From positions 1,178,001 through 1,242,000 of the forward strand of contig CP037918.1 in NCBI GenBank assembly GCA_019356535.1: a stretch of DNA of 64,000 nucleotides, given 5' to 3'. This document shows, in pieces, positions 1 to 64,000 of this stretch (position 1 is the stretch's first letter; each line of letters begins with the position of its first letter). Both the position numbers and the translations under genes were made by a program. This DNA comes from Chromatiaceae bacterium (GTDB lineage Bacteria; Pseudomonadota; Gammaproteobacteria; Chromatiales; Chromatiaceae). The notes beneath the pieces are model-generated. The model did not search any database and was not told the origin of the DNA. It saw only the letters and a program-made list of their open reading frames with translations.

Positions 1-286
1 GCAGGAACAACGTCAGCAGCAGGATGGCGCTAATATAGAGTACCGGCCCCTGCCAGGCCTCGGGGAAGAGGCGCTGCATCAGGGCCACGGTAGCGCCAGG
101 CTGGTCGAGCAGTACCTCGTCGACCAGTAGCGGGATCAGCAGGGGCACCGGCACCGAGACCAGGGCGCCGAGCACGGCGATCAGGTTGGCAGCCACCAGT
201 TCGCGCCGGTGGCGGGTAATCATGGTGAGCAGTTCCGACAGGGTGTAGGTCTCGGAACGCAGATCGGAGACGACGGGAGTGGACAT
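1..286 (-). CDS. ABC exporter, fused permease/ATPase type, N-terminal fragment
   Basis: Only the first 95 codons are inside the window; the gene continues beyond base 1. The start is an ATG whose complement ends at base 286. The visible protein has a short charged N-terminus, then a hydrophobic segment (about residues 30-60, containing VPVPLLIPLLVDEVLL) and a second one beginning near residue 82 (VLYISAILLLTLFL). This is the usual opening of a type I exporter of the MsbA/LapB/HlyB class. The ATPase half is not visible, so the substrate is unknown. It is divergent from, and overlaps by two bases, the M23 peptidase start. A TolC-like gene lies 0.9 kb away on the other strand, so a three-part export system is possible but unproven. 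Confidence 0.6.
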   Translation of the reverse strand, partial: MSTPVVSDLRSETYTLSELLTMITRHRRELVAANLIAVLGALVSVPVPLLIPLLVDEVLLDQPGATVALMQRLFPEAWQGPVLYISAILLLTLFL

Positions 287-1166
287 GGGGGCAGTATCCG
301 GGGGCGGGGTAGGCAATTCAAGCGGGGCCAGGTGGTTGTCGTGGCTGGCGTGGCTGCTGCTGGCCGGGCCGGTGGTGGCCGACAGCCTGTCGCTGGACGG
401 CGATTTTACCCAGGGCGGTATGGCTGTCGGTCGCGGCCTGCCGCAGGGCACGAAGGTCTGGCAGGACGGCAGGCCGGTGGATGTGGGCCCGGGTGGCGTC
501 TTCCTGCTGGGATTTGCGCGCGATGCCGGGCCGGTCTCGGAGATCAGGCTCCGTTATCCCGATGGCCACGAGGAGAAACGCCGGCTGAAGATCGCCCGGC
601 GCCAGTTCCGCATCCAGCGTATCGATGGCCTGCCTGCCAACAAGGTCACGCCGCGGACCGAGGCCGAGCTGGCGCGCATCCGGCGCGAGACGGCAGCGGT
701 GAAAGAGGCGCGGCGCATCCTCAGCGAACGCGCTGATTTTCTGCAGGGTTTCATCTGGCCGGTGCAAGGCCCCATCTCCGGCACCTATGGCAGCCAGCGC
801 GTGCTCAATGGCAAGCCCCGGCGACCACATTACGGCGTGGACATCGCCCGACCCAGGGGGACCACGGTGGTGGCTCCGGCCGACGGGGTAGTGATCTTCG
901 CCGATCCGGACCTGTTCTTTTCGGGCGGCACCCTGATCATCGATCATGGCTTGCGCCTGAACACCTCCTACCTGCACCTGAGCAAGCTGCTGGTCAAGGT
1001 CGGTGACCGGGTCAGGAAGGGCCAGCCCATCGCCGAGATCGGTGCCACCGGGCGTGCTACCGGGCCGCACCTGCACTGGGGCGCCAACTTGCGCGATGTG
1101 CGCATCGACCCGCAGTTGCTGGTGCCGCCGATGCCGCGACAGGCAGTTGAAGTGGTACGGAAATAG
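285..1166 (+). CDS. Secreted M23 (LytM-type) metallopeptidase
   Basis: A 293-residue protein that probably cleaves peptidoglycan peptide bridges in the periplasm. An uncleaved or late signal sequence lies at about residues 17-34 (hydrophobic WLSWLAWLLLAGPVVA). The C-terminal half carries the M23 zinc site: HYGVD at 182-186 gives the first His and Asp, HLS at 231 and HLHW at 262-265 give the remaining catalytic and zinc histidines. All key residues are present, so it looks active rather than a LytM-only activator such as EnvC/NlpD. I chose the ATG at 285 because GGGAG sits at good spacing; an in-frame GTG at 279 is the alternative. A TolC-like gene follows 48 bases later. Confidence 0.85.
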   Translation: MGAVSGGGVGNSSGARWLSWLAWLLLAGPVVADSLSLDGDFTQGGMAVGRGLPQGTKVWQDGRPVDVGPGGVFLLGFARDAGPVSEIRLRYPDGHEEKRRLKIARRQFRIQRIDGLPANKVTPRTEAELARIRRETAAVKEARRILSERADFLQGFIWPVQGPISGTYGSQRVLNGKPRRPHYGVDIARPRGTTVVAPADGVVIFADPDLFFSGGTLIIDHGLRLNTSYLHLSKLLVKVGDRVRKGQPIAEIGATGRATGPHLHWGANLRDVRIDPQLLVPPMPRQAVEVVRK

Positions 1167-1214
1167 CGTACCATCAACAAAATTATGTACACATAAGTAT
1201 ATGGAATAGTGAGC

Positions 1215-2507
1215 ATGAAAAAGCTGTTGACGGTGATGGGCATGCTGGCATTGTCCCTGGGCGCCCAGGCGGACGATCTGCTGGGCCTCTATCAAAGGGC
1301 ATCCCAGAACGATCCCGTGATCCGCGCCGCCCGCGCGAACCGTGACGCTGGCCACCAGGTCGAACCCCTGGCGCGGGCCAATCTGCTGCCCAATGCCAAC
1401 CTGAGCGGCAATCTCAATTTCACCTCGCAGGACGTGCAAGGTGCGCCGAACGACGACTACGCCAGCAATGCGCTCACCGTGCAGGTGGTGCAGCCGTTGT
1501 TTCGCCAGGACCGCCGAGTCGCCCTGTCGCAGGCGCGTGACCAGGTGAAGCTGGCCGATGCCGACTATGCCGCTGCCGAGCAGGGCCTGATCCTGCGCTT
1601 GGCCGAGGCCTATTTCGGCGTGCTCTCGGCGCGCGAGAACCTGGTGTTCACGCAGGCCGAGAAGAAGGCCATCGCGCGTCAGCTCGAGCAGGCGAAGGAG
1701 CGCTTCGAGGTTGGTCTGGTGGCGATCACCGACGTGCACGAGGCGCAGGCACGCTTCGACCAGTCCAAGGCCAGCGAGATCACCGCGCGCAACGCCGTGG
1801 ACAATGCGCTGGAGGCACTGCGCCAGGTGGTCGCTGATGCGCCATCCCAGCTGGACGACCTGAAGGAGGAGCTGCCCTTGCTGCCGCCGAACCCGGCCAG
1901 CCTCGACGCCTGGAGCGAACTGGCCTTGCAGCACAACCCGGTGGTGCAGTCGGCGCGACTGGCCAGCGAGGTGGCGCGCAAGGAGATAGCGCGGCGACGT
2001 GCACAGCATTATCCCACGCTGGACCTGGTCGGTTCCCTGGGGCGCTCACGCACCGATGCGGTGGGCGGGCGTGACGTGGACACCCGCAGCATCGGCCTGC
2101 AACTGGCGGTGCCGCTGTACAGCGGCGGGGCGCTGGTGACCGGTACCCGCCAGGCGCGGCACCAGTTCATCGCGGCGCAGGAGAACCTCGACGCCAAGCG
2201 TCGCGAGGTGGTGCGCCAGGTGCGTGATGCCTATCGTGGTATCCAGGCGGCGATCAGCCGCGTGGCCGCGCTCAAGGCCACGGTGCGCTCGGCACTCAGC
2301 GCCCTGGAGGCCACCGAGGCCGGCTTCGAGGCCGGCACCCGGACCCTGGTCGATGTACTCAACAGCCAGAGCGACCTGTTTCGCGCGCGGCGCGACTATG
2401 CTCAGGCGCGTTACGATTATGTGCTGAGCACCCTGCGCCTGCTGAACGCTGCCGGCACCCTGTCGGTGGAGGATGTGAAGCGGGTCAATACCTGGCTCAA
2501 GCACTAA
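1215..2507 (+). CDS. TolC-family outer membrane efflux/secretion protein
   Basis: A 430-residue outer-membrane channel subunit for type I secretion or efflux. It has a classic signal peptide (MKKLLTVMGMLALSLGAQA). Two long alpha-helical/coiled repeats are visible, with outer-membrane-factor hallmarks: an early NRDAG segment, a middle EAYFGVLSARENL helix, RYDYVLSTLRLLNAAG near the end, and an RTLVDVLNSQ motif before it. Length agrees with TolC (about 450-490). The ATG at 1215 is preferred over a GTG at 1209 because it directly precedes the Lys-Lys n-region of the signal peptide. It lies between the M23 peptidase and a hairpin terminator. The partial ABC exporter on the opposite strand is a plausible partner. 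Confidence 0.9.
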   Translation: MKKLLTVMGMLALSLGAQADDLLGLYQRASQNDPVIRAARANRDAGHQVEPLARANLLPNANLSGNLNFTSQDVQGAPNDDYASNALTVQVVQPLFRQDRRVALSQARDQVKLADADYAAAEQGLILRLAEAYFGVLSARENLVFTQAEKKAIARQLEQAKERFEVGLVAITDVHEAQARFDQSKASEITARNAVDNALEALRQVVADAPSQLDDLKEELPLLPPNPASLDAWSELALQHNPVVQSARLASEVARKEIARRRAQHYPTLDLVGSLGRSRTDAVGGRDVDTRSIGLQLAVPLYSGGALVTGTRQARHQFIAAQENLDAKRREVVRQVRDAYRGIQAAISRVAALKATVRSALSALEATEAGFEAGTRTLVDVLNSQSDLFRARRDYAQARYDYVLSTLRLLNAAGTLSVEDVKRVNTWLKH

Positions 2508-2549
2508 GGAAATCGGGAAAGAGCGCCGTATTCTCCTCCCTCTCCTGAC

Positions 2550-2571
2550 CCCTCCCCGCAATCGGGGAGGG
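2550..2571. terminator. Perfect 9-bp hairpin between convergent genes
   Basis: CCCTCCCCG at 2550-2558 pairs perfectly with CGGGGAGGG at 2563-2571 around a four-base loop. It sits between the ends of the TolC-like gene (plus) and yciK (minus) and could stop transcription from both sides, although no strong T-run follows. The same stem sequence recurs at 5739-5760. Confidence 0.55.
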
Positions 2572-2618
2572 TGCTCAGGGGTTCCTTACAGCCGGACAGC
2601 GTTAAGTCCGACAGGCTG

Positions 2619-3362
2619 CTAGTCCAGGCGCAGGCACTCACCATTGACCCGGTTGGCCGGGTCGAGCAGCCAGAGGTAGGCGGGGGCAACGGCCTCGGGC
2701 CGTTTCAGGGCGCTGTTGTCCTCTCCGGGAAAGACCCGCTTGCGCAACGCGGTCAGCGTGGGGCCGGGGTCGACCCGGTTGACCCGGATATGGCTGTTCT
2801 CCAGTTCCTGCGCCCAGATGCGTGCCAGGCTGTCCAGCCCGGCCTTGCTGGCGCCATAGCCCCCCCAGAAGGCACGGCCCTCGGTGCCCACACTGTCCAC
2901 GGTGAAGATCACGCGTCCACTGTCCGATGCCTCCAGCAGCCCGAACAGGGCCTGGGTGAGCAGGAAGGGGGCGTTCAGGTTGACTTGCATGACCTTCATC
3001 CAGTCTTCGGCCTCGTGGTCCTTGAGGCGTGACAGGTAGGGCAGCGAGGCGGCGCAGTGCACCACGCCGTCCAGGCGTCCGAGCTGGTTTTCGATGGTCT
3101 GCGCCAGTTGGTCGTAGTCGGCGGGCGTGGCGCCCTCGAGGTTGATGGGGTAAATGGCAGGCTGGGGGCCGCCGGCCTGTTCCATCTCGTCGTACACGGC
3201 TTCGAGCTTCTTGACCGTCTTGCCCGCGAGCACCACGGTGGCGCCGTGTGTGGCACAGGCCAGGGAGACGGCGCGGCCGATGCCGTCGCCCGCACCGGTC
3301 ACCAGGACGACACGGTCGCGCAGCAGGTTGGGGGCGGGTTGGTAGTCGGCGGGATACGACAT
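2619..3362 (-). CDS. yciK: YciK-like short-chain dehydrogenase/reductase
   Basis: A 247-residue Rossmann-fold oxidoreductase of unknown physiological substrate. It shows the cofactor-binding TGAGDGIGR motif near residue 22, the SDR NAG-like region altered to CAAS, a catalytic Ser in FTVDSVG and the Tyr-x-x-x-Lys pair in YGASKAG. Length and the PGPTLTALRKRVFPGED segment are typical of the YciK family. In pseudomonads yciK follows ubiG and mupP. Here the order ubiG, phosphatase, then a squalene-synthase-like gene, then yciK is nearly the same, with one extra gene between. Confidence 0.85.
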   Translation of the reverse strand: MSYPADYQPAPNLLRDRVVLVTGAGDGIGRAVSLACATHGATVVLAGKTVKKLEAVYDEMEQAGGPQPAIYPINLEGATPADYDQLAQTIENQLGRLDGVVHCAASLPYLSRLKDHEAEDWMKVMQVNLNAPFLLTQALFGLLEASDSGRVIFTVDSVGTEGRAFWGGYGASKAGLDSLARIWAQELENSHIRVNRVDPGPTLTALRKRVFPGEDNSALKRPEAVAPAYLWLLDPANRVNGECLRLD

Positions 3363-3416
3363 GATACGGCGGCTCCAGGTAGGAAAAGACAGGAATTCTA
3401 CCGCAAGGCAGTGAAT

Positions 3417-4187
3417 TCAGGGGTGGCGTGAAGCCCGCCAGGCGTCCCACAGCAGACCCAGCGGCGCGGGGTGCAGCACGCGGTCGGTGGGGAAGCCATG
3501 ACGCCGCAGCAGGCGGGCCGTGCGCCGGTGCTGTGCCAGCAAGGCACGCAGCGGGTAGTCGAGAGCGGCCTCCCGCTCCAGCTCCTCTTCGGCTGCTTGC
3601 AACAGCCAGGCGCCGGGTGTGCCGAGCTTTCGGTCTTGCAGCAGCTGCTCGATGCCGGGGATCGCAAACTCGCGGGGCAGGGTGCGGTGATGGCGTTGCA
3701 GATCCTCGCCCAGGCGTTGCAGGCGTGCCACGGTACCCAGATAGCAGCCGAGTGCCTCGATCGCCGGTGTCTCGTTGGTCGAGCCTGCCAGCAGATACAG
3801 ACGGCTGGCCTGTTCGTCACGGCATTGCCGGTGAAAGTCTTCGAGGCTGTCCGGCGCCTGCTGCATGATGCGTTGCTCGGTGGCATCGAGGGCGCGCCGC
3901 ATCGGTTGACGGCAGTCGCTACTCTGCGTCCACGGAGCCAGCGCCCGGGACAGCGGATGCTGTGCCTCGCCACGCGCAAGGCGCTCGATCTCTTCGCGCC
4001 ACCAGTCGAGCTTGAGTCGGGTCACACCCGGGTCACTGGCGCGGCGCACCATCTGCTCCAGCACGTCGAACCAGGCCAGCCAGGCAGCAAGGCGGTCGCG
4101 CTCTTCCGGATGGGCGAAACGGGCCAGGTAATAGGCCGCCGAGCCCGGTGGCGTGGCGGCATTGGGAAAGCGCCAGTCTTCGTTCAT
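3417..4187 (-). CDS. Squalene/phytoene synthase-like protein
   Basis: A 256-residue all-helical protein starting MNEDWRF, overlapping the upstream phosphatase stop by four bases (ATGA), so the two are translationally coupled. It has the family pattern of an early FDVLEQMVRRASDPGV helix and LDWWREEIERL, which corresponds to the region around the first Asp-rich motif. A clear DxxxD pair in both expected positions is not evident, so catalysis of prenyl-diphosphate condensation is uncertain. Relatives without full motifs include assembly-factor-like proteins (NDUFAF6 type). No carotenoid or hopanoid genes are nearby. The family call is good; the function is open. Confidence 0.7.
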   Translation of the reverse strand: MNEDWRFPNAATPPGSAAYYLARFAHPEERDRLAAWLAWFDVLEQMVRRASDPGVTRLKLDWWREEIERLARGEAQHPLSRALAPWTQSSDCRQPMRRALDATEQRIMQQAPDSLEDFHRQCRDEQASRLYLLAGSTNETPAIEALGCYLGTVARLQRLGEDLQRHHRTLPREFAIPGIEQLLQDRKLGTPGAWLLQAAEEELEREAALDYPLRALLAQHRRTARLLRRHGFPTDRVLHPAPLGLLWDAWRASRHP

Positions 4188-4903
4188 GCTGTCTCCGACG
4201 ACTGTTCGAGCAGTGTGATCAGGGCGCGTGGGTCGTCGATGTCGAGCGCGCTGCCCCAGTTCTCGACCGGATCGTCCGGGTGCAGATAACCGAAGGTGGC
4301 ACCGATGGGCAGGCAGCCGGCTGCGCGCGCGGCCTGCATGTCGCGGCCCGCATCGCCGACATACCAGCAATGTTCTGGTGCCACGGCGAGCAGCTGGCAG
4401 GCATGCAGGATCGGCAGGGGATGGGGTTTGCGCTCGGGGCAGGTGTCGCCACTGACGATGGCCGGGGTGCGCCGGTCCAGTCCCAGCGCATGCATCAGCG
4501 GATCGGTCAGCCAGGCGGGCTTGTTGGTCACCACGCCCCAGGCGATACCGCGTTGTTCGAGTGTGTCCAGCACCGTTTCCATGCCGTCGAAAAGGCGGGT
4601 TTCGCGGCACAGGTTGTCCCGGTAGACCTGTAACAGGTGCTGGCGGCGTTCCTCGAAGCCGGGCTGCTCCGGCGCCATGCCGAAGCCCAGGCGGATCAGG
4701 GCGATGCCACCGTGCGAGACCACCGGGCGGATCTGTGCGAACGGCAGCGGCGGGTGCCCGTAGTGGCGCAGCGTCTCGTTGAGCGCATACGCCAGGTCCG
4801 GTGCGGTGTCGGCGAGCGTGCCGTCGAGATCGAACAGCACGGCCGCGGGAGGGTGCAATGGGCTCACGGTGTTCACCTGGTCGTTCGCGGGGGCGGGGAT
4901 CAT
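4184..4903 (-). CDS. mupP: HAD phosphatase, MupP or Gph (MurNAc-6-P or phosphoglycolate phosphatase)
   Basis: A 239-residue HAD-superfamily hydrolase. Motif I is DLDGTLADTAPDL with the nucleophilic Asp, motif II is VVTNKP, the motif III lysine is in ERKPHP and motif IV is GDAGRDMQAARAAG. This fits both phosphoglycolate phosphatase (Gph) and MupP, the N-acetylmuramate-6-phosphate phosphatase of the cell-wall recycling route that bypasses de novo UDP-MurNAc synthesis. I favour MupP because the neighbourhood (mtaD, ubiG, this gene, yciK) matches the pseudomonad mupP locus and ubiG is directly upstream on the same strand. The N-terminus (12 extra residues before VLFDLDGT) may be shorter, for example starting near VNTVSPLH. 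Confidence 0.75.
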   Translation of the reverse strand: MIPAPANDQVNTVSPLHPPAAVLFDLDGTLADTAPDLAYALNETLRHYGHPPLPFAQIRPVVSHGGIALIRLGFGMAPEQPGFEERRQHLLQVYRDNLCRETRLFDGMETVLDTLEQRGIAWGVVTNKPAWLTDPLMHALGLDRRTPAIVSGDTCPERKPHPLPILHACQLLAVAPEHCWYVGDAGRDMQAARAAGCLPIGATFGYLHPDDPVENWGSALDIDDPRALITLLEQSSETA

Positions 4904-5002
4904 GTTACCGTAGCCTCAACCTGTCAATTGGGCTGGCCGGACTTGATTCACGTTCCGTCAGGCTGCATCTGCGTGGCAGGAAACGCTGGCTACCGGAGAG
5001 GC

Positions 5003-5536
5003 ATGATGAAGGAACTGAAACCCCCGCACGATCCCATCGAGGCCGTAGGGCAGGTCTATGAAAGGCTGTTCGAGGCTGTGGCCGAGGAATGGAAACAGAT
5101 CGGCGATCGTACCGAGCCTGTGCTGCACGAACTGGTGGCCAAGGCCCGCGACAAGTTGTTCGCGGCCGAGGAAATCACCGAGGAGCAGGGACAGAAACTG
5201 GCCGAGTACCTGGAGCGTGACCTGCGCGACATGGGGAGGCACCTGGCCGAGACGGGGCGTGACCTGAAGGACTGGCTGGGGTTCGAGACCGCGCTGTTGG
5301 AAGACTGGTTCGCCAGGCTGCTGTTGCAGGCGGCCGATCGTACCGAGGTCGAGTGGCTCAAGCTGAAGATGGAAGCGGCCACCGAGTATGCGACCTATCG
5401 CACCGGCGAGGTGGCCCTGCCGGGCACTTTCGAATGCCTGGAGTGTGGCGAACGGATGTACCTGCACAAAGCGGGATACATCCCCCCCTGTCCCCGGTGC
5501 CAGACCACCGAATTCCAGCGTGTCGCCGTCAATTGA
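5003..5536 (+). CDS. DUF1451/YbeL-type zinc-ribbon protein
   Basis: A 177-residue protein with a long, acidic, coiled-coil-rich N-terminal part (about residues 10-120) and a C-terminal zinc ribbon made of two CxxC pairs, CLECGERM and CPRCQTTEF, separated by about 17 residues. This is the layout of E. coli YbeL and its relatives, whose function is not established. Two adjacent ATGs occur at 5003 and 5006; GGAGAGG at ideal spacing supports the first. Its transcript ends in a zone of GC-rich hairpins and converges on ubiG. It shares an upstream gap of about 100 bases with the divergent phosphatase. Confidence 0.8.
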   Translation: MMKELKPPHDPIEAVGQVYERLFEAVAEEWKQIGDRTEPVLHELVAKARDKLFAAEEITEEQGQKLAEYLERDLRDMGRHLAETGRDLKDWLGFETALLEDWFARLLLQAADRTEVEWLKLKMEAATEYATYRTGEVALPGTFECLECGERMYLHKAGYIPPCPRCQTTEFQRVAVN

Positions 5537-5623
5537 CGCTTATCCCGCTGCGTTGGCGCGGTTACCGCATCGGCTGCACAGAAGGACCTGATCCGCCTGA
5601 CCGTGCTGGGCGCCCCCTCCCGG

Positions 5624-5760
5624 CCTCCCCCGCTCGCGGGGGAGGGGGTGATGGCGCGGCAACAGGGGAAAACTGCCTCCTCCCCGCGTGCGGGGAGAGC
5701 CGGCAGGTGCTCGCTCGCTACGAGGCCGCGCGGCCGCCCCCTCCCCGCGTGCGGGGAGGG
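5624..5760. repeat. Cluster of three GC-rich inverted repeats
   Basis: Three hairpins of one family lie in the gap between the zinc-ribbon gene and ubiG. They are CCTCCCCCG/CGGGGGAGG at 5624-5645, CTCCCCG/CGGGGAG at 5680-5697 with a CGTG loop, and CCCTCCCCG/CGGGGAGGG at 5739-5760 with a CGTG loop. The last stem is identical to that at 2550-2571, and a looser relative occurs near 59780-59806. This looks like a dispersed intergenic repeat family; here it also separates convergent genes and may terminate transcription. Confidence 0.6.
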
Positions 5761-5783
5761 CCGGGGAGGGGCTGCTGGGGTGT

Positions 5784-6497
5784 TCAGGTGTTCCTTCGAC
5801 AGGCCATCAGGTAGTTCACATCCACGTCGCGGGCATCCAGCCGATAGACCCCGGTGAACGGGTTGTAGGTCATGCCGCAGAGGTCTTCCACCGCCAGGCC
5901 CGCGTCCCGCGCCCAGTGGGCCAGCTCCGAGGGACGGATGAACCGGGCATAGTCGTGGGTGCCTCGCGGCAGCAGGCGCAGCAGGTACTCGGCCCCGACG
6001 ATGGCGAACAGATAGCTCTTGGGATTGCGGTTGATGGTCGAGAAACACACCGTCCCGCCGGGTTTCACCAGGTCGTGACAGGCGCGCACCACCGAGGCCG
6101 GGTCGGGGACGTGCTCGAGCATCTCCATGCAGGTGACCAGATCGAAACTGCCGGGCTGTTCGGCAGCCAGTTCTTCCACCGGGATGCGCCGGTAGTCCAC
6201 CTCCAGGTTCGATTCGAGCAGGTGCAGCCGCGCCACCTCCAGCGGCGCCTCGCCCATGTCGATGCCGGTCACCTCGGCCCCGCGTTCGGCCATGGCCTCG
6301 GAGAGGATGCCGCCGCCGCAACCCACGTCGAGCACGCGCTTGCCGGCCAGTCCCCCCGCATGCTCCTCGATGTAGCCCAGGCGCAGGGGATTGATGTCGT
6401 GCAGCGGCTTGAACTCGCTGTTGGGGTCCCACCAGCGGTTGGCGAGTTCTTCGAACTTGCGGACTTCGGCTTGATCGACGTTGGCGGCCTGGGGCAT
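5784..6497 (-). CDS. ubiG: UbiG, ubiquinone biosynthesis O-methyltransferase
   Basis: A 237-residue class I SAM-dependent methyltransferase that performs both O-methylation steps of ubiquinone synthesis. It shows the SAM-binding [14 protein letters not shown] motif near residue 57, the acidic loop TGIDMGE, and post-motif EMLEHVPDP and [18 protein letters not shown], all specific for UbiG. The N-terminal [19 protein letters not shown] signature is complete. It is downstream of mtaD on the same strand (56 bases) and upstream of the MupP/Gph gene. Its presence implies ubiquinone-based respiration. Confidence 0.93.
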
Positions 6498-6553
6498 GGG
6501 ATTCTCCGGGGTCGTGCCTCGGGTGTCATTCTACGGGGTATGGCGCCTGGGTG

Positions 6554-7888
6554 TCAGCGTTTCAGGTCGGCGGTGTCGCCTTCTCGAATACGTTCGCCCC
6601 AACGGGTGGCGTTACGCACGATCTCGGGGATGTCCAGGCAGTTCACCCGGCCGTTGGAGACCAGTCGCCGCCCGGCGACCCAGACATCGCTGACCTGTTC
6701 GCGTCCGGCGGCATAGACGATCTGCGAGACCGGGTCGTACACCGGCTGGGTCTGTGGCTGGCCCAGGTCGATGGCGGCGATGTCCGCGGCCTTGCCGACG
6801 ACCAGCGAGCCGATCTCCTCGCCCAGCCCCAGGGCCCGGGCGCCGCCAAGGGTAGCCATGTGCAGCACCTGGCGTGCGGGCAGGGCGCTGGGGTCGCTGG
6901 CTACGCCCTTGCCGAGCAGGGCAGCAGTGCGCATCTCGCCGAGCAGGTCCAGGTCGTTGTTGCTGGCCGCGCCATCGGTGCCCAGGGCCACGTTCACCCC
7001 GGCTTCGAGCAGGCGCGCCACCGGGCAGAAGCCCGAGGCCAGCTTGAGGTTGGACTCGGGGCAGTGCACCACGTTGACCCCGGCGCGCGCTACTGTCTCG
7101 ATCTCGGCGTCCTCGAGCTGGGTCATGTGCACCGCCACCAGCGAGGGGCCGAGCAGCCCCAGTTCCTGCAGGCGAGCCAGCGGGCGTTTGCCGTGCTGCG
7201 CCAGGCCCTGTTGCACCTCGTCGGCGGTCTCGTGGATGTGCATGTGCACGGGCAGGTCCAGCTCGGCGTCCAGCACGCGCATGCGCTCCAGCGGCCCGTC
7301 GGAGACCGAGTAGGGGGCGTGCGGGGCGAAGGCGGTGCGCACCATCGGCTCGTTGCGGAAGCGGTCGTGGACCTCGGCGGCGCGTGCCAGGTAGCCCTCC
7401 GCGTCTTCCGCCCAGGCGGAAGGGAAGTCGATGAGGATCAGGCCGATCACCGCGCGCATGCCGGTGGCCGCTGCCACCTGCCCGGTGACGTCGGGAAAGA
7501 AGTACATGTCGTTGAAGCAGGTGGTGCCGCCGCGCAGCATCTCGGCGATCGCCAGGCGGGTGCCGTCGGCCACGAATTCCTCGTGTACCCAGCGCTGCTC
7601 GGCCGGCCAGATGTGCTGCTGCAACCAGTCCATCAGCGGCAGGTCGTCGGCCAGGCCGCGGAACAGGCTCATGGCCGCATGCGTATGGGCATTGACCAGG
7701 CCAGGGATCAGGGCGTGGCGCGGCAGGTCCACGGTACGCTGGGCGCGGAACTGCTCGCGCGCCTCGGCCGTGGGCAGAATGGCATGGATGCGGCCCGCCT
7801 CGATGGCGATGCTGTGGTGTTCGAGTACCTGGCCCTCGGGTTCGACCGGGATCACCCAGCGGGCGTTGATCAGCGATTCGACTTGCAC
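6554..7888 (-). CDS. mtaD: MtaD-type 5'-methylthioadenosine/S-adenosylhomocysteine deaminase
   Basis: A 444-residue amidohydrolase of the TRZ/ATZ family. Metal-site residues are visible: NAHTHAAMSL (His-x-His), HMHIHETADE, VVHCPESNLKL and GTDGAASNNDLDL with the catalytic Asp. It deaminates methylthioadenosine to methylthioinosine, a purine/methionine-salvage step. mtnA, which acts in the same salvage network, is normally close by; here it lies 6.7 kb away beyond the integron. The integrase stop codon is only 33 bases upstream of this start, so integrase transcripts could read into mtaD. Confidence 0.9.
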   Translation of the reverse strand: MQVESLINARWVIPVEPEGQVLEHHSIAIEAGRIHAILPTAEAREQFRAQRTVDLPRHALIPGLVNAHTHAAMSLFRGLADDLPLMDWLQQHIWPAEQRWVHEEFVADGTRLAIAEMLRGGTTCFNDMYFFPDVTGQVAAATGMRAVIGLILIDFPSAWAEDAEGYLARAAEVHDRFRNEPMVRTAFAPHAPYSVSDGPLERMRVLDAELDLPVHMHIHETADEVQQGLAQHGKRPLARLQELGLLGPSLVAVHMTQLEDAEIETVARAGVNVVHCPESNLKLASGFCPVARLLEAGVNVALGTDGAASNNDLDLLGEMRTAALLGKGVASDPSALPARQVLHMATLGGARALGLGEEIGSLVVGKAADIAAIDLGQPQTQPVYDPVSQIVYAAGREQVSDVWVAGRRLVSNGRVNCLDIPEIVRNATRWGERIREGDTADLKR

Positions 7889-7921
7889 CTTGTGGCTCCC
7901 CAGATTGAAAGGCAGACGATT

Positions 7922-9329
7922 CTAGCCCGAATATGTCACCGGCCGAACAATACCCTTTACCTGAGAGGCTGAATGATCGAACTGGAAAGGCGTTATCCCC
8001 AGCCGCTCCAGCGGACTGGTCACCCCCTGACCACCCTTGTTCAATACATGCGTATAGATCATGGTGGTGGACACATCCGCGTGCCCGAGCAGTTCCTGAA
8101 CCGTGCGGATGTCACCACCTTGTTCCAACAGGTGTGTGGCGAAGGAGTGCCGTAGCGTGTGACACCCGACCCGCTTGTCGATGCCCGCCCGCGCGGCGGC
8201 ACGTTTTATTGCCCGCTGCACCGAAGACTCGTGCATATGATGCCGGCGTATCGTGCCGCTGCGAGGATCGACAGACAGGCGGGCACTGGGGAACACCCAC
8301 TGCCAACGCCATTCCCTGCTGGCATTCGGATACTTCCTCGCCAGGGCATCGGGCAGCAGGATCTCGCCGTGGCCGGCGTCCAGATCCCGCCGGTGAAGCG
8401 CCCTGACATCCTCCAGGTGCGCGCGCAGGCGATCCATCAGCGGGGCAGGGAAGGGCACCACTCGGTCCTTGCCGCCCTTGCCGTGCCGCACGGTGATCTG
8501 CCGATAGCCGAAATCGAGGTCCTGAACCCGCAACCGCAGACCCTCCATGAGCCGCATGCCGGTGCCGTACAGCAAGGGTGATGATCAGACCGGGTATGCC
8601 GTCTGCCCGTGACAGCAGGCGGCCCAGCTCTTGCACTGTCAGCACCACAGGCAACCGTTTCGGTCGCTTGGCGTGGGCGAACGGACCAAGCTCCAAGGGG
8701 CGGTCGAGAATTTGCTTGAAGTAGAAGGCGCAGGCATTCAGCGCCTGATTCTGCGTGCTTGCCGACACATTGCGTCGAACCACCAGTGCCTCCAGAAAGG
8801 TTCGAACCGTGTGTCCATCCAGCGAATCGGGGGATTCGCTTTCCGCATGCTGGCAGAGTCGTTCCAGCCATTGTAGGTAGGCCTGTTCGGTACGCCAGGA
8901 ATAGCCGCGACGTCGGATCTCGCCGATCAGGCGCCGTTTCCACGCAGGGAGATCGTCTGGGAGGGGGGCCTCCTGGCGTGCCAGTGTCGGGTGTTGCGAG
9001 GCCAGACGCCGCGCTGCGTCCCTGAGCGCCTGCCAGTCCACCTTGGACGAAGCCGGAGTGCGTGCGAAGCGGAGCAGGTGTTCCACTGCATCGATGGCTT
9101 GCAGTACCTGCCAATCCGCAAGACCTGCCTGATTACACAGGCGTTCGTGCCAGGCTTTTACCTGTGCCGCAGCGTGCTGCCGCAGAGGCATATCCGAGGA
9201 CTCGATGTATTGCCGGGCGCGCAGGCGATACCAGGGCAACTGCCTGGGCTGCACCCCCTGTGTCTTCAGATGGGCGAGGTAGCCCCTCCAAAACCTGCGG
9301 ATGTGTTCCTGTTGGTCGTCGGCATCCAT
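7922..9329 (-). pseudogene. intI: Integron integrase IntI, single frameshift
   Basis: A tyrosine recombinase split between two frames. The frame break is in the GGG run at 8576-8578: removing one base gives a continuous protein of about 468 residues, with LIITL joining [11 protein letters not shown]. Integron-specific features are present: the extra patch with [20 protein letters not shown], catalytic Arg in [22 protein letters not shown] (His-x-x-Arg), LLGHADV and the nucleophile in TMIYTHVL. The N-terminus carries about 120 residues more than typical IntI (320-340), before the usual KRRLIGEIRRRGYSWRTEQ start. It reads opposite to the cassettes, as usual for integrons. GC matches the host chromosome, unlike the cassettes. 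The lesion may be a true inactivation or a homopolymer sequencing error. Confidence 0.88.
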
Positions 9330-9829
9330 GCCATCGCCCTCTCTGTCACTGTTCTCTTACTCCGAATCGATAGAGAACTAATGTAGAACGTGTAATCGCC
9401 ATTGTCCAGCCGGTGATAGTCCGCAGCCGTCTATCACGACGGAGGCAGCATGGGTGTTTGTTGCGCCTTGGAAAAGGGCCGGTGCCTCTTGGTGCCCCAA
9501 GTCACGGGATGTGGCGGGAATCCCCTGATCGGGGAGGGGAATTGCGTCCGGATCGGCTCTGGGCTAGCCTCGGGGTGGAATTCGGGCCCAAGAACAGCGC
9601 CCGCATCCCACGAGCAGGCTGGATTTGCTGCCGGTGTGGCACCAATGCGGGCAGGTCAGCCTGAGCGAGCGACAATCCGCCTGAGTCGGGAGTGAACGAT
9701 GGCGATTGGAATATTCGGGACAAGGCAACCGGGACAGAAGCTCGCGAGAGCGACCGATCAGACCAGGACGGTGATGTGATATGACGATTCCGCCTATCAC
9801 GATGTACCGGGAATCAGCCTAAGACACTG
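9330..9829. promoter_or_regulatory. Integron leader: presumed attI and promoters
   Basis: This 500-base stretch between the divergent intI and cassette 1 has no convincing gene. An attI-type core, GTTATGT, marks the junction with the first cassette at 9829. An inverted pair GTGATAG/CTATCAC (about 9414-9438) and a third CTATCAC copy (about 9794-9800) are candidates for integrase-binding or regulator sites. The cassette promoter Pc and the intI promoter should lie here, but I cannot assign hexamers with confidence. Base composition is host-like. Confidence 0.5.
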
Positions 9830-9853
9830 TTATGTGTAAATAAAGAGAATTAA

Positions 9854-10147
9854 ATGTACGCTGTCATTTTCAGAGCAAAAGTTGCCGAGATGGATGAAGA
9901 ATATAGTCGAACTGCGGAACGAATGAGAGAGCTTGCTATTAAAAAATATGGGTGCACTGGGTTCACCTCAGTTACTGAGAATGATGAAGAGATTTCAATT
10001 TCCTATTGGAAAACTCAAGAGCAAATAAAAGCGTGGAAAAATGATGCCGAACATATCGCTGCTCAGGAGTTGGGTAAATCCAAGTGGTATAGGTGGTATA
10101 AGGTCCAAATTGTAGAGGTTGTAAGGGAGTATGAGAGCAACACATAA
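9854..10147 (+). CDS. Cassette 1: antibiotic-biosynthesis-monooxygenase (ABM) family protein
   Basis: A 97-residue protein starting MYAVIFRAKV. It has the ABM alpha/beta dimeric-barrel pattern: a beta strand at the start, helix EEYSRTAERMRELAIKK, then GCTGFTSVTE, EISISYWKT and a helix with KAWKNDAEHIAAQELG before WYRWYKVQIVEVV. The SYWKxxEQIxxWKxxxEH motif is typical of small ABM proteins that are frequent integron passengers; their substrates are usually unknown. The gene lacks a strong promoter of its own, and an A-rich leader (AAAGAGAATTAA) precedes the ATG. attC1 overlaps its stop codon. Confidence 0.78.
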   Translation: MYAVIFRAKVAEMDEEYSRTAERMRELAIKKYGCTGFTSVTENDEEISISYWKTQEQIKAWKNDAEHIAAQELGKSKWYRWYKVQIVEVVREYESNT

Positions 10148-10218
10148 CAAGTCATTCAAGTTCGCTCCCTTCGGTCGTCGGACGCGCTAACGCGCGCCGC
10201 TTAATTCAATCGTTAGGC
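10142..10218. other. attC1 recombination site
   Basis: Bounded by an ACATAAC-type core at its left end and GTTAGGC at 10212-10218. The interior folds as an imperfect palindrome with arms CATTCAAGT near 10153 and TTAATTCAAT near 10201, plus an inner GCGCGC region. It overlaps the end of the ABM gene and closes cassette 1. Confidence 0.85.
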
Positions 10219-10277
10219 GTTTAATACGCCCGGCGTCTAGCAGGGTTTTGTCCACAGGGCGTGGAGGCAATACTAAA

Positions 10278-10850
10278 ATGAAAAAAGCAATTATTAAACT
10301 CGTTTTTTTGGGATGCGTCGCCACTACAAGCTCCAATGCTTTAGCAGGTAAAAATGATTTATGTAAACAAGCAATTTATATGGCTGGTGGAGACGAAGGT
10401 TTTGCTTATGGCTATTGTAACAACTCCTCTGAGTCATCTGCATACTGGCAATGCGTCATCAACGCACTTAGGAGTTCTGGTAAACGAGGAAGTTCAAATG
10501 ATGATGTATCAGGCATTATTGGGTTTGCCAAGGGCTTTGGTTCTTGTGGAGGTGTACCTAAAATAGGAAAACTAAAAACTGACTCTATGGTATTCAATAC
10601 CGAAAATGAGATTGTACAGGGATTGATGGATCAGGGTGTATGGGAAATAAAAAAAGCTTTTTCGTCGATGGTTACCGAAAGAGAATTAAGAGTAAAAATC
10701 ATTAAAATTATAAAACTTAAAAATAGAACTTACGAAACAGAAGAGAGGGGAGAAAAAGTCATTAAGCATTATATAGATGATATTGTAGTTATTGGTGATG
10801 ACACAGGAGCAAAGTATTATGCAAGATTGTCAGACGTGATATTTAATTAA
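10278..10850 (+). CDS. Cassette 2: small secreted protein, function unknown
   Basis: A 190-residue protein with a clear signal peptide (MKKAIIKLVFLGCVATTSSN, then ALA before the likely cut). The mature part has four to five cysteines (DLCKQAIY, YGYCNNSS, WQCVINAL, FGSCGGVP) in a compact N-terminal domain that may be disulphide-bonded in the periplasm. A Lys/Ile-rich beta-strand region follows (LRVKIIKIIKLKNRTYETEE and DDIVVIGDDTG). I recognise no family. GGAGG about 10 bases upstream supports the ATG at 10278 over an in-frame upstream start at 10248. GC is about 37%, unlike the host. Confidence 0.7.
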   Translation: MKKAIIKLVFLGCVATTSSNALAGKNDLCKQAIYMAGGDEGFAYGYCNNSSESSAYWQCVINALRSSGKRGSSNDDVSGIIGFAKGFGSCGGVPKIGKLKTDSMVFNTENEIVQGLMDQGVWEIKKAFSSMVTERELRVKIIKIIKLKNRTYETEERGEKVIKHYIDDIVVIGDDTGAKYYARLSDVIFN

Positions 10851-10854
10851 GGTC

Positions 10855-10925
10855 CCCTAACAAGTAGCTTCACCTGACTGCGGTTCCGCTCCGCTCCACC
10901 GCAGCAGGTGAGCTAGTCGTTAGCA
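10855..10925. other. attC2 recombination site
   Basis: CCCTAAC at 10855-10861 and GTTAGCA at 10919-10925 form the two core sites. Inside, TAGCTTCACCTG (10865-10876) is mirrored by CAGGTGAGCTA (10905-10915) and CTGCGG by CCGCAG, giving a strong, short attC of about 71 bases. Confidence 0.9.
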
Positions 10926-10949
10926 TTAAAGAGTAAGAAGATCATTCAA

Positions 10950-11357
10950 ATGCTTGGTTTCAAATTTTATATTTATCGTCAAGGTAATGGAGGGGGAACA
11001 CCTGCTTCAATTGATTCTACATGCTTAATTCGAGTACTTAGCTTTGAGACAGGTTTAAGTGGTTTCGATTGGTTAAAAACACAAATTGATAAAAAATTAT
11101 TACTGGAATTAGGTGGGCACGGCTATCCATATAGGTATACGGGGATGGCAAAAGACGTTTTACCATACATAGAAGATATCACTGCCGATATTGACACTCA
11201 CTTAATTAGGGTAAGCTCAGAGGATGAAAGCGCTGAGCTTCCTGAGTGGATGATAATCAAAAGCACAACAGTTTCTTCGACTTCATCTATATCGGAAGCG
11301 TTGGCCAAGTTTGAACCCAAAGAGTGGATTTTAATTGAATCTTGGGATCTGAGTTAA
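10950..11357 (+). CDS. Cassette 3: hypothetical protein
   Basis: A 135-residue soluble, acidic protein starting MLGFKFYIYRQ. There is no signal peptide or membrane segment. The visible secondary structure alternates beta (GFKFYIYR, CLIRVLSFET, HLIRVSSEDE, WILIESWDL) and helix, with a central glycine-rich GGHGYPYRYTG loop. I do not recognise a family. The C-terminal PKEWILIESWDLS is well formed, so the reading frame looks intact. It is low in GC and flanked by attC2 and attC3, so it is a genuine cassette passenger. Confidence 0.68.
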   Translation: MLGFKFYIYRQGNGGGTPASIDSTCLIRVLSFETGLSGFDWLKTQIDKKLLLELGGHGYPYRYTGMAKDVLPYIEDITADIDTHLIRVSSEDESAELPEWMIIKSTTVSSTSSISEALAKFEPKEWILIESWDLS

Positions 11358-11363
11358 AATTCA

Positions 11364-11462
11364 TGCTAACAAAAGCATACACGCGGACTGCCAAAAGCGA
11401 CGTGGCTTTCGCTACGCTTCAGTCACACCGCTTTTTGTGGCCGGTGATGCTATGCGTTAGGC
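11364..11462. other. attC3 recombination site
   Basis: TGCTAAC at 11364-11370 and GTTAGGC at 11456-11462 are the cores. The arms AGCATACACGCGG and CCGGTGATGCTATGC, and the inner GCCAAAAGCG versus CGCTTTTTGTGGC, give a long imperfect hairpin of about 99 bases. Confidence 0.9.
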
Positions 11463-11481
11463 TAGGTAGAGTTGATACTAC

Positions 11482-12420
11482 ATGTTTAAGCTTATAGCCA
11501 AGAACCTGTATTTTATCCTTAGCATACTAGCTACGATTGGAGGAGTAGTCTCACTTTACCAAATATATACAGCTACAAATGAATATGATATTTCCTTGCA
11601 TATGGTCAGAAGCGACTTGGTTATTACCAATAACTCGGCTTTAGATAACCTGAAGGTTCTTTATAAAGGCAAAGAAATTGCATCTCTCTATGCAACAGCG
11701 TTAAAAATAATAAACACAGGAAGAAGGGCGCTCACAAATAAGCATATCTATAAAGCACTCCAAATAGACTTTGGCAAAGGGAATATCATATTAAATGTTT
11801 CACCTTCGGGTAAAAACGTAACATATTCCGGAAACCTTTTAGGTATTAAATGGGATTTATTAAATCCAGGCGAAAAGATAGATTTACTGGTAATGACTAC
11901 ACTGCCCCCTAATATTGAGATGCAGTATAAAATCCAAGAAATAGAAGAAATCAAGTTTGTTAATGAAATATCAGATCCTCCACTAAATAAAAGACTGAAT
12001 TCAATAGATGTGATTTGGTTGGTTCTGATTGTTGCATCGATACTGATCACAATCGATGCCATTATGTTGGTTAAAGGAGATATTAAGCTTAGTCGTATTT
12101 TTTGGCTCACGAAGAGACTAAAACATATTGAATCAATATCAGCAAAAGAATACTTAAGAGAGTTGCAAGATCTTTATAGTGAATATTACTCTTCCGTTCC
12201 AATATTGTTTGTTGCTCCAAAGCACTTGATTGATGAGTTATCTAGTGTAATAGGAAACAATCAAAATATAACTGAAAGATTGTTAGAGCAAGTAAGAATT
12301 GAGACTGTTAAGTGGGTAAGATATGGTAATTTATACAGTATCCGGTCATCAAGCATTTTTATTGGGCCGATTCTTTTTGGGTTTTGTTTTATAAAGATTT
12401 CATGGATATTGATGTCATGA
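11482..12420 (+). CDS. Cassette 4: membrane protein, function unknown
   Basis: A 312-residue protein with an N-terminal membrane helix (LYFILSILATIGGVVSLYQI, residues about 9-28), an extracytoplasmic beta-rich domain of about 140 residues, a second helix (VIWLVLIVASILITIDAIML, near residue 178), a helical cytoplasmic part and a third helix at the C-terminus (FIGPILFGFCFIKISWIL). The segment LHMVRSDLVITNNSALDNLKV and the following KIINTGRRALTNKHIY resemble a beta-sandwich sensor domain, but no family is recognised. It is one of the larger passengers in this array. GC is about 35%. Confidence 0.68.
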   Translation: MFKLIAKNLYFILSILATIGGVVSLYQIYTATNEYDISLHMVRSDLVITNNSALDNLKVLYKGKEIASLYATALKIINTGRRALTNKHIYKALQIDFGKGNIILNVSPSGKNVTYSGNLLGIKWDLLNPGEKIDLLVMTTLPPNIEMQYKIQEIEEIKFVNEISDPPLNKRLNSIDVIWLVLIVASILITIDAIMLVKGDIKLSRIFWLTKRLKHIESISAKEYLRELQDLYSEYYSSVPILFVAPKHLIDELSSVIGNNQNITERLLEQVRIETVKWVRYGNLYSIRSSSIFIGPILFGFCFIKISWILMS

Positions 12421-12421
12421 T

Positions 12422-12511
12422 GCCTAACAAATCATTCCACTTGAGGCAAAAAGCGGCGTTCCGCTATCGCTCCACTCTGCTTTTTGCGTCAAGTGAATTC
12501 AAGCGTTATAC
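12422..12511. other. attC4 recombination site
   Basis: GCCTAAC at 12422-12428 and GTTATAC at 12505-12511 are the cores. CATTCCACTTGA pairs with TCAAGTGAATTC, and GCAAAAAGC with GCTTTTTGC, in a textbook attC fold of about 90 bases. Confidence 0.92.
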
Positions 12512-12533
12512 ATAAAAAGGAATCCATAGAATA

Positions 12534-13454
12534 GTGGCAATTCCAAACTACCAAACAATCATGCTGCCGCTCCTGAAATTGGCATCCGATGGTAAGGAGC
12601 ATAAGTTCAGTCAAGCGGTTGAAGAATTGGCTGATGAATTCAATCTCTCAACTGAAGAAAGAAATGAACTTCTCCCCAGCGGAAGCCAAGCCGTTTTTAA
12701 CAATCGTGTTGGCTGGGCGCGTTCCTACCTAAAGCAAGCAGGGCTACTCGAATCGCCAAAACGAGGCTTCTTCACTATTACCCCAAAAGGAACGGAGTTG
12801 CTCGGCACAAACCCGGAAAAAATAGATATATCTGTCCTTGAGCAGTTTCCTGAATTTATCGAGTTCAAAAACCGTAAAAAGGCTAAAAGTGGAAATGAGG
12901 GGAAGGTAGAAATATCTACTGAGCGGGGGTTCGACTTAACTCCAGAGGATTCTCTAGCAGAAGCGTATAAACAGCTTCGTTCAGCTCTCGAATCAGAAAT
13001 AATCAATGCTGTTAAAGAGGCGTCGCCTTCGTTCTTTGAGCGTTTAGTTGTCGATTTGTTAGTAAAAATGGGTTATGGCGGAATCCGTCAAGATGCTGGA
13101 AAGGCACTCGGAAAGAGTGGCGATGGTGGAATTGACGGAATCATTAATGAAGATCGTCTTGGTTTGGATGTTATTTATATTCAAGCTAAGCGCTGGGAGG
13201 GTTCAGTTGGTCGCCCTGAAATACAGAAGTTTGCAGGGGCGTTGCAAGGCCAGCGTGCTAGAAAGGGCGTATTTATTACGACATCCTCGTTTACAAAAGA
13301 AGCAATAGAATATGCCTCTCTTATTGAGTCGAAAATAATTCTCATTGATGGTGAACATCTTTCGAAGATAATGGTAGAGCATAATGTTGGGGTATCTACC
13401 ATTGGCATGTACGAAGTTAAAAAACTTGATTCAGATTATTTTGATAATGAGTAA
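12534..13454 (+). CDS. mrr: Cassette 5: Mrr-family type IV restriction endonuclease
   Basis: A 306-residue protein with the two Mrr domains. The N-terminal winged-helix part runs from AIPNYQTIMLPLLKL to about residue 95 and includes VGWARSYLKQAGLLESPKRG. The C-terminal PD-(D/E)xK nuclease begins near residue 160 with FFERLVVDLLVKMGYGG. Catalytic residues are in GKSGDGGIDGII (Asp) and YIQAKRW (Gln-x-Lys), followed by IQKFAGALQGQRARKGVFIT. Mrr enzymes cut methylated DNA and can defend against phage or conjugative DNA. The start is GTG (the protein aligns from VAIPNYQ); the first ATG would remove part of the DNA-binding domain. GC is higher than in the other cassettes, about 43%. Confidence 0.9.
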   Translation: MAIPNYQTIMLPLLKLASDGKEHKFSQAVEELADEFNLSTEERNELLPSGSQAVFNNRVGWARSYLKQAGLLESPKRGFFTITPKGTELLGTNPEKIDISVLEQFPEFIEFKNRKKAKSGNEGKVEISTERGFDLTPEDSLAEAYKQLRSALESEIINAVKEASPSFFERLVVDLLVKMGYGGIRQDAGKALGKSGDGGIDGIINEDRLGLDVIYIQAKRWEGSVGRPEIQKFAGALQGQRARKGVFITTSSFTKEAIEYASLIESKIILIDGEHLSKIMVEHNVGVSTIGMYEVKKLDSDYFDNE

Positions 13455-13455
13455 T

Positions 13456-13536
13456 GTATAACAAGCGCATCGTGCCGTACAGGCAACCGCTACGCTGCGC
13501 TTCGCGGTTTCCTGCCGCGCATGCGTAACGTTATGC
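13456..13536. other. attC5 recombination site
   Basis: GTATAAC at 13456-13462 and GTTATGC at 13530-13536 are the cores. GCGCATCGTGCCG mirrors the right arm GCCGCGCATGCG, and AGGCAACCGC mirrors GCGGTTTCCT, giving an attC of about 81 bases. Confidence 0.9.
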
Positions 13537-13554
13537 AATCAACCGGGGGTTGAT

Positions 13555-14049
13555 ATGGGTGAAATCATATGGGTAGTAAAATTAATATTTGCATTCTTTT
13601 TTTGGGTAATAAGCTCCATAGCTGAATTGGCTTATATATTTTTAGATCTTTTTCCTGATGTAATAAAATGGATAATCATTATCGCCATTTTCGTGGCGAT
13701 GATTATAGATGATGAACATCCAGTTTTAAGAAAAGCAATTGGGGTGGTTTATTTTTATCTTATGGTGCGCGCTTATGTAGAACAAGAGGGAATAGAGCTT
13801 GAAGACACATCATTTAAAGGCGTCGCGTCTCATTTGCTTGATATACCAACCAATATATATGAGTACTTTGTAAATAACCCTTTCTTTTTGTTTTTAGGTG
13901 TTGTGTTTGTTGTCGTACTATTTAATGTGGCGACTGAAGAAAGTGTTTCTGAGCCTGATTATGATTATGATGAAGGTGGTTTTTCACCTAGGGAGCAAGC
14001 CGCGTTTGATGCGGCAAATAAAATTAAAGAAATAAAGAGATATTTATAA
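13555..14049 (+). CDS. Cassette 6: small membrane protein, function unknown
   Basis: A 164-residue protein with three or four hydrophobic helices: LIFAFFFWVISSIAELAYIF, VIKWIIIIAIFVAMII, a weaker one at AIGVVYFYLMVRAYV, and FFLFLGVVFVVVLFNVA. It ends in an acidic tail (SEPDYDYDEGG) and a short helix. No family is recognised. A GGGGG ribosome-binding site lies seven bases before the ATG, next to attC5. Codon use and GC (about 36%) match the other cassettes. Confidence 0.68.
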   Translation: MGEIIWVVKLIFAFFFWVISSIAELAYIFLDLFPDVIKWIIIIAIFVAMIIDDEHPVLRKAIGVVYFYLMVRAYVEQEGIELEDTSFKGVASHLLDIPTNIYEYFVNNPFFLFLGVVFVVVLFNVATEESVSEPDYDYDEGGFSPREQAAFDAANKIKEIKRYL

Positions 14050-14054
14050 TATAT

Positions 14055-14155
14055 GCATGACAAGGCCAATTCGGTGGAACCAGAAAGCTGGCATGCTGTT
14101 TTGCTGTCGCAAAAGCCACGCCATTTTTCTGGCCCGCTGATTAGCGACGTTGAAG
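14055..14155. other. attC6, degenerate recombination site
   Basis: The fold is still visible: CCAGAAAGC/TTTTTCTGG and TGGCATGCTGTTTTGC/GCAAAAGCCACGCCA form a long imperfect stem. The outer cores have drifted to GCATGAC at 14055-14061 and GTTGAAG at 14149-14155, each with mismatches to RYYYAAC and GTTRRRY. It probably recombines poorly. Confidence 0.55.
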
Positions 14156-14400
14156 TCATATCAAGCTTACTCAGGAAATTGAATTGAATTGCTAAATAAA
14201 ATTGGATTCATCAGAAATGACCTAAAAGACATTCCTGGTATCGATAAAAAGCCTTTTGGATGAATTGGTGGTTTCGGCTCCAGGGTTGGTTATGCCGTTT
14301 CATTGGGTCTTAAGGAGAAAGAAATATTCTTTTTTGGGTTATTGTAATGGGCATCTATTGGCATAGGTTGTTTGTTATGGGTTCAGATGCTTGAAAGGCA
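14156..14400 (+). pseudogene. Decayed cassette, remnant of a small membrane-protein gene
   Basis: From about 14189 one frame reads coherently as protein but carries an in-frame TGA at 14261 and TAA at 14345. Between and after the stops it gives plausible segments (NKIGFIRNDLKDIPGIDKK, GSRVGYAVSLGLKEKEIFFF, WASIGIGCLLWVQMLE), the last two hydrophobic. Composition is cassette-like until about 14395, where it becomes GC-rich. No closing attC is seen. I interpret it as the oldest, degenerating end of the array. Confidence 0.45.
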
Positions 14401-14646
14401 GCCTGTGATCCGGGACAGGATCGGGTCACCGACTCCAGCATCTACAGCAGCAAGGGGCTGGAGTTTGACCGGGTGATCCTGCTCGGCACCGGCGAGCTGG
14501 GGCAGGCGGAGGACAACCGGGCGGACCAGGCGCGCCTGCTCTACGTGGCCATGACCCGGGCCCGGGAGTGCCTGCTGGTGACCGCATCGAGCAGCAGCCC
14601 TTTCGTGGAATCGCTACAATCGCTCGCCGATCAACCGCCGGGATAG
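14401..14646 (+). pseudogene. UvrD/PcrA-type helicase, C-terminal remnant
   Basis: About 80 codons ending at a TAG at 14644-14646 encode the last helicase motifs: DSSIYSSKGLEFDRVILLG corresponds to the motif V region, and LLYVAMTRARECLLV is motif VI with its arginine finger. The fragment is GC-rich like the host but has no start codon or upstream helicase body; the sequence to its left is cassette debris. The rest of the gene was probably lost when the integron array inserted or was rearranged. The stop is four bases before mtnA, so the intact helicase was probably once in an operon with mtnA. Confidence 0.75.
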
Positions 14647-14650
14647 CCTC

Positions 14651-15715
14651 ATGCAGCTTGTTACTCTCGACCTCGATGTCACCGCCGATCACGCCATTCT
14701 CTGGCACGACGATGCCCTGCACTTGCTGGATCAGCGGGTACTGCCGCAGACGGTACGTTTCGTGCGCTGCGCGGATGCCGCCGATACCGCCGAGGCGATC
14801 CACGCCATGGTGGTGCGCGGGGCGCCGGCGATCGGTATCACCGCGGCCTACGGTGTGGCGCTGGCCGCACGGGTGCGCCATGCGGCCTCGCCGGGCAGCT
14901 GGCGCGATGCACTGGAGGCCGACCTGGAGCGACTGGCGGCGTCGCGCCCTACGGCGGTGAACCTGTTCTGGGCGCTGGATCGCGCGCGCGAGGCGCTGGA
15001 CGGCATCGGCGAGGGCGAGGACCCTTTCCCGCCGCTGCTGGCGCTGGCGCAGGGGCTGCACCAGGAAGACCGCGCCATGAACCGACGCATGGGCGAACTC
15101 GGCGCGGCGCTGATCGAGGGGCCGACCGCGGTGATCACCCACTGCAACACCGGCGGGCTGGCCACCGGCGGCCACGGCACCGCGCTGGGGGTGATCCGCT
15201 CGGCCTATGCCGCGGGGCGGATCACCGAGGTCTTCGCCGACGAGACCCGCCCCTGGCTGCAGGGCGCGCGCCTGACCGCCTGGGAGCTGGTGCGAGACCG
15301 TATCCCGGTACAGCTCATGGCCGATGGTGCAGCCGCGGCGCGCATGGCCGCCGGTGGCATCGGCTGGGTGATCGTGGGCTCGGACCGCATCGCCGCCAAC
15401 GGCGACGTGGCGAACAAGATCGGTACCTATGCCCTGGCGGTCGCGGCGCGCTACCACGGGGTGAAGTTCATGGTTGCCGCACCCACCTCCACCATCGACC
15501 CGGATACCCCCAGCGGGGCCGAGATCCCTATCGAGACCCGTGACCCGCAGGAGGTGCTGCGCTGCGGGGGGCAGCTGGTGGCGGCCGAGGGGGCAGGCGC
15601 CTGGAACCCGGTGTTCGACGTGACCCCGGCGGAACTGGTGGATGCCATCGTCACCGAGAAGGGTGTGGTCGAGCACCCGGACCGCGACAAGATCGCCGCC
15701 CTGCTGGCCGGTTAA
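14651..15715 (+). CDS. mtnA: MtnA, methylthioribose-1-phosphate isomerase
   Basis: A 354-residue enzyme of the methionine salvage pathway that isomerises 5-methylthioribose-1-phosphate to the ribulose form. The family signatures are clear: [20 protein letters not shown] near the start, the conserved cysteine in [10 protein letters not shown], the [20 protein letters not shown] block holding the catalytic Asp, and [14 protein letters not shown] followed by [11 protein letters not shown] and [20 protein letters not shown] at the end. It starts four bases after the helicase remnant. Its natural neighbour mtaD is on the far side of the integron. Confidence 0.95.
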
Positions 15716-15742
15716 CTTGGATATTTCAGTCCCCTGAGATTT

Positions 15743-15775
15743 CACCCTGATAGGGTCTTGGACCCTGTCAGGGTG
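15743..15775. terminator. Strong 15-bp hairpin between convergent genes
   Basis: The bases at 15743-15757 pair with 15761-15775 with a single G-T wobble around a three-base loop. It lies between mtnA (plus) and an unknown membrane protein gene (minus). The stem is very stable but has no T-run on either side, so a terminator role is likely but not certain. Confidence 0.55.
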
Positions 15776-15797
15776 GTGATCGCACGGGCTCGTGCCC

Positions 15798-16439
15798 TCA
15801 GCGCGCTGGCGTATCCTGCCCGCTCGAGCCGCGCGTTTCCGATTCGTCGCCCCAATCCTGGCGGATGCGCTCCAGCCCCTCGCGATAGGCCTGGGCATCG
15901 CCGTACTCGAAGAAGGACAGCGAGCGTTCGTGGGCGCCGCGGGCCGGGCGCGCGTGCTGTATCGGGCACCAGTATTGCTCGGTGCGGGCCACGATCTCGC
16001 GGGCATAGGCCATCACTCCGTTGCCATAGCCGCAGTAGGCGCAGTTGAGTTTCTCGATGACGTTGAGATAGGGCAGGCGATGGCGGTCGATCACCACGTA
16101 GTCGCGGCGTCGTACCCGCGGGATGCGGTAGGCGCGAAAACAGATGTGCTGGTAGAGGGTGACGCTCAGGTCGAGCAGGGCGATGGGCACGATCATGACG
16201 TAGATCACCGGTGCGGTGAGGATGTTCCGCAGCGGTGCCCGGGCAATGTAGCGCCATACCCCGGTGCGGTAGCGGCGCTGGAGCTGGCGCATGCTGCGCT
16301 CGAAGGTGACGCGCCCGCGGCGCAGACTGTAGTGGAAGCGCTGGCGTTGCTCGGCCAGCAGCCGTTCCATCTCTTGGGAGAGTTCGGCCTGGGTGTCCCT
16401 GAGCCGTTGCAGAAGTTCTTCGATACGGGCGTCGTACAT
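15798..16439 (-). CDS. Conserved membrane protein, function unknown
   Basis: A 213-residue protein starting MYDARIEELLQRLRDTQAEL. An N-terminal coiled coil (residues 1-60) is followed by Arg-rich helices, one long hydrophobic segment (LTAPVIYVMIVPIALLDLSV, near residue 80) and a soluble C-terminal part with an invariant-looking LNVIEKLNCAYCGYGNGVMA, which holds a CxxC pair, then EQYWCPIQH with another cysteine. The CxxC plus Cys-x2-His arrangement suggests metal binding. I know of similar uncharacterised proteobacterial proteins but not of a function. An upstream extension in the same frame is unlikely because it is Pro/His-rich and lacks a start signal. Confidence 0.7.
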   Translation of the reverse strand: MYDARIEELLQRLRDTQAELSQEMERLLAEQRQRFHYSLRRGRVTFERSMRQLQRRYRTGVWRYIARAPLRNILTAPVIYVMIVPIALLDLSVTLYQHICFRAYRIPRVRRRDYVVIDRHRLPYLNVIEKLNCAYCGYGNGVMAYAREIVARTEQYWCPIQHARPARGAHERSLSFFEYGDAQAYREGLERIRQDWGDESETRGSSGQDTPAR

Positions 16440-16529
16440 GGCGTGCTCCGGTGAGTGGGCTCGGGGGGGGCGATGCGGGTGGCACGGTTGATAGTAACGC
16501 AGTACCACCCGCGTCAACGCGTCGTTTAG

Positions 16530-16686
16530 CCCCCCAGAACAAGTCTGGGCCGAAGAGATTGGTGTCAGATTGCGTCAGTTCAAGGCGCGGATTGCACGGA
16601 ACAGCCCGCTATTGCGAAGATTCGTAACGCAGAAATGGTGCATTCTGGCGTCAAGATCCCGGTTCACACCTTAGTTCTCTGGGGGG
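16530..16686. repeat. Intergenic segment bounded by inverted repeats
   Basis: The 394-base gap at 16440-16833 has no supported gene. Within it CCCCCCAGAAC (16530-16540) faces GTTCTCTGGGGGG (16674-16686), an imperfect terminal inverted repeat around about 135 bases. It could be a small non-autonomous element or a long hairpin, and I see no matching copy elsewhere in the window. Confidence 0.35.
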
Positions 16687-16833
16687 ATTGACACGCACCT
16701 GGCCAGTGCAGGCGATGCCGGCTACAACACCATCAGGTCCTTGACTGGGTGGCGATGCCGGTTGGGCCGGCAGCATCGGAGGCATGCCGTCGCCTCAGTA
16801 CAGCTCAGCCTGGTTCTGGCGTGGTCTCATCGT

Positions 16834-17667
16834 TCACTGCCTGGTCTCCTCCAGGGGAACGGTCAGCACTTCGCAACGGGCATGGTGGATCACCGCGCTG
16901 GCGGTGGAGCCCAGCAGGCGCCCGAGCGCGCCGCGCCCATGGCGGCCGAGCACGATCAGGTCGGCCTGCCAGGCCTCGGCCTGTGACAGCAGTACCCGTT
17001 TCGGCGTGCCGGGGACCACCTGGCCGCTGACGCGTGCGTCATCGATTTCGCGCAGCAGGTCCTGCAGGCGTTTCTCCGCCACCTCGGTGAGCTGTTGCTC
17101 GATGGCGAGCGGGATCACCGGGTCGTAGGCTTCGTCCACGTAGCTCGGGTAATCGACTGCGTGCAGCAGTTGCACCCTGGCCTCCGGGTGCTGTTCGAGG
17201 ATGTCGAGCGCGCGCTGCACCACACGCTGGCCTTCCGGCGTGAATTCCACCCCGACCAGGATCCGTTGCCAGGGTCGGAGTGGGCTATCGGCGGGGTGTT
17301 CCTGCAGCTCGCGCTGGCGCAGCCAGTCCCAGGCCTCGGAGAGCCGGTCTTCTTCGAAGAAGCGTACCTCGGCCTGGGTGAAAGGGGTGGCCAGGGCCGT
17401 CATCCAGCGTTGCAGCCGGCCCTTGCCCACGATGGCAAAGCGTTTGAAATCCTTGGGGTGGGCCTTGAGGAAACGGAGGTCGTCCGCTGCGGCCTCCAGT
17501 TCCCAGCCCTTGAAATCGTGCAGTTCGAACAGCACCGAGAGCGGGCCGCGTTCGCGGATCAGTGCCTCAAGCTCGGGCAGAAAGGCCTGGTAGTCGGCAT
17601 GCGTGAGCCGGCCGGTGAGGCGGTAGGCGACGATGGTATCGTCATGCACGGGGATCGGGTGGATCAT
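16834..17667 (-). CDS. SpoIIAA-like/STAS domain fused to universal stress protein (UspA)
   Basis: A 277-residue two-domain protein. Residues 1-125 resemble the SpoIIAA-like (DUF3478) fold: RLTHADYQAFLPELEALI, LFELHDFKGWELEAAADDL and KRFAIVGKGRLQRWM. Residues 130-275 are a UspA domain starting RILVGVEFTPEGQRVV and ending with the ATP-binding GRHGRGALGRLLGSTASAVI, so nucleotide binding is likely. Each domain is common alone; the fusion suggests a stress or membrane-associated regulatory protein. It is on the same strand as, and 52 bases downstream of, the mechanosensitive channel gene, so the two may be co-transcribed in an osmotic-stress unit. Confidence 0.82.
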   Translation of the reverse strand: MIHPIPVHDDTIVAYRLTGRLTHADYQAFLPELEALIRERGPLSVLFELHDFKGWELEAAADDLRFLKAHPKDFKRFAIVGKGRLQRWMTALATPFTQAEVRFFEEDRLSEAWDWLRQRELQEHPADSPLRPWQRILVGVEFTPEGQRVVQRALDILEQHPEARVQLLHAVDYPSYVDEAYDPVIPLAIEQQLTEVAEKRLQDLLREIDDARVSGQVVPGTPKRVLLSQAEAWQADLIVLGRHGRGALGRLLGSTASAVIHHARCEVLTVPLEETRQ

Positions 17668-17719
17668 GGCGGCCTCCTGGCACGGTTATGAGGGTGGAGG
17701 CCGGGCCTTCCACCGAGGA

Positions 17720-20629
17720 TCAAGCGGTATTCGGTGCGGGGCCGCTTTCGGGGCGGATCTCGCGGATATGCACATCGCGCTGCGGGAAGGGGATTTCGAT
17801 CTTCGCTTCCTTGAGTGCGTCCCAGATGGCGAACATCACCTTGGACTTCACGTCCATGCGGCCGAACTGGCCGACATCAACATAGTAGATGACGCGAAAG
17901 TCCACCGAGGAATCACCGAAATTGTCGAGTTGCACTTGCGGTGGCGGCCGCAGCATCACCTCGGGCTGCATGGTGACCGCCTCCTCTATCACCCGCGCAG
18001 CCTCGTGAGGGTCATCGTTGTAGCTGATGCCGACCTGGAGCACGGTACGCACCACCGGGTCGGAGCGGGTCCAGTTGGTAAACGCGTTGCTCACCAGTTC
18101 GGCATTGGGAATGATGACCTCCTGGTTGTCCCAGGTGCGCACCGTGGCCGAGCGGATGCCGATATAGGTGATCTCGCCCTCGTACTGGCCCACGGTCACC
18201 CAGTCGCCGGCGCGAATCGGGCGCTCGGCGAGCAGGATCAGGCCGCTGATGAAGTTGTTGGCGATGTTCTGCAGGCCAAAACCGATACCTACGCCGAGCG
18301 CGCCGGCGAATACCGCCAGGCTGGTAAGGTTGATGCCCAGGAGGTTGACCGCCAGCAGCAGGCCCAACAGCACGGTGAAATACTGGGTAAACACCGCCAG
18401 GCTGTTGCGCATGCCGCGGTCGGCCACGCCGGCGTATAGCCAGTCGAAGCTCAGTCGGCGGATCCAGCTCCCGGCGGGGAAGGCGCCGACCGCCGCGATC
18501 AGCGAGATGATCAGGTGCGCCAGGTCGATGGTGGTGTCACCGATGCTGAACAGGGGATGTTTCAGGGCGGTGCGTACCAGCTCGAGTATGGTCGACTGTC
18601 TGCCCAGGCCATAGACCGCCACCAGCGCGAGGATGGCGGCAACCGCCAGCGCGAAGCGTGCTACCAGGTGCAGGGGGCGAATCAGTCCTTCGTACCAGAG
18701 GGCGCTGCGTTTTTCGTCGCGTGCCACGTAGCGGCCGACGGCATCGGCCAGGTCCCCCAGCAGGCCGCGCAGCACCAGCCAGGTGGCGATGATGAGGATG
18801 GTGGCGATGAGGTACCAGGCGATGAGCCCGGCCAGGTTCATGTAGCCCGCCAGGCCGGGAATAGAGATGCCCAGCATGGCCAATGGCACCAGCAGGGAGA
18901 TCATGCGCACCACCCACAACCAGTACGCGCTGGTGCCGTGGTCGCGCAGGCGCCGGATCAGCAGGGCGCGCAGGCGGAATCCCAGATAGACCGCAGGCAG
19001 CAGGCTGAGCATGAACAGGCGCTTGGCGATCAGCGCCATCGGCTCGCTGAGCAGACCCAGGCGGTCGAGGCCGGCGATCAGGCCGAACACACCACTGACC
19101 CAGATATTGATGCTGATCAGGTGGTGCAGCCGGACTTCGGCATCGGTGGCGGGCACCAGGGGCGAGACCAGGAACCAGTAGGCGACATCCCGCAGGAATC
19201 GGATGGCCACCCAGGTGCCGAAGAAGAGCAAGACCAGTGTCACAAGGCCTGTGGGGGCGTCGAGCAGCCACAGGGCACTGCCCAGTCCCAGCAGTATGCT
19301 GGCGGGGATGCTGATGCCACGCAGCACGTGCAGGGCGATGGCGCTGATGCGTGTGGCGAAGTTCTGCGCTTGCAGGGCGCGGCGGCGAGTGCCGCGCATG
19401 CGATAGTGGTAACTGGTACCGATGCCCAGGGGGATCAGTACCAACAGCAGGGCGCCGAGTGTGCGTTCGGCGCTGGTGTCGTTGATTTGCTGGAGCAGGC
19501 GCTGATACTCGTCGACCAGCAGCTTGCCCAGGGTGCCAGGCAGCTGTACCAGTTCGCCCAGCAGTGCTTTCCAGAGGCCCGGCTTGCGTGGAAAGGATTG
19601 ACGCGCGGTCAGGTCCTGGTTGAGCAGCTCCCGGTAGGTGCGGGTCATTGCAGCGTGGCGCTCCTCGAGCGTCTTGCGCAGGGCCTTCGCTTCGTCGAGC
19701 TGGTCGCTCAGGGCGCGTTCGTCCTTGCGCAGCAGGCGATCGATGCGTTCGGCAATGCGTGCCGACAGCTCGCCGGCCTTGCGCTTCTGAGCGAGCACCT
19801 GGCGCTGTGACTTCACCAGTTCGAGCTTGCGCCCGAGCAGGTCGCTCACCGAGTCGAGTTCCTGCTGCAGGGCGCTGAGCTTTTTCAAGTCGCCTGCCAA
19901 CAGTTCGATGTCGCTGGTGCGGATTTCGCGGTTGCGCGAGGCCAGGTGATCGAAGGCACTGCGTACGCTGGCCAGCTTGAGGCGTGTCTGGGTGATGAAG
20001 ATGCCGTTCTCGGCAGCGTCGATGCGTGCCTGCAGCAGGGCGCGCTGTGCGCGTTTGTCCTCGCCCAGTGCAGCCAGCTGTTCGCGCAGTTGTTTCAGGG
20101 TGGTATTGAAGCGGGCGATTTCCTGTGCCGACCGTTCTTCCAGGCGCTTGAGGTCGGCCAGCAGGGCGGCCTCCTGTTGTTGTGCATAGGCCTCGCGCAA
20201 CCGCTCGGTCCAGCGCGTCAGCTCGCCGATGCGTGCCTGGGTGCGGGACAGGCTCTCTTCGGTGTTCTGTCGCTGCCGACGCAAGGCGTCCAGGCGTTGC
20301 TGCTGGGCGTCCAGCGCCTCGCGCAGCACCTGTCGTTGCTCCTCGGTGGTCGCCGCCTCCAGCGAAGCCTTCATCCAGCCGAGTTGTTTCTCGGCCTCGT
20401 CCTCGCGCTGGCGTGCCCCATTGAGCTCCAGGCGCAGCGATTCCAGACGCAGCTTTGTGGCCTTGAGCTCCAGCTCTGCCTGCTGGATGGTCAGTGGAGT
20501 GATGCGTGCGGGCAGGGCGCGTGTCTCGATGTTGCCTTGCGGCCCCGCATCGTCGGGAGATTGCGCCGTGGCAATCGGAGCAACGAGCAGGATGATCGCA
20601 AGAACGAGGAAACGACTCAGGGCGTGCAA
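17720..20629 (-). CDS. MscK/MscM-type mechanosensitive channel
   Basis: A 969-residue inner-membrane channel that opens under membrane tension. It has a signal peptide (LVLAIILLVAPIATA), a periplasmic coiled-coil region at about 45-340, then about 10 membrane helices. The MscS core is near residue 780: the pore helix has the Gly/Ala pattern in LAVFAGALGVGIGFGLQNIA, followed by NNFISGLILLAERPIRAGDWV and the beta domain with IGIRSATVRTWDNQEVIIPN. The C-terminal domain runs to VHIREIRPES. Length is close to E. coli MscM (YjeP, 1107) and MscK (1120) but shorter. The UspA fusion follows. Confidence 0.9.
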   Translation of the reverse strand: MHALSRFLVLAIILLVAPIATAQSPDDAGPQGNIETRALPARITPLTIQQAELELKATKLRLESLRLELNGARQREDEAEKQLGWMKASLEAATTEEQRQVLREALDAQQQRLDALRRQRQNTEESLSRTQARIGELTRWTERLREAYAQQQEAALLADLKRLEERSAQEIARFNTTLKQLREQLAALGEDKRAQRALLQARIDAAENGIFITQTRLKLASVRSAFDHLASRNREIRTSDIELLAGDLKKLSALQQELDSVSDLLGRKLELVKSQRQVLAQKRKAGELSARIAERIDRLLRKDERALSDQLDEAKALRKTLEERHAAMTRTYRELLNQDLTARQSFPRKPGLWKALLGELVQLPGTLGKLLVDEYQRLLQQINDTSAERTLGALLLVLIPLGIGTSYHYRMRGTRRRALQAQNFATRISAIALHVLRGISIPASILLGLGSALWLLDAPTGLVTLVLLFFGTWVAIRFLRDVAYWFLVSPLVPATDAEVRLHHLISINIWVSGVFGLIAGLDRLGLLSEPMALIAKRLFMLSLLPAVYLGFRLRALLIRRLRDHGTSAYWLWVVRMISLLVPLAMLGISIPGLAGYMNLAGLIAWYLIATILIIATWLVLRGLLGDLADAVGRYVARDEKRSALWYEGLIRPLHLVARFALAVAAILALVAVYGLGRQSTILELVRTALKHPLFSIGDTTIDLAHLIISLIAAVGAFPAGSWIRRLSFDWLYAGVADRGMRNSLAVFTQYFTVLLGLLLAVNLLGINLTSLAVFAGALGVGIGFGLQNIANNFISGLILLAERPIRAGDWVTVGQYEGEITYIGIRSATVRTWDNQEVIIPNAELVSNAFTNWTRSDPVVRTVLQVGISYNDDPHEAARVIEEAVTMQPEVMLRPPPQVQLDNFGDSSVDFRVIYYVDVGQFGRMDVKSKVMFAIWDALKEAKIEIPFPQRDVHIREIRPESGPAPNTA

Positions 20630-20835
20630 CAGGGGGGTCTCCAGGCCGGCGACACGAACGCGATCAAGTTACTCCCAGTGTGGAATGCTTGCAATCTTGC
20701 CGTATCCTCAGGTGTTTTAGAATGCAGTTCGGCTTACTGCCAGGCGGTACGAGCGGGAATGGCCAGGCGGCGGCACAATGTCTCGTACAGCCAGCGCACA
20801 CCGCCTCCACCCCAGCATGCGATGTGAAAAGTTTC

Positions 20836-22149
20836 ATGGACTTATGTGAACGCGATGCCCGTTGCCTTTGGCACCCCTACAGTGCCTGGGGTGCCGACCT
20901 GCCGCTGTTCGGCGTGCGCCGTGCCGAGGGGGTACGGCTGTATCTGGAGGATGGTCGCGAGCTGATCGACGGCATGGCCTCCTGGTGGTGCGTGATCCAC
21001 GGTTACAACCACCCGGTGCTCAATGCCGCGATCGAGCACCAGCTGCGGGACATGGCGCACGTCATGTTTGGTGGGCTCACCCACGAGCCGGCGGTCGCAC
21101 TGGCCGAGCGCCTGGTGGCGATCACGCCTGACGGGCTGGATGTGGTGTTCTTTGCCGATTCGGGCTCGGTGGCCATCGAGGCGGCGATGAAGATGGCCAT
21201 CCAGTACCAGGTGGCGCGAGGCGAGCCGCAGCGACGGCGTTTCCTCACCCCGCGCGGCGGTTATCACGGCGATACCCTGCACGCCATGTCGGTGTGCGAT
21301 CCGGTCACCGGCATGCACGGCCTGTTCCGCGAGGTGCTGCCGCAACAGCTGTTCGTGGAGCGACCCGAACCTGCCTTCGGGCAGGCCTGCGAGGCGCGTA
21401 ATCTGGCCGCGCTGGAGGCGGCCTTTGCCGAGCATGCCGGCGAACTGGCCGGGGTGATCCTCGAGCCCATCGTGCAGGGCGCCGGTGGCATGCGTTTCTA
21501 CTCGACCGACTGGCTGCGTGCGGTGCGCGCCCTGTGTGACCGCCACGATGTCCCGCTGATTGCCGACGAGATCGCCACCGGTTTCGGGCGCAGCGGGCGC
21601 CTGTTCGCCTGCGAGCACGCCGGGGTGACGCCTGACATCCTTGCCCTGGGCAAGGCGCTGACCGGCGGCTACATGACCCTGGCGGCCCTGCTCACCACCC
21701 CGAAGATTGCCGGCACCATCGCGGGGGGCGAGCCGGGGCTGTTCATGCATGGCCCTACCTTCATGGCCAACCCGCTGGCCTGCGCGGTGGCGCGTGCGAG
21801 CATCGACCTGTTGCTCGACTCGCCCTGGCAGATGCGGGTCGACGCCATCGAGGACGCGCTGCGCCGCGGGCTGGCGCCCTGCGCCGACCTGCCGCACGTC
21901 GCCGAGGTGCGCGTTCTCGGCGCCATCGGCGTGGTCGAACTCACCGAGCCGGTGGACATGAAGACGGTCCAGCCGCGATTCGTGGAGCACGGCGTCTGGG
22001 TGCGTCCCTTTGGTCGCCTGGTCTACCTGATGCCCCCTTTCGTGATCGACAGGGAGGACCTGGCGCGGCTGTGTGGCGCAGTAGTCGAGGTGGTCGGTGA
22101 GCTGGCGGTCCGTGGTGGGCGCTGCGTTCCGTGCAACGCTTCTATATAA
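20836..22149 (+). CDS. bioA: BioA, adenosylmethionine-8-amino-7-oxononanoate aminotransferase
   Basis: A 437-residue fold-type I PLP enzyme that makes 7,8-diaminopelargonate in biotin synthesis, using SAM as amino donor. BioA-specific features include HPYSAWGADLP at the start, SWWCVIHGYNHP, the GGYHGDTLHAMSV block, the Asp in LIADEIATGFGRSG and the PLP lysine in LALGKALTGGYM. The ATG at 20836 gives the normal family length; the longer upstream frame has no family similarity. It is divergent from the MscK-like gene and leads into thrS. No other bio genes are visible, so biotin genes are scattered in this genome. Confidence 0.95.
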   Translation: MDLCERDARCLWHPYSAWGADLPLFGVRRAEGVRLYLEDGRELIDGMASWWCVIHGYNHPVLNAAIEHQLRDMAHVMFGGLTHEPAVALAERLVAITPDGLDVVFFADSGSVAIEAAMKMAIQYQVARGEPQRRRFLTPRGGYHGDTLHAMSVCDPVTGMHGLFREVLPQQLFVERPEPAFGQACEARNLAALEAAFAEHAGELAGVILEPIVQGAGGMRFYSTDWLRAVRALCDRHDVPLIADEIATGFGRSGRLFACEHAGVTPDILALGKALTGGYMTLAALLTTPKIAGTIAGGEPGLFMHGPTFMANPLACAVARASIDLLLDSPWQMRVDAIEDALRRGLAPCADLPHVAEVRVLGAIGVVELTEPVDMKTVQPRFVEHGVWVRPFGRLVYLMPPFVIDREDLARLCGAVVEVVGELAVRGGRCVPCNASI

Positions 22150-22150
22150 T
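22145..22150 (+). promoter_or_regulatory. Candidate -10 box upstream of thrS
   Basis: A perfect TATAAT lies at the very end of bioA, 57 bases before the thrS ATG. No convincing -35 hexamer is visible 16-18 bases upstream, so it is a likely but weakly supported promoter for the thrS-infC cluster. Confidence 0.4.
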
Positions 22151-22206
22151 TGCCGGCCGATCCTGCGCCGGCACCCGGCGCCTTTTCGTTTTATCGAGGA
22201 AGGAAC

Positions 22207-24117
22207 ATGCCTGTCATCACGTTGCCCGACGGTTCCCAGCGCGCCTATGATCACCCGGTGACGGTCGCCGAGGTGGCCGCCGACATCGGCCCGGGGCTGG
22301 CCAAGGCTGCGCTTGCCGGCAAGCTCGACGGCGAACTGGTGGACCTCTCGCGCACCATCGACCGTGATGCCGAACTCGCGATCGTCACTGCGCGCGACGA
22401 AGAGGCGCTGGAGTTGATTCGCCACGATGCGGCGCACGTGATGGCGCAGGCGGTACAGGAACTCTACCCTGGCACCCAGGTGACCATCGGCCCGGCGATC
22501 GAGGACGGCTTCTACTACGACTTCGCACGTGAGGAACCCTTCACCCCCGAGGACCTGCAGAAGATCGAGGATCGCATGCGCGAGATCGTCGGTCGCGACC
22601 TGCCCATCGTGCGCGAGGTCTGGGACCGCGAAGAGGCCAAGAAGGTCTTCGGCGAGATCGGCGAACACTACAAGGTCGAGATCATCGACGCCATTCCCGA
22701 GGGCGAGGAGATCTCGGTCTACCGTCAGGGCGACTGGTTCGATGTCTGCCGTGGTCCGCACCTGCCCAGCACCGGCAAGCTGCCCAAGGCCTTCAAGCTG
22801 ATGAAGCTGGCCGGCGCCTACTGGCGGGGGGATGCGAACAACGCCATGCTGCAACGCATCTATGGCACCGCCTGGCGCGACAAGAAGGAGCTCAAGGCCT
22901 ATCTCAAGCGCCTGGAAGAGGCCGAGAAGCGCGATCACCGGCGCATCGGCCGCCAGCTCGACCTGTTCCACACCCAGGAAGAGGCGCCGGGCATGGTGTT
23001 CTGGCACGACAAGGGCTGGCGCATCTATCTCACCATCGAGAACTACATCCGCGAGAAGCTGCGCGCGCACGGCTACCAGGAGGTGCACACCCCGCAGGTG
23101 ATCGACCGCAGCCTGTGGGAGAAGTCGGGCCACTGGGACAAGTTCGGTGACATGATCTTCACCACGCATTCGGAGAATCGTGATTACGCGATCAAGCCGA
23201 TGAACTGCCCGGCGCACATCCAGATCTTCAACCAGGGGCTCAAGAGCTACCGGGACCTGCCGCTGCGCCTGGCCGAATTCGGTTCTTGCCACCGCAACGA
23301 GCCCTCGGGCACCTTGCATGGGCTGATGCGGGTGCGCAACTTCGTGCAGGACGATGCGCACATCTTCTGTACCGAGGAGCAGATCCTGCCCGAGGTGCTG
23401 GCCTTCATTGACCTGCTGTTCGAGGTCTATCGCGATTTCGGTTTCGAGGATGTCCAGATCAAGCTGTCTACCCGTCCGGAAAAACGCGTAGGTTCCGAGG
23501 CGTTATGGGATAAAGCAGAGAAAGCACTCGAAGATGCGCTGAACGAGCGCGGCGTGGAGTGGAAGCTGCAACCGGGCGAGGGTGCCTTCTACGGGCCGAA
23601 GATCGAGTTCGCCCTCAAGGACTGCCTGGGTCGGGTCTGGCAACTGGGCACCATCCAGCTCGACTTCTCCATGCCCGAGCGCCTGGGCGCGACCTATGTC
23701 GCCGAGGACAACAGCAAGAAGACGCCGGTGATGCTGCACCGCGCCATCCTGGGTTCGCTGGAGCGCTTCATCGGCATCCTCATCGAGCACTATGCCGGTG
23801 CGTTGCCGCTGTGGCTGGCGCCGGTGCAGGCGGTGGTGATGAACATTACCGACCGGCAGGCACCGTTCGTCGGCGAAGTCGCGGAATTCCTGCAGGGACG
23901 CGGTATTCGCGTGGAAACGGACTTGAGAAACGAGAAGATCGGCTTTAAAATTCGCGAGCATACCTTGCAGAAGGTGCCCTACCTCTTGGTGGTGGGGGAC
24001 CGTGAAGTGGAGGACCGCAGCGTCGCGGTGCGAACCCGTGACGGCAAGGATCTGGGGGTCATGTCCCTCGACGACCTTGCCGGGCATCTCGAGCAGGAGA
24101 TCGCCCAGCGGTCCTGA
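22207..24117 (+). CDS. thrS: ThrS, threonyl-tRNA synthetase
   Basis: A 636-residue class II synthetase charging tRNA-Thr. In order are the TGS domain ([13 protein letters not shown], 1-60), the editing domain with [16 protein letters not shown] and a CRGPHLP motif, and the catalytic core with [23 protein letters not shown] (zinc Cys), the class II motif 2 [28 protein letters not shown] and [19 protein letters not shown] (motif 3), then the anticodon-binding domain from [14 protein letters not shown]. It is full length. AGGAAGGA precedes the ATG. It heads the conserved thrS-infC-rpmI-rplT-pheST cluster. Confidence 0.97.
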
Positions 24118-24194
24118 CCGGCTGCCCGATCAGCAAGCATGTCCCAGGCATGTCCTGTTGTCGGGCGGTTTTGTTTTTTTGGAGGAATCAGGAC

Positions 24195-24716
24195 ATCGCC
24201 AAACAAGAAAAGCGCAATCGTCTGAACGGGGACATCACCGCCCCCGAGGTCAGGCTCATCGGCGCAGATGGAGAACAAATCGGGATCGTCAGCCTCGAGG
24301 AGGCCCAGCGTGTCGCCGACAGCGCCGGGCTCGATCTGGTGGAGATCGTTCCCAACGCCGAGCCACCTGTCTGCCGTATCATGGACTATGGCAAGTTCGT
24401 GTTCGAGCAGAAGAAACAGCGGCAGGAGGCGCGCAAGAAGCAGAAGCAGGTCCAGGTCAAGGAGGTCAAGTTCCGGCCCGGGACTGACATCGGCGACTAC
24501 AAGGTCAAGCTGCGCAACCTCAGGCGGTTTCTCGAAAACGGCGACAAGTGCAAGGTGACCATGCGTTTTCGTGGTCGCGAGCACGCACACCGCGAGCTCG
24601 GGCTGGAGATGCTCAAGCGCGTTGAGCGCGACCTGGCCGACATCTCCCAGGTGGAGCAGCGACCGATCATGGAAGGGCGCCAGATGGTGATGGTGCTCGG
24701 TCCGCTGAAGAAGTGA
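24195..24716 (+). CDS. infC: InfC, translation initiation factor IF-3 (ATC start)
   Basis: A 173-residue IF-3 with both domains: RRLNG-like start at residue 8-10 ([17 protein letters not shown]), the inter-domain linker [15 protein letters not shown], and the C-domain with [29 protein letters not shown] and a final [11 protein letters not shown]. There is no ATG, GTG or TTG in a sensible place. An ATC at 24195 follows GGAGGA (24181-24186) by eight bases. IF-3 genes characteristically use rare AUU/AUC starts so that IF-3 represses its own translation by discriminating against them. An upstream in-frame ATG at 24150 lacks a Shine-Dalgarno and family similarity. Confidence 0.93.
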
Positions 24717-24808
24717 TACCGAATCCGGCGGCATCGCCGCCACGGGTGGCCGGGCCCAAGGCATTGCCTGGGTCACTCTGAAGCAACCTCGATACAGGAG
24801 AAAGCAAA

Positions 24809-25003
24809 ATGCCCAAGATCAAGACCCTCCGGGGTGCTGCCAAGCGCTTCCGTGTCACTGCTGGTGGCATCAAGCGCAACCAGTCGCACCGCCGTCACAT
24901 CCTGACGAAGAAATCCACCAAGCGTAAGCGTCACCTGCGCGCGCCGTCCATGCTGCACAAGAACGATGTGGCCGCGGCCCGCCGCATGATCCCCTACGCC
25001 TGA
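24809..25003 (+). CDS. rpmI: RpmI, 50S ribosomal protein L35
   Basis: A 64-residue, very basic protein matching L35 throughout: [19 protein letters not shown] at the start, the [15 protein letters not shown] core and a C-terminal [12 protein letters not shown]. Normal length is 64-65. GGAG precedes the ATG. It lies between infC and rplT; in E. coli, L20 represses this operon by binding upstream of rpmI, and the 92-base infC-rpmI gap is a possible place for that. Confidence 0.97.
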
Positions 25004-25018
25004 CCGGAGGACTGAAGC

Positions 25019-26495
<1,477 letters not shown>

Positions 26496-26497
26496 GA

Positions 26498-26639
26498 AGA
26501 AAAACCACGAAGTACACGAAGCACACAAAGGGTGGCGGGGCGATGTGAGGCGAACACCGCTGTGCGCGAAAGGGTGTCGGGAAGGCGAACGACGGCACTC
26601 TCGACGTTCTTCGCGCCCTTTGTGGGCTTTGTGGTGAAG
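26498..26639. repeat. Dispersed-repeat-like element between pheS and pheT
   Basis: The gap contains direct copies of an ACCACRAAG/CACRAAG unit on the left (ACCACGAAG, TACACGAAG, CACACAAAG, 26504-26530) and the inverted form on the right (CTTTGTGGGCTTTGTGGT, 26618-26635). The ends thus form an imperfect inverted repeat around about 80 bases. This matches a widespread proteobacterial intergenic repeat style based on CACGAAGG-type units. It separates two genes that are normally adjacent. Confidence 0.6.
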
Positions 26640-26671
26640 ATTGACATGCAAGTCTCTAAGGACCAGTAACG

Positions 26672-29047
26672 ATGCGATTCAGCGAAGCCTGGTTGCGTGA
26701 ATGGGTGAATCCCGACATCTCCACCGCCGAGCTGGCCGACCAGCTCAGTATGGCGGGGCTGGAGGTGGATTCGGTGGAGCCGGCCGCGCCGGCGTTCAGC
26801 GGCGTGGTGGTCGGCCAGGTGCTCTCTTGCGAGAAGCATCCCGATGCCGACAAGCTCAGCGTCTGCCGGGTGGAGGTGGGCGGCGAGGAGCCTCTGCAGA
26901 TCGTGTGCGGTGCGCGCAACGTGGCGGCCGGGCAGAAGGTGCCCGTGGCCACGGTGGGCGCACGTCTGCCGGGTGATTTCAAGATCAAGAAGTCGAAACT
27001 GCGCGGTGTCGTGTCACAGGGCATGATCTGCTCGGCCAGCGAACTGGGATTGGCGGAATCGTCCGACGGCATCATGGTCTTGCCGGAAGACGCCCCGGTG
27101 GGCGAGGACTTCCGTGCCTGGCTGGATCTGGACGATGCCTGCATCGACGTGGATCTGACGCCGGATCGCGGTGATTGCCTGAGCGTGGCCGGTATCGCGC
27201 GTGAGGTGGCGGTGCTCAACCGCGCGCCGCTGCGCGGCGAGGTCATCGAGCCGGTCAATCCCGAGCTCACCGACACCTTTCCGGTGACGGTGGAAGCGCC
27301 CGAGGCTTGCCCCCGCTATGTCTGCCGGGTGATTCGTGGCATCGATCCCGATGCGCAGACCCCGCTGTGGATGGTCGAGCGCCTGCGCCGCGGCGGCGTG
27401 CGCGCCATCTCCCCGGTGGTGGATGTCACCAACTACGTGATGCTCGAGCTCGGCCAGCCCATGCACGGTTTCGATCTCGACCGGTTGCAAGGCGGGGTTA
27501 CCGTGCGCATGGCGCAGAACGGCGAGGCGCTGACCCTGCTTGATGGCAGCGAGGTGACGCTGCGCGACGACACCCTGGTGATCGCCGACGGCAAGGGGCC
27601 GCTGGCGCTGGCCGGTATCATGGGCGGTGAGGACAGCGGAGTGACCGGCGCTACCCGCAATGTGTTGCTGGAGGCCGCTTTCTTCGCGCCGCTGGCGATC
27701 GCTGGCAAGGCGCGCAGCTATGGTCTGCATACCGATTCTTCACACCGTTTCGAGCGGGGTGTCGATCCCGAGCTGCCGGTGCGCGCCATGGAATATGCCA
27801 CCGCGCTGCTGCTTGAGATCGCCGGCGGCCAGGCCGGGCCGGTCAGCGAGACGGTGAGCGAGGCGCAGCTGCCGGTGCGGCAACCCATTCGCCTGCGCCG
27901 TGCACGTATCCCGCGCATCCTGGGGATCGAACTGGCCGACGCCGAGGTGCAGGAGATTCTCGAGCGCCTGGGCATGCAGGTGCAGGAGGTCGAGGAGGGC
28001 TGGGACGTGACTCCGCCGAGCAGCCGCTTCGACATCGCCATCGAGGTGGACCTGATCGAGGAGCTGGGGCGCATCCACGGCTATGCCAACATCCCGGCCA
28101 GTCTGCGCGCCGCGCCGGTCACCATCGCCGCGCAGCCCGAGGCAGCCTTCCGTCTCGACCGCGCGCGTGACACCCTGGTCGACCGGGACTATCACGAGGT
28201 CATCACTTACAGCTTCATCAGCCCGGAGATGGCTGAGCAGGTCACCCCGGACATCGCTCCGGTGCGCTTGAGCAATCCCATCTCTGCCGACATGTCGGTG
28301 ATGCGCGCCAGCCTGTGGCCCGGACTGTTGGGCGCAGCGCGACACAACCTGGCGCGCCAGCAGGAGCGGGTGCGGATCTTCGAGTCGGGGCTCACCTTCG
28401 AGCGTATTGCCGGTGAGATTGCGCAGCGCCCGCGGCTGGGGGGGCTGATCTGCGGCCCGGTGGTCGACACCCAGTGGGGGCAGGCCGCGCGCAAGGCCGA
28501 CTTCTTTGATCTCAAGGGCGACCTGGAGGCCGTACTCACCCAGGTTGCGCCGGCGCAAGACTTCGGTTTCGTGGCAGCCGAGCACCCAGCCCTTCACCCG
28601 GGACAGACCGCACGAGTGCTCTATCACGGGCAGGCCATCGGCTGGATCGGGGCGGTGCATCCGCAGTTGCAGCAGCGGCTGGATCTGCCGGCGACCTATG
28701 TCTTCGAGGTTTCGCTCGAAGAGCTGGCTACAGGGCGCTTGCCGGCCTTCGAGCCCTTGTCCAAGTACCCGGCGATTCGCCGTGACTTTGCCATTGTGGT
28801 GGCGCGCGAGACGAGCTGGGCCCAGGTCCGTGAGGTGGCGCGCAAGGCAGCGCCTGAAATTGTTCGCGAGATCCTGTTGTTTGACGTCTATACCGGCGAG
28901 AATATAGATTCCGATCGAAAAAGCCTCGCTTTGAGCTTGATTTTACAGGATTCTTCGCACACTCTTACTGAAGAGGAAGTCGAACGGGCCGGCCAGGCGG
29001 TGCTGGATGCCCTGGCCGGGGAATTGTCCGCTACGTTGAGAGACTAG
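26672..29047 (+). CDS. pheT: PheT, phenylalanyl-tRNA synthetase beta subunit
   Basis: A 791-residue subunit with the full domain set. The N-terminal tRNA-binding EMAP-like domain ([20 protein letters not shown], about 45-150) is followed by the B3/B4 editing domain (residues about 210-390, with [20 protein letters not shown]), the B5 domain ([20 protein letters not shown]), a catalytic-like core and the C-terminal ferredoxin-fold anticodon-binding domain starting [18 protein letters not shown]. Length is normal (about 795). It is followed by ihfA, as in other gammaproteobacteria. Confidence 0.96.
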
Positions 29048-29057
29048 GTTTATCGTT

Positions 29058-29378
29058 ATGGCATTGACCAAGGCCGACATGGCTGAACATCTGTTCGAGG
29101 AGCTTGGGTTGAACAAGCGCGAAGCCAAGGAAATGGTGGAGATGTTCTTCGAGGAGATTCGCCAGGCCCTGGAAGACGGGCGCCAGGTGAAGTTGTCGGG
29201 CTTCGGAAATTTCGACTTGCGAGAAAAGCGCCAGCGGCCCGGGCGCAACCCCAAGACTGGCGAGGAGATTCCGATCTCTGCGCGCCGCGTGGTTACCTTC
29301 CGGCCCGGCCAGAAGCTCAAGGCCCGGGTAGAGGCCTACACCCAGCAGCAGGCGGCGGCCGAGCAGCGGACCGGTTGA
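29058..29378 (+). CDS. ihfA: IhfA, integration host factor alpha subunit
   Basis: A 106-residue DNA-bending protein of the HU/IHF family. It shows [20 protein letters not shown], the dimer core [17 protein letters not shown], and the DNA-intercalating beta-arm with [20 protein letters not shown] that places a proline in the minor groove. The neighbours, pheT upstream and a MerR-like gene downstream, confirm the alpha rather than beta subunit. IHF is needed for many recombination and sigma-54 events. A slightly longer C-terminus than E. coli (99 residues) is present. Confidence 0.96.
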
Positions 29379-29389
29379 GGTAGTAGCTT

Positions 29390-29755
29390 ATGCTCGATCC
29401 CGAGAGCAGCAATCTGGAACTGCCGCCGATACCCGGCAAGCGCTATTTCACCATCGGTGAGGTGGCTGAGTTGTGCCAGGTCAAGCCGCACGTGCTCCGT
29501 TACTGGGAGCAGGAGTTCCCCCAGCTCAAGCCGGTCAAGCGGCGCGGCAACCGGCGCTATTACCAGCGTCACGACGTTGAGCTGATCCGCCATATCCGTA
29601 GCCTGCTCTACGAGCAGGGCTTCACCATCGGCGGGGCGCGTCAGCGCCTGGAAGACGGGGATGACGAGGCCGGCAAGGCCAAGGCTGCCGATCCGCAACT
29701 GGTTCGCGAGTTGCGCGAGGAGTTAGAGGCCATCCTGCAATTGCTCGAGGCCTGA
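29390..29755 (+). CDS. MerR-family transcriptional regulator
   Basis: A 121-residue regulator that directly follows ihfA by 11 bases and is probably co-transcribed. The MerR winged helix is at residues 20-88: YFTIGEVAELCQVKPHVLRY, then WEQEFPQLKPVKRRGNRRYY and DVELIRHIRSLLYEQGFTI. The C-terminal coiled coil (VRELREELEAILQLLEA) allows dimerisation. There are no metal-binding cysteines, so the ligand is unknown. The ihfA-merR pairing is conserved in gammaproteobacteria; the regulator's target has not been settled. Confidence 0.9.
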   Translation: MLDPESSNLELPPIPGKRYFTIGEVAELCQVKPHVLRYWEQEFPQLKPVKRRGNRRYYQRHDVELIRHIRSLLYEQGFTIGGARQRLEDGDDEAGKAKAADPQLVRELREELEAILQLLEA

Positions 29756-29771
29756 TCGGGCTGTTTTCAAA

Positions 29772-29800
29772 TTGACAAACGCCGCATGCCCCTCTAGCAT
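29772..29800 (+). promoter_or_regulatory. Promoter of tRNA-Pro
   Basis: A perfect -35 box TTGACA (29772-29777), a 17-base spacer and a -10 box TAGCAT (29795-29800) lie 14 bases before the tRNA 5' end. A GC-rich discriminator (GCGCCTCTC) follows, as expected for a stringently controlled stable RNA. Confidence 0.8.
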
Positions 29801-29814
29801 GCGCCTCTCGTTTT

Positions 29815-29891
29815 CGGAGCGTAGCGCAGCCTGGTAGCGCACCACAATGGGGTTGTGGGGGTCGGGAGTTCGAATCTCCCCGCTCCGACCA
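29815..29891 (+). tRNA. proL: tRNA-Pro (anticodon GGG)
   Basis: A 77-base tRNA including an encoded CCA. The acceptor stem CGGAGCG/CGCTCCG is perfect. The D arm is GCGCAGCCTGGTAGCGC, the anticodon stem is CCACA/TGTGG with loop ATGGGGT giving anticodon GGG, and the T arm holds GTTCGAATC. It reads CCC and CCU proline codons. Its own promoter and terminator flank it. Confidence 0.95.
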
Positions 29892-29929
29892 GTATCGATC
29901 CGCCCTCTGCTCCCAGAGGGTCTTGCAAG

Positions 29930-29950
29930 GCCCCGCCCGTCGGGGCTTTT
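29930..29950 (+). terminator. Intrinsic terminator after tRNA-Pro
   Basis: GCCCCG (29930-29935) and CGGGGC (29941-29946) form a six-pair stem with a five-base loop, followed by TTTT. A second hairpin, CCCTCTG/CAGAGGG, lies just upstream (29903-29920). Confidence 0.8.
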
Positions 29951-29975
29951 GCGTATCTGTCCGTCGCGATGCCTC

Positions 29976-30803
29976 ATGCCCGAAGGCCCCGAGATCAAGC
30001 GTACTGCCGATTGCCTGGCTGATGCCCTTGCCGGCCAGCACTTGCGGCAGGTTCGTTTCGCGGTGCCGGGCCTGCAGGCTTGGGAGGACCGGCTTGCAGG
30101 CACCCGGGTGCTGTCGGTGATGGCGCGCGGCAAGGCGCTGCTTACCCGTTTCGACAACGGCATGACGCTCTATACCCATAATCAGCTCTACGGCCGCTGG
30201 GAAGTGGTCGAGGGCAGGCGGCTGCCATCGTCACGCCGCCGGCTGCGTCTGGTGCTGGGCACCCGCAGTCATCTGGCCTTGCTCTATAGCGCCACCGAGA
30301 TCGAGATGCTGGATGAAGAAGCGCTGGCCGCGCACCCTTACCTGTCACGCCTGGGGCCGGAACTGCTCGATCCGGGCGTTGATGCGGCACAGGTGAAGGC
30401 GCGTCTGCTGCATCACCCGCGACGTGCTCTGTCCGGCCTGTTGCAGGATCAGTCGGTACTCGCGGGGATCGGCAACTATCTCTGTTGCGAGATTCTGCAC
30501 GTGGCGGGTCTGCATCCGCGTCGGCGGCTGGCCGACTTGGCATCCGAACAGGTGGACAGGCTGGCCGCGACCTGCCTTGCATTGACCCGCCGGTCCTACC
30601 TGACTGCGGGTATCACCAATGACCTGTACCGTGCAGAATGTCTGCGTGCCGAGGGTCATACCTTCGAGGAGCGTCGCTTTCACGTCTACCGGCGTGAGGG
30701 ACTGGCCTGTTATCGCTGTGGTGGAGAGATCGTGAAGGCCCGCATCGGGGGGCAGCCGATCTACTTTTGCCCGGGGTGTCAGCCGTTGTCGGAGGCTCCC
30801 TGA
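29976..30803 (+). CDS. nei: Endonuclease VIII-like DNA glycosylase (Nei/Fpg family)
   Basis: A 275-residue base-excision-repair enzyme. It begins with MPEGPEIKR, whose Pro and Glu are the catalytic N-terminal residues, so the ATG at 29976 is certain. The helix-two-turn-helix segment contains DQSVLAGIGNYLCCEIL, and the C-terminal zinc finger is CYRCGGEIVKARIGGQ followed by YFCPGCQ. MPEGPEI instead of the MPELPEV start of Fpg points to the Nei branch, which removes oxidised pyrimidines. The stop codon lies inside a palindrome. Confidence 0.92.
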   Translation: MPEGPEIKRTADCLADALAGQHLRQVRFAVPGLQAWEDRLAGTRVLSVMARGKALLTRFDNGMTLYTHNQLYGRWEVVEGRRLPSSRRRLRLVLGTRSHLALLYSATEIEMLDEEALAAHPYLSRLGPELLDPGVDAAQVKARLLHHPRRALSGLLQDQSVLAGIGNYLCCEILHVAGLHPRRRLADLASEQVDRLAATCLALTRRSYLTAGITNDLYRAECLRAEGHTFEERRFHVYRREGLACYRCGGEIVKARIGGQPIYFCPGCQPLSEAP

Positions 30804-30812
30804 GGAGCCTCC
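30791..30812. terminator. Palindrome spanning the nei stop codon
   Basis: GGAGGCTCC (30791-30799) and GGAGCCTCC (30804-30812) pair perfectly around CTGA, which holds the nei stop codon. The next gene is convergent. There is no T-run, so termination strength is uncertain. Confidence 0.45.
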
Positions 30813-30946
30813 AGCCTGGGCGGGGCGTGGGAAGAAGGGAAGTCCTTGTCGGGATCTCGCCTCTCTGCCGTCCCGCACATGAGGGTGGGGAAGAGGGGGC
30901 TTGCTCGGCGACTCTCAGCCCCGGGCCCCAGGGAGAGAGCTGATCG

Positions 30947-32989
30947 CTAGAACAGCCCCAGCCAGCCTTTTTTCCTGCCCTGTTGTTCGACCAGTGCAAG
31001 GAGCCGTTCGTCGCCCGAGGCGCGTGCCAGATCGACCGGCGAGTCGTCGTTGTGGTTGCGCAGGCGCAGGTCAGCCCCACGCTCGAGCAGCAGGCGCACC
31101 GCGTCGTGCCGGTGGTTGACGATGGCGAGCATGAGGGCGGTATTGCCTTTCTTGTTTCGCCAGTCCAGCGTTGCGCCGGCCTTCAGCAGGGCGTTCATGA
31201 CCGTGGCATGGCCGCGTCCGGCCGCCACCATCAGAGGGGTGTTGCCGGCCTTGTCCGTGGAATCCACCGGGATGCCTGCCTTGAGCAGTTCATCTACCCA
31301 GTCGAGGGAGCCGACGCGCGCTGCTTCGTGAAGCAGGGTGGCGCCGTTGGTATCCCGATAGCCTGTCGAGGCGCCATTGCGCAGCAGCAGGCGGCCGAGC
31401 TCCAGTTGCCCGCTGGTGACCGCGAGCGACAGGGCGCTACGGCCGTGGCGGTCGCGCTGGTCCGGTTTGCGGACATGCTGGATGAGCAGGCGTGCCAGCT
31501 GGTCGTTCTGTGCCTCGATGGCGCGCATCAGCGGGGTGATCCCGTCCTTGTCGGCACGATCCGGGCTGGCGCCAGCGGCGATGAGTTGCCTGACGATCTC
31601 GGCGGAGCCGCGGCGCACTGCCGCCAGCAGCGGATTTTCACCCCGGGAGCCGCCGGCGTCCGGGCGGGCACCGGCATCCAGGAGTGCGGCGACAGCCCTG
31701 GTGTGCCCCTGTTCGGCCGCCCAGTACAGCGGAGTGCCCCGGGTGCGCTTGTCGTTTATTGGCGCGCCGGCGCGCAACAGGGCCTTTATGGTGGCGACAT
31801 CACCATTCCAGGCGGCGCGGGTGAGCGGTGAATGGCCTTCGGCGTCAACTTCGTCGATGCGGGCGCCGTTCTCGATGAGATGCTCGACCAGTTCGGCATC
31901 ACCCTGCCAGGCGGCGAGCATCAACGGCGACCAGCCGGCGTGTTGGCCCTTGCCCTGGGTGGTCTGACGCAAGGCGTGCAGGCGGGCTTCGGCACTGACC
32001 GCGGGTCGGGGACGACGGGCCACGGCCACGGGCCTGGCCCCTGCCTTGCGCAGCAGGGTTTGCAGTTCGGGCTTGCCGCGTGCCAGTTCCAGCGGTCCTG
32101 CACCCTTGTCGTTGGTGATGTTCACACGGGCGCCGCCGGCCAGCAGGGCGCGTGCCGCTTCAGTATGGCCACGTGCCACGGCGGCCAGCAGCGGGGTGTT
32201 GCCCAGCTTGTCCTTGTGATGAATGTCCGCACCGCCGGCGAGCAGGGCCTTGATGCTCTCGACATCGCCATTGCCGGCTGCGGCGAGCAGGGGAGTATCG
32301 CCGTAGCGATCCGCGAGGTTGGGATTGGCGCCGTGCTGCAACAGCAGGCGCACGGCCTTCGGGTGCCGGTTGGCGGCGGCCTCGATCAAGGCGGTGCGGC
32401 CGTACTTGTCGCGGGCGTTGATCTTGATGCCCTTTTTTCCAAGCAGTTTGCGCAGGCGCTCGAGATCGCCAGCGAGCGCGGCCTGGCGCAGGCGTTCGGC
32501 AGCCGCGACCTGCTTGCCGGCAAGCAACAGGTGTTCGTCGTCACGTGGCGATCTGTCGACCTTGCCGGCGGGCAGTTTTTTCAGGTAGGCGGTGGCACGC
32601 CGGTGGCCCTGGCCGCTGGCCTTTTCCAGCCACTCGCGGGCGCGCGCGCGATCGGCCTTTACCCCCCAGCCGCGGGCGTACATCACGCCGATGTTGTACT
32701 GGGCATCCTTGTGTCCTTGAAGGGCAGCCTTTTCGAACCAATGGGCGGCCTTGGCGTGGTCGACCTTCACGCCACGGCCCGTGCGATAGAGCGCGCCCAG
32801 GCGATACTGGGCTTCGGCATTGCCCTCGTTGGCGAGGCGTTTCAACAGTGCAGCCGCCTTGTCGAAGTTGCGCTGACGGACGGCCAGTTCGACAGCCTGC
32901 AGGTCGGTGCTTGCATCGGCCAGGACTGTGTCAAACGGGGCCAGGGCCGTCAGCGACAACAGGCAGCCCAGGAATAAACGGGTTTTCAT
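30947..32989 (-). CDS. Secreted Sel1-repeat plus ankyrin-repeat protein
   Basis: A 680-residue exported repeat protein. It has a signal peptide (RLFLGCLLSLTALAPFDTVL), then Sel1-type repeats at about residues 45-150 (AQYRLGALYRTGRGVKVDHA and AQYNIGVMYARGWGVKADRA). From about 170 to 670 there are some 14 ankyrin repeats with the G-TPL-AA pattern (GRTALIEAAANRHPKAVRLL, GNTPLLAAVARGHTEAARAL). It is a protein-protein scaffold with no catalytic domain. The start is four bases after the stop of the upstream flavoprotein gene, so the two are one operon. Its place beside the multiheme cytochrome genes suggests a periplasmic scaffold or assembly role, which is inference. Confidence 0.85.
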   Translation of the reverse strand: MKTRLFLGCLLSLTALAPFDTVLADASTDLQAVELAVRQRNFDKAAALLKRLANEGNAEAQYRLGALYRTGRGVKVDHAKAAHWFEKAALQGHKDAQYNIGVMYARGWGVKADRARAREWLEKASGQGHRRATAYLKKLPAGKVDRSPRDDEHLLLAGKQVAAAERLRQAALAGDLERLRKLLGKKGIKINARDKYGRTALIEAAANRHPKAVRLLLQHGANPNLADRYGDTPLLAAAGNGDVESIKALLAGGADIHHKDKLGNTPLLAAVARGHTEAARALLAGGARVNITNDKGAGPLELARGKPELQTLLRKAGARPVAVARRPRPAVSAEARLHALRQTTQGKGQHAGWSPLMLAAWQGDAELVEHLIENGARIDEVDAEGHSPLTRAAWNGDVATIKALLRAGAPINDKRTRGTPLYWAAEQGHTRAVAALLDAGARPDAGGSRGENPLLAAVRRGSAEIVRQLIAAGASPDRADKDGITPLMRAIEAQNDQLARLLIQHVRKPDQRDRHGRSALSLAVTSGQLELGRLLLRNGASTGYRDTNGATLLHEAARVGSLDWVDELLKAGIPVDSTDKAGNTPLMVAAGRGHATVMNALLKAGATLDWRNKKGNTALMLAIVNHRHDAVRLLLERGADLRLRNHNDDSPVDLARASGDERLLALVEQQGRKKGWLGLF

Positions 32990-32993
32990 GGGG

Positions 32994-34304
32994 TCACGCT
33001 TCTCCACGTTTGGTGACGACCTCGATGCCGATCCGTTCCAGGAAGGGGGTGGGCAGGATGCCACCCGCGTTGATGATGACGGCATCGTTGGGAATCTCGA
33101 TACGTTCGCCTTCCTGATCGAGGACGACGTGGTCCGGGTGAATCTCCTTGACATTGGATTTGAGCAGGAGATCGATGCGTCCGTCCTCGACCATGCGCTC
33201 CAGACGTTCGCGGTTCTTGCGCTTGGCGCGGGTGATGGCGCCGCTGCGATAGGACAGGGTGACGGTGGTGTCTGGTTGCTCGGCGATCGAGCAGGCGGCC
33301 TCCAGGGCCGAGTCGCCACCGCCGACGACCAGCACCTTCTGGCCCCGGTATTGCTCGGGATCGATCATCCGGTAGACCACCTTGGGCTGATCTTCGCCGG
33401 GCACGCCCAGCTTGCGCGGGGTGCCGCGCCGCCCCAGGCAGAGCAGGAGGTGACGGGTACGGTATTCACCCTTGGTGGTGACCACGCGGAAGCCGTCGTT
33501 CTCCTTGTGCACCTCATCGAGGCGTTCGCTGTAGTGGATCTCCACGCCGGTTTCGCGCTCGACCTTCTGCCAGAAGGCGAGCAGTTCTTCTTTCTGCAAC
33601 TCGCGAAACTTGACCAGGCCGACGATCGGGAGCTCGGCCGGCTGGGTCATGACCAGCTTGCCGCGCGGAAACTGGAACACAGTGCCCCCCAGAGAGTCCT
33701 GTTCGATGGTGCGGTAGCGCAGGCCGTGCTGTTTGGCCCCCAGGGTGGCGGAGAAGCCGGCCGGACCTGCGCCCACGATGAGCACATCCAGCCAGTCGCC
33801 TGTGGCCTTGTTTTCCTTGCAGCGCCGGGCGATCACGTCCATGGCTTGTCGGCCCTGGGTGATGGCGTTGCGGATCAGGCCCATGCCGCCCAGCTCGCCG
33901 GCAATGAAGATGCCGGGCACATTGGTCTCGAATTCCTCGGAGACCAGTGGCAAGTCCACGCCACGGCGTTCGGTACCGAACACCAGGGTGATGGCGTCGT
34001 GCGGACAGGCCGCCCGACAGGCGCCATGACCGATGCAGTCGGTGGGGTTTATCAGTTCCACCCGGCCGCGAATCATGCCGAGCACGAAGTGTCCCGGTTG
34101 TTCCGGGCAGGCGCTTACGCAGGCGCCGCACCCCTTGCAGCGTGCTGGATCGATCTTGGGATGCAGCGAGGCCGGTTCGGTCAGTCCGGCGGCCGCGGCC
34201 TCGGAGCGCAAGGTGCGGGCCTTGCGTTCATGCCGGCCCTTGAGGCCGCCGTAGATAGCCCAGATGGCCATCAGAAGGACGATATAGGGAGCACTCTCGA
34301 TCAT
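32994..34304 (-). CDS. Membrane-anchored ferredoxin/flavoprotein oxidoreductase
   Basis: A 436-residue protein. One N-terminal membrane helix (MIESAPYIVLLMAIWAIYGG) precedes a two-cluster ferredoxin domain at about residues 50-115. The first cluster is canonical (CKGCGACVSACP). The second has His for the second Cys (CIGHGACRAACP). Then comes a thioredoxin-reductase-like FAD/NAD(P)H half: DVLIVGAGPAGFSATLG (FAD), KVLVVGGGDSALEAACSI (NAD(P)H) and IINAGGILPTPFLERIGI. The CxxC redox pair of true thioredoxin reductases is absent, so electrons probably pass between NAD(P)H, FAD and the iron-sulphur clusters. It is divergent from the cytochrome genes and coupled to the ankyrin gene. Confidence 0.88.
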   Translation of the reverse strand: MIESAPYIVLLMAIWAIYGGLKGRHERKARTLRSEAAAAGLTEPASLHPKIDPARCKGCGACVSACPEQPGHFVLGMIRGRVELINPTDCIGHGACRAACPHDAITLVFGTERRGVDLPLVSEEFETNVPGIFIAGELGGMGLIRNAITQGRQAMDVIARRCKENKATGDWLDVLIVGAGPAGFSATLGAKQHGLRYRTIEQDSLGGTVFQFPRGKLVMTQPAELPIVGLVKFRELQKEELLAFWQKVERETGVEIHYSERLDEVHKENDGFRVVTTKGEYRTRHLLLCLGRRGTPRKLGVPGEDQPKVVYRMIDPEQYRGQKVLVVGGGDSALEAACSIAEQPDTTVTLSYRSGAITRAKRKNRERLERMVEDGRIDLLLKSNVKEIHPDHVVLDQEGERIEIPNDAVIINAGGILPTPFLERIGIEVVTKRGEA

Positions 34305-34590
34305 GCGTATCGTTGGGTGATTCGTGAAACAGATCGCATTTCGTCATCGCTTCGGGAACGAAGTTAACGCTTCGACCATCGAAAGCCCGGAACATTCCCT
34401 GCGATTGTCTACGATGGTATGCATCGGCTGGATACGGTCGGCAGGGTTTTCAGGCCGCGTTTCATGCATCCGGGCGAGCCCTGAGTCTGGCCGAACCTGG
34501 AGGGGAACGCCTTGATCCAGTTCACGACCTGACCTCGGTGAACAGGTCGTAAAGCGTGATTTCATCGCTCAGGACATATCCGAGGGTCCC

Positions 34591-35463
34591 ATGTCATTTG
34601 TGCAGGTTTCATCGAGACGGAAAGAGATGGCGATATCGAGCGAATGGCGACGCCAGATGATCTATATCGTGACGTCGGCGGTGATCCTGCTGCCGCTGTG
34701 GGTGGCCTGGCAGCAACGCGAATATCGCTACATCACGCCGGAGCAGGGCCTGGGGTACTGGTTGGGCATCATTGGCGCTTCGCTGATGCTGTTGTTGCTG
34801 CTGTATCCACTGCGCAAGCGTTCGCGGGCGATGGCGCGTTTCGGTACGGTGCGACAGTGGTTCATCGTGCATCAGCTGTTCGGGATGCTGGGGCCGATGC
34901 TGATCGTGCTGCATTCGAATTTCTCATTGGGTTCGCTGAATGGGCGCATTGCATTGGTCAGCATGTTGACGGTCGCCTTCAGCGGTCTGATCGGACGTTA
35001 TCTGTATGGGCGCTCGCATCATGGTATGGCCGGCCATCGCGAGGCACTGGCCCTGCTGCGTGCCGAGGAAGCGCAGCAACGCCGGGGGTTGCGGGTGTTT
35101 TTCGAGCGGGTTCCTGGACTGGAAGAAGAGTTGCAGGCGCTGGAAGGTTCGCTGGCCGCTCATGATGAAGGTTTCGTAGGGGCGGCGCGTGCCGCGCTGT
35201 CGGTCGGACGCCGGGCGCGCCGGGTGCGGCGCAAGGCCTTGCGGGCGTTGCGTGCCGCTGTGCGGCGCGCTCCGGCCGGCGAGAAACTCGACTACCGGGA
35301 GATCCGGCGCGAGATCCAGGCCTATATCCGTACCGCAGTGAAAGTGGCCCAGTTCGATTTCTTCGAGCGCTTGTTGTCCCTGTGGCATATGCTGCACATG
35401 CCATTGTTCATCCTGCTGATTATCACGGCGGTCTTCCACGTCATCGCGGTCCACATGTACTGA
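34591..35463 (+). CDS. His-rich polytopic membrane protein, b-type-cytochrome-like
   Basis: A 290-residue inner-membrane protein with about five helices: MIYIVTSAVILLPLWVAW, YWLGIIGASLMLLLLLYPL, WFIVHQLFGMLGPMLIVLHS, RIALVSMLTVAFSGLIGRYL, and LLSLWHMLHMPLFILLIITA continuing into FHVIAVHMY. Histidines sit in helix 3 (HQLFG, LHSNF) and the last helix (WHMLHM, FHVIAVH), spaced as in diheme b-type quinol oxidoreductases and ferric-reductase-like proteins. A charged helical loop of about 130 residues lies between helices 4 and 5. Heme b binding is inferred. An in-frame ATG at 34627 is an equally good start. It sits 16 bases before the 24-heme cytochrome and probably passes electrons to it. Confidence 0.75.
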   Translation: MSFVQVSSRRKEMAISSEWRRQMIYIVTSAVILLPLWVAWQQREYRYITPEQGLGYWLGIIGASLMLLLLLYPLRKRSRAMARFGTVRQWFIVHQLFGMLGPMLIVLHSNFSLGSLNGRIALVSMLTVAFSGLIGRYLYGRSHHGMAGHREALALLRAEEAQQRRGLRVFFERVPGLEEELQALEGSLAAHDEGFVGAARAALSVGRRARRVRRKALRALRAAVRRAPAGEKLDYREIRREIQAYIRTAVKVAQFDFFERLLSLWHMLHMPLFILLIITAVFHVIAVHMY

Positions 35464-35478
35464 CCCGGAGCGTCAAAT

Positions 35479-37251
35479 ATGTATTTCCGCACCTATCTTC
35501 TGGCCATGGCCTTGCTGGTTGTGGCCTGGTTGCCAGCGCCGGGGAGCGCGGCGTTCTGGGAGAAGGCCGTCATGCCCGGGGAGCTGACCCAGGCGCACGC
35601 CGAGATCGAGGCAGACTGTGACAGTTGCCATGAGAAATTCCGCAAGAAAGGTCAGGTTCGCAAGTGCCTGGCCTGTCATGAGCATGCCGATATCGCACGC
35701 GACATCGAGCGCAAGGAAGGTTTTCATGGCCGCCTGGGGCGCCTGGCCAGTGATGGCTGCGATACCTGTCATGGCGAGCACCTGGGCCGCGATGCCGATA
35801 TCGTGAACCTCGATCGTGCGGCGTTCGATCATTCACGGACCGATTTCGCCTTGAAGGGTGGGCATGTTGGCCTGTCGTGCAACGCCTGTCACGAGGAGGG
35901 GAAAAAGTTTCGCGACGCGCCCGGCGCTTGCATCGATTGCCACAAGTCGGACGATGCGCATGCCGGCAAGCTCGGCACGCAGTGTGCCGACTGTCACAGC
36001 GAAAGCGGTTGGCGCAAGGCGGAGTTCGATCACGACAAGACGGATTTCTCGCTGCGTGGCAAGCACAAGCAAGTGGCCTGCCTGCGCTGCCATGCAGGTA
36101 ATCACTACAAGGGTGTGCCCAAGACCTGCGTCGCCTGTCACCGGCAGAATGACGTGCACAACGGCGATTATGGCGAGCAGTGCCAGGAGTGTCACAGCAG
36201 CCGCAAGTGGGATGCCATCATCTTCGATCACGACAAGGAGACCGATTACCCATTGCGTGGCGCGCATCGCAAGGCCGCTTGTGATGGTTGTCACCAGGGC
36301 AACCTCAAGAAGAACAAGCCGAAGAAGCAGTGCGTCGCCTGCCACCGCAAGGATGACTGGCACAAGGGGCGTAACGGCGACAAGTGTGAGTCCTGTCATC
36401 GCGAGGACCGGTGGAGCAACACCCAGTTCGATCATTCGAAGACGCGTTTTCGCCTGACCGGCAAGCACCGTGACATCGAATGCGTCGCCTGTCACAAGGG
36501 GAACCCCCGTGACGAACGCAACCGACGCGCCTGCGAGTCCTGTCACCTGGCCGATGATGTGCACAAGGGCGGGGCAGGACCCCAGTGCGCGGATTGCCAC
36601 AGTCCGCAGGGCTGGAAGCAGGTGCGTTTCGACCACCAGCGCGACACGGGATTTGCGCTCAAGGGGCGTCATTCGAAACTGGAGTGCTTTGCTTGTCATC
36701 GCCAGGCGCCAAAGGCTGCGCCGCTGGCCACCAGTTGTTACGACTGCCACCGTGAGGACGATGTCCACAAGGGCGCCCAGGGGCGGCAGTGCGCGCGTTG
36801 CCACAACGAAAACGATTGGGCTGGACAAGTGCGCTTCGATCACGATCTCAGCGCGTTCCCGTTGATCGGCCAGCACGCGTTGGCCTCATGCGAGGCCTGT
36901 CACGAATCGAGCAATTTCAAAGACGCGTCGACCGAGTGCGTTGCCTGTCACAAGGAAGACGATGTGCACAGGCAGACACTGGGCAGGGATTGTGCCCTGT
37001 GTCACAACCCCAATGCCTGGAGTGCCTGGCTGTTCGACCACGACAAGCAGACCCGATTCAGGATCGAGGGTGCGCATCGCGAGCTGGTTTGCGCTGACTG
37101 TCACACGCGTGCGGTCGACGAGGTGGTGCAGTCGCGACAATGTGTCGCATGTCACGCGCAAGACGACGTACATGAAGGAGACTTCGGCAGGCGTTGTGAT
37201 CGCTGCCATGGACAGGACACCTTCAGAAATCCCGTATTCAATCATCCATGA
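35479..37251 (+). CDS. 24-heme c-type cytochrome
   Basis: A 590-residue secreted protein (signal LLAMALLVVAWLPAPGSAA) with 24 CxxCH motifs by direct count. After two N-terminal motifs the rest is built of a 66-residue triheme repeat occurring about seven times. Each unit runs CxxCH, then FDH, then F-x-L-x-G-x-H before the second CxxCH, then a third CxxCH followed by a D-D/N-V-H. The extra histidines can supply distal ligands, so most hemes are probably bis-His and low potential. There is no transmembrane anchor or lipobox, so it is probably periplasmic. Its stop overlaps the possible upstream start of the next cytochrome by ATGA. Confidence 0.95.
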   Translation: MYFRTYLLAMALLVVAWLPAPGSAAFWEKAVMPGELTQAHAEIEADCDSCHEKFRKKGQVRKCLACHEHADIARDIERKEGFHGRLGRLASDGCDTCHGEHLGRDADIVNLDRAAFDHSRTDFALKGGHVGLSCNACHEEGKKFRDAPGACIDCHKSDDAHAGKLGTQCADCHSESGWRKAEFDHDKTDFSLRGKHKQVACLRCHAGNHYKGVPKTCVACHRQNDVHNGDYGEQCQECHSSRKWDAIIFDHDKETDYPLRGAHRKAACDGCHQGNLKKNKPKKQCVACHRKDDWHKGRNGDKCESCHREDRWSNTQFDHSKTRFRLTGKHRDIECVACHKGNPRDERNRRACESCHLADDVHKGGAGPQCADCHSPQGWKQVRFDHQRDTGFALKGRHSKLECFACHRQAPKAAPLATSCYDCHREDDVHKGAQGRQCARCHNENDWAGQVRFDHDLSAFPLIGQHALASCEACHESSNFKDASTECVACHKEDDVHRQTLGRDCALCHNPNAWSAWLFDHDKQTRFRIEGAHRELVCADCHTRAVDEVVQSRQCVACHAQDDVHEGDFGRRCDRCHGQDTFRNPVFNHP

Positions 37252-37265
37252 TCAGAGGTATCGGT

Positions 37266-39650
37266 ATGAATCAGGCATCACGACTGGGTGCTGTCACCCG
37301 GCACATGAGACGGCTGGGAGTGGCGCTGGCAGTGCAGCTCGGTTTTCTGATGTTGTTTCTCCCGACGTCGGTCCTGGCTGCCCCCTCGAAAGCCTTCGAC
37401 CACTTCACCACGGGATATCCGCTGACGGGTGCGCACGCGCGCCTGGAATGCAGCTCCTGTCACATCCGTGGGCGTTTCAAGGGGACGCCCCAGCAGTGCA
37501 GTGCCTGTCACGACGGCATTCATGCACCGGGCAAGTCGCCTTCCCACGTCCCGAGCGTCGGGCAGTGCGACGATTGTCACAACGAACGGAACTTCAACGA
37601 GGCGGTGTTCGATCACAGCAATGCCACCGGCTCCTGCGTGAAGTGCCACAATGGTGTAGTCGCAATGGGCAAGCATGCCGGTCACATTGCGACTGCCGCA
37701 CCGTGCGAAACCTGTCACCGCACGTCGAGCTGGAGCAGTGTCCAGTTTGATCACTCCCAGGTAACGGGCACCTGTCAAAGCTGTCACAATGGCATCAAGG
37801 CCAGAGGCAAGCATGCGCGTCACATCCCGACGAGCGCAGACTGTGTCGAGTGCCACAGCACGGTCTCCTGGAGCAGCGGCCGCTTCGACCATGCCAATGT
37901 CTCGGGCAATTGCTCGACCTGCCACAATGGATCGACCGCGACGGGCAAGCGTGGCAACCATGTCATTACGACGGCTCAATGCGACACCTGCCATACCACC
38001 AAGGCCTGGGTGCCGGCGAATTTCGATCATTCCAAGGTCAATACCAGCCAGTGCAGCAGCTGCCATAACGGCATCCGTGCCACTGGAAAAACGCCCAATC
38101 ACGTGACGACCTCCGCCGACTGCAAGACGTGCCATACCACCAAGGCCTGGCTGCCGGCCGGCTTCGATCACAGCGGGGTCACCGGTTCGTGCAGCAGTTG
38201 TCACAACGGTACCCAGGCCACCGGCAAGCCGAACGGCCACATTCCGACCACGCAGCAGTGCGACACCTGTCATACCACCAGTGGTTGGCTTCCCACGCAC
38301 TTCGATCATCAGGGCGTGTCCGGCCAGTGCAGCAGTTGCCATAACGGCAGCACGGCCACGGGCAAGCCGGCCACACACGTGCCGACCACGGCGCAGTGCG
38401 ATACCTGCCACACGACCGGTGGCTGGAAGCCGGCACGCTTCGATCACTCGGGCGTGAGTGGCGCCTGCACGACCTGCCACAATGGTGCGATTGCCACGGG
38501 CAAGCCGGCCGCGCACATCCCCACCACGGCACAGTGCGACACCTGTCACTCGACCAAGGGATGGCTGCCGGCTGGCTTCGATCACGCCAATGTGACGCAG
38601 CCGTGCAGTACCTGCCACAACGGTAACTCGGCTACAGGCAAGCCGGCCACGCACGTGCCGACCACAGCCCAGTGCGATACCTGTCACAGCACCAAGGGCT
38701 GGACCCCGGCCAAGTTCGATCATTCCGGTGTGACCGGTGCCTGTGCGAGCTGCCACAATGGGGCAACGGCCACGGGCAAACCGGCCGGACACGTGGTGAC
38801 CAATTCGTCCTGTGACCTTTGTCATACGACCAAGGCCTGGACCCCGGCCAACTTCGATCACAGTGGCGTGACCGGCAGCTGCTCGACCTGCCATAACGGC
38901 AGCACGGCCACGGGCAAGCCGGCCACGCACGTGCCGACCACAGCCCAGTGCGATACCTGTCACAGCACCAAGGGCTGGACCCCGGCCAGGTTCGACCATT
39001 CCGGCGTGACCGGAAATTGCTCGAGTTGCCACAACGGCAGCACGGCTACCGGCAAGCCGAATGATCACGTGGCCACGACCGCGCAGTGCGATCTGTGTCA
39101 TACGACCAAGAGCTGGACGCCGGCCGGTTTCGATCACAGTGGCGTGACCGGCAGCTGCTCGAGTTGCCACAACGGCAGCACGGCTACGGGTAAACCGTCG
39201 ACACACATCCCGACCACGGCGCAGTGCGATTCGTGTCACACTACCAAGGGCTGGTTGCCGGCGCGCTTCGACCACAGTGGCGTCACTGGCAATTGCGCGA
39301 GCTGCCACAATGGCAGCACCGCCACGGGCAAGCCCTCGGGCCATTTCGTCACCAACCAGGATTGTGCGTCTTGTCACTCGACCAATGGATGGACACCGGC
39401 ACGCAACTATGTGCACAACAGCCCGAACTATCCCGATCATGGCCGGCTTGATTGCGTGGACTGCCATACCAGCAACAGCCAGACCATTCCCTGGCCCTTC
39501 CCGGCCTATGCTCCGGATTGTGCGGCCTGTCATGCCAAGGACTGGGAAGCGGGCCCGCACAAGGGTGCGAGCATCTCGCAACTGCGCAACTGCGCGGGTC
39601 TGTGTCACAAGTCCAAGCCGGAGCACAGTCCCAGAAAGAAAGACTGGTAA
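37266..39650 (+). CDS. 31-heme c-type cytochrome made of tandem diheme repeats
   Basis: A 794-residue secreted cytochrome with 31 canonical CxxCH motifs plus one final CAGLCH (CxxxCH) that might bind a 32nd heme. From about residue 80 to 680 it consists of thirteen 46-residue repeats. Each has CxxCH, a GW-x-P-x-x-FDH segment, a second CxxCHNG, ATGK and a further His (THVPTT). There are thus two hemes and two extra histidines per unit, fitting bis-His ligation. I chose ATG 37266 because AGAGG sits seven bases upstream; the ATG at 37248 has no ribosome site. A chain of this length would be long enough to span the periplasm or project from the cell. Confidence 0.93.
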   Translation: MNQASRLGAVTRHMRRLGVALAVQLGFLMLFLPTSVLAAPSKAFDHFTTGYPLTGAHARLECSSCHIRGRFKGTPQQCSACHDGIHAPGKSPSHVPSVGQCDDCHNERNFNEAVFDHSNATGSCVKCHNGVVAMGKHAGHIATAAPCETCHRTSSWSSVQFDHSQVTGTCQSCHNGIKARGKHARHIPTSADCVECHSTVSWSSGRFDHANVSGNCSTCHNGSTATGKRGNHVITTAQCDTCHTTKAWVPANFDHSKVNTSQCSSCHNGIRATGKTPNHVTTSADCKTCHTTKAWLPAGFDHSGVTGSCSSCHNGTQATGKPNGHIPTTQQCDTCHTTSGWLPTHFDHQGVSGQCSSCHNGSTATGKPATHVPTTAQCDTCHTTGGWKPARFDHSGVSGACTTCHNGAIATGKPAAHIPTTAQCDTCHSTKGWLPAGFDHANVTQPCSTCHNGNSATGKPATHVPTTAQCDTCHSTKGWTPAKFDHSGVTGACASCHNGATATGKPAGHVVTNSSCDLCHTTKAWTPANFDHSGVTGSCSTCHNGSTATGKPATHVPTTAQCDTCHSTKGWTPARFDHSGVTGNCSSCHNGSTATGKPNDHVATTAQCDLCHTTKSWTPAGFDHSGVTGSCSSCHNGSTATGKPSTHIPTTAQCDSCHTTKGWLPARFDHSGVTGNCASCHNGSTATGKPSGHFVTNQDCASCHSTNGWTPARNYVHNSPNYPDHGRLDCVDCHTSNSQTIPWPFPAYAPDCAACHAKDWEAGPHKGASISQLRNCAGLCHKSKPEHSPRKKDW
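37450..39370 (+). repeat. 138-bp tandem coding repeat within the 31-heme cytochrome
   Basis: The diheme repeats are also conserved as DNA: successive 138-base units share runs such as ACGGCAGCACGGC-ACGGGCAAGCC and TGCGATACCTGTCA. The units from about 38600 to 39330 are the most alike, which suggests recent duplication or homogenisation. Such tracts are prone to copy-number change and to assembly collapse. Confidence 0.85.
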
Positions 39651-39659
39651 AGCGGCCTC

Positions 39660-40142
39660 ATGCGCTGGATAAGGGTGGGTTGTTGCTGGCTCGCCGGCCT
39701 GATGGCGGGTCAGCACACCCTTGCCGGTACGGGTTCTCAGGGCCTCATTGACGAGGTGGTCGTTACCCGTTCTGCCGAATGTCACAGAATTGCCATTCGC
39801 TTGTACAGGCCGTTCATGGTGATCGGGCGATTGCCGCTGGGCGCGACAAGGTATTTCTATGTCTTCGGCCATGCATTGCCTGCGGGAGACGGGTCGTCTT
39901 CACGCGGGCAGATCAGCTTGTTCAGAGAGCGGGCCAACCTGTCTGGTTCGACGCCTGAGTGGCTCTTGTCGGTCGTTCATATCGCAGACATGCCTGGATT
40001 GCAGATGTTATTGGTCGAAGCCGATTCGCCAAGACCGTTTCGGCTGCTACCGCAACGGGATCCCAGAAAGGTGATCGTCGAGTCCCCGGTGGACCCCGGC
40101 TCTTCGGGATGTCCGCTGGAAGTGGAAAATGCAGGGGAGTAA
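39660..40142 (+). CDS. Small secreted protein of the cytochrome cluster
   Basis: A 160-residue protein with an N-terminal hydrophobic signal (VGCCWLAGLMAGQHTLAG), nine bases after the 31-heme gene and three bases before the barrel gene, so it is part of that operon. The mature part looks beta-rich (DEVVVTRSAECHRIAIRLYR, YFYVFGH, EWLLSVVHI, LQMLLVEA) and resembles the AMIN-like start of the next gene (both have VxVxx...RIxIRLxxPM-type strands). It has no CxxCH motif. A Cys at SAECH and one at SSGCP might form a disulphide. No family is recognised; a periplasmic partner of the barrel is the best guess. Confidence 0.7.
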   Translation: MRWIRVGCCWLAGLMAGQHTLAGTGSQGLIDEVVVTRSAECHRIAIRLYRPFMVIGRLPLGATRYFYVFGHALPAGDGSSSRGQISLFRERANLSGSTPEWLLSVVHIADMPGLQMLLVEADSPRPFRLLPQRDPRKVIVESPVDPGSSGCPLEVENAGE

Positions 40143-40145
40143 TCA

Positions 40146-42617
40146 ATGAGCAGCGACAAGAGGAAAGCCACAATCGCCGAGTATCTGTACAGGATCGGTA
40201 CGTTGTGGCTGCTGGTGGCCGCGGGTGCGGCACATGCCGCTTCCGTCTTCGAAGGTGTCACCGTGGAGCAGGAAGGTTCGCGTACCGTGGTACGCATCGT
40301 GTTTACTGCGCCCATGCGTTACCAGAACCACACGCCTGCAAGGGTGGGGCGCGAATTGCGGATCGTTGTGAAACCACTCGCCCCAGACGCCTTCCCCCAG
40401 AGTGCACTCTATGGCCGGGAGAGTCGGGGCTGGGGGGCGGATGAGCCGCACCCGTTGCGCAACCTGCGCTACGAGGGCACACGCACCACCGGATCGATAC
40501 TCACCCTGCAGTTTGCGCGCAGTATCGAGTTCAATGTCCGAAGCACGCCCGATCTCCGGAGTATCGTGGTGACCCTCCCCAGCAAAACGAAGAAAGAGGA
40601 GGTCACCCAGCCTGCGGACAAGACCTATTCGGAAGTGATGGGCAAGGCCCCGGCACAGGCGCCCGTCACCCGACCCGTGGCGCCAAAGGGACGTTATGTA
40701 CTGTATCTTCTTTCCGATACCCGCCCGATCGATACCACCAAGGTGAAGCGACCCGAGGGGTTTGCCGACAAGGAACTGTTCGTCAGTGAGGCGGATGTTC
40801 GTGGGCGTCACTGGTATCGGCTGACCCTGGGATATTTCAAGAGCAAGTCCGAAGCCAAGGCGGCTCGCTCGGCAATCAGCAAAAGCTACCCAAAGGCCTG
40901 GATCGGCTTGTCCCGACAGGCAGCCGCGGGCGCGACCATCACGAAGGCGGCAAGGACTGGAACGCTCTCCGGCAGGGACATGGGGCAGGTGATACAGGCT
41001 GGCCGCGATGCCATGACCGATGGCAAGTATCGTCGTGCCATTCGCTTGTTCACGGCGGTTCTCGAAGGTTCGGACCCGCGTTATCACCAGGAGGCGCTGG
41101 AATTGCTGGGTCTGGCCCGAGAGCGCCTGGGACAGTTGGCGCAGGCCAAGGCGGTGTACGAAAAGTATCTCCAGCGTTATCCCAAGGGGGATGACGCCGA
41201 CAGGGTGCGCCAGCGCCTGGCGGGTGTCTTGACGGCGACGCCTGGCGAGCGGGAGACGCAGGCGCTGGCAGCAGCGGAGAAGAAGGCAGCCAAGCGGCGT
41301 GAGCGGCCGGCGCGTTGGGAGTGGTATGGCAGTCTGTCTCAGGAATATTTCCGCGATCAGACGACTTCGGCGGACGATCCGGCGAATGTGTCGGTCAACT
41401 CGTCGCGCCTGACCTCCTCATTGGACATGACCACGCGTCGGCGCAGTGCGGATTACGATATCCGTACCCGTACCAATGTGCAGCACCAGCGCGATTTCAT
41501 CAGCAACAGCAAGCCGGACACCTATGCGATCTCCGACTTCTACCTGGAGGTCAAGCAAAAGGCCTCGGGCGCCAGACTGAAAGTGGGGCGCCAGCGACAG
41601 AACGGCAGTGGCGTGCTGGGCCGTTTCGATGGCCTGTTGGTCGGCTATCCGCTGAGCGATACCATCACGAGCAATTTCGTGGCAGGTTTTCCAGTGGATC
41701 TCAATGACAATACCAAGTTGCAGAAAGAGATCAGCTTCGCCGGTTTGAGCGCCGACATCACGCCGGTCGATTCCGACTGGAGTTACAACGTCTTCTTCAT
41801 CCAGCAACAGAACGATGGGGTCCTCGATCGTCGGGCGATAGGTGGCGAAGTACGCTATTTTTCGGACGACAAGTCGCTGTTTACCCAATTCGACTACGAC
41901 CTCTCCTATCGGGCGCTCAATATCTTTCTCACCCAGTTCAACTGGAACCTGACGGACCGTGACACGATTTACGCTACCTTCGATTCCCGACTGAGCCCGA
42001 CACTCACCACGGGCAATGCCTTGACAGGGCAGACTGCAAGAACGTTGGGAGGGTTGCTGTTGACCAATACCGAGTCCCAGGTACGCCAATTGGCCATCGA
42101 CCGCACGCCGCGCACTACGAGCGTGACGGTTGGTGGGTCGCATCGCTTGCGCGAGGATCTCCAGGTCAACGGAGACATCACGGCAACAAGGACGGGCAGT
42201 ACTCCGGCATCGGGTGGCGTGGCGGCAACGCCAGCGACCGACCTTGAATGGCTCTACAGCCTGCAATTCATTGGCAACGATCTGTTCAGCGACGGCGACA
42301 GCCTGATCCTGGGCCTGCGCTACAGCAACACGACACCGGCCAATATCTTTGCCTTCAACGTCGATGCGCGGCAGCCCCTGCCGCTCGGATGGCGGATCAA
42401 CCCCCGGGTGCTCGTGGAATATCGTTCGCCCAAGGGGACGGCTACCTCGAGGCGGACCCTGGTCAAGCCGTCGATTCGCGCCGAATACAAGTACTCTCGC
42501 AATCTTGAAATCAATCTGGAAGGCGGTATCGATTGGACGCGCGAGAACAATCCCACGACGGGCAACACGAGCAATCTCGGTTACTTCGTGTCGATGGGCT
42601 ATCGCTGGGACTTCTAG
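40146..42617 (+). CDS. Outer-membrane beta-barrel with AMIN-like, SPOR-like and TPR segments
   Basis: An 823-residue protein. The signal peptide ends near residue 31 (LLVAAGAAHAAS). An AMIN-like beta domain follows (about 32-140, GSRTVVRIVFTAPMRYQN), then a SPOR-like domain (about 178-260, GRHWYRLTLGYFKSKSEAKA), TPR-like repeats (about 275-360, GKYRRAIRLFTAVLEGSD and AKAVYEKYLQRYPKG), and from about 390 to the end a series of amphipathic strands. The last residues, MGYRWDF, show the C-terminal aromatic signature recognised by BamA. The barrel is about 430 residues, enough for 18-24 strands. Ending the operon after the cytochromes, it is the natural candidate for the porin of a porin-cytochrome conduit, although it is not visibly related to MtrB. 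Confidence 0.82.
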   Translation: MSSDKRKATIAEYLYRIGTLWLLVAAGAAHAASVFEGVTVEQEGSRTVVRIVFTAPMRYQNHTPARVGRELRIVVKPLAPDAFPQSALYGRESRGWGADEPHPLRNLRYEGTRTTGSILTLQFARSIEFNVRSTPDLRSIVVTLPSKTKKEEVTQPADKTYSEVMGKAPAQAPVTRPVAPKGRYVLYLLSDTRPIDTTKVKRPEGFADKELFVSEADVRGRHWYRLTLGYFKSKSEAKAARSAISKSYPKAWIGLSRQAAAGATITKAARTGTLSGRDMGQVIQAGRDAMTDGKYRRAIRLFTAVLEGSDPRYHQEALELLGLARERLGQLAQAKAVYEKYLQRYPKGDDADRVRQRLAGVLTATPGERETQALAAAEKKAAKRRERPARWEWYGSLSQEYFRDQTTSADDPANVSVNSSRLTSSLDMTTRRRSADYDIRTRTNVQHQRDFISNSKPDTYAISDFYLEVKQKASGARLKVGRQRQNGSGVLGRFDGLLVGYPLSDTITSNFVAGFPVDLNDNTKLQKEISFAGLSADITPVDSDWSYNVFFIQQQNDGVLDRRAIGGEVRYFSDDKSLFTQFDYDLSYRALNIFLTQFNWNLTDRDTIYATFDSRLSPTLTTGNALTGQTARTLGGLLLTNTESQVRQLAIDRTPRTTSVTVGGSHRLREDLQVNGDITATRTGSTPASGGVAATPATDLEWLYSLQFIGNDLFSDGDSLILGLRYSNTTPANIFAFNVDARQPLPLGWRINPRVLVEYRSPKGTATSRRTLVKPSIRAEYKYSRNLEINLEGGIDWTRENNPTTGNTSNLGYFVSMGYRWDF

Positions 42618-42864
42618 ATCACGCACGATGAACAGGTTGTCGGCGGCATCCTTGGCCACGCGGCCTGCGTGATTGGGCCTCACCGCCTCGTCGGCTCCGG
42701 CACGGTTGGCCTCGATGCCTGTCAGCCCCTCGCCACGGGTGATGATCAGACGCGGGCAGCCCGTGTTGCCCTCGATGGTGCTGCTGGCTCGGGAGCTGAC
42801 CGAGCAGGGGATGCGAACAGGCGAGTGACAGCTTAAGCTTGGGCCCCAAAGGAGGACACCACCG

Positions 42865-44241
42865 ATGAACTGTTCAGCAACCTTGAAAAGCATCGATCCC
42901 GCCACCGGAGAACAACTCGCCACCTGGGGCGTACTGGACGACACGGCACTCGAGCGCTCGCTGGCGCTGGCCTCGAGGGCCGCCGAGCACTGGAGTGGGC
43001 TGGCGGTCGAGCAGCGCTGTGCCGCGCTGTCTCGCCTGGCCGATGTCCTGGAATCGCAGCGCGAGCCTCTGGCGCGGCTGATCACGCAGGAGATGGGCAA
43101 GCTGCATGCCGAGGCGCTGGCAGAGATCGACAAGTGTGCCTGGGTCTGCCGTTACTACGCGGAACAGGCGCCGCAGATGCTGGCCGACCAGATCGTCGCC
43201 ACCGAGGCGCGGCGCAGCCTGGTCGCCTGCCAGCCGCTGGGTGCGGTGCTTGCGGTGATGCCCTGGAATTTCCCCTTCTGGCAGGTGTTCCGCGCCGCGG
43301 CCCCCATCCTGGCCGCAGGCAATGTGCTGGTGCTCAAGCATGCCTCGAATGTCACCGGTTGCGGTGAGGCGATCGCTCGTCTGTTCACCGAGGCCGGGTT
43401 TCCCGAGGGCGTCTTCGTGCACCTGCCGATCGAGGCGAGGCGCGTGGCCCGCGTGATCGCCGATCGCCGGGTGGCCGCGGTGACCCTGACCGGTAGCGAC
43501 ACGGCAGGGCGCGCGGTGGCGGCCGCCGCCGGCCAGGCGCTCAAGAAATGCGTGCTGGAACTCGGCGGCTCCGATCCCTTCGTGGTGCTCGAGGATGCGG
43601 ACCTGGAGCAGGCGGCCACCACCGCCGTGACCTCGCGCTTCATGAACTGCGGACAGAGCTGCATTGCCGCCAAGCGTTTCATCGTGCTCGATGCCGTGGC
43701 CGATGCCTTCACCGAGGCCTTCGTCGAAAAGACACGCAATCTGCAACCGGGGCCGCCGGCCGACCCCGGCAGCACCCTGGCACCCATGGCGCGCGCCGAT
43801 CTGCGCGACGAGCTGGCCGGCCAGGTGCAGGATGCAGTGAGCAAGGGGGCGCGCCGTCTGCTCGCGGGCGGGCCGGTGGAAGGCGAGGGCTGGTATTACC
43901 GCCCCGAGGTGTTGACCGATGTCACCCCGGACATGCGTGCCTGGCACGAAGAACTGTTCGGTCCGGTAGCGGTGATCTATCGCGTGCCCGACGAGGCCGA
44001 GGCACTGCGCCTGGCCAATGCTACTGCCTTTGGCCTGGGCGGCAGCGTGTGGACGGAAGACCGGGAACGGGGCGAGCAGCTGGCGCGCGGACTGAGCTGT
44101 GGCTGCGCCTTCGTCAACTCACTGGTGCGCAGCGACCCGCGCCTGCCCTTCGGCGGGATACGCGATTCCGGGTACGGGCGCGAGCTGTCACTGCTCGGTA
44201 TCCGGGAGTTCGTCAACCAAAAGACCTTGTGGATAGACTGA
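42865..44241 (+). CDS. gabD: NAD(P)-dependent succinate-semialdehyde dehydrogenase-type ALDH
   Basis: A 458-residue aldehyde dehydrogenase. The fold signatures are present: PWNFPFWQVFRAAAPILAAG (cofactor region), TGSDTAGRAVAAAAGQ, LELGGSDPFVVLEDADL with the catalytic Glu, NCGQSCIAAKRFIV with the catalytic Cys, and EELFGPVAVIYRV. Length and sequence fit the short GabD/Sad branch that oxidises succinate semialdehyde. AGGAGG lies seven bases before the ATG. It stands alone between the cytochrome operon and the membrane-protein operon; substrate specificity beyond the family is inferred. Confidence 0.85.
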   Translation: MNCSATLKSIDPATGEQLATWGVLDDTALERSLALASRAAEHWSGLAVEQRCAALSRLADVLESQREPLARLITQEMGKLHAEALAEIDKCAWVCRYYAEQAPQMLADQIVATEARRSLVACQPLGAVLAVMPWNFPFWQVFRAAAPILAAGNVLVLKHASNVTGCGEAIARLFTEAGFPEGVFVHLPIEARRVARVIADRRVAAVTLTGSDTAGRAVAAAAGQALKKCVLELGGSDPFVVLEDADLEQAATTAVTSRFMNCGQSCIAAKRFIVLDAVADAFTEAFVEKTRNLQPGPPADPGSTLAPMARADLRDELAGQVQDAVSKGARRLLAGGPVEGEGWYYRPEVLTDVTPDMRAWHEELFGPVAVIYRVPDEAEALRLANATAFGLGGSVWTEDRERGEQLARGLSCGCAFVNSLVRSDPRLPFGGIRDSGYGRELSLLGIREFVNQKTLWID

Positions 44242-44276
44242 CGGGGCGCTCGGGAGCTTCTGAACGCGACCACGCC

Positions 44277-45407
44277 TCATCGCCGCCGCAAATAACGACG
44301 CATGAGCAGCCTGTTGATACCCCGCAACAACAATCTCAGTCCGAAAAAGACTGCCCATGCCAAGGAGATTATGAGCCCCAGCCCCGCCACATCATGCCAA
44401 AGGGCCAGCTCCCATTGCCAATCGGGAAGGGGTGTTTCCCAGTGCTGGTCATATAACTGCTGAATGTAGATTGCCAGTGGCACCAGACCCAGCCACCAGG
44501 TCAGCACGATGGCGCGCAGCGGCGTCAGCCAGCGGCCTTTGTGTGATTCAGGAGCATGATCGTCGGGTTCGGTTTCTTCCGGCAAGCCCTGCATGGCGCG
44601 CCAGGTTTCCATTAGGTCTAGCACGACCGGCAAATCTTCGGCACCCGTGCGGGCGACCAGCTGTTCGCCGTTTTTCAGCCGCACCTGTACTTCCACACTC
44701 ACGCGCCGCAACACACCGTTGACATAGTGTTTGATCACGGCGTAGTCCAGCGCGTCCACTGCCGCCAGCGGGATGGAGCGATTCTTCAGGGTGAAGCGTG
44801 CATCCCCCGGTTCCCAGGAAAAGGGCACAAGGGCGAGGCTCGCGGCGTGCAAGGAATCAGTAAATGGCGTTTTCAGCAGATTTTTTCCCATCTGCTCGAA
44901 TTCAGCACGCGACATCGGGCAGGGAAGCATCACCATGCGCAGCAGGCGTATGCTTTGCCAGATGCCTTTTTCGCGCTCCGGGCACAATTGATCTGCCCAA
45001 AGCTCCACATCCTGAAGCAGGTTTCCGCTCCATGATGAATGATGATGGATGCGCAAGGCCAGGCTGCAATCCTCGGTTCGCGGCAGCACCTTGTTCCATT
45101 GCGTATTGCCCTCGGCATCTTCGCAAGTCAGACGCAATTCCGTGTCGCTCCAGCACAGGTAGAGGCGGCATGGCTGTTGCCGGGCAAAGCGCCGCGCAAG
45201 GGAGTAGGCATTGCGCAATACCGCCAGCCCCCAGAGTGTCAGCGGCGGGATCACAAAAAACCACGCCATGCGCTGGATCACCGTTGCGCCGTCCAGGGTA
45301 AGCATGAGCACCAGTGCCGCCGCGACCAGGGTGGCCAGGCCCTTGCTCGCCATGACGCGCACCTCCACATCCTTGGGGGCGATATGGGCCAGCAATACAC
45401 GTTGCAT
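44277..45407 (-). CDS. Membrane protein, third gene of an unknown three-gene operon
   Basis: A 376-residue protein starting MQRVLLAHIAPKD. Two hydrophobic helices near the N-terminus (LATLVAAALVLMLTL and MAWFFVIPPLTLWGLAVL) are followed by a soluble domain of about 190 residues, then two C-terminal helices (AIVLTWWLGLVPLAIYI and GLGLIISLAWAVFFGLRLLL). The soluble part has WSDTELRLTCEDAEG and RFTLKNRSIPLAAVDALDYA, echoing LQGRxxRF-type segments of its two neighbours, but it is shorter. Its ATG overlaps the previous stop (ATGA). It is probably a diverged paralogue in the same complex. I do not recognise the family. Confidence 0.72.
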   Translation of the reverse strand: MQRVLLAHIAPKDVEVRVMASKGLATLVAAALVLMLTLDGATVIQRMAWFFVIPPLTLWGLAVLRNAYSLARRFARQQPCRLYLCWSDTELRLTCEDAEGNTQWNKVLPRTEDCSLALRIHHHSSWSGNLLQDVELWADQLCPEREKGIWQSIRLLRMVMLPCPMSRAEFEQMGKNLLKTPFTDSLHAASLALVPFSWEPGDARFTLKNRSIPLAAVDALDYAVIKHYVNGVLRRVSVEVQVRLKNGEQLVARTGAEDLPVVLDLMETWRAMQGLPEETEPDDHAPESHKGRWLTPLRAIVLTWWLGLVPLAIYIQQLYDQHWETPLPDWQWELALWHDVAGLGLIISLAWAVFFGLRLLLRGINRLLMRRYLRRR

Positions 45408-46837
45408 CACGATTTTCCGATCTTTGAGCCGATCCACACCAGCACATACCAGGAGAGGGCGAGCAGGATGATGACGACCGGGATGTCCAGCCAGTCCGGC
45501 GCGCTGAGGCCGAACCATTTCTCGGCGGGGGTCAGGTAGCGATCCGACACTTCGTCCCGAACCATGAGGACGCCGCTGAACAGCACATAGTACAGCAGGG
45601 CCAGCGGCACGAGCGCGCGCCACCAAAGGCGGCGGAAGAAACGGTAGAAAATCGCCTGCACCGGGTGTTCACCATCGGTGCGAAAGCCCCTGGCGCGCAG
45701 CCACAGCGACAACATGGGGGAGTGATCGAGCAACACCATAGGCACGCCGGCATCTTTCATCAACGCAAAGAGACCCTCCTGTTCATCGAAAGAGCCGGTC
45801 TGCACGGCGATTTTCATGCCATTCTGATCCACAAACACGAACACCGGGCGATCAAAGCTCTCGTATGCGAGCGCCTTGGCGACTTGGGTGCGCCGGCCAT
45901 CCTGCTCGACGAACATGCGCAGGCCGCCTTTTCCGCGCGTAAAAACAACACGCAAGGAATGCTCGGTGAAGACCGTCTCGCCCGTATCCGCGAGCGCTTG
46001 CCGATGTCGCGCAAGAAGCCATTGATCCAATGCGGGTGTCAGCGCCTGCCAGGCCTGGACGGCCTCCGGCTCGGTCTCTTTCACTGTCACACGCAGCCGT
46101 TCACCGGTGCGCAGGCTCAGGTTCAGGTGGTAGGTGGTGTCGACATAGCTGCCATAGGTGTAATGGCGCACGCTATAGTGGTGTTCGGACAGGATATCCG
46201 CAAAGCGGATCGAGCGCCCCTGCAACACGAAGTGTTCATCGCCCTGACGATAGAACAGTGAAGGAATGGTCTCTTGCTGCTTCCATGGCTCGGTCTGCTC
46301 GCGGGTTTCTTCGGTCATGCCGAGGGCCTCTCCCAGCATTTCCACCAGCTGGATCACCTGCTGCTTGTCCAGTTGATGAAAAGTTTCGAATGGGACAAGC
46401 AGGCTGTGCTTTTCCACGCCATCGGGGCAATGCAGTTCGATGAACACCTCGTAACGCTCGCCGCTGCCGTCCGGCTTGTGGTCGCGGAATACAAAGCCGG
46501 GTCTGGCCGTGCAGACTTCGGGGGTCAGCTCCACCACGTGTTTCCAACTCTGCTCGCCATCGCGCAGGCACCGCAATTGAACCCGGCGCGGGGAGACCCG
46601 CCACTCCAGCTCCTCGCGCAGGGAGAGTGGGCGCAGCTGGATGGCACACAGGAGGTTGCGCAGGGCTTTCCAGGCCGTGGGAATGGCAAGCAGCAGCATC
46701 AGCCGCTGCCACCACCACTGCGCCGGATGTCCCAGAAACAGCAACAGCGCCAGCAGGAGGAACAGAACAACAGCCTTGTCGCGCACGGCGGCAAAACGCC
46801 TGGGGTCGTTGGCAAGGCGCAGGCGCAGCTTTTTCAT
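45407..46837 (-). CDS. Membrane protein, second gene of an unknown three-gene operon
   Basis: A 476-residue protein. It is clearly paralogous to the upstream gene: both share WWQRLML in the second N-terminal helix, a beta-rich stretch with ARPGFVF and PDG...RYEVF-ELH, EEtREQTEpWKQ-ET, FVLQGR, TGETVF, SPMLSLWLR..GFRTDGE-PVQ and LPAEkW-G..AP-WLD before the last helix. Topology is two N-terminal and two C-terminal helices around a soluble middle of about 300 residues. Its start and stop both overlap neighbours as ATGA. Function is unknown; I found no catalytic signature. Confidence 0.75.
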   Translation of the reverse strand: MKKLRLRLANDPRRFAAVRDKAVVLFLLLALLLFLGHPAQWWWQRLMLLLAIPTAWKALRNLLCAIQLRPLSLREELEWRVSPRRVQLRCLRDGEQSWKHVVELTPEVCTARPGFVFRDHKPDGSGERYEVFIELHCPDGVEKHSLLVPFETFHQLDKQQVIQLVEMLGEALGMTEETREQTEPWKQQETIPSLFYRQGDEHFVLQGRSIRFADILSEHHYSVRHYTYGSYVDTTYHLNLSLRTGERLRVTVKETEPEAVQAWQALTPALDQWLLARHRQALADTGETVFTEHSLRVVFTRGKGGLRMFVEQDGRRTQVAKALAYESFDRPVFVFVDQNGMKIAVQTGSFDEQEGLFALMKDAGVPMVLLDHSPMLSLWLRARGFRTDGEHPVQAIFYRFFRRLWWRALVPLALLYYVLFSGVLMVRDEVSDRYLTPAEKWFGLSAPDWLDIPVVIILLALSWYVLVWIGSKIGKS

Positions 46838-48327
46838 CACCTGTCCTCCTCCTTGCGGTTGAGGCGGCGCGCATAATCGGCGGCCAGAAGATGGTTGATC
46901 AAGGCGGAAACAGCGCCGAACAGAAGCAGCCCCAGGTAAATGGCAGAGGGAACCAGCACAAACAGGGCCCACTCATCCAGCCAATAGGGCGCCTCGATCC
47001 CCAGCCAGCGTTCGGCGGGGGCGAGATGGCGCTGCAGTGACTCATCCCAGCGGGCGAAGGCGCTGCCGAAGGCCAGGTGATACACCAGGGCCAGGGGCGC
47101 AAGCAGGCGCCACCAGAGGCGGCCAAGGGCCTTCAGCACGATACCCTGAACCGGGCGCTCACCATCGGTCCTGAAACCCAGCCGGCGCAACCACAGCGAC
47201 AGCATCGGCGAGCGTTCCAGGGTCACAACAGGCACGCCGCTCTCGGCGAATAGCTCCAGAATCGCATCGAGGTCGGCGGGCATGCCGTGGATCGCGGCAA
47301 TACGCAGTCCCCGCGCATCGACGAATACATAATTCCAGGTGTCGAGGGCGTAGTACACCAGCACCCTGGCGACTTGCGCGCGCTCGCCCTTCCTTTCAAG
47401 AAAGGCGCGCACCCCATCATCGCCATGCACAAAGACCAGACGCGTGCTGCCCTGCTCGAAAACGGTCTCGCCCGTCTCCCGCAACTGCTGCTGGCGCTCC
47501 TCGCTCCGCCACTGTTCCAGCGCGCGGGTCAAATCAGACCAGGCGTGGACAGATTCCGGCTCGTCGGCACCCACGGTGGCCCGCAGCTGCTCGCCGGTGG
47601 CCAGTGTCAGCTCCAGAGTAAAGCCCGTTCCCTTATAGGTGCCATTCCTGTACACATCCGTTCGCCAGTGGCGTTCCTGCACCACATCCTCAAACCGAAG
47701 GGTGCGCCCCTGGAGCACAAAGCGCTCCTCGCCTTCCCGGTAAAGCAGCGTGGGCATGGTCTCCCGCTGTTTCCAGAGTTCGGTTTGCTCGCGCACCTCC
47801 TCTTCCTTGCCCAGCGCCTGCGCCGCCATCTCCACCAGCCGGATCACCTGCGGCTTGTCGAGTTGCAACCGGGTGTCCTCGGGAGTGAGCAGGGTGTGTT
47901 TTTCTGCGCCATCGGGGCCGTGCAGTTCGACAAACACCTCGTAGCGGTCGGTCGCGCCATCAGGTTCCTCATCATGAAAGACGAAACCGGGTCGGGCCTC
48001 ACAGCCTTTCGGGATGGTCGCGGTATGCCGCCAGACCTCCTCGCCATCGCGCATGCACAGTAGCTGGATACCTTGCGCAGAGACCTGCCAGGCCAGCTCT
48101 TCGCGCAAGTCGCGTGGACACAGCCGCCTGGCCCGGCCGATCTTGTTCGCGGCCACCAGGGCCACCGGTGCCGCGGCAAACAGCATCAAGCGCTGCCACC
48201 AGTATTCCGCTGGACTGCCCAGTACCAGCAGAGCTGTCAGCCAAAGCGACGACTGGACCGCCTTGCGGCGGGCGGCGGTGAAGCGCCCGGTATCCACGGT
48301 GATGCGCAGGTGGGTGGTGTCGGCCAT
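46837..48327 (-). CDS. Membrane protein, first gene of an unknown three-gene operon
   Basis: A 496-residue protein starting MADTTHLRITVDTGRF. Helices are near residues 25-65 (SSLWLTALLVLGSP, MLFAAAPVALVAANKI) and at the end (LLAPLALVYHLAFGSAFARW, WALFVLVPSAIYLGLLLFGA). The middle contains the family motifs QLLCMRDGEEVW, ARPGFVFHDEEPDGATDRYE, EKHTLLTPEDTRLQLDKPQV and SPMLSLWLRRLGFRTDGERP. About half of its positions agree with the next gene, so the pair arose by tandem duplication. It starts the operon after a gene-free stretch of about 500 bases. Confidence 0.75.
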   Translation of the reverse strand: MADTTHLRITVDTGRFTAARRKAVQSSLWLTALLVLGSPAEYWWQRLMLFAAAPVALVAANKIGRARRLCPRDLREELAWQVSAQGIQLLCMRDGEEVWRHTATIPKGCEARPGFVFHDEEPDGATDRYEVFVELHGPDGAEKHTLLTPEDTRLQLDKPQVIRLVEMAAQALGKEEEVREQTELWKQRETMPTLLYREGEERFVLQGRTLRFEDVVQERHWRTDVYRNGTYKGTGFTLELTLATGEQLRATVGADEPESVHAWSDLTRALEQWRSEERQQQLRETGETVFEQGSTRLVFVHGDDGVRAFLERKGERAQVARVLVYYALDTWNYVFVDARGLRIAAIHGMPADLDAILELFAESGVPVVTLERSPMLSLWLRRLGFRTDGERPVQGIVLKALGRLWWRLLAPLALVYHLAFGSAFARWDESLQRHLAPAERWLGIEAPYWLDEWALFVLVPSAIYLGLLLFGAVSALINHLLAADYARRLNRKEEDR

Positions 48328-48857
48328 CTTGGTTCTTCTTCTTGGTGTCGGCGCTGGTATCTGTACGTTGGCCGATGATGGTGATCGATGCACTCAACAG
48401 GTTCCCGGTGGAACGGGTTTTCTACGCTGACCACTCGGAATCCGTCAACTCAGGCGGTGTGGAGATACTGCGCGAGAAGTTGGCAGAGGCCGTAGTAGGG
48501 AGGGGCCCGGGAGGCCGGAGTGAGCGATGGGCAGAAGGCGCAGTAGAGTCTACTCTTGCAGCTCCGGATCGGGAGCCAGATGTCCGTATGCATGGCGCTT
48601 TCCGGGGGCTTTGGGGGAAGCCTGAGGTGCCAGCGATAGTGAGAAGGCGAATCCGGAGAGCCCGAGCCCAGCGGGTTCAGGTGGTACACCGGGAGTGCTC
48701 AAATGTACCGGTCTCAACTGTTTCCAGCCGCCTGGTGGTGAGGATCCGCATGCCGGGTGCTGTGGAAGGGGCTCGGTCAGCTATAGCGAAAAGCGCCCGA
48801 CTAATGCCAGTCTGGCGCTTTGTTATGATATCTCATGAATGAAACTACAGATTGGGA
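48328..48857. other. Gene-free stretch upstream of the EamA gene
   Basis: About 530 bases with no gene that I can support. Short open frames exist but have no family similarity or start signal. A stem AAGCGCC/GGCGCTT occurs near 48797-48817. GC falls toward the right end. It may hold the promoter of the minus-strand operon and remnants of an older insertion. Confidence 0.4.
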
Positions 48858-48932
48858 GCTTAACGGTCGGATGTAGGGCGTTTTCTATCAGTGGGGGCTG
48901 TGCAGAAGGAGTCCAACCTCACACCGTTAGCC
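48858..48932. other. attC-like site ahead of the EamA gene
   Basis: GCTTAAC (48858-48864) matches RYYYAAC, and GTTAGCC (48926-48932) matches GTTRRRY with one mismatch. The outer arms AACGGT and ACCGTT pair, and the interior is weakly palindromic (GGATGTAGG against CCAACCTC). It is weaker than the sites in the integron but lies just 17 bases before a low-GC gene, as a cassette boundary would. Confidence 0.35.
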
Positions 48933-48949
48933 AACAGGAATAAAGAAGA

Positions 48950-49846
48950 ATGTCTCTTGGTAATTTATCGTTATTGGTGACGCTTGCTGCGCTATGGGGC
49001 GCTTCGTTTCTCTTCATTCGTGTGAGTGCAAGTGCTTTTACGCCGATTCCCTTGATGGGGGTCAGGGTTGTATTGGCTACGGCGTTTTTGGCCATCGTTT
49101 ATTTTCTACTATCGAAACAACCGGTGCGACGCCAAGATATCAAGCATATTGCGATAGTTGGCATCGTCAACCAGGCGATACCTTTCTGTCTTTTCGCGTT
49201 CGCGGAACTAACCTTGACTGCAGGTGAGACGTCTATTCTCAACTCGACCACCCCGATGTGGACCGGAATCATTGCGTTCTTTTGGTTCGGGACTACTCTT
49301 GGTTATTCGAAATCTATCGGTATCGCACTGGGCTTTCTGGGGGTGACGCTTCTGATGTGGGAGAAGGTGAGCTTCTCGCTATCGTTTTCTGATGTTGTCA
49401 TGGCAGCGATTGCGGTGTTGACCGCGACTCTTTTGTACGGTGTGTCGGCAAACTACATAAAAGCGAAACTGGCTGATACTCCGCCGCTGACCATCGCGTT
49501 CGGTAGCATGCTGAGTGCAAGCTTGTTCCTTGCGCCATTCAGTGTTTGGTTATGGCCAGTTACGCCGATATCGCTCCCGGAATGGTTGAGTGCAGCACTG
49601 TTGGGTATTGCATCGACGGGTGTCGCCCACATCATATATTTCCACCTTATTAAAACAGTCGGCCCTTTCAGCACAGTCACGGTGACGTTCCTTATCCCTG
49701 TGTTTGGAATGTTTTTTGGCTGGCTGATCTTGAGCGAAGAGATAACCCTGTTTCAAGCATTGGCCTGTATGGTCATCATCTTTGGGACCATGCTTGCGAC
49801 AGGCTTTGTGAATCTGAACTCAATGTTTTTGAAAAAGAGTCGCTAA
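48950..49846 (+). CDS. EamA/DMT-family transporter
   Basis: A 298-residue inner-membrane protein with ten helices in two EamA repeats. The first starts LVTLAALWGASFLFIRVSA and the second near VVMAAIAVLTATLLYGVSAN; the family motif WGxxxxxxK/R appears as WGASFLFIR. FLIPVFGMFFGWLILSEEIT is typical of the second repeat. Substrates in this superfamily are varied (amino acids, metabolites, drugs) and cannot be told here. GC is about 48%, well below the flanks. With the attC-like site upstream and IS-like debris downstream, it looks horizontally acquired. Confidence 0.85.
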   Translation: MSLGNLSLLVTLAALWGASFLFIRVSASAFTPIPLMGVRVVLATAFLAIVYFLLSKQPVRRQDIKHIAIVGIVNQAIPFCLFAFAELTLTAGETSILNSTTPMWTGIIAFFWFGTTLGYSKSIGIALGFLGVTLLMWEKVSFSLSFSDVVMAAIAVLTATLLYGVSANYIKAKLADTPPLTIAFGSMLSASLFLAPFSVWLWPVTPISLPEWLSAALLGIASTGVAHIIYFHLIKTVGPFSTVTVTFLIPVFGMFFGWLILSEEITLFQALACMVIIFGTMLATGFVNLNSMFLKKSR

Positions 49847-49849
49847 GGA

Positions 49850-50070
49850 GCCTCTGAAAAAGCCCCCGCTATGCTGATTTCTGGTGTACGGGCTGACGGA
49901 AGAAGCGGTGTACCCTGTTGATTGGTCTTGGCGGATCAACAACCAACAGGCGACGTGCACCGCTATGAACGAGAGTGACGTTGTCGAGCTGAAAGCACCA
50001 GCCGGAGATGTCTTTGGTGAACTGCTGTCGGCCCGAACCCGGAACGCGGCTTCTCGTCCGCACCACCTCA
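49850..50070. pseudogene. Possible insertion-sequence remnant
   Basis: About 220 bases between the EamA gene and the ssrA terminator contain no intact gene. The left edge GGAGCCTCTGAAAAAGCCCC resembles the terminal repeat style of IS5-group elements, and a short frame reading VYGLTEEAVYPVDW recalls the YGLTDEAVEDALYD-type stretch of their transposases. No right end or full transposase is present, so this is a weak call. Confidence 0.3.
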
Positions 50071-50077
50071 AAACGTC

Positions 50078-50103
50078 AAAGGGCCACCCGCTGGGTGACC
50101 CTT
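50078..50103 (-). terminator. Terminator downstream of ssrA
   Basis: On the minus strand AAGGGTCACCC pairs with GGGTGGCCCTTT around AGC, followed by TTTGACGTTTT. It lies eight bases beyond the CCA end of tmRNA. Confidence 0.7.
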
Positions 50104-50110
50104 CGTCATT

Positions 50111-50473
50111 TGGTGGAGGCGGCGGGAGTCGAACCCGCGTCCGCGGATCCTCCGCCCTCGGTTCTACATGCTTAGTCGGTCTATTTTATTTGACCGCTGG
50201 CCGCCCGACCGACAGGGCAGTTCAGCGGCGAGTCCGGTAAGGGTTTAGCGATTTGGCCCCGGACGAGCCGCCTCGCGATCCCGTGAGAATCGACGCCTCG
50301 AACCTGGACGCACGGGCACGGCTCCAGTGAGACGGCACCCTACCGGGTATTAAGCGGCGAGTGCGTAGTTGTCGTCGTTGGCAACTATTGGATTTGCAGT
50401 GGATTTACGAGGTAACTGCACCTCGGCATGCACCTTGGGTTTTGCAATCCACGTCGAATGCCGTGTCGCCCCC
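50111..50473 (-). ncRNA. ssrA: tmRNA (ssrA)
   Basis: A 363-base one-piece tmRNA. The 5' end GGGGGCG pairs with CGCCTCC before the 3' ACCA, forming the alanine acceptor stem. The T-arm GTTCGAC and the GGCATTCGACG opening are typical. The tag frame at 50350-50382 encodes ANDDNYALAA followed by TAA, ending in the Ala-Leu-Ala-Ala degradation signal read by ClpXP. It rescues ribosomes stalled on broken messages. smpB, encoding its protein partner, is 65 bases upstream on the same strand. A TAGAAT -10-like box precedes the 5' end by about 20 bases, so the primary transcript is probably processed. Confidence 0.96.
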
Positions 50474-50537
50474 AAGTGTGGGGAGTGCAAATTCTAGCAC
50501 GTACTGAGACGGGCAGGTGGGGCCGAAGTTCCCGGTT

Positions 50538-51020
50538 TCAAGCGTGCTTGAAACGGCGGGCCTTTTCGCGCGCCCAGTCGCGTTCCTTGATGTCCGCACG
50601 TTTGTCGTGGAGTTTCTTGCCCTTGCCCAGGCCGATCTCGAGCTTGGCGCGGCCCTTCTTCCAGTAGAGGCGCAGGGGGACCAGGGTGAAGCCCTTGCGT
50701 TCGACCTGGCCGATGAGCTTGTTGAGCTCGTAGCGGTGCAGCAGCAGCTTGCGTGCCCGGGTGGGTTCGGGGTGCACATGGGTGGAGGCAGAGGCCAGCG
50801 GGGTGATGTGGGCGCCCACCAGCCAGGCCTCGCCATGCTGGATCATGACGTAGGTGTCATTGAGGTTGACGCGCTTGTCGCGCAGGCTCTTGACCTCCCA
50901 GCCCTGGAGCGCCAGTCCCGCCTCCCAGGTCTCGCCGATCTCGAAGTCGTGGCGGGCCTTCTTGTTGACGGCAATCAGTGAGCCGGTGTCTTTCTTCTGC
51001 TTTTTGGATTTCTTCGCCAT
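50538..51020 (-). CDS. smpB: SmpB, SsrA-binding protein
   Basis: A 160-residue RNA-binding protein essential for trans-translation. It shows the OB-fold core [40 protein letters not shown], and the [20 protein letters not shown] and [20 protein letters not shown] blocks. The basic C-terminal tail [18 protein letters not shown] enters the decoding site. Length is standard. It is adjacent to ssrA on the same strand and divergent from the NSS transporter. Confidence 0.97.
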
Positions 51021-51104
51021 CGCTCCATTTTATCATGGTGCTGGTTGTCCGGCCGTGGTGGCTGGCGGACAATAGGCAAATTTCCGACCTGGTGACGAGA
51101 CGGC

Positions 51105-52502
51105 ATGACAGAGAGAGTCATTCACAATCAGTGGTCTTCCCGGCTGGCCTTCATGCTGGCGGCGATCGGCTCGGCGGTCGGCCTGGGCAACATCTGGAAG
51201 TTCCCGTACATCACCGGCGAGTACGGGGGCGGGGCCTTTGTGCTGGTGTACCTGGTGTGTATCGCGCTGATCGGCATCCCGGTAATGATGGCCGAGATCC
51301 TGCTCGGGCGGCGCGCACGCGCGAACCCGGTCGATGCCTTCCGCTTGCTGGCCGAGAGCGAGGGCAAGTCGCGCATCTGGCGTGGGGTTGGCCTGATGGG
51401 CGTGTTCGCCGGCTTCTTGATCCTCTCGTTTTACAGCGTAGTTGCCGGCTGGGCACTGGCCTACGTGTTCGAGGCGTTGCGCGGGGCCTTCGATGGTCTG
51501 GACGGAGAGCGCGCCGGGCAATTGTTCGGGGCATTGACCGGCTCGCCGCAACGCCTGCTGTTCTGGCACACGGTGTTCATGCTGCTGACGGTGGCGGTGG
51601 TGGCGCGTGGCGTGCGTTCGGGGCTGGAGCGCCTGGTCACGCTGTTGATGCCCTTGCTGTTCGTATTGCTGGCGTTGCTGGTGGGCTATGCAATGACGGC
51701 CGGCGAGTTTGAACGCGGCTTTCATTATCTGTTCGATGTCGATTTCTCCCGCGTCTTCCTGCAATGCGGCGACGATGGTGCCTGTACCTTCACTGCCGAG
51801 CCGCTGCTGGTGGCCATGGGGCATGCCTTCTTCACCCTGAGCCTGGGGATGGGAGCGATCCTGGTGTATGGCTCCTACATGCCCCGTGAGGCGTCGATTG
51901 CCGGTTCCACGGTGATGATCGCCATCGCCGATACCCTGGTGGCACTGATGGCGGGCTTGGCGATCTTTCCGCTGGTGTTTGCCAACGGACTCGAGCCAGG
52001 GGCCGGGCCGGGCCTGGTGTTCGTGAGTCTGCCGATCGCCTTTGGGGCCATGCCGGGTGGGCAACTGGTGGGCGTTCTGTTCTTCCTGTTGCTGGTCTTT
52101 GCAGCGTGGTCGTCTTCGATTTCACTGATGGAGCCGGGCGTGGCCTGGCTGAGCGAGAACGGCCACCTCTCGCGTGTCCGTGCCAGCCTCGTCCTTGGTG
52201 GCCTTGCCTGGCTGCTGGGAATCGGTGCGGCACTGTCCTTCAACCTGTGGTCGGGCGAGGACTACCAGTTCTTCGGCAAGACACTGTTCGATCTCGAAGA
52301 CTTCCTGGCCTCCAACATCCTGCTGCCGCTGGGTGGCCTGTTCATCGCCCTGTTCGTCGGTTGGACAGTGCGTCAGCGGGTCGGCGAGGAAGAGTTGGCG
52401 ATGCACAGCCCGCACCTGTTTGGTCTGTGGTATTTCGTGATCCGCTACGTGGCGCCGGCCGGTATCGTGCTGGTGTTTCTCAACGCAATTGGAGTGGTCT
52501 GA
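51105..52502 (+). CDS. Sodium-dependent transporter of the NSS family
   Basis: A 465-residue LeuT-fold symporter with about 11-12 helices. Helix 1 carries the family signature GSAVGLGNIWKFPYITGEYG, including the unwound Gly pair that binds sodium and substrate. Further conserved parts are YSVVAGWALAYVFEAL (helix 3), ATFTLSLGMG-like FFTLSLGMGAILVYGSYM (helix 6) and SSSISLMEPGVAWLSENGHL (helix 8). Bacterial members usually carry amino acids or related amines; the substrate is not visible. Its stop overlaps the RatA start (TGATG). Confidence 0.9.
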   Translation: MTERVIHNQWSSRLAFMLAAIGSAVGLGNIWKFPYITGEYGGGAFVLVYLVCIALIGIPVMMAEILLGRRARANPVDAFRLLAESEGKSRIWRGVGLMGVFAGFLILSFYSVVAGWALAYVFEALRGAFDGLDGERAGQLFGALTGSPQRLLFWHTVFMLLTVAVVARGVRSGLERLVTLLMPLLFVLLALLVGYAMTAGEFERGFHYLFDVDFSRVFLQCGDDGACTFTAEPLLVAMGHAFFTLSLGMGAILVYGSYMPREASIAGSTVMIAIADTLVALMAGLAIFPLVFANGLEPGAGPGLVFVSLPIAFGAMPGGQLVGVLFFLLLVFAAWSSSISLMEPGVAWLSENGHLSRVRASLVLGGLAWLLGIGAALSFNLWSGEDYQFFGKTLFDLEDFLASNILLPLGGLFIALFVGWTVRQRVGEEELAMHSPHLFGLWYFVIRYVAPAGIVLVFLNAIGVV

Positions 52503-52936
52503 TGCCGGTGGTCGAGAAGTCCGCGCTGGTGCCGTTTTCTGATCGGCAGATGTTTGAGCTGGTCAAGGACGTGGCGCGTTATCCCGAGTTTCTGCCCTGG
52601 TGCAGTGATGCCGAGCTGCTCTCGGACGACGGTCACCAGGTCTGCGGGCGCATCGAGGTGGCACGCATGAGCGTCCGCCAGTCGTTCACCACCTGCAACG
52701 AGTACGAGGCACCCCACTGGATGAAGATCGAACTGGTGGAGGGGCCGTTCAAGTCCCTGCACGGCCGCTGGGACTTCCTGGCCCTGCGCGAGGATGCCTG
52801 CAAGGTGATGTTGCGACTGGAGTTCGAGTTTTCGGGCAAGTTGATCAATGCCGCGTTCGGCAAGGCTTTTCAGCAGATCGCCAACACTCTGGTCGAATCC
52901 TTTTGCAAGCGTGCCAAGGAGGTTCACGGTGGATGA
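52502..52936 (+). CDS. ratA: RatA-type ribosome-association toxin / START-like protein
   Basis: A 144-residue START/polyketide-cyclase-fold protein. It has VVEKSALVPFSDRQMFELVK, the DVARYPEFLPWCSDAELLS motif and GPFKSLHGRWDFLAL, ending in VESFCKRAKEVHG. In E. coli RatA interferes with 70S assembly; homologues of coenzyme Q-binding Coq10 share the fold, so a quinone role is an alternative. It overlaps the upstream transporter stop and the downstream rnfH start by a few bases; the ratA-rnfH pair lies close to smpB, as in E. coli. Confidence 0.9.
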   Translation: MPVVEKSALVPFSDRQMFELVKDVARYPEFLPWCSDAELLSDDGHQVCGRIEVARMSVRQSFTTCNEYEAPHWMKIELVEGPFKSLHGRWDFLALREDACKVMLRLEFEFSGKLINAAFGKAFQQIANTLVESFCKRAKEVHGG

Positions 52937-53270
52937 TGATCCGATCACGGTCGAGGTGGCCTACGCGCGGCCGGATGAGCAACGTATCATCGAGTTGCAG
53001 GTGCCGCCGGGCACCACGGTGGCCGAGGCCATCGAACGCTCGGGCATCATCGAGCGCTTTCCCGAGATCGACCTGGCGAAGAACAAGGTCGGCATCTTCG
53101 GCAAGCTCGCCAAGCTCGACAAGGTATTGCAGCCTGGCGACCGGGTGGAGATCTACCGGCCGCTGATCGCCGATCCCAAGGAGGCACGCAAGAAGCGTGC
53201 GGCGCAGGGCAAGGTGATGAAGAAGGGGGCTGGAGCAGCCGCCAAGAAGGGGCAGGGAGCGGGAAACTGA
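52929..53270 (+). CDS. rnfH: RnfH-family (RatB, UPF0125) protein
   Basis: A 113-residue beta-grasp, ubiquitin-like protein: ITVEVAYARPDEQRIIELQV, GTTVAEAIERSGI, DLAKNKVGIFGKLAKLD and GDRVEIYRPLIADPKEARKK. The start is a GTG at 52929 overlapping ratA by eight bases. The C-terminus is a Lys/Ala/Gly-rich tail (KVMKKGAGAAAKKGQGAG) longer than in E. coli. The function is unsettled; in some bacteria it is linked to Rnf complexes, none of which is visible here. Confidence 0.9.
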   Translation: MDDDPITVEVAYARPDEQRIIELQVPPGTTVAEAIERSGIIERFPEIDLAKNKVGIFGKLAKLDKVLQPGDRVEIYRPLIADPKEARKKRAAQGKVMKKGAGAAAKKGQGAGN

Positions 53271-53318
53271 GCCCCGACAGGCCGGCCCTGGGGGCGGTGT
53301 TGTTTCAGGCCATCTCGA

Positions 53319-53828
53319 TCAGCCGTCGTCGCCCAGTCCAATGGCGTCGGCCATGCGACCCAGCAGGGTCTTCTTTTCGGGTTCCCAGTCCGGCACCTTG
53401 ACGACGCGGGCTTTCTCGACCGGCGTCTGTTCGTCGGGTGCCTGCGGGCGGTAGTCGCCGACGATGCGCGCCAGCCGGCCGTTCTCGAAGAAGACAGCGA
53501 GGTGTTTGATCTCTTTGGGCGTGCTGCCCACACCAATGGTATAGGGGTAGTCCCAGCGATCGTCGTGGAACACGTCGCGCAGCGTGGGGCTGCCGAGTAT
53601 GAAACGGACCTGCTCGCGCGACATGCCGGGCTTCAGGCGGTTCACCTGCTCCTGGGTGACGACATTACCCTGCTGTATGGTGGGACGGTAGATGAAGGAC
53701 GCGCGGTCCAAGGCGCGTGGGATGATGTCGGTGATTCCCACCAGTTTTTCCGCACCTTCTCCGACGGTACTGCAACCGACCAGGGCGAGGTTTGCAGGTA
53801 GAATAATGGAAATGAGAAGCTTGCGCAT
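53319..53828 (-). CDS. bamE: BamE, outer-membrane assembly lipoprotein
   Basis: A 169-residue lipoprotein with signal and lipobox LVGC near residue 19. The BamE fold is clear: IQQGNVVTQEQVNRLKPGMS, REQVRFILGSPTLRDVFHDD, RWDYPYTIGVG and LAVFFENGRLARI. It stabilises the Bam complex that inserts barrels such as the one at 40146. The C-terminal 50 residues (DYRPQAPDEQTPVEKARVVK onward) extend beyond the E. coli protein (113 residues). It converges on rnfH and diverges from fur, the common gammaproteobacterial order. Confidence 0.95.
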   Translation of the reverse strand: MRKLLISIILPANLALVGCSTVGEGAEKLVGITDIIPRALDRASFIYRPTIQQGNVVTQEQVNRLKPGMSREQVRFILGSPTLRDVFHDDRWDYPYTIGVGSTPKEIKHLAVFFENGRLARIVGDYRPQAPDEQTPVEKARVVKVPDWEPEKKTLLGRMADAIGLGDDG

Positions 53829-53923
53829 ACGCGAGTGGTTATCATTTGTTGCGGGACGGTCCATGCCGAGATCATAACGAATCCGGCGTCGGATTACATG
53901 CCCGCCCGAACGGGAGTCAGGTC

Positions 53924-54349
53924 GTGGAAGATGCGGATATCAAGCGTGCGGGGCTGAAGGTCACCCTGCCGAGGGTCAAGATCCTCAAGATCCTGGAGGC
54001 CAGCGAAGCCCGGCACATGACAGCCGAAGATGTCTATCGCGCTCTGCTCGAGCGCGAGGAGGAAATCGGCCTGGCCACGGTGTACCGGGTACTGACCCAG
54101 TTTGTCGATGCCGGCCTGGTCGAGCGTCATCACTTCGAGGGCGGGCAGGCCATCTTCGAGCTCAACCGCGGTGCGCATCACGATCATATCGTCTGCCAGC
54201 AGTGCGGACGGGTCGAGGAGTTCGTTGACGAGACCATCGAGCGACATCAGCACGCCATTGCCGAAAAGCACGGTTTCGAGATCGACGATCACTCGCTCAT
54301 CATCTACGGGCGTTGCGTCAAGCCCGACTGTCCCAACCGTCGCGACTGA
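53924..54349 (+). CDS. fur: Fur, ferric uptake regulator
   Basis: A 141-residue metal-responsive repressor. The winged helix covers LKVTLPRVKILKILEASEAR and VYRALLEREEEIGLATVYRV. The metal-binding part includes ERHHFEGGQAIFEL, HHDHIVCQQCGRVEEF with the CxxC zinc site, and a final YGRCVKPDCPNR with the second Cys pair. The start is a GTG at 53924 after GGGAG; it gives MEDADIKRAGLKVTL, the usual family start. It is divergent from bamE, with 95 bases between for both promoters. Confidence 0.96.
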   Translation: MEDADIKRAGLKVTLPRVKILKILEASEARHMTAEDVYRALLEREEEIGLATVYRVLTQFVDAGLVERHHFEGGQAIFELNRGAHHDHIVCQQCGRVEEFVDETIERHQHAIAEKHGFEIDDHSLIIYGRCVKPDCPNRRD

Positions 54350-54352
54350 GGC

Positions 54353-55792
54353 TCAGCGCGGACTGATCCGCACCAGGAACTGTCCCAGCTTGCGGCCACT
54401 CGGGCCCTCGGCAACCACGGGGTAGAGTTCGCCCTGACCGTTCATCGAGTATTTCTTCTGCAAGGGGTCGCTCAGGGCGATGCGGAAGTTGCGGTCGTCC
54501 CCGCGGTTGCGCATACCCTTGGGCACCCAACCCTTGAAGTTCAGTCTGGGCGAGACGGTATTGTTGCCGTCGCTGAAGCTGGCCAGTAGGCGCAGGGTGT
54601 CGTCTGGCGTCAGCTCCAGCACCTCGCCATCGAGCAGCAGCCGTCGGTGCCCGTTGACCTCGACCACGAACACCCGCGTCCGTCCCGGAATGTAACGGCC
54701 CAGGTGGCGTCCGAGTTCGAGGTGGACCTTGGCGATCACCTTGCTTTCCTTGCGGAACACAATGTCGGTGCTCCGGTCGATGGTGAAGGTGTTGCCCAGG
54801 TCGTTGAGATCGCCCTTGCCCTCGACATCGCAGGAGATGCCGCGCGGGCTGTTGGCGGCGATCTTGTTGACGGTGATGGTGTCCCCGCGCTTGAGCGTCA
54901 GGGGCTCACCCGGGCGCACAATCATTGGCGTGCCATTGACGTCGATCTCGATGAACTCGATACGCGGCGACTGCACCAGTACCTTGGGGGTCATGGGCAC
55001 GATGTCCAGCTCGCGCATGAACTCGTTGATCACCAGGTTGTGGTGCAACACCTTCAGCTCCAGTGACGGCAGGTTCTTGGAAGCCTCGACGCCGAAGGCC
55101 GGCAGGCAATGCTGGCGCAGGGCGTACCAGGTCGCCGTCTTGCGCATTGCCGGGAAGGGGGTGCTCGGGTCGTCGGTGCGGGTATTGAAAAAGTGTAGGT
55201 GATACTCCTTCTGAGGGATCTTGCGGTTGACCCGTTCGAGCACGCGGCGTGCCATCTCGCCCAGCTTCAGGCGGCGGCCATCGGAGCATTCGTATTCCTC
55301 TGTGTCGGCGATCAGCGACTGACCGTAACGCTTGGGATTGTGCAGCGCGTCTTCCCAGGTCGGGCGGTGAAAACCCCAGCCGTCGTGCAGGTGCAGAAAC
55401 AGGTCGGCCTCGCCCATCAGTTCCTTGAGCTTGGTCACCACCTTCAGCATGGGATTGGGACGCGGGTTGTCATGGAACTGGCGGTTCATGTCGCCGTCCG
55501 CGCCCCGGCTGTTGAGGATGATGGATTTGAGATTGGCGCGCGGCACGATGATGAGATTGCCCTTTTCAAGCGCGATCTCGGAATACATGTCGGCCGACAG
55601 GTAGCCGCCGGGCTCGTCGCCCTGGATACCGCCGATCAGCAACAGGGTCTTGCCCGGCTGGTCTCCCTTGATGCGATAGATGTTCAGCTCGTAGTCCGAG
55701 CCTTGGAAGAACACGCTGTGGGTAGATTGCGCCCACCCCCAGACCGGAGCCAGGAGCAGGCTCAGGCTGGCTAGCAGGGTCAAGCGTTTCAT
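54353..55792 (-). CDS. M99-family (Csd4/Pgp1-like) peptidoglycan carboxypeptidase
   Basis: A 479-residue periplasmic protein with signal LASLSLLLAPVWGWA. The zinc carboxypeptidase domain comes first: LIGGIQGDEPGGY supplies the Gln-replaced first ligand region and Glu, NRQFHDN follows, and ADLFLHLHDGWGF supplies His. HxxE is modified to Q-x-x-E, a known feature of the Csd4 group. After it are two beta-rich C-terminal domains with VLVQSPRIEFIEIDVNGTPM and RVFVVEVNGHRRLLLDGEVL. Csd4/Pgp1 trims tripeptides to dipeptides in peptidoglycan and sets cell curvature. It overlaps the next upstream gene by ATGA. Confidence 0.85.
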   Translation of the reverse strand: MKRLTLLASLSLLLAPVWGWAQSTHSVFFQGSDYELNIYRIKGDQPGKTLLLIGGIQGDEPGGYLSADMYSEIALEKGNLIIVPRANLKSIILNSRGADGDMNRQFHDNPRPNPMLKVVTKLKELMGEADLFLHLHDGWGFHRPTWEDALHNPKRYGQSLIADTEEYECSDGRRLKLGEMARRVLERVNRKIPQKEYHLHFFNTRTDDPSTPFPAMRKTATWYALRQHCLPAFGVEASKNLPSLELKVLHHNLVINEFMRELDIVPMTPKVLVQSPRIEFIEIDVNGTPMIVRPGEPLTLKRGDTITVNKIAANSPRGISCDVEGKGDLNDLGNTFTIDRSTDIVFRKESKVIAKVHLELGRHLGRYIPGRTRVFVVEVNGHRRLLLDGEVLELTPDDTLRLLASFSDGNNTVSPRLNFKGWVPKGMRNRGDDRNFRIALSDPLQKKYSMNGQGELYPVVAEGPSGRKLGQFLVRISPR

Positions 55793-57042
55793 AAGGGTTT
55801 CCAGGTTTCCTGTTCGATCCACAGGCGCTGTCCACAAGCGCTGATGAGCAGTGTCTTGTATCCGGTGTCGTTCAGTTCACGACTGCGGTAGTGCTGGATG
55901 AAGCTTGCCCGAAAACGGTTGGGGCCCAGTCGCTGGATCTGCAGATCGTCGATGGTGATGTGCTGCCGGGGGCGGCGTGCGAACACCCGCTGCTTGAAGG
56001 CTTTGAAGGCGGCCAGATCGCGCCCCTTGCTGTCGCGGAAGCTCCTGGCATAGCGCGCCACGTAAGTGTCAAGGTCGCGCTGGTTCCAGGCCGCGAGCCA
56101 GCCGCGTACGAAATGTTCGACCCGCTCTCTCGGGATGCTGGTTGTCGGCAATGGGAAGTATTGTTCCGAAAGCAGTCGCAGACGGTCGTTGGATTTGTGG
56201 AAGAACAGGCGCTTGCGACCGCGGCTGTTGATGGTGCTGGCGCAGTAGGATTGCACGAAGTCGAAGACGACCTGTTCATGACTTTCGCGCAGGGCGACGA
56301 CCTGTTCGGCCTCGATGATGCGTTGCCGCTGGTGATGGAAGATATTTCGCTTGCGTGCCAGCCAACTGCGTTTGTTCAATCCGCCTACGCCGTGGAAGGC
56401 CGGGTCGAGCATGTGTTCGAGTTGGTCGAAGTGCCCCTTCTCCCAGGCTTCGAGAAAGCGATCGAGTACGCCCAGCAAGCGCTTGCGCTCCTCCTCGTAG
56501 GTGGCGGCGTCCACGAAGTCCAGTCGGTCGGTGATGACCACCGGCGTGTCCGGGTGGACGACATCGCGCAGGGTGCGGATATCGTCATTGGCAAAGGCAA
56601 CGCAGCCCAGCGTGGCCTGTTTGTCCTTGTCGTTGTCGTCGCGTCCGTGCAGCCAGATGCCACTGCCGTTGCGCCCCTTGAAACGGTCTATGGGGTTTGG
56701 GTAGTCCAGCGGAAAGGCCCCTGATCCATAACGTGCGTCCAGCATCTCGTCGGGCAGGTAGCGCAGCACGTGATAGATGCCTTCCGGCGTCTTGCGATCA
56801 CCCACACGGTATTTGCGTCCGCCGTTTTCGCCGAGCATGAGGCCATCGAACTGGCGCCGGATCTGCGGTGGATAATCGCCGAGATCGAGCAGCCAGGCGC
56901 GCTTGCTGACCTTCTCCACCAGCAGCACGGCGCCCTGGTCCACGTTCCGGGTGAACACGTGTGCCGGGTAGGGGCCAGTGGCCGCCCGTGCCGGTGCGAC
57001 CAGTATCAGCGCGATCAGTGCCAGGGGGAGTAGGTGATTCAT
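55789..57042 (-). CDS. YkuD (L,D-transpeptidase fold) plus NTF2-like domain, Csd6/Pgp2-like
   Basis: A 417-residue protein with signal LALIALILVAPARA. The YkuD domain (about 40-200) has the HG...GC active site in IWLHGRDDNDKDKQATLGCV, with the Cys nucleophile. The C-terminal part (about 280-415) is an NTF2-like fold: VEHFVRGWLAAWNQRDLDTY, FKAFKQRVFARRPRQHITID and FRASFIQHYRSRELNDTGYK. This architecture is that of Helicobacter Csd6 and Campylobacter Pgp2, which act as L,D-carboxypeptidases in cell-shape control. It heads the operon with the M99 gene. GC and codon use are native. Confidence 0.87.
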   Translation of the reverse strand: MNHLLPLALIALILVAPARAATGPYPAHVFTRNVDQGAVLLVEKVSKRAWLLDLGDYPPQIRRQFDGLMLGENGGRKYRVGDRKTPEGIYHVLRYLPDEMLDARYGSGAFPLDYPNPIDRFKGRNGSGIWLHGRDDNDKDKQATLGCVAFANDDIRTLRDVVHPDTPVVITDRLDFVDAATYEEERKRLLGVLDRFLEAWEKGHFDQLEHMLDPAFHGVGGLNKRSWLARKRNIFHHQRQRIIEAEQVVALRESHEQVVFDFVQSYCASTINSRGRKRLFFHKSNDRLRLLSEQYFPLPTTSIPRERVEHFVRGWLAAWNQRDLDTYVARYARSFRDSKGRDLAAFKAFKQRVFARRPRQHITIDDLQIQRLGPNRFRASFIQHYRSRELNDTGYKTLLISACGQRLWIEQETWKPL

Positions 57043-57134
57043 TGCGTCGCGTTGGTTGGCGGGGGGGTCGAGCGTCCGTGCGCCGCAAATGCTACTGGAT
57101 CGGTGAGGACAAGAACAGTCCGTGTGGCGGCGCA

Positions 57135-58796
57135 TCAGTCGGCCTGCGGCAACATCTCTCGGGCGTGTGCCAGGGTCTGCGCGGTGATCTCGACACCGCC
57201 GAGCATGCGTGCGATCTCCTCGACGCGGTCCTCGTGGTCGAGTGGCCTGATGGTTGTCTCGGTGGCCTTCTGCGAGGTGCGTTTGACTACCTGCAAGTGA
57301 TGATGGGCCTGGGCAGCAACCTGGGGGAGGTGGGTTACGCAGAGGACCTGCCGGCGGCGCCCCAGCTCGTGCAACAGGCGACCGACGATCTCGGCTACTG
57401 CGCCGCCGATGCCGACGTCCACCTCGTCGAAGATCAGGGTGGGGATGTCGCCACAGTCCGCGGTGGCCACCTGGATGGCCAGCGAGATGCGCGACAGCTC
57501 ACCACCCGAGGCGGCATCGGCCAGTGCGGCGACCGGCTGGCCGGGGTTGGCCGCCACCTGGAACAGGACCTGGTCGATGCCGTGGCGTGCCGCCTCGCCA
57601 CTGGGTTCGCACTGTACCTCGAAGCGGCCACCCTGCATGCTCAGGGTCTGCATCGATTCGGTGACGACAGCGGACAGGCGGGCTGCGGCCTTGCGCCGGG
57701 CGGCGCTCAGTGCCTCGGCGGCCTGCCGGTAGGCGGCTTCGAGCTCGGCGACCCGGGCCGCAAGCCGGGCCAGGCGTTCGTCGGCGGCATCCAGGGTATC
57801 GCGTTCCTCACAAAATTGCGTCAGCAGGTCGGGGAGTTCGGCAACCTCTACCCGGTGCTTGCGCGCCAGTTCGTGCAACTGGCTGAGCTGCTCTTCTAGG
57901 GTTTGCAGGCGCGCCGGGTCGTTTTCCATGGCGTCGTGGTAGTGGCGCAGCGTTTGTGCGGCCTCGTCGATCTGGATGAGCGCCGAGTCCAGCAGTTCGG
58001 CGACTGGTCGCAGTTCCTCGTCGAGCGGAAGCAGGGCCTCGAGTTGGCGCTGCATGGCCCCGAGCCGGCTGGCGAGATCCTCCTCGCCGTCGGCCAGCCC
58101 GACGGCGATCTCGCCGGTTTCGCGTTGCAGGCGCTCGGCATGGGCCAGGCGGTGGTGTTCGGCTTCCAGTTCGGCGAGTCGACCGGCAGCCTCGACCAGG
58201 GGCTCGAGCTCGGCGATCTGAAACTGCAGGTAGTCGAGCCGGTTGTGACGGTCCTCCGCAGCCTGGCGCAGGCGCTCGTATTCCTCGCGTGCAGCCTGCA
58301 GGGCGGTGAAATGTTCAGCCACTTCACGCACGGCCTCCTCCAGCCCGCCGTAACGGTCAAGGAGTTCGCGCTGCGCGGCCGGCCGCAACAGGGACTGATG
58401 GGCATGCTGTCCGTGGATGTCGAGCAGGCGCTCGCCGAGTTCGCGCAGCAATGCCTGTGGCACTGGGCGGCCATTGATGTAGGCTCGCGAGCGGCCTTCA
58501 CGCACCAGCACGCGGCGCAACTGGCAGGCGTCGTCCTCGTCCAGGTCGTGATCGCGCAGCCAGTCGGCCGCCGCAGGGCAGTCGGCCAGGTCGAACTCGC
58601 TGCTGACCTCGGCGCGCTCGCAGCCGGCACGGATCAGCGACGGCGAGGCCTTGTCACCCAGAGTGAGACCCAGGGCGTCGATCAGGATGGATTTGCCGGC
58701 CCCGGTCTCGCCGGTGAGTGCCGTCATGCCGGGGGCAAAATCGAGCGCCAGCTCGCGCACGATCACCAGATTGCGGATGGTGAGATGGACCAGCAT
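57135..58796 (-). CDS. recN: RecN, DNA repair SMC-like ATPase
   Basis: A 553-residue protein for double-strand break repair. Walker A is GETGAGKSILIDALGLTLGD near the N-terminus; long coiled-coil arms follow (residues about 155-360). The C-terminal lobe has the SGGELSRISLAI-like signature (ASGGELSRISLAIQ) and Walker B LIFDEVDVGIGG, then CVTHLPQVAAQAH. Full length. The ATG overlaps the nadK stop, so the two are coupled, as in many gammaproteobacteria. Confidence 0.96.
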   Translation of the reverse strand: MLVHLTIRNLVIVRELALDFAPGMTALTGETGAGKSILIDALGLTLGDKASPSLIRAGCERAEVSSEFDLADCPAAADWLRDHDLDEDDACQLRRVLVREGRSRAYINGRPVPQALLRELGERLLDIHGQHAHQSLLRPAAQRELLDRYGGLEEAVREVAEHFTALQAAREEYERLRQAAEDRHNRLDYLQFQIAELEPLVEAAGRLAELEAEHHRLAHAERLQRETGEIAVGLADGEEDLASRLGAMQRQLEALLPLDEELRPVAELLDSALIQIDEAAQTLRHYHDAMENDPARLQTLEEQLSQLHELARKHRVEVAELPDLLTQFCEERDTLDAADERLARLAARVAELEAAYRQAAEALSAARRKAAARLSAVVTESMQTLSMQGGRFEVQCEPSGEAARHGIDQVLFQVAANPGQPVAALADAASGGELSRISLAIQVATADCGDIPTLIFDEVDVGIGGAVAEIVGRLLHELGRRRQVLCVTHLPQVAAQAHHHLQVVKRTSQKATETTIRPLDHEDRVEEIARMLGGVEITAQTLAHAREMLPQAD

Positions 58797-59674
58797 CAGT
58801 CGTGTCGGCCTCCCCAGTGCAGCTTGGTACGCAAGATCTGGAAATGGTCGTGGCCGGCGGGGTGGATCAGGCGCAGGGGGTGGGTGTGGCGGCGCAGTAC
58901 CACGTCCTCGCCGGGGGCGACCTCGAGGGTCACCTGGCCGTCGCAGGTGACGCGCACATGGTCCGCCGGTGTCTTGCCGCAGACCCGCAGGCGTACCACG
59001 TTGCGACCGTGTACCACGATCGGTCGGTTACTCAGCGTGTGCGGGCAGATCGGCACCAGGGCGATGGCATCGAGTTCTGGGCTCAGCAGCGGGCCGCCGC
59101 CCGAGAGGGCATAGGCGGTCGAGCCGGTGGGTGTGGAGACGATGATACCGTCAGACCGCTGGGTGTCGATGAAGCTGTCGTCCACCCAGGTCTCGAACTC
59201 GATCATGCGCGCGGTGTTCCATTTGTGCAGCACCACGTCGTTGAGTGCCAGCTCGGGCGCCTGCCCACCCACCTGGCAATTCAGAAGGAAACGCTCTTCC
59301 TCTTCATAGCGACCGTCCAGCACCTCGCCCAGGAGGTTGTGCATGGCGTCAGGTGAGATATCCACCAGGAAGCCCAGGCGCCCCAGATTGATGCCCAGCA
59401 GCGGAATCTGGCTGTCGCTCAGGCGGCGTGCACTGCTCAGGAAGGTGCCATCGCCACCGACGATGATCGCCAGATCGCAGCACTGACCCATCTCCTCGGT
59501 AGCGAAATGGCGTGACAGGCCCAGCGCCCGAGCAGTATGCCGGTCAGGATAGACTTCCAGCCCTCGGTTGCCGAGAAACGTGATGGCCTGGCGCAGGGTG
59601 TTCACCAGGTCCTCGCTGGTGTCGTCGGGCTTGGCGATCAGCGCGATGCGGCGGAACTCCGGGATGTTGTTCAA
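58796..59674 (-). CDS. nadK: NadK, NAD kinase
   Basis: A 292-residue enzyme making NADP. It shows IIVGGDGTFLSSARRLSD (GGDGT motif), GINLGRLGFLVDISPDAM, LNDVVLHKWNTARMIEFETW and VSTPTGSTAYALSGGGPLLS. Length and order are typical. It is divergent from hrcA across a 266-base gap, a common arrangement. Confidence 0.97.
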   Translation of the reverse strand: MNNIPEFRRIALIAKPDDTSEDLVNTLRQAITFLGNRGLEVYPDRHTARALGLSRHFATEEMGQCCDLAIIVGGDGTFLSSARRLSDSQIPLLGINLGRLGFLVDISPDAMHNLLGEVLDGRYEEEERFLLNCQVGGQAPELALNDVVLHKWNTARMIEFETWVDDSFIDTQRSDGIIVSTPTGSTAYALSGGGPLLSPELDAIALVPICPHTLSNRPIVVHGRNVVRLRVCGKTPADHVRVTCDGQVTLEVAPGEDVVLRRHTHPLRLIHPAGHDHFQILRTKLHWGGRHD

Positions 59675-59827
59675 GATGCGATCCGTCGGTCGAGAAGGGC
59701 TGCCAAAAAACTAGCATGTTGCCCACGGTCGTGAAAGAACCGGGTTCGTAGTGCGCCTGGGACTCTCCAGTCAAGTCATACCCCCCTGCTCGCGGGGAAG
59801 GGGGCGTATTTTTATTGGGAGGTTCGC

Positions 59828-59857
59828 TTGACTCCCTGGAAACCGCCTCCACATAAT
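59828..59857 (+). promoter_or_regulatory. Candidate promoter of hrcA
   Basis: TTGACT (59828-59833) and CATAAT (59852-59857) are separated by 18 bases and lie 84 bases before the hrcA ATG. They match sigma-70 boxes at five of six and four of six positions. No CIRCE inverted repeat is visible in this gap. Confidence 0.5.
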
Positions 59858-59940
59858 CCGTTGCCCGGTGTCCGGGCATTACCCGCGTTCGGCGACAGTC
59901 GGCCGGTGTCGGTGGTTTCCATGCAGTGACCCGGAGTCGG

Positions 59941-60996
59941 ATGGTGTCGAAACTCTCAACCGAACAGATCAGCGAGCGTGCGCAGCACTTTCTCAAGGTG
60001 CTGATCGAGCGCTATATCCGTGACGGCCAGCCGGTCGGTTCGCGCACCCTGGCGCGTGATTCCGGGCTGGACCTGAGTCCTGCCACCATTCGCAACGTGA
60101 TGGCCGACCTCGAGGAGCTCGGCCTGGTCGCCTCGCCGCATACCTCTGCCGGACGGGTCCCTACGCCCGCGGGCTACCGGGTGTTCGTCGATTCGCTGTT
60201 GTCGATCAAGCCGCTGAATCCCAAGACAGTGGACCAGTTGCAACAGCAGCTGCCGAGTGCCACTACGCCGGGCGAGATCGTCGAGTCGGCCTCGCGCCTG
60301 CTCTCCAGCATGACCCGTCTGGCCGGCGTGGTGATGGTGCCCAAGCGGAACCAGGAGCGGGTGCGGCAGATCGAGTTCGTGCCACTCTCGGGCACCCGGG
60401 TGCTGGCGGTGCTGGTGACCTCGGCCGGCGAGATTCTCAACCGCATCATCGAGACTGGCCGGCGTTTCGAGCGTAGCGAGCTCGAACAGCTCTCCAACTA
60501 CATCACCGAACACTACGCCGGACATGACCTGGAGACTGTGCGTCGCCTGGTGCTCGACGACATGCAGACCACTCGCGAGCGCATGGACGATTTGATGGCC
60601 GAGGCCCTGCGCATGGCCCAGGTGGCATTCTCGGCGGATGCTGAGGACGAGGCGGACGTGGTGGTCTCCGGCCAGACCAACCTGATGGACTTCGACGAGT
60701 TGGCGCGCATGGACCGGTTGCGTGAGCTGTTCGAGGTCTTCGCCGAAAAGCAGCAGATGCTGCACCTGCTCGATCGTTGCCTGGAGGCCGACGGGGTGCA
60801 GATCTACATCGGCGAGGAGTCCGGCTACGAGACCCTGCGCGACTGCAGTATCATCACCTCCCCCTACAAGGTGGACGACGAGGTGGTCGGGGTGCTCGGT
60901 GTGATCGGTCCAACCCGACTGCCCTACGACAAGGTGATCCCCATCGTCGATGTCACCGCGCAGTTGCTGGGTGCGGCGCTGAAGTTTCGGTCTTGA
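59941..60996 (+). CDS. hrcA: HrcA, heat-shock transcriptional repressor
   Basis: A 351-residue repressor of chaperone genes. The N-terminal winged helix contains LIERYIRDGQPVGSRTLARD and LSPATIRNVMADLEELGLV, followed by the SPHTSAGRVPTPAGYRVFVD signature. The central GAF-like and inserted domains and the final IGPTRLPYDKVIPIVDVTAQ are complete. CCGGAG lies before the ATG. HrcA normally binds CIRCE elements, and none was seen in this window, so its targets (often groESL) are probably elsewhere. Confidence 0.95.
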   Translation: MVSKLSTEQISERAQHFLKVLIERYIRDGQPVGSRTLARDSGLDLSPATIRNVMADLEELGLVASPHTSAGRVPTPAGYRVFVDSLLSIKPLNPKTVDQLQQQLPSATTPGEIVESASRLLSSMTRLAGVVMVPKRNQERVRQIEFVPLSGTRVLAVLVTSAGEILNRIIETGRRFERSELEQLSNYITEHYAGHDLETVRRLVLDDMQTTRERMDDLMAEALRMAQVAFSADAEDEADVVVSGQTNLMDFDELARMDRLRELFEVFAEKQQMLHLLDRCLEADGVQIYIGEESGYETLRDCSIITSPYKVDDEVVGVLGVIGPTRLPYDKVIPIVDVTAQLLGAALKFRS

Positions 60997-61019
60997 ATTC
61001 CCCGAAGTGGCCCCCATAT
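60992..61019 (+). promoter_or_regulatory. Sigma-32 heat-shock promoter of grpE-dnaK
   Basis: CTTGAA (60992-60997), a 14-base spacer and CCCCATAT (61012-61019) match the sigma-32 consensus (CTTGAA, 13-15 bases, CCCCAT-T) essentially perfectly. The -35 box overlaps the hrcA stop codon. The grpE ATG is 77 bases downstream, so grpE and dnaK can be induced independently of hrcA. Confidence 0.88.
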
Positions 61020-61096
61020 CGCTGGGCAACATCTTGCGGCCTGGCGAGTTGCGGGCTGCTTGAGTTTGTAAATCAAATGGTTGCGAGAGGTTCTTG

Positions 61097-61696
61097 ATGA
61101 ACGACATCAAAAAGGAGGCGGCTGCTGAGCCGCAAGAAGAAGCTGTCGACTCCTTCGAGGAGGAATTGCAGGAGGTCGAGGCCGAAGCCGCCGAGATCGA
61201 GCAGGATGCCGACGAGCTGAACCGGCTGCTCGCCGAGGCGCGCGCCAAGGCCGACGAGACCCACGACAAGCTGATGCGGGCCCATGCCGAGATGGAGAAC
61301 CTCAAGCGCCGGCATGCACAGGAGATGGAAAAGGCGCACAAGTTCGCGCTGGAAAAGTTCGTCTCCGAGTTGCTGGGGGTGCGTGACAGCCTCGAGCTGG
61401 GCTTTGCGGCCGCGCAGGACGAGAGCGCCGACGTGGCCAAGCTGCGCGAGGGCACCGAGCTGACGCTGAAGATGCTGGCCGACGTGATGGGCAAGTTCGG
61501 TGTCGAGCAGCTCGACCCGGAGGGGCAGCCCTTCGACCCGGAGTATCACCAGGCCATGGCCACGGTGCCGCGCGCCGATGTCGAGCCGAACATCGTGGTG
61601 GACGTGATCCAGAAGGGATACACCCTGAACGGGCGCCTGGTGCGTCCGGCGCTGGTCGCGGTCTCGAAAGCGGCCGAAGGTGATGGCGGGGCTTGA
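61097..61696 (+). CDS. grpE: GrpE, nucleotide exchange factor
   Basis: A 199-residue cochaperone that releases ADP from DnaK. It has an acidic, coiled-coil N-terminus (residues 1-85, EEELQEVEAEAAEIEQDADE), the central helix MENLKRRHAQEMEKAHKFAL, and the C-terminal beta domain GVEQLDPEGQPFDPEYHQAM with PNIVVDVIQKGYTLNGRLVR. GAGAGG lies six bases before the ATG at 61097; the in-frame TTG just upstream is not needed. It is 65 bases upstream of dnaK. Confidence 0.96.
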   Translation: MNDIKKEAAAEPQEEAVDSFEEELQEVEAEAAEIEQDADELNRLLAEARAKADETHDKLMRAHAEMENLKRRHAQEMEKAHKFALEKFVSELLGVRDSLELGFAAAQDESADVAKLREGTELTLKMLADVMGKFGVEQLDPEGQPFDPEYHQAMATVPRADVEPNIVVDVIQKGYTLNGRLVRPALVAVSKAAEGDGGA

Positions 61697-61761
61697 AAGC
61701 GGGCAGGCCAGCCCCACATGAGCAACAGTTTTGAAGATTAGCAAAAAGACGGAGAACCCCA

Positions 61762-63720
<1,959 letters not shown>

Positions 63721-63749
63721 GGCGATGCCGTTCGTTTGAGTGTTGCCAA

Positions 63750-63790
63750 CCGAAACGTGCGGTTCGTGAGGACCGCGCGTTTCGGCGTTT
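63750..63790 (+). terminator. Terminator between dnaK and dnaJ
   Basis: CCGAAACG-T-GCGGT (63750-63763) pairs with ACCGC-G-CGTTTCGG (63772-63785) around an eight-base loop, followed by CGTTTTC. It is a strong stem with a short T-run and may reduce read-through to dnaJ. Confidence 0.7.
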
Positions 63791-63850
63791 TCGGGCATAG
63801 AGTATGATGCGCCGCCCGGCGGACGCGAGTCGGGTCACGAGACAGAGTGA

Positions 63851-64000
<150 letters not shown>

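Follow-up and report, generated by a model that had tools for sequence, protein, structure and literature searches.

The PCC3 porin-cytochrome clusters of He et al. 2017 are, in the available text of that paper, four-gene systems for a barrel, two cytochromes, of which the extracellular one has a median of 34 hemes and the periplasmic one a median of 21, and an inner membrane protein (IMP), and they are there assigned an inward flow of electrons to the quinone pool (PMC5566968). The same text gives the IMP about 300 aa and five helices, with an SGXXG motif on helix 4 and WX3HX13H motifs on helices 3 and 5 whose histidines are spaced as in ferric reductase and NADPH oxidase, and it gives the cytochromes 22-39 aa per heme (PMC5566968).

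We analysed a stretch of 64,000 nucleotides from a Chromatiaceae bacterium (contig CP037918.1, positions 1,178,001 to 1,242,000; hereafter the window) that contains a gene cluster for which a new type of trans-envelope electron conduit had been predicted. Below we compare this cluster with PCC3 and describe its linkage to a permuted NAD(P)H flavoprotein, which suggests an intracellular coupling and a direction of flow that depart from the published model.

The seven-gene cluster and its assignment to PCC3

The cluster occupies positions 30947-42617 of the window, where all seven ORFs are present, intact and tightly packed in a divergent arrangement. The minus strand carries the genes for a secreted Sel1-ankyrin repeat protein (P0001, 30947..32989), presumed to be a periplasmic scaffold, and for a predicted membrane-anchored flavoprotein with an NAD(P)H/FAD unit and two Fe-S sites (P0002, 436 aa, 32994..34304). 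The plus strand carries those for the IMP (P0003, 34591..35463), a 24-heme cytochrome c (P0004, 35479..37251), a 31-heme cytochrome c (P0005, 37248..39650), a small secreted protein (P0006, 160 aa, 39660..40142) and a putative outer-membrane barrel, or porin (P0007, 823 aa, 40146..42617). The ankyrin and flavoprotein genes are separated by 4 bases, the divergent intergenic region (34305..34590) measures 286 bases and yielded no sigma-70-like site in a promoter scan, and the successive spacings on the plus strand are 15, -4, 9 and 3 bases; together with the CXXCH counts given below, this bears out the packed divergent cluster with 24- and 31-heme cytochromes that the original prediction had described. 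An aldehyde dehydrogenase gene is found 247 bases past the cluster and was excluded from it. The host genome is complete (2.745 Mb) and holds two RuBisCO matches, so that the organism is probably autotrophic.

Pfam recognises 4Fe-4S and Pyr_redox domains in the flavoprotein, Sel1 and ankyrin repeats in P0001, cytochrome c7/c3 domains in both cytochromes and SPOR and TPR domains in the porin, whereas the IMP and the small protein have no match above the cut-off and are named by no curated Pfam or NCBIfam family. The IMP nevertheless has the features described for its PCC3 counterpart: it is 290 aa long, carries WX3HX13H at positions 90 and 265 and SGXXG (SGLIG) at 131, and has five hydrophobic segments (21-42, 52-76, 89-109, 116-138 and 260-290), the third, fourth and fifth of which correspond to the motifs at 90, 131 and 265. 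The histidines 94, 108, 269 and 283 are invariant in 31 sequences. The earlier description of this protein as His-rich did not hold, since it has only 10 His in 290 aa, four of them with the spacing of heme ligands. Likewise the cytochromes agree with the published description: the first, presumably the periplasmic wire, has 24 CXXCH motifs (24.6 aa per heme, with three motifs per about 68 aa) and the second, presumably the extracellular wire, 31 CXXCH and one CX3CH (25.8 aa per heme). Neither reaches the cut-off of 192.2 bits of the DmsE-family profile for decaheme MtrA/DmsE-type cytochromes (P0004 20.9 bits, P0005 106.9 bits).

In the case of the ankyrin protein, the listed ORF has 110 extra N-terminal residues that overlap the flavoprotein; the likely start is the ATG at 32989 (MKTRLFLG), which gives a protein of 680 aa (from residue 111 of the listed ORF) with an N-terminus that by eye resembles a signal peptide. 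Sel1 and ankyrin repeats recur in 21 of 21 aligned family members, as well as in all four of the shorter alphaproteobacterial members that were scanned. The large predicted barrel protein is also in place, but its barrel nature is read from its C-terminal sequence and its family, not from a dedicated barrel predictor. Ahead of the barrel it has an N-terminal domain, and within its family SPOR occurs in 14 and TPR_16 in 15 of the 21 members, which would fit a hold on peptidoglycan, with weak barrel matches from Pfam in a few of them. The small protein is possibly a paralogue of the barrel N-terminal domain. Small ORFs matching the porin profile numbered 23, or 17 after removal of two fragments and of four duplicates across both sets of loci introduced below; the 17 match the first ~130 profile positions, and most lie directly ahead of a barrel gene. 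P0006 itself is tied to the N-terminal part of the profile via one protein only (L099) and a loose alignment; it has no match to the porin profile, and a direct BLASTP comparison with the barrel N-terminus was negative.

Because the PCC3 motifs and the gene order match, the cluster is, as far as sequence goes, a PCC3 porin-cytochrome cluster and not a new type of conduit. The proposal of a trans-envelope conduit made from parts other than those of MtrCAB thereby stands, but its novelty does not, as such systems have been described since 2017 (PMC5566968). An MtrB-type barrel was considered and rejected, given that MtrB_PioB (PF11854) has no match anywhere in the window genome at E 0.001. A conduit unlike any described system could still appeal to this missing match, and to the IMP and the small protein standing outside all curated families; with every PCC3 sequence feature that was tested being present, it is in effect refuted, and we regard it as very improbable.

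Conserved linkage of PCC3 with a flavoprotein and an ankyrin protein

A contig search with the IMP alignment returned 162 relatives, the best 80 of which, or 81 with the window, constitute the named set of loci; the profiles applied to this set were seeded from the window proteins and then iterated and trained on those same loci. The titles of the best 80 of the 162 are mostly those of Alpha- or Gammaproteobacteria or of unplaced Proteobacteria, with four MAGs titled Nitrospira, Nitrospirae, Nitrospinaceae or Deltaproteobacteria, and the closest IMP among them is that of a Sedimenticola MAG (L024). Independently of similarity, 369 genomes were drawn evenly from the class, partly overlapping with the named set. 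Here 61 genomes had IMP matches, of which 42 were kept as strong (E 1e-45 cut; the weakest kept has 1e-47 and the next genome 2e-19) and 19 weaker ones were dropped, five of these being examined (L180-L184); for the flavoprotein the cut was set at E 1e-60. Within the window's own genus the cluster is patchy, as only two of eight genomes have the IMP.

By these profiles the flavoprotein is present in 77, the ankyrin protein in 70 and the porin in 53 of the 81 loci (the best 80 of the 162 relatives plus the window). Many contigs of the named set end early, and we therefore also considered only those with 6 kb or more upstream, which number 56 when the window is counted; the flavoprotein occurs in 55 of them and the ankyrin protein in 52. 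In 55 of the 81 loci no more than 1.5 kb separates the end of the flavoprotein ORF from the IMP ORF; the flavoprotein ORF is further away in 21, on the far side in one and absent from four. The strand of the flavoprotein and ankyrin genes is opposite to that of the IMP in 59 loci, and in nine all three genes share one strand. Where the flank is good on both sides (44 loci), the flavoprotein is found in 43, the ankyrin protein in 41, the porin in 41, the cytochrome in 44 and all of them together in 38.

The class sample gives the same picture (strong IMP in 42 genomes, flavoprotein in 45, both in 41): 41 of the 42 strong-IMP genomes have the flavoprotein, against 4 of the 327 others (Fisher p ~1e-48, a value that ignores shared ancestry). 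In the single strong-IMP genome without it (G223), a weak fragment of the flavoprotein lies next to the IMP, and the flavoprotein-only genomes comprise two with fragments (G131 and G333), one that is 72% complete (G210) and one with a longer relative (G172). Both genes lie less than 10 kb apart in 36 of the 41 genomes, about 11.6 kb apart in one (G271) and on different contigs in four. Among the 28 class loci with good flank, the flavoprotein is present in 26, the ankyrin protein in 25, the porin in 26, the cytochrome in 27 and the full combination in 20. With the same genes linked across so many genomes, the arrangement is beyond chance.

Clusters without the barrel or the cytochromes, which had been named in advance as evidence against the predicted conduit, were seen only as exceptions. 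Two loci (L065 and L067) have the IMP, a 21-heme cytochrome and the porin and no second cytochrome; a third (L103) has the ankyrin protein, the IMP and cytochromes, with flavoprotein and porin unmatched. In the more distant clusters L180, L181 and L183 an FAD/Fe-S protein is paired with the IMP, the cytochrome has only 10 hemes and the PCC3 porin is unmatched. The flavoprotein is absent, despite good flank, from L103, L136 and L151; for the latter two it is encoded elsewhere in the genome (G034 and G271), and it lies away from the IMP in G119, G301 and G218 too. A plasmid of Emticicia oligotrophica (Bacteroidota) extends the association beyond the Proteobacteria: on one strand it encodes CcsA, an IMP that carries SGVVG and the two His motifs, a flavoprotein that is 47% identical, and cytochromes of 23 and 40 hemes, while a 538-aa protein lacking a Pfam match occupies the porin's place and the ankyrin protein is unmatched. 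Among 72,556 plasmid records, the flavoprotein was found in one at E 1e-60.

The heme numbers of the two cytochromes behave differently. First cytochromes have 18, 21, 24 or 27 hemes in 71 of the 73 ORFs counted in the named set (best 80 relatives) and 18, 21 or 24 in 41 of 41 in the class set, i.e. multiples of three; the count omits ORFs that run into a locus boundary or whose start is not between -500 and +700 relative to the IMP end, such as a 22-motif ORF in L064. Both exceptions are 8-motif ORFs (L090 and L096), and that of L096 is probably split, as a 13-motif ORF follows. Second cytochromes range from 5 to 67 hemes among the counted ORFs of the named set, and one Bradyrhizobium has a second cytochrome of 123 hemes. 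A narrow range for the first and a broad range for the second match a periplasmic wire of set length and an outer wire that is free to vary.

Neither a flavoprotein nor an ankyrin partner was found in literature searches or in the available text of five further publications that describe PCC3 (PMC10734462, PMC12442390, PMC8788666, PMC13386937 and PMC12016527), an absence that holds for these texts. The link to NAD(P)H that had been predicted for this one cluster is strengthened, in that gene linkage supports it as a general feature of PCC3, with a predicted function, beyond what the text of this literature was found to report. The flavoprotein and ankyrin genes provide two extra markers for the annotation of PCC3.

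The permuted flavoprotein and the predicted di-heme membrane protein

The flavoprotein begins with a single hydrophobic stretch (1-20) of marginal score (1.54), and because basic residues come next, the positive-inside rule would place the rest of the protein in the cytosol. The Fe-S region follows, in which Cys 56, 62, 66, 90, 96 and 100 are kept in all 31 aligned sequences and Cys 59 in 30, the one exception having Ser at the first site; in Emticicia oligotrophica this site, too, has Ser (CxxSxxCxxxC). His 93 is invariant (31/31), which makes the second site CxxHxxCxxxC and points to a cluster that is His-ligated or has three irons. The predicted two-cluster ferredoxin part needs correction as to the second motif, which does not consist of four Cys.

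Residues 170-435 of the model have the fold of YpdA and thioredoxin reductase (7a7b, Z 21.7, rmsd 3.6 over 264 residues), and the YpdA profile of NCBIfam matches at E 1.3e-49, which is under the family cut-off. The final segment of the FAD/NAD(P) fold is found at about 107-161, ahead of the core, instead of at the C-terminus, and this order is common to all 31 aligned family members. The case for a permutation is carried mainly by the unpermuted relatives: in L180, residues 31-322 align with 152-427 of P0002 and residues 322-375 with 107-161, and in L181 and L183 the corresponding segment likewise comes after the core. The PDB thioredoxin reductase 5nii matches residues 107-156 with its residues 237-286 (E 0.0035 for the segment alone). 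With the segments re-ordered, the best PDB match scored 102.6 bits, little more than the 96.0 bits before, and in native order residues 123-353 are collinear with AhpF in the PDB search. Judged by sequence and fold, the protein belongs with the FAD/NAD(P) enzymes that resemble thioredoxin reductase, in a circularly permuted form. Among the 31 sequences conserved Cys are confined to the Fe-S region and the flavin domain has none, which argues that the enzyme is not a thiol reductase. Arg 353 and Arg 359 are invariant in the aligned family; in thioredoxin reductases, such Arg are a sign of preference for NADPH over NADH, and NADPH is the likelier substrate. With its permutation and the His in a ferredoxin-like site, the enzyme is unusual and worth study in its own right.

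The predicted structure of the IMP (pLDDT 86) has long helices that correspond to the hydrophobic segments, plus helices at 153-226 that are placed in the cytosol by charge. It overlays the NADPH oxidase of S. pneumoniae (8qt6) with rmsd 2.7 over 117 residues (Z 8.5), Dcytb with 3.2 over 129 (Z 8.1) and cytochrome b561 with 3.4 over 127 (Z 8.1). Helical proteins can reach Z values of this size fortuitously, and the VIA list places unrelated helical folds of larger rmsd among and above the NADPH oxidase, so that the overlay is support and not proof of a di-heme b protein. A Foldseek search of the PDB returned nothing at E 0.001, PDB relatives by sequence were not convincing (best E 0.082), and the Pfam ferric reductase domain is absent, the only hit being DUF4405 at E 0.047, under the cut-off.

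Direction of electron flow and comparison with known systems

Building on the observed gene content, motifs, flavin-domain fold, permutation and linkage, we propose a PCC3 conduit that ends, on the cytoplasmic side, in an NAD(P)H flavoprotein dedicated to it; the bound cofactors, protein contacts, topology, direction and extracellular partner in what follows are those that we infer. At the cytosolic face NAD(P)H, more likely NADPH, would reduce the FAD of the permuted domain, from which electrons would pass via the two Fe-S clusters, one of them probably His-ligated, to two b-hemes held by the four IMP histidines, much as in NADPH oxidase and ferric reductase. From there they would cross the periplasm along the 24-heme wire and leave through the barrel to the 31-heme wire outside, with the Sel1-ankyrin protein, the SPOR/TPR part of the barrel and the small secreted protein holding the periplasmic parts in place. 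We consider this full path slightly better than an even bet. Of the two directions, we hold outward flow to be more likely, given the strongly reducing character of NAD(P)H and a membrane potential that favours electrons moving from inside to outside.

The published model has electrons move from an extracellular donor (Fe(II), a mineral or a cathode) through the barrel and the periplasmic wire to the IMP and the quinone pool, and would leave the flavoprotein as a side enzyme or as one that makes NAD(P)H from the same hemes. Making NAD(P)H directly from electrons at the level of Fe(II) or sulfur via transmembrane b-hemes is uphill, and the near-obligatory presence of the flavoprotein would be left unexplained. 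The probable need of an autotrophic host for electrons to fix CO2, the presence of PCC3 in some iron oxidisers (PMC5566968) and the 26 Gallionellaceae genomes with complete PCC3 in the available text of PMC10734462 speak for the inward model. Expression, as far as the available texts report it, points both ways: Sideroxydans ES-1 expresses both PCC3 clusters less on Fe(II) than on thiosulfate (PMC8788666), which counts for outward flow, whereas in Sideroxydans CL21 the capacity for iron oxidation went along with a significant rise of the IMP of one copy, PCC3 expression otherwise not tracking iron oxidation (PMC12442390). Besides the existence of the inward model and this rise of the IMP, we count against the proposed path the marginal helix of the flavoprotein, the loci that lack it (L103, L136 and L151) and the Ser in the first Fe-S site of one in 31 sequences and of Emticicia. 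On balance we hold the inward model to be unlikely, yet the most serious of the rivals.

Alternatively, the flavoprotein, and perhaps the ankyrin protein, could supply reductant for the attachment of heme to cytochromes so unusually rich in it, instead of carrying the working current. In the alphaproteobacterial locus L059, genes for ccmF, a ccmG-like redoxin, ccmH and ccmI (by Pfam) lie between flavoprotein and IMP, ccm genes are seen by eye in L066, L070, L100, L089 and L093 as well, and CcsA comes first in the Emticicia operon. A flavin domain devoid of conserved Cys leaves no thiol chemistry for such a role, electron transfer would better suit the Fe-S sites and the near one-to-one pairing with a predicted di-heme b IMP, and the distant L180, L181 and L183 keep that pairing with a cytochrome of merely 10 hemes; an assembly role thus appears improbable.

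More generally, PCC3 might be a trans-envelope NADPH oxidase, in which the permuted NADPH/FAD flavoprotein, with its two Fe-S sites and a His-ligated cluster, drives a NOX-like di-heme b protein that feeds heme wires through the periplasm and beyond the cell, and not chiefly a quinone-tied inlet for iron oxidation; this we put forward tentatively, expecting it to be wrong somewhat more readily than right. If true, cytosolic reducing power could be discharged without quinones onto minerals, humics or partners, by way of a conduit equipped with an NAD(P)H enzyme of its own, in organisms that include sulfur oxidisers, tubeworm and clam symbionts and bradyrhizobia. PCC3 occurs widely (42 of the 369 class genomes), and the literature regards it as a candidate iron oxidase; the near-obligatory flavoprotein would be a concrete candidate for its intracellular coupling, and points to the opposite direction of flow.

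Compared with known systems, the cluster shares with MtrCAB, MtoAB and PioAB the layout of periplasmic cytochrome, barrel and outer cytochrome, whereas these have a 10-heme MtrA-type cytochrome and an MtrB_PioB barrel where the cluster has cytochromes of 24 and 31 hemes. With PCC3 it has in common the (here putative) barrel, the giant outer and periplasmic cytochromes at about 25 aa per heme and the motif-bearing IMP; the available text on PCC3 includes neither the flavoprotein nor the Sel1-ankyrin protein (PMC5566968), whereas the cluster and its relatives nearly always have both. PCC4 and the porin-less IMP-cytochrome clusters have the same IMP His motifs and a redox protein in the cluster, in the available text of He et al. 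2017; in the relatives L180 and L181, candidate counterparts of these, the FAD domain is unpermuted and is accompanied by two cNMP-binding domains and by a ferredoxin domain at the C-terminus. YpdA and thioredoxin reductase share the two-domain FAD/NAD(P) fold of P0002 (residues 170-435), which differs from them in being permuted, in lacking a conserved Cys pair like the redox-active one of thioredoxin reductase and in adding two Fe-S sites and a (marginal) membrane helix at the N-terminus. Finally, the cluster resembles NADPH oxidase and ferric reductase in the HX13H arrangement predicted to hold two hemes, in the low-rmsd overlay of the membrane helices on 8qt6 and, as we would expect, in a cytosolic NAD(P)H flavin unit. 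In the cluster, however, that unit is a separate Fe-S protein of the thioredoxin reductase type, and the electrons that NADPH oxidase passes to O2 would go to the cytochrome wires.

Surroundings and distribution within the genus

In the window, the PCC3 porin-cytochrome cluster is flanked by ordinary genes, such as those encoding the phenylalanyl-tRNA synthetase beta subunit, an MscS-type channel and Hsp70, and the same stretch carries a tRNA-Pro (ggg) gene (window 29815-29891) and a tmRNA gene (window 50111-50473). The PCC3 inner membrane protein (IMP) is encoded in only two of the eight genomes of the genus, the window's own genome included, and the cluster therefore comes and goes among close relatives.

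Variation in gene content

At six of the loci with IMP relatives, genes of the ccmF, ccmG, ccmH and ccmI type are found inside the cluster, between the genes for the predicted NAD(P)H/FAD/Fe-S flavoprotein and the IMP (called by Pfam in L059 and by eye in L066, L070, L100, L089 and L093). In the Lamellibrachia symbionts (L087, L095) these two genes are separated by a response regulator gene, which in L087 is of the LuxR type according to Pfam. A PCC3-like operon is also present on plasmid pEMTOL02 of the Bacteroidota member Emticicia oligotrophica (L186, NC_018749.1), and it includes the cytochrome maturation gene CcsA.

Loci L065 and L067 combine the IMP with a 21-heme cytochrome and the porin, without a second cytochrome within the stretch covered. 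The more distant IMP clusters L180, L181 and L183 each encode a 10-heme cytochrome and an FAD and Fe-S protein of 810-860 aa with unpermuted order, in which Pfam detects cNMP-binding and ferredoxin domains for L180 and L181.

Very large second cytochromes

The second PCC3 cytochrome of Bradyrhizobium sp. BR13661 (L190, extending L101) is encoded by a single stop-to-stop frame of 3721 codons (L190:447-11609), which is followed by the porin gene. Its counterpart in L191 (extending L091) has at least 95 CXXCH motifs, the frame running past the contig end. The Bradyrhizobium protein contains 123 such motifs, whereas the highest number named in He et al. 2017 (PMC5566968) is 85.
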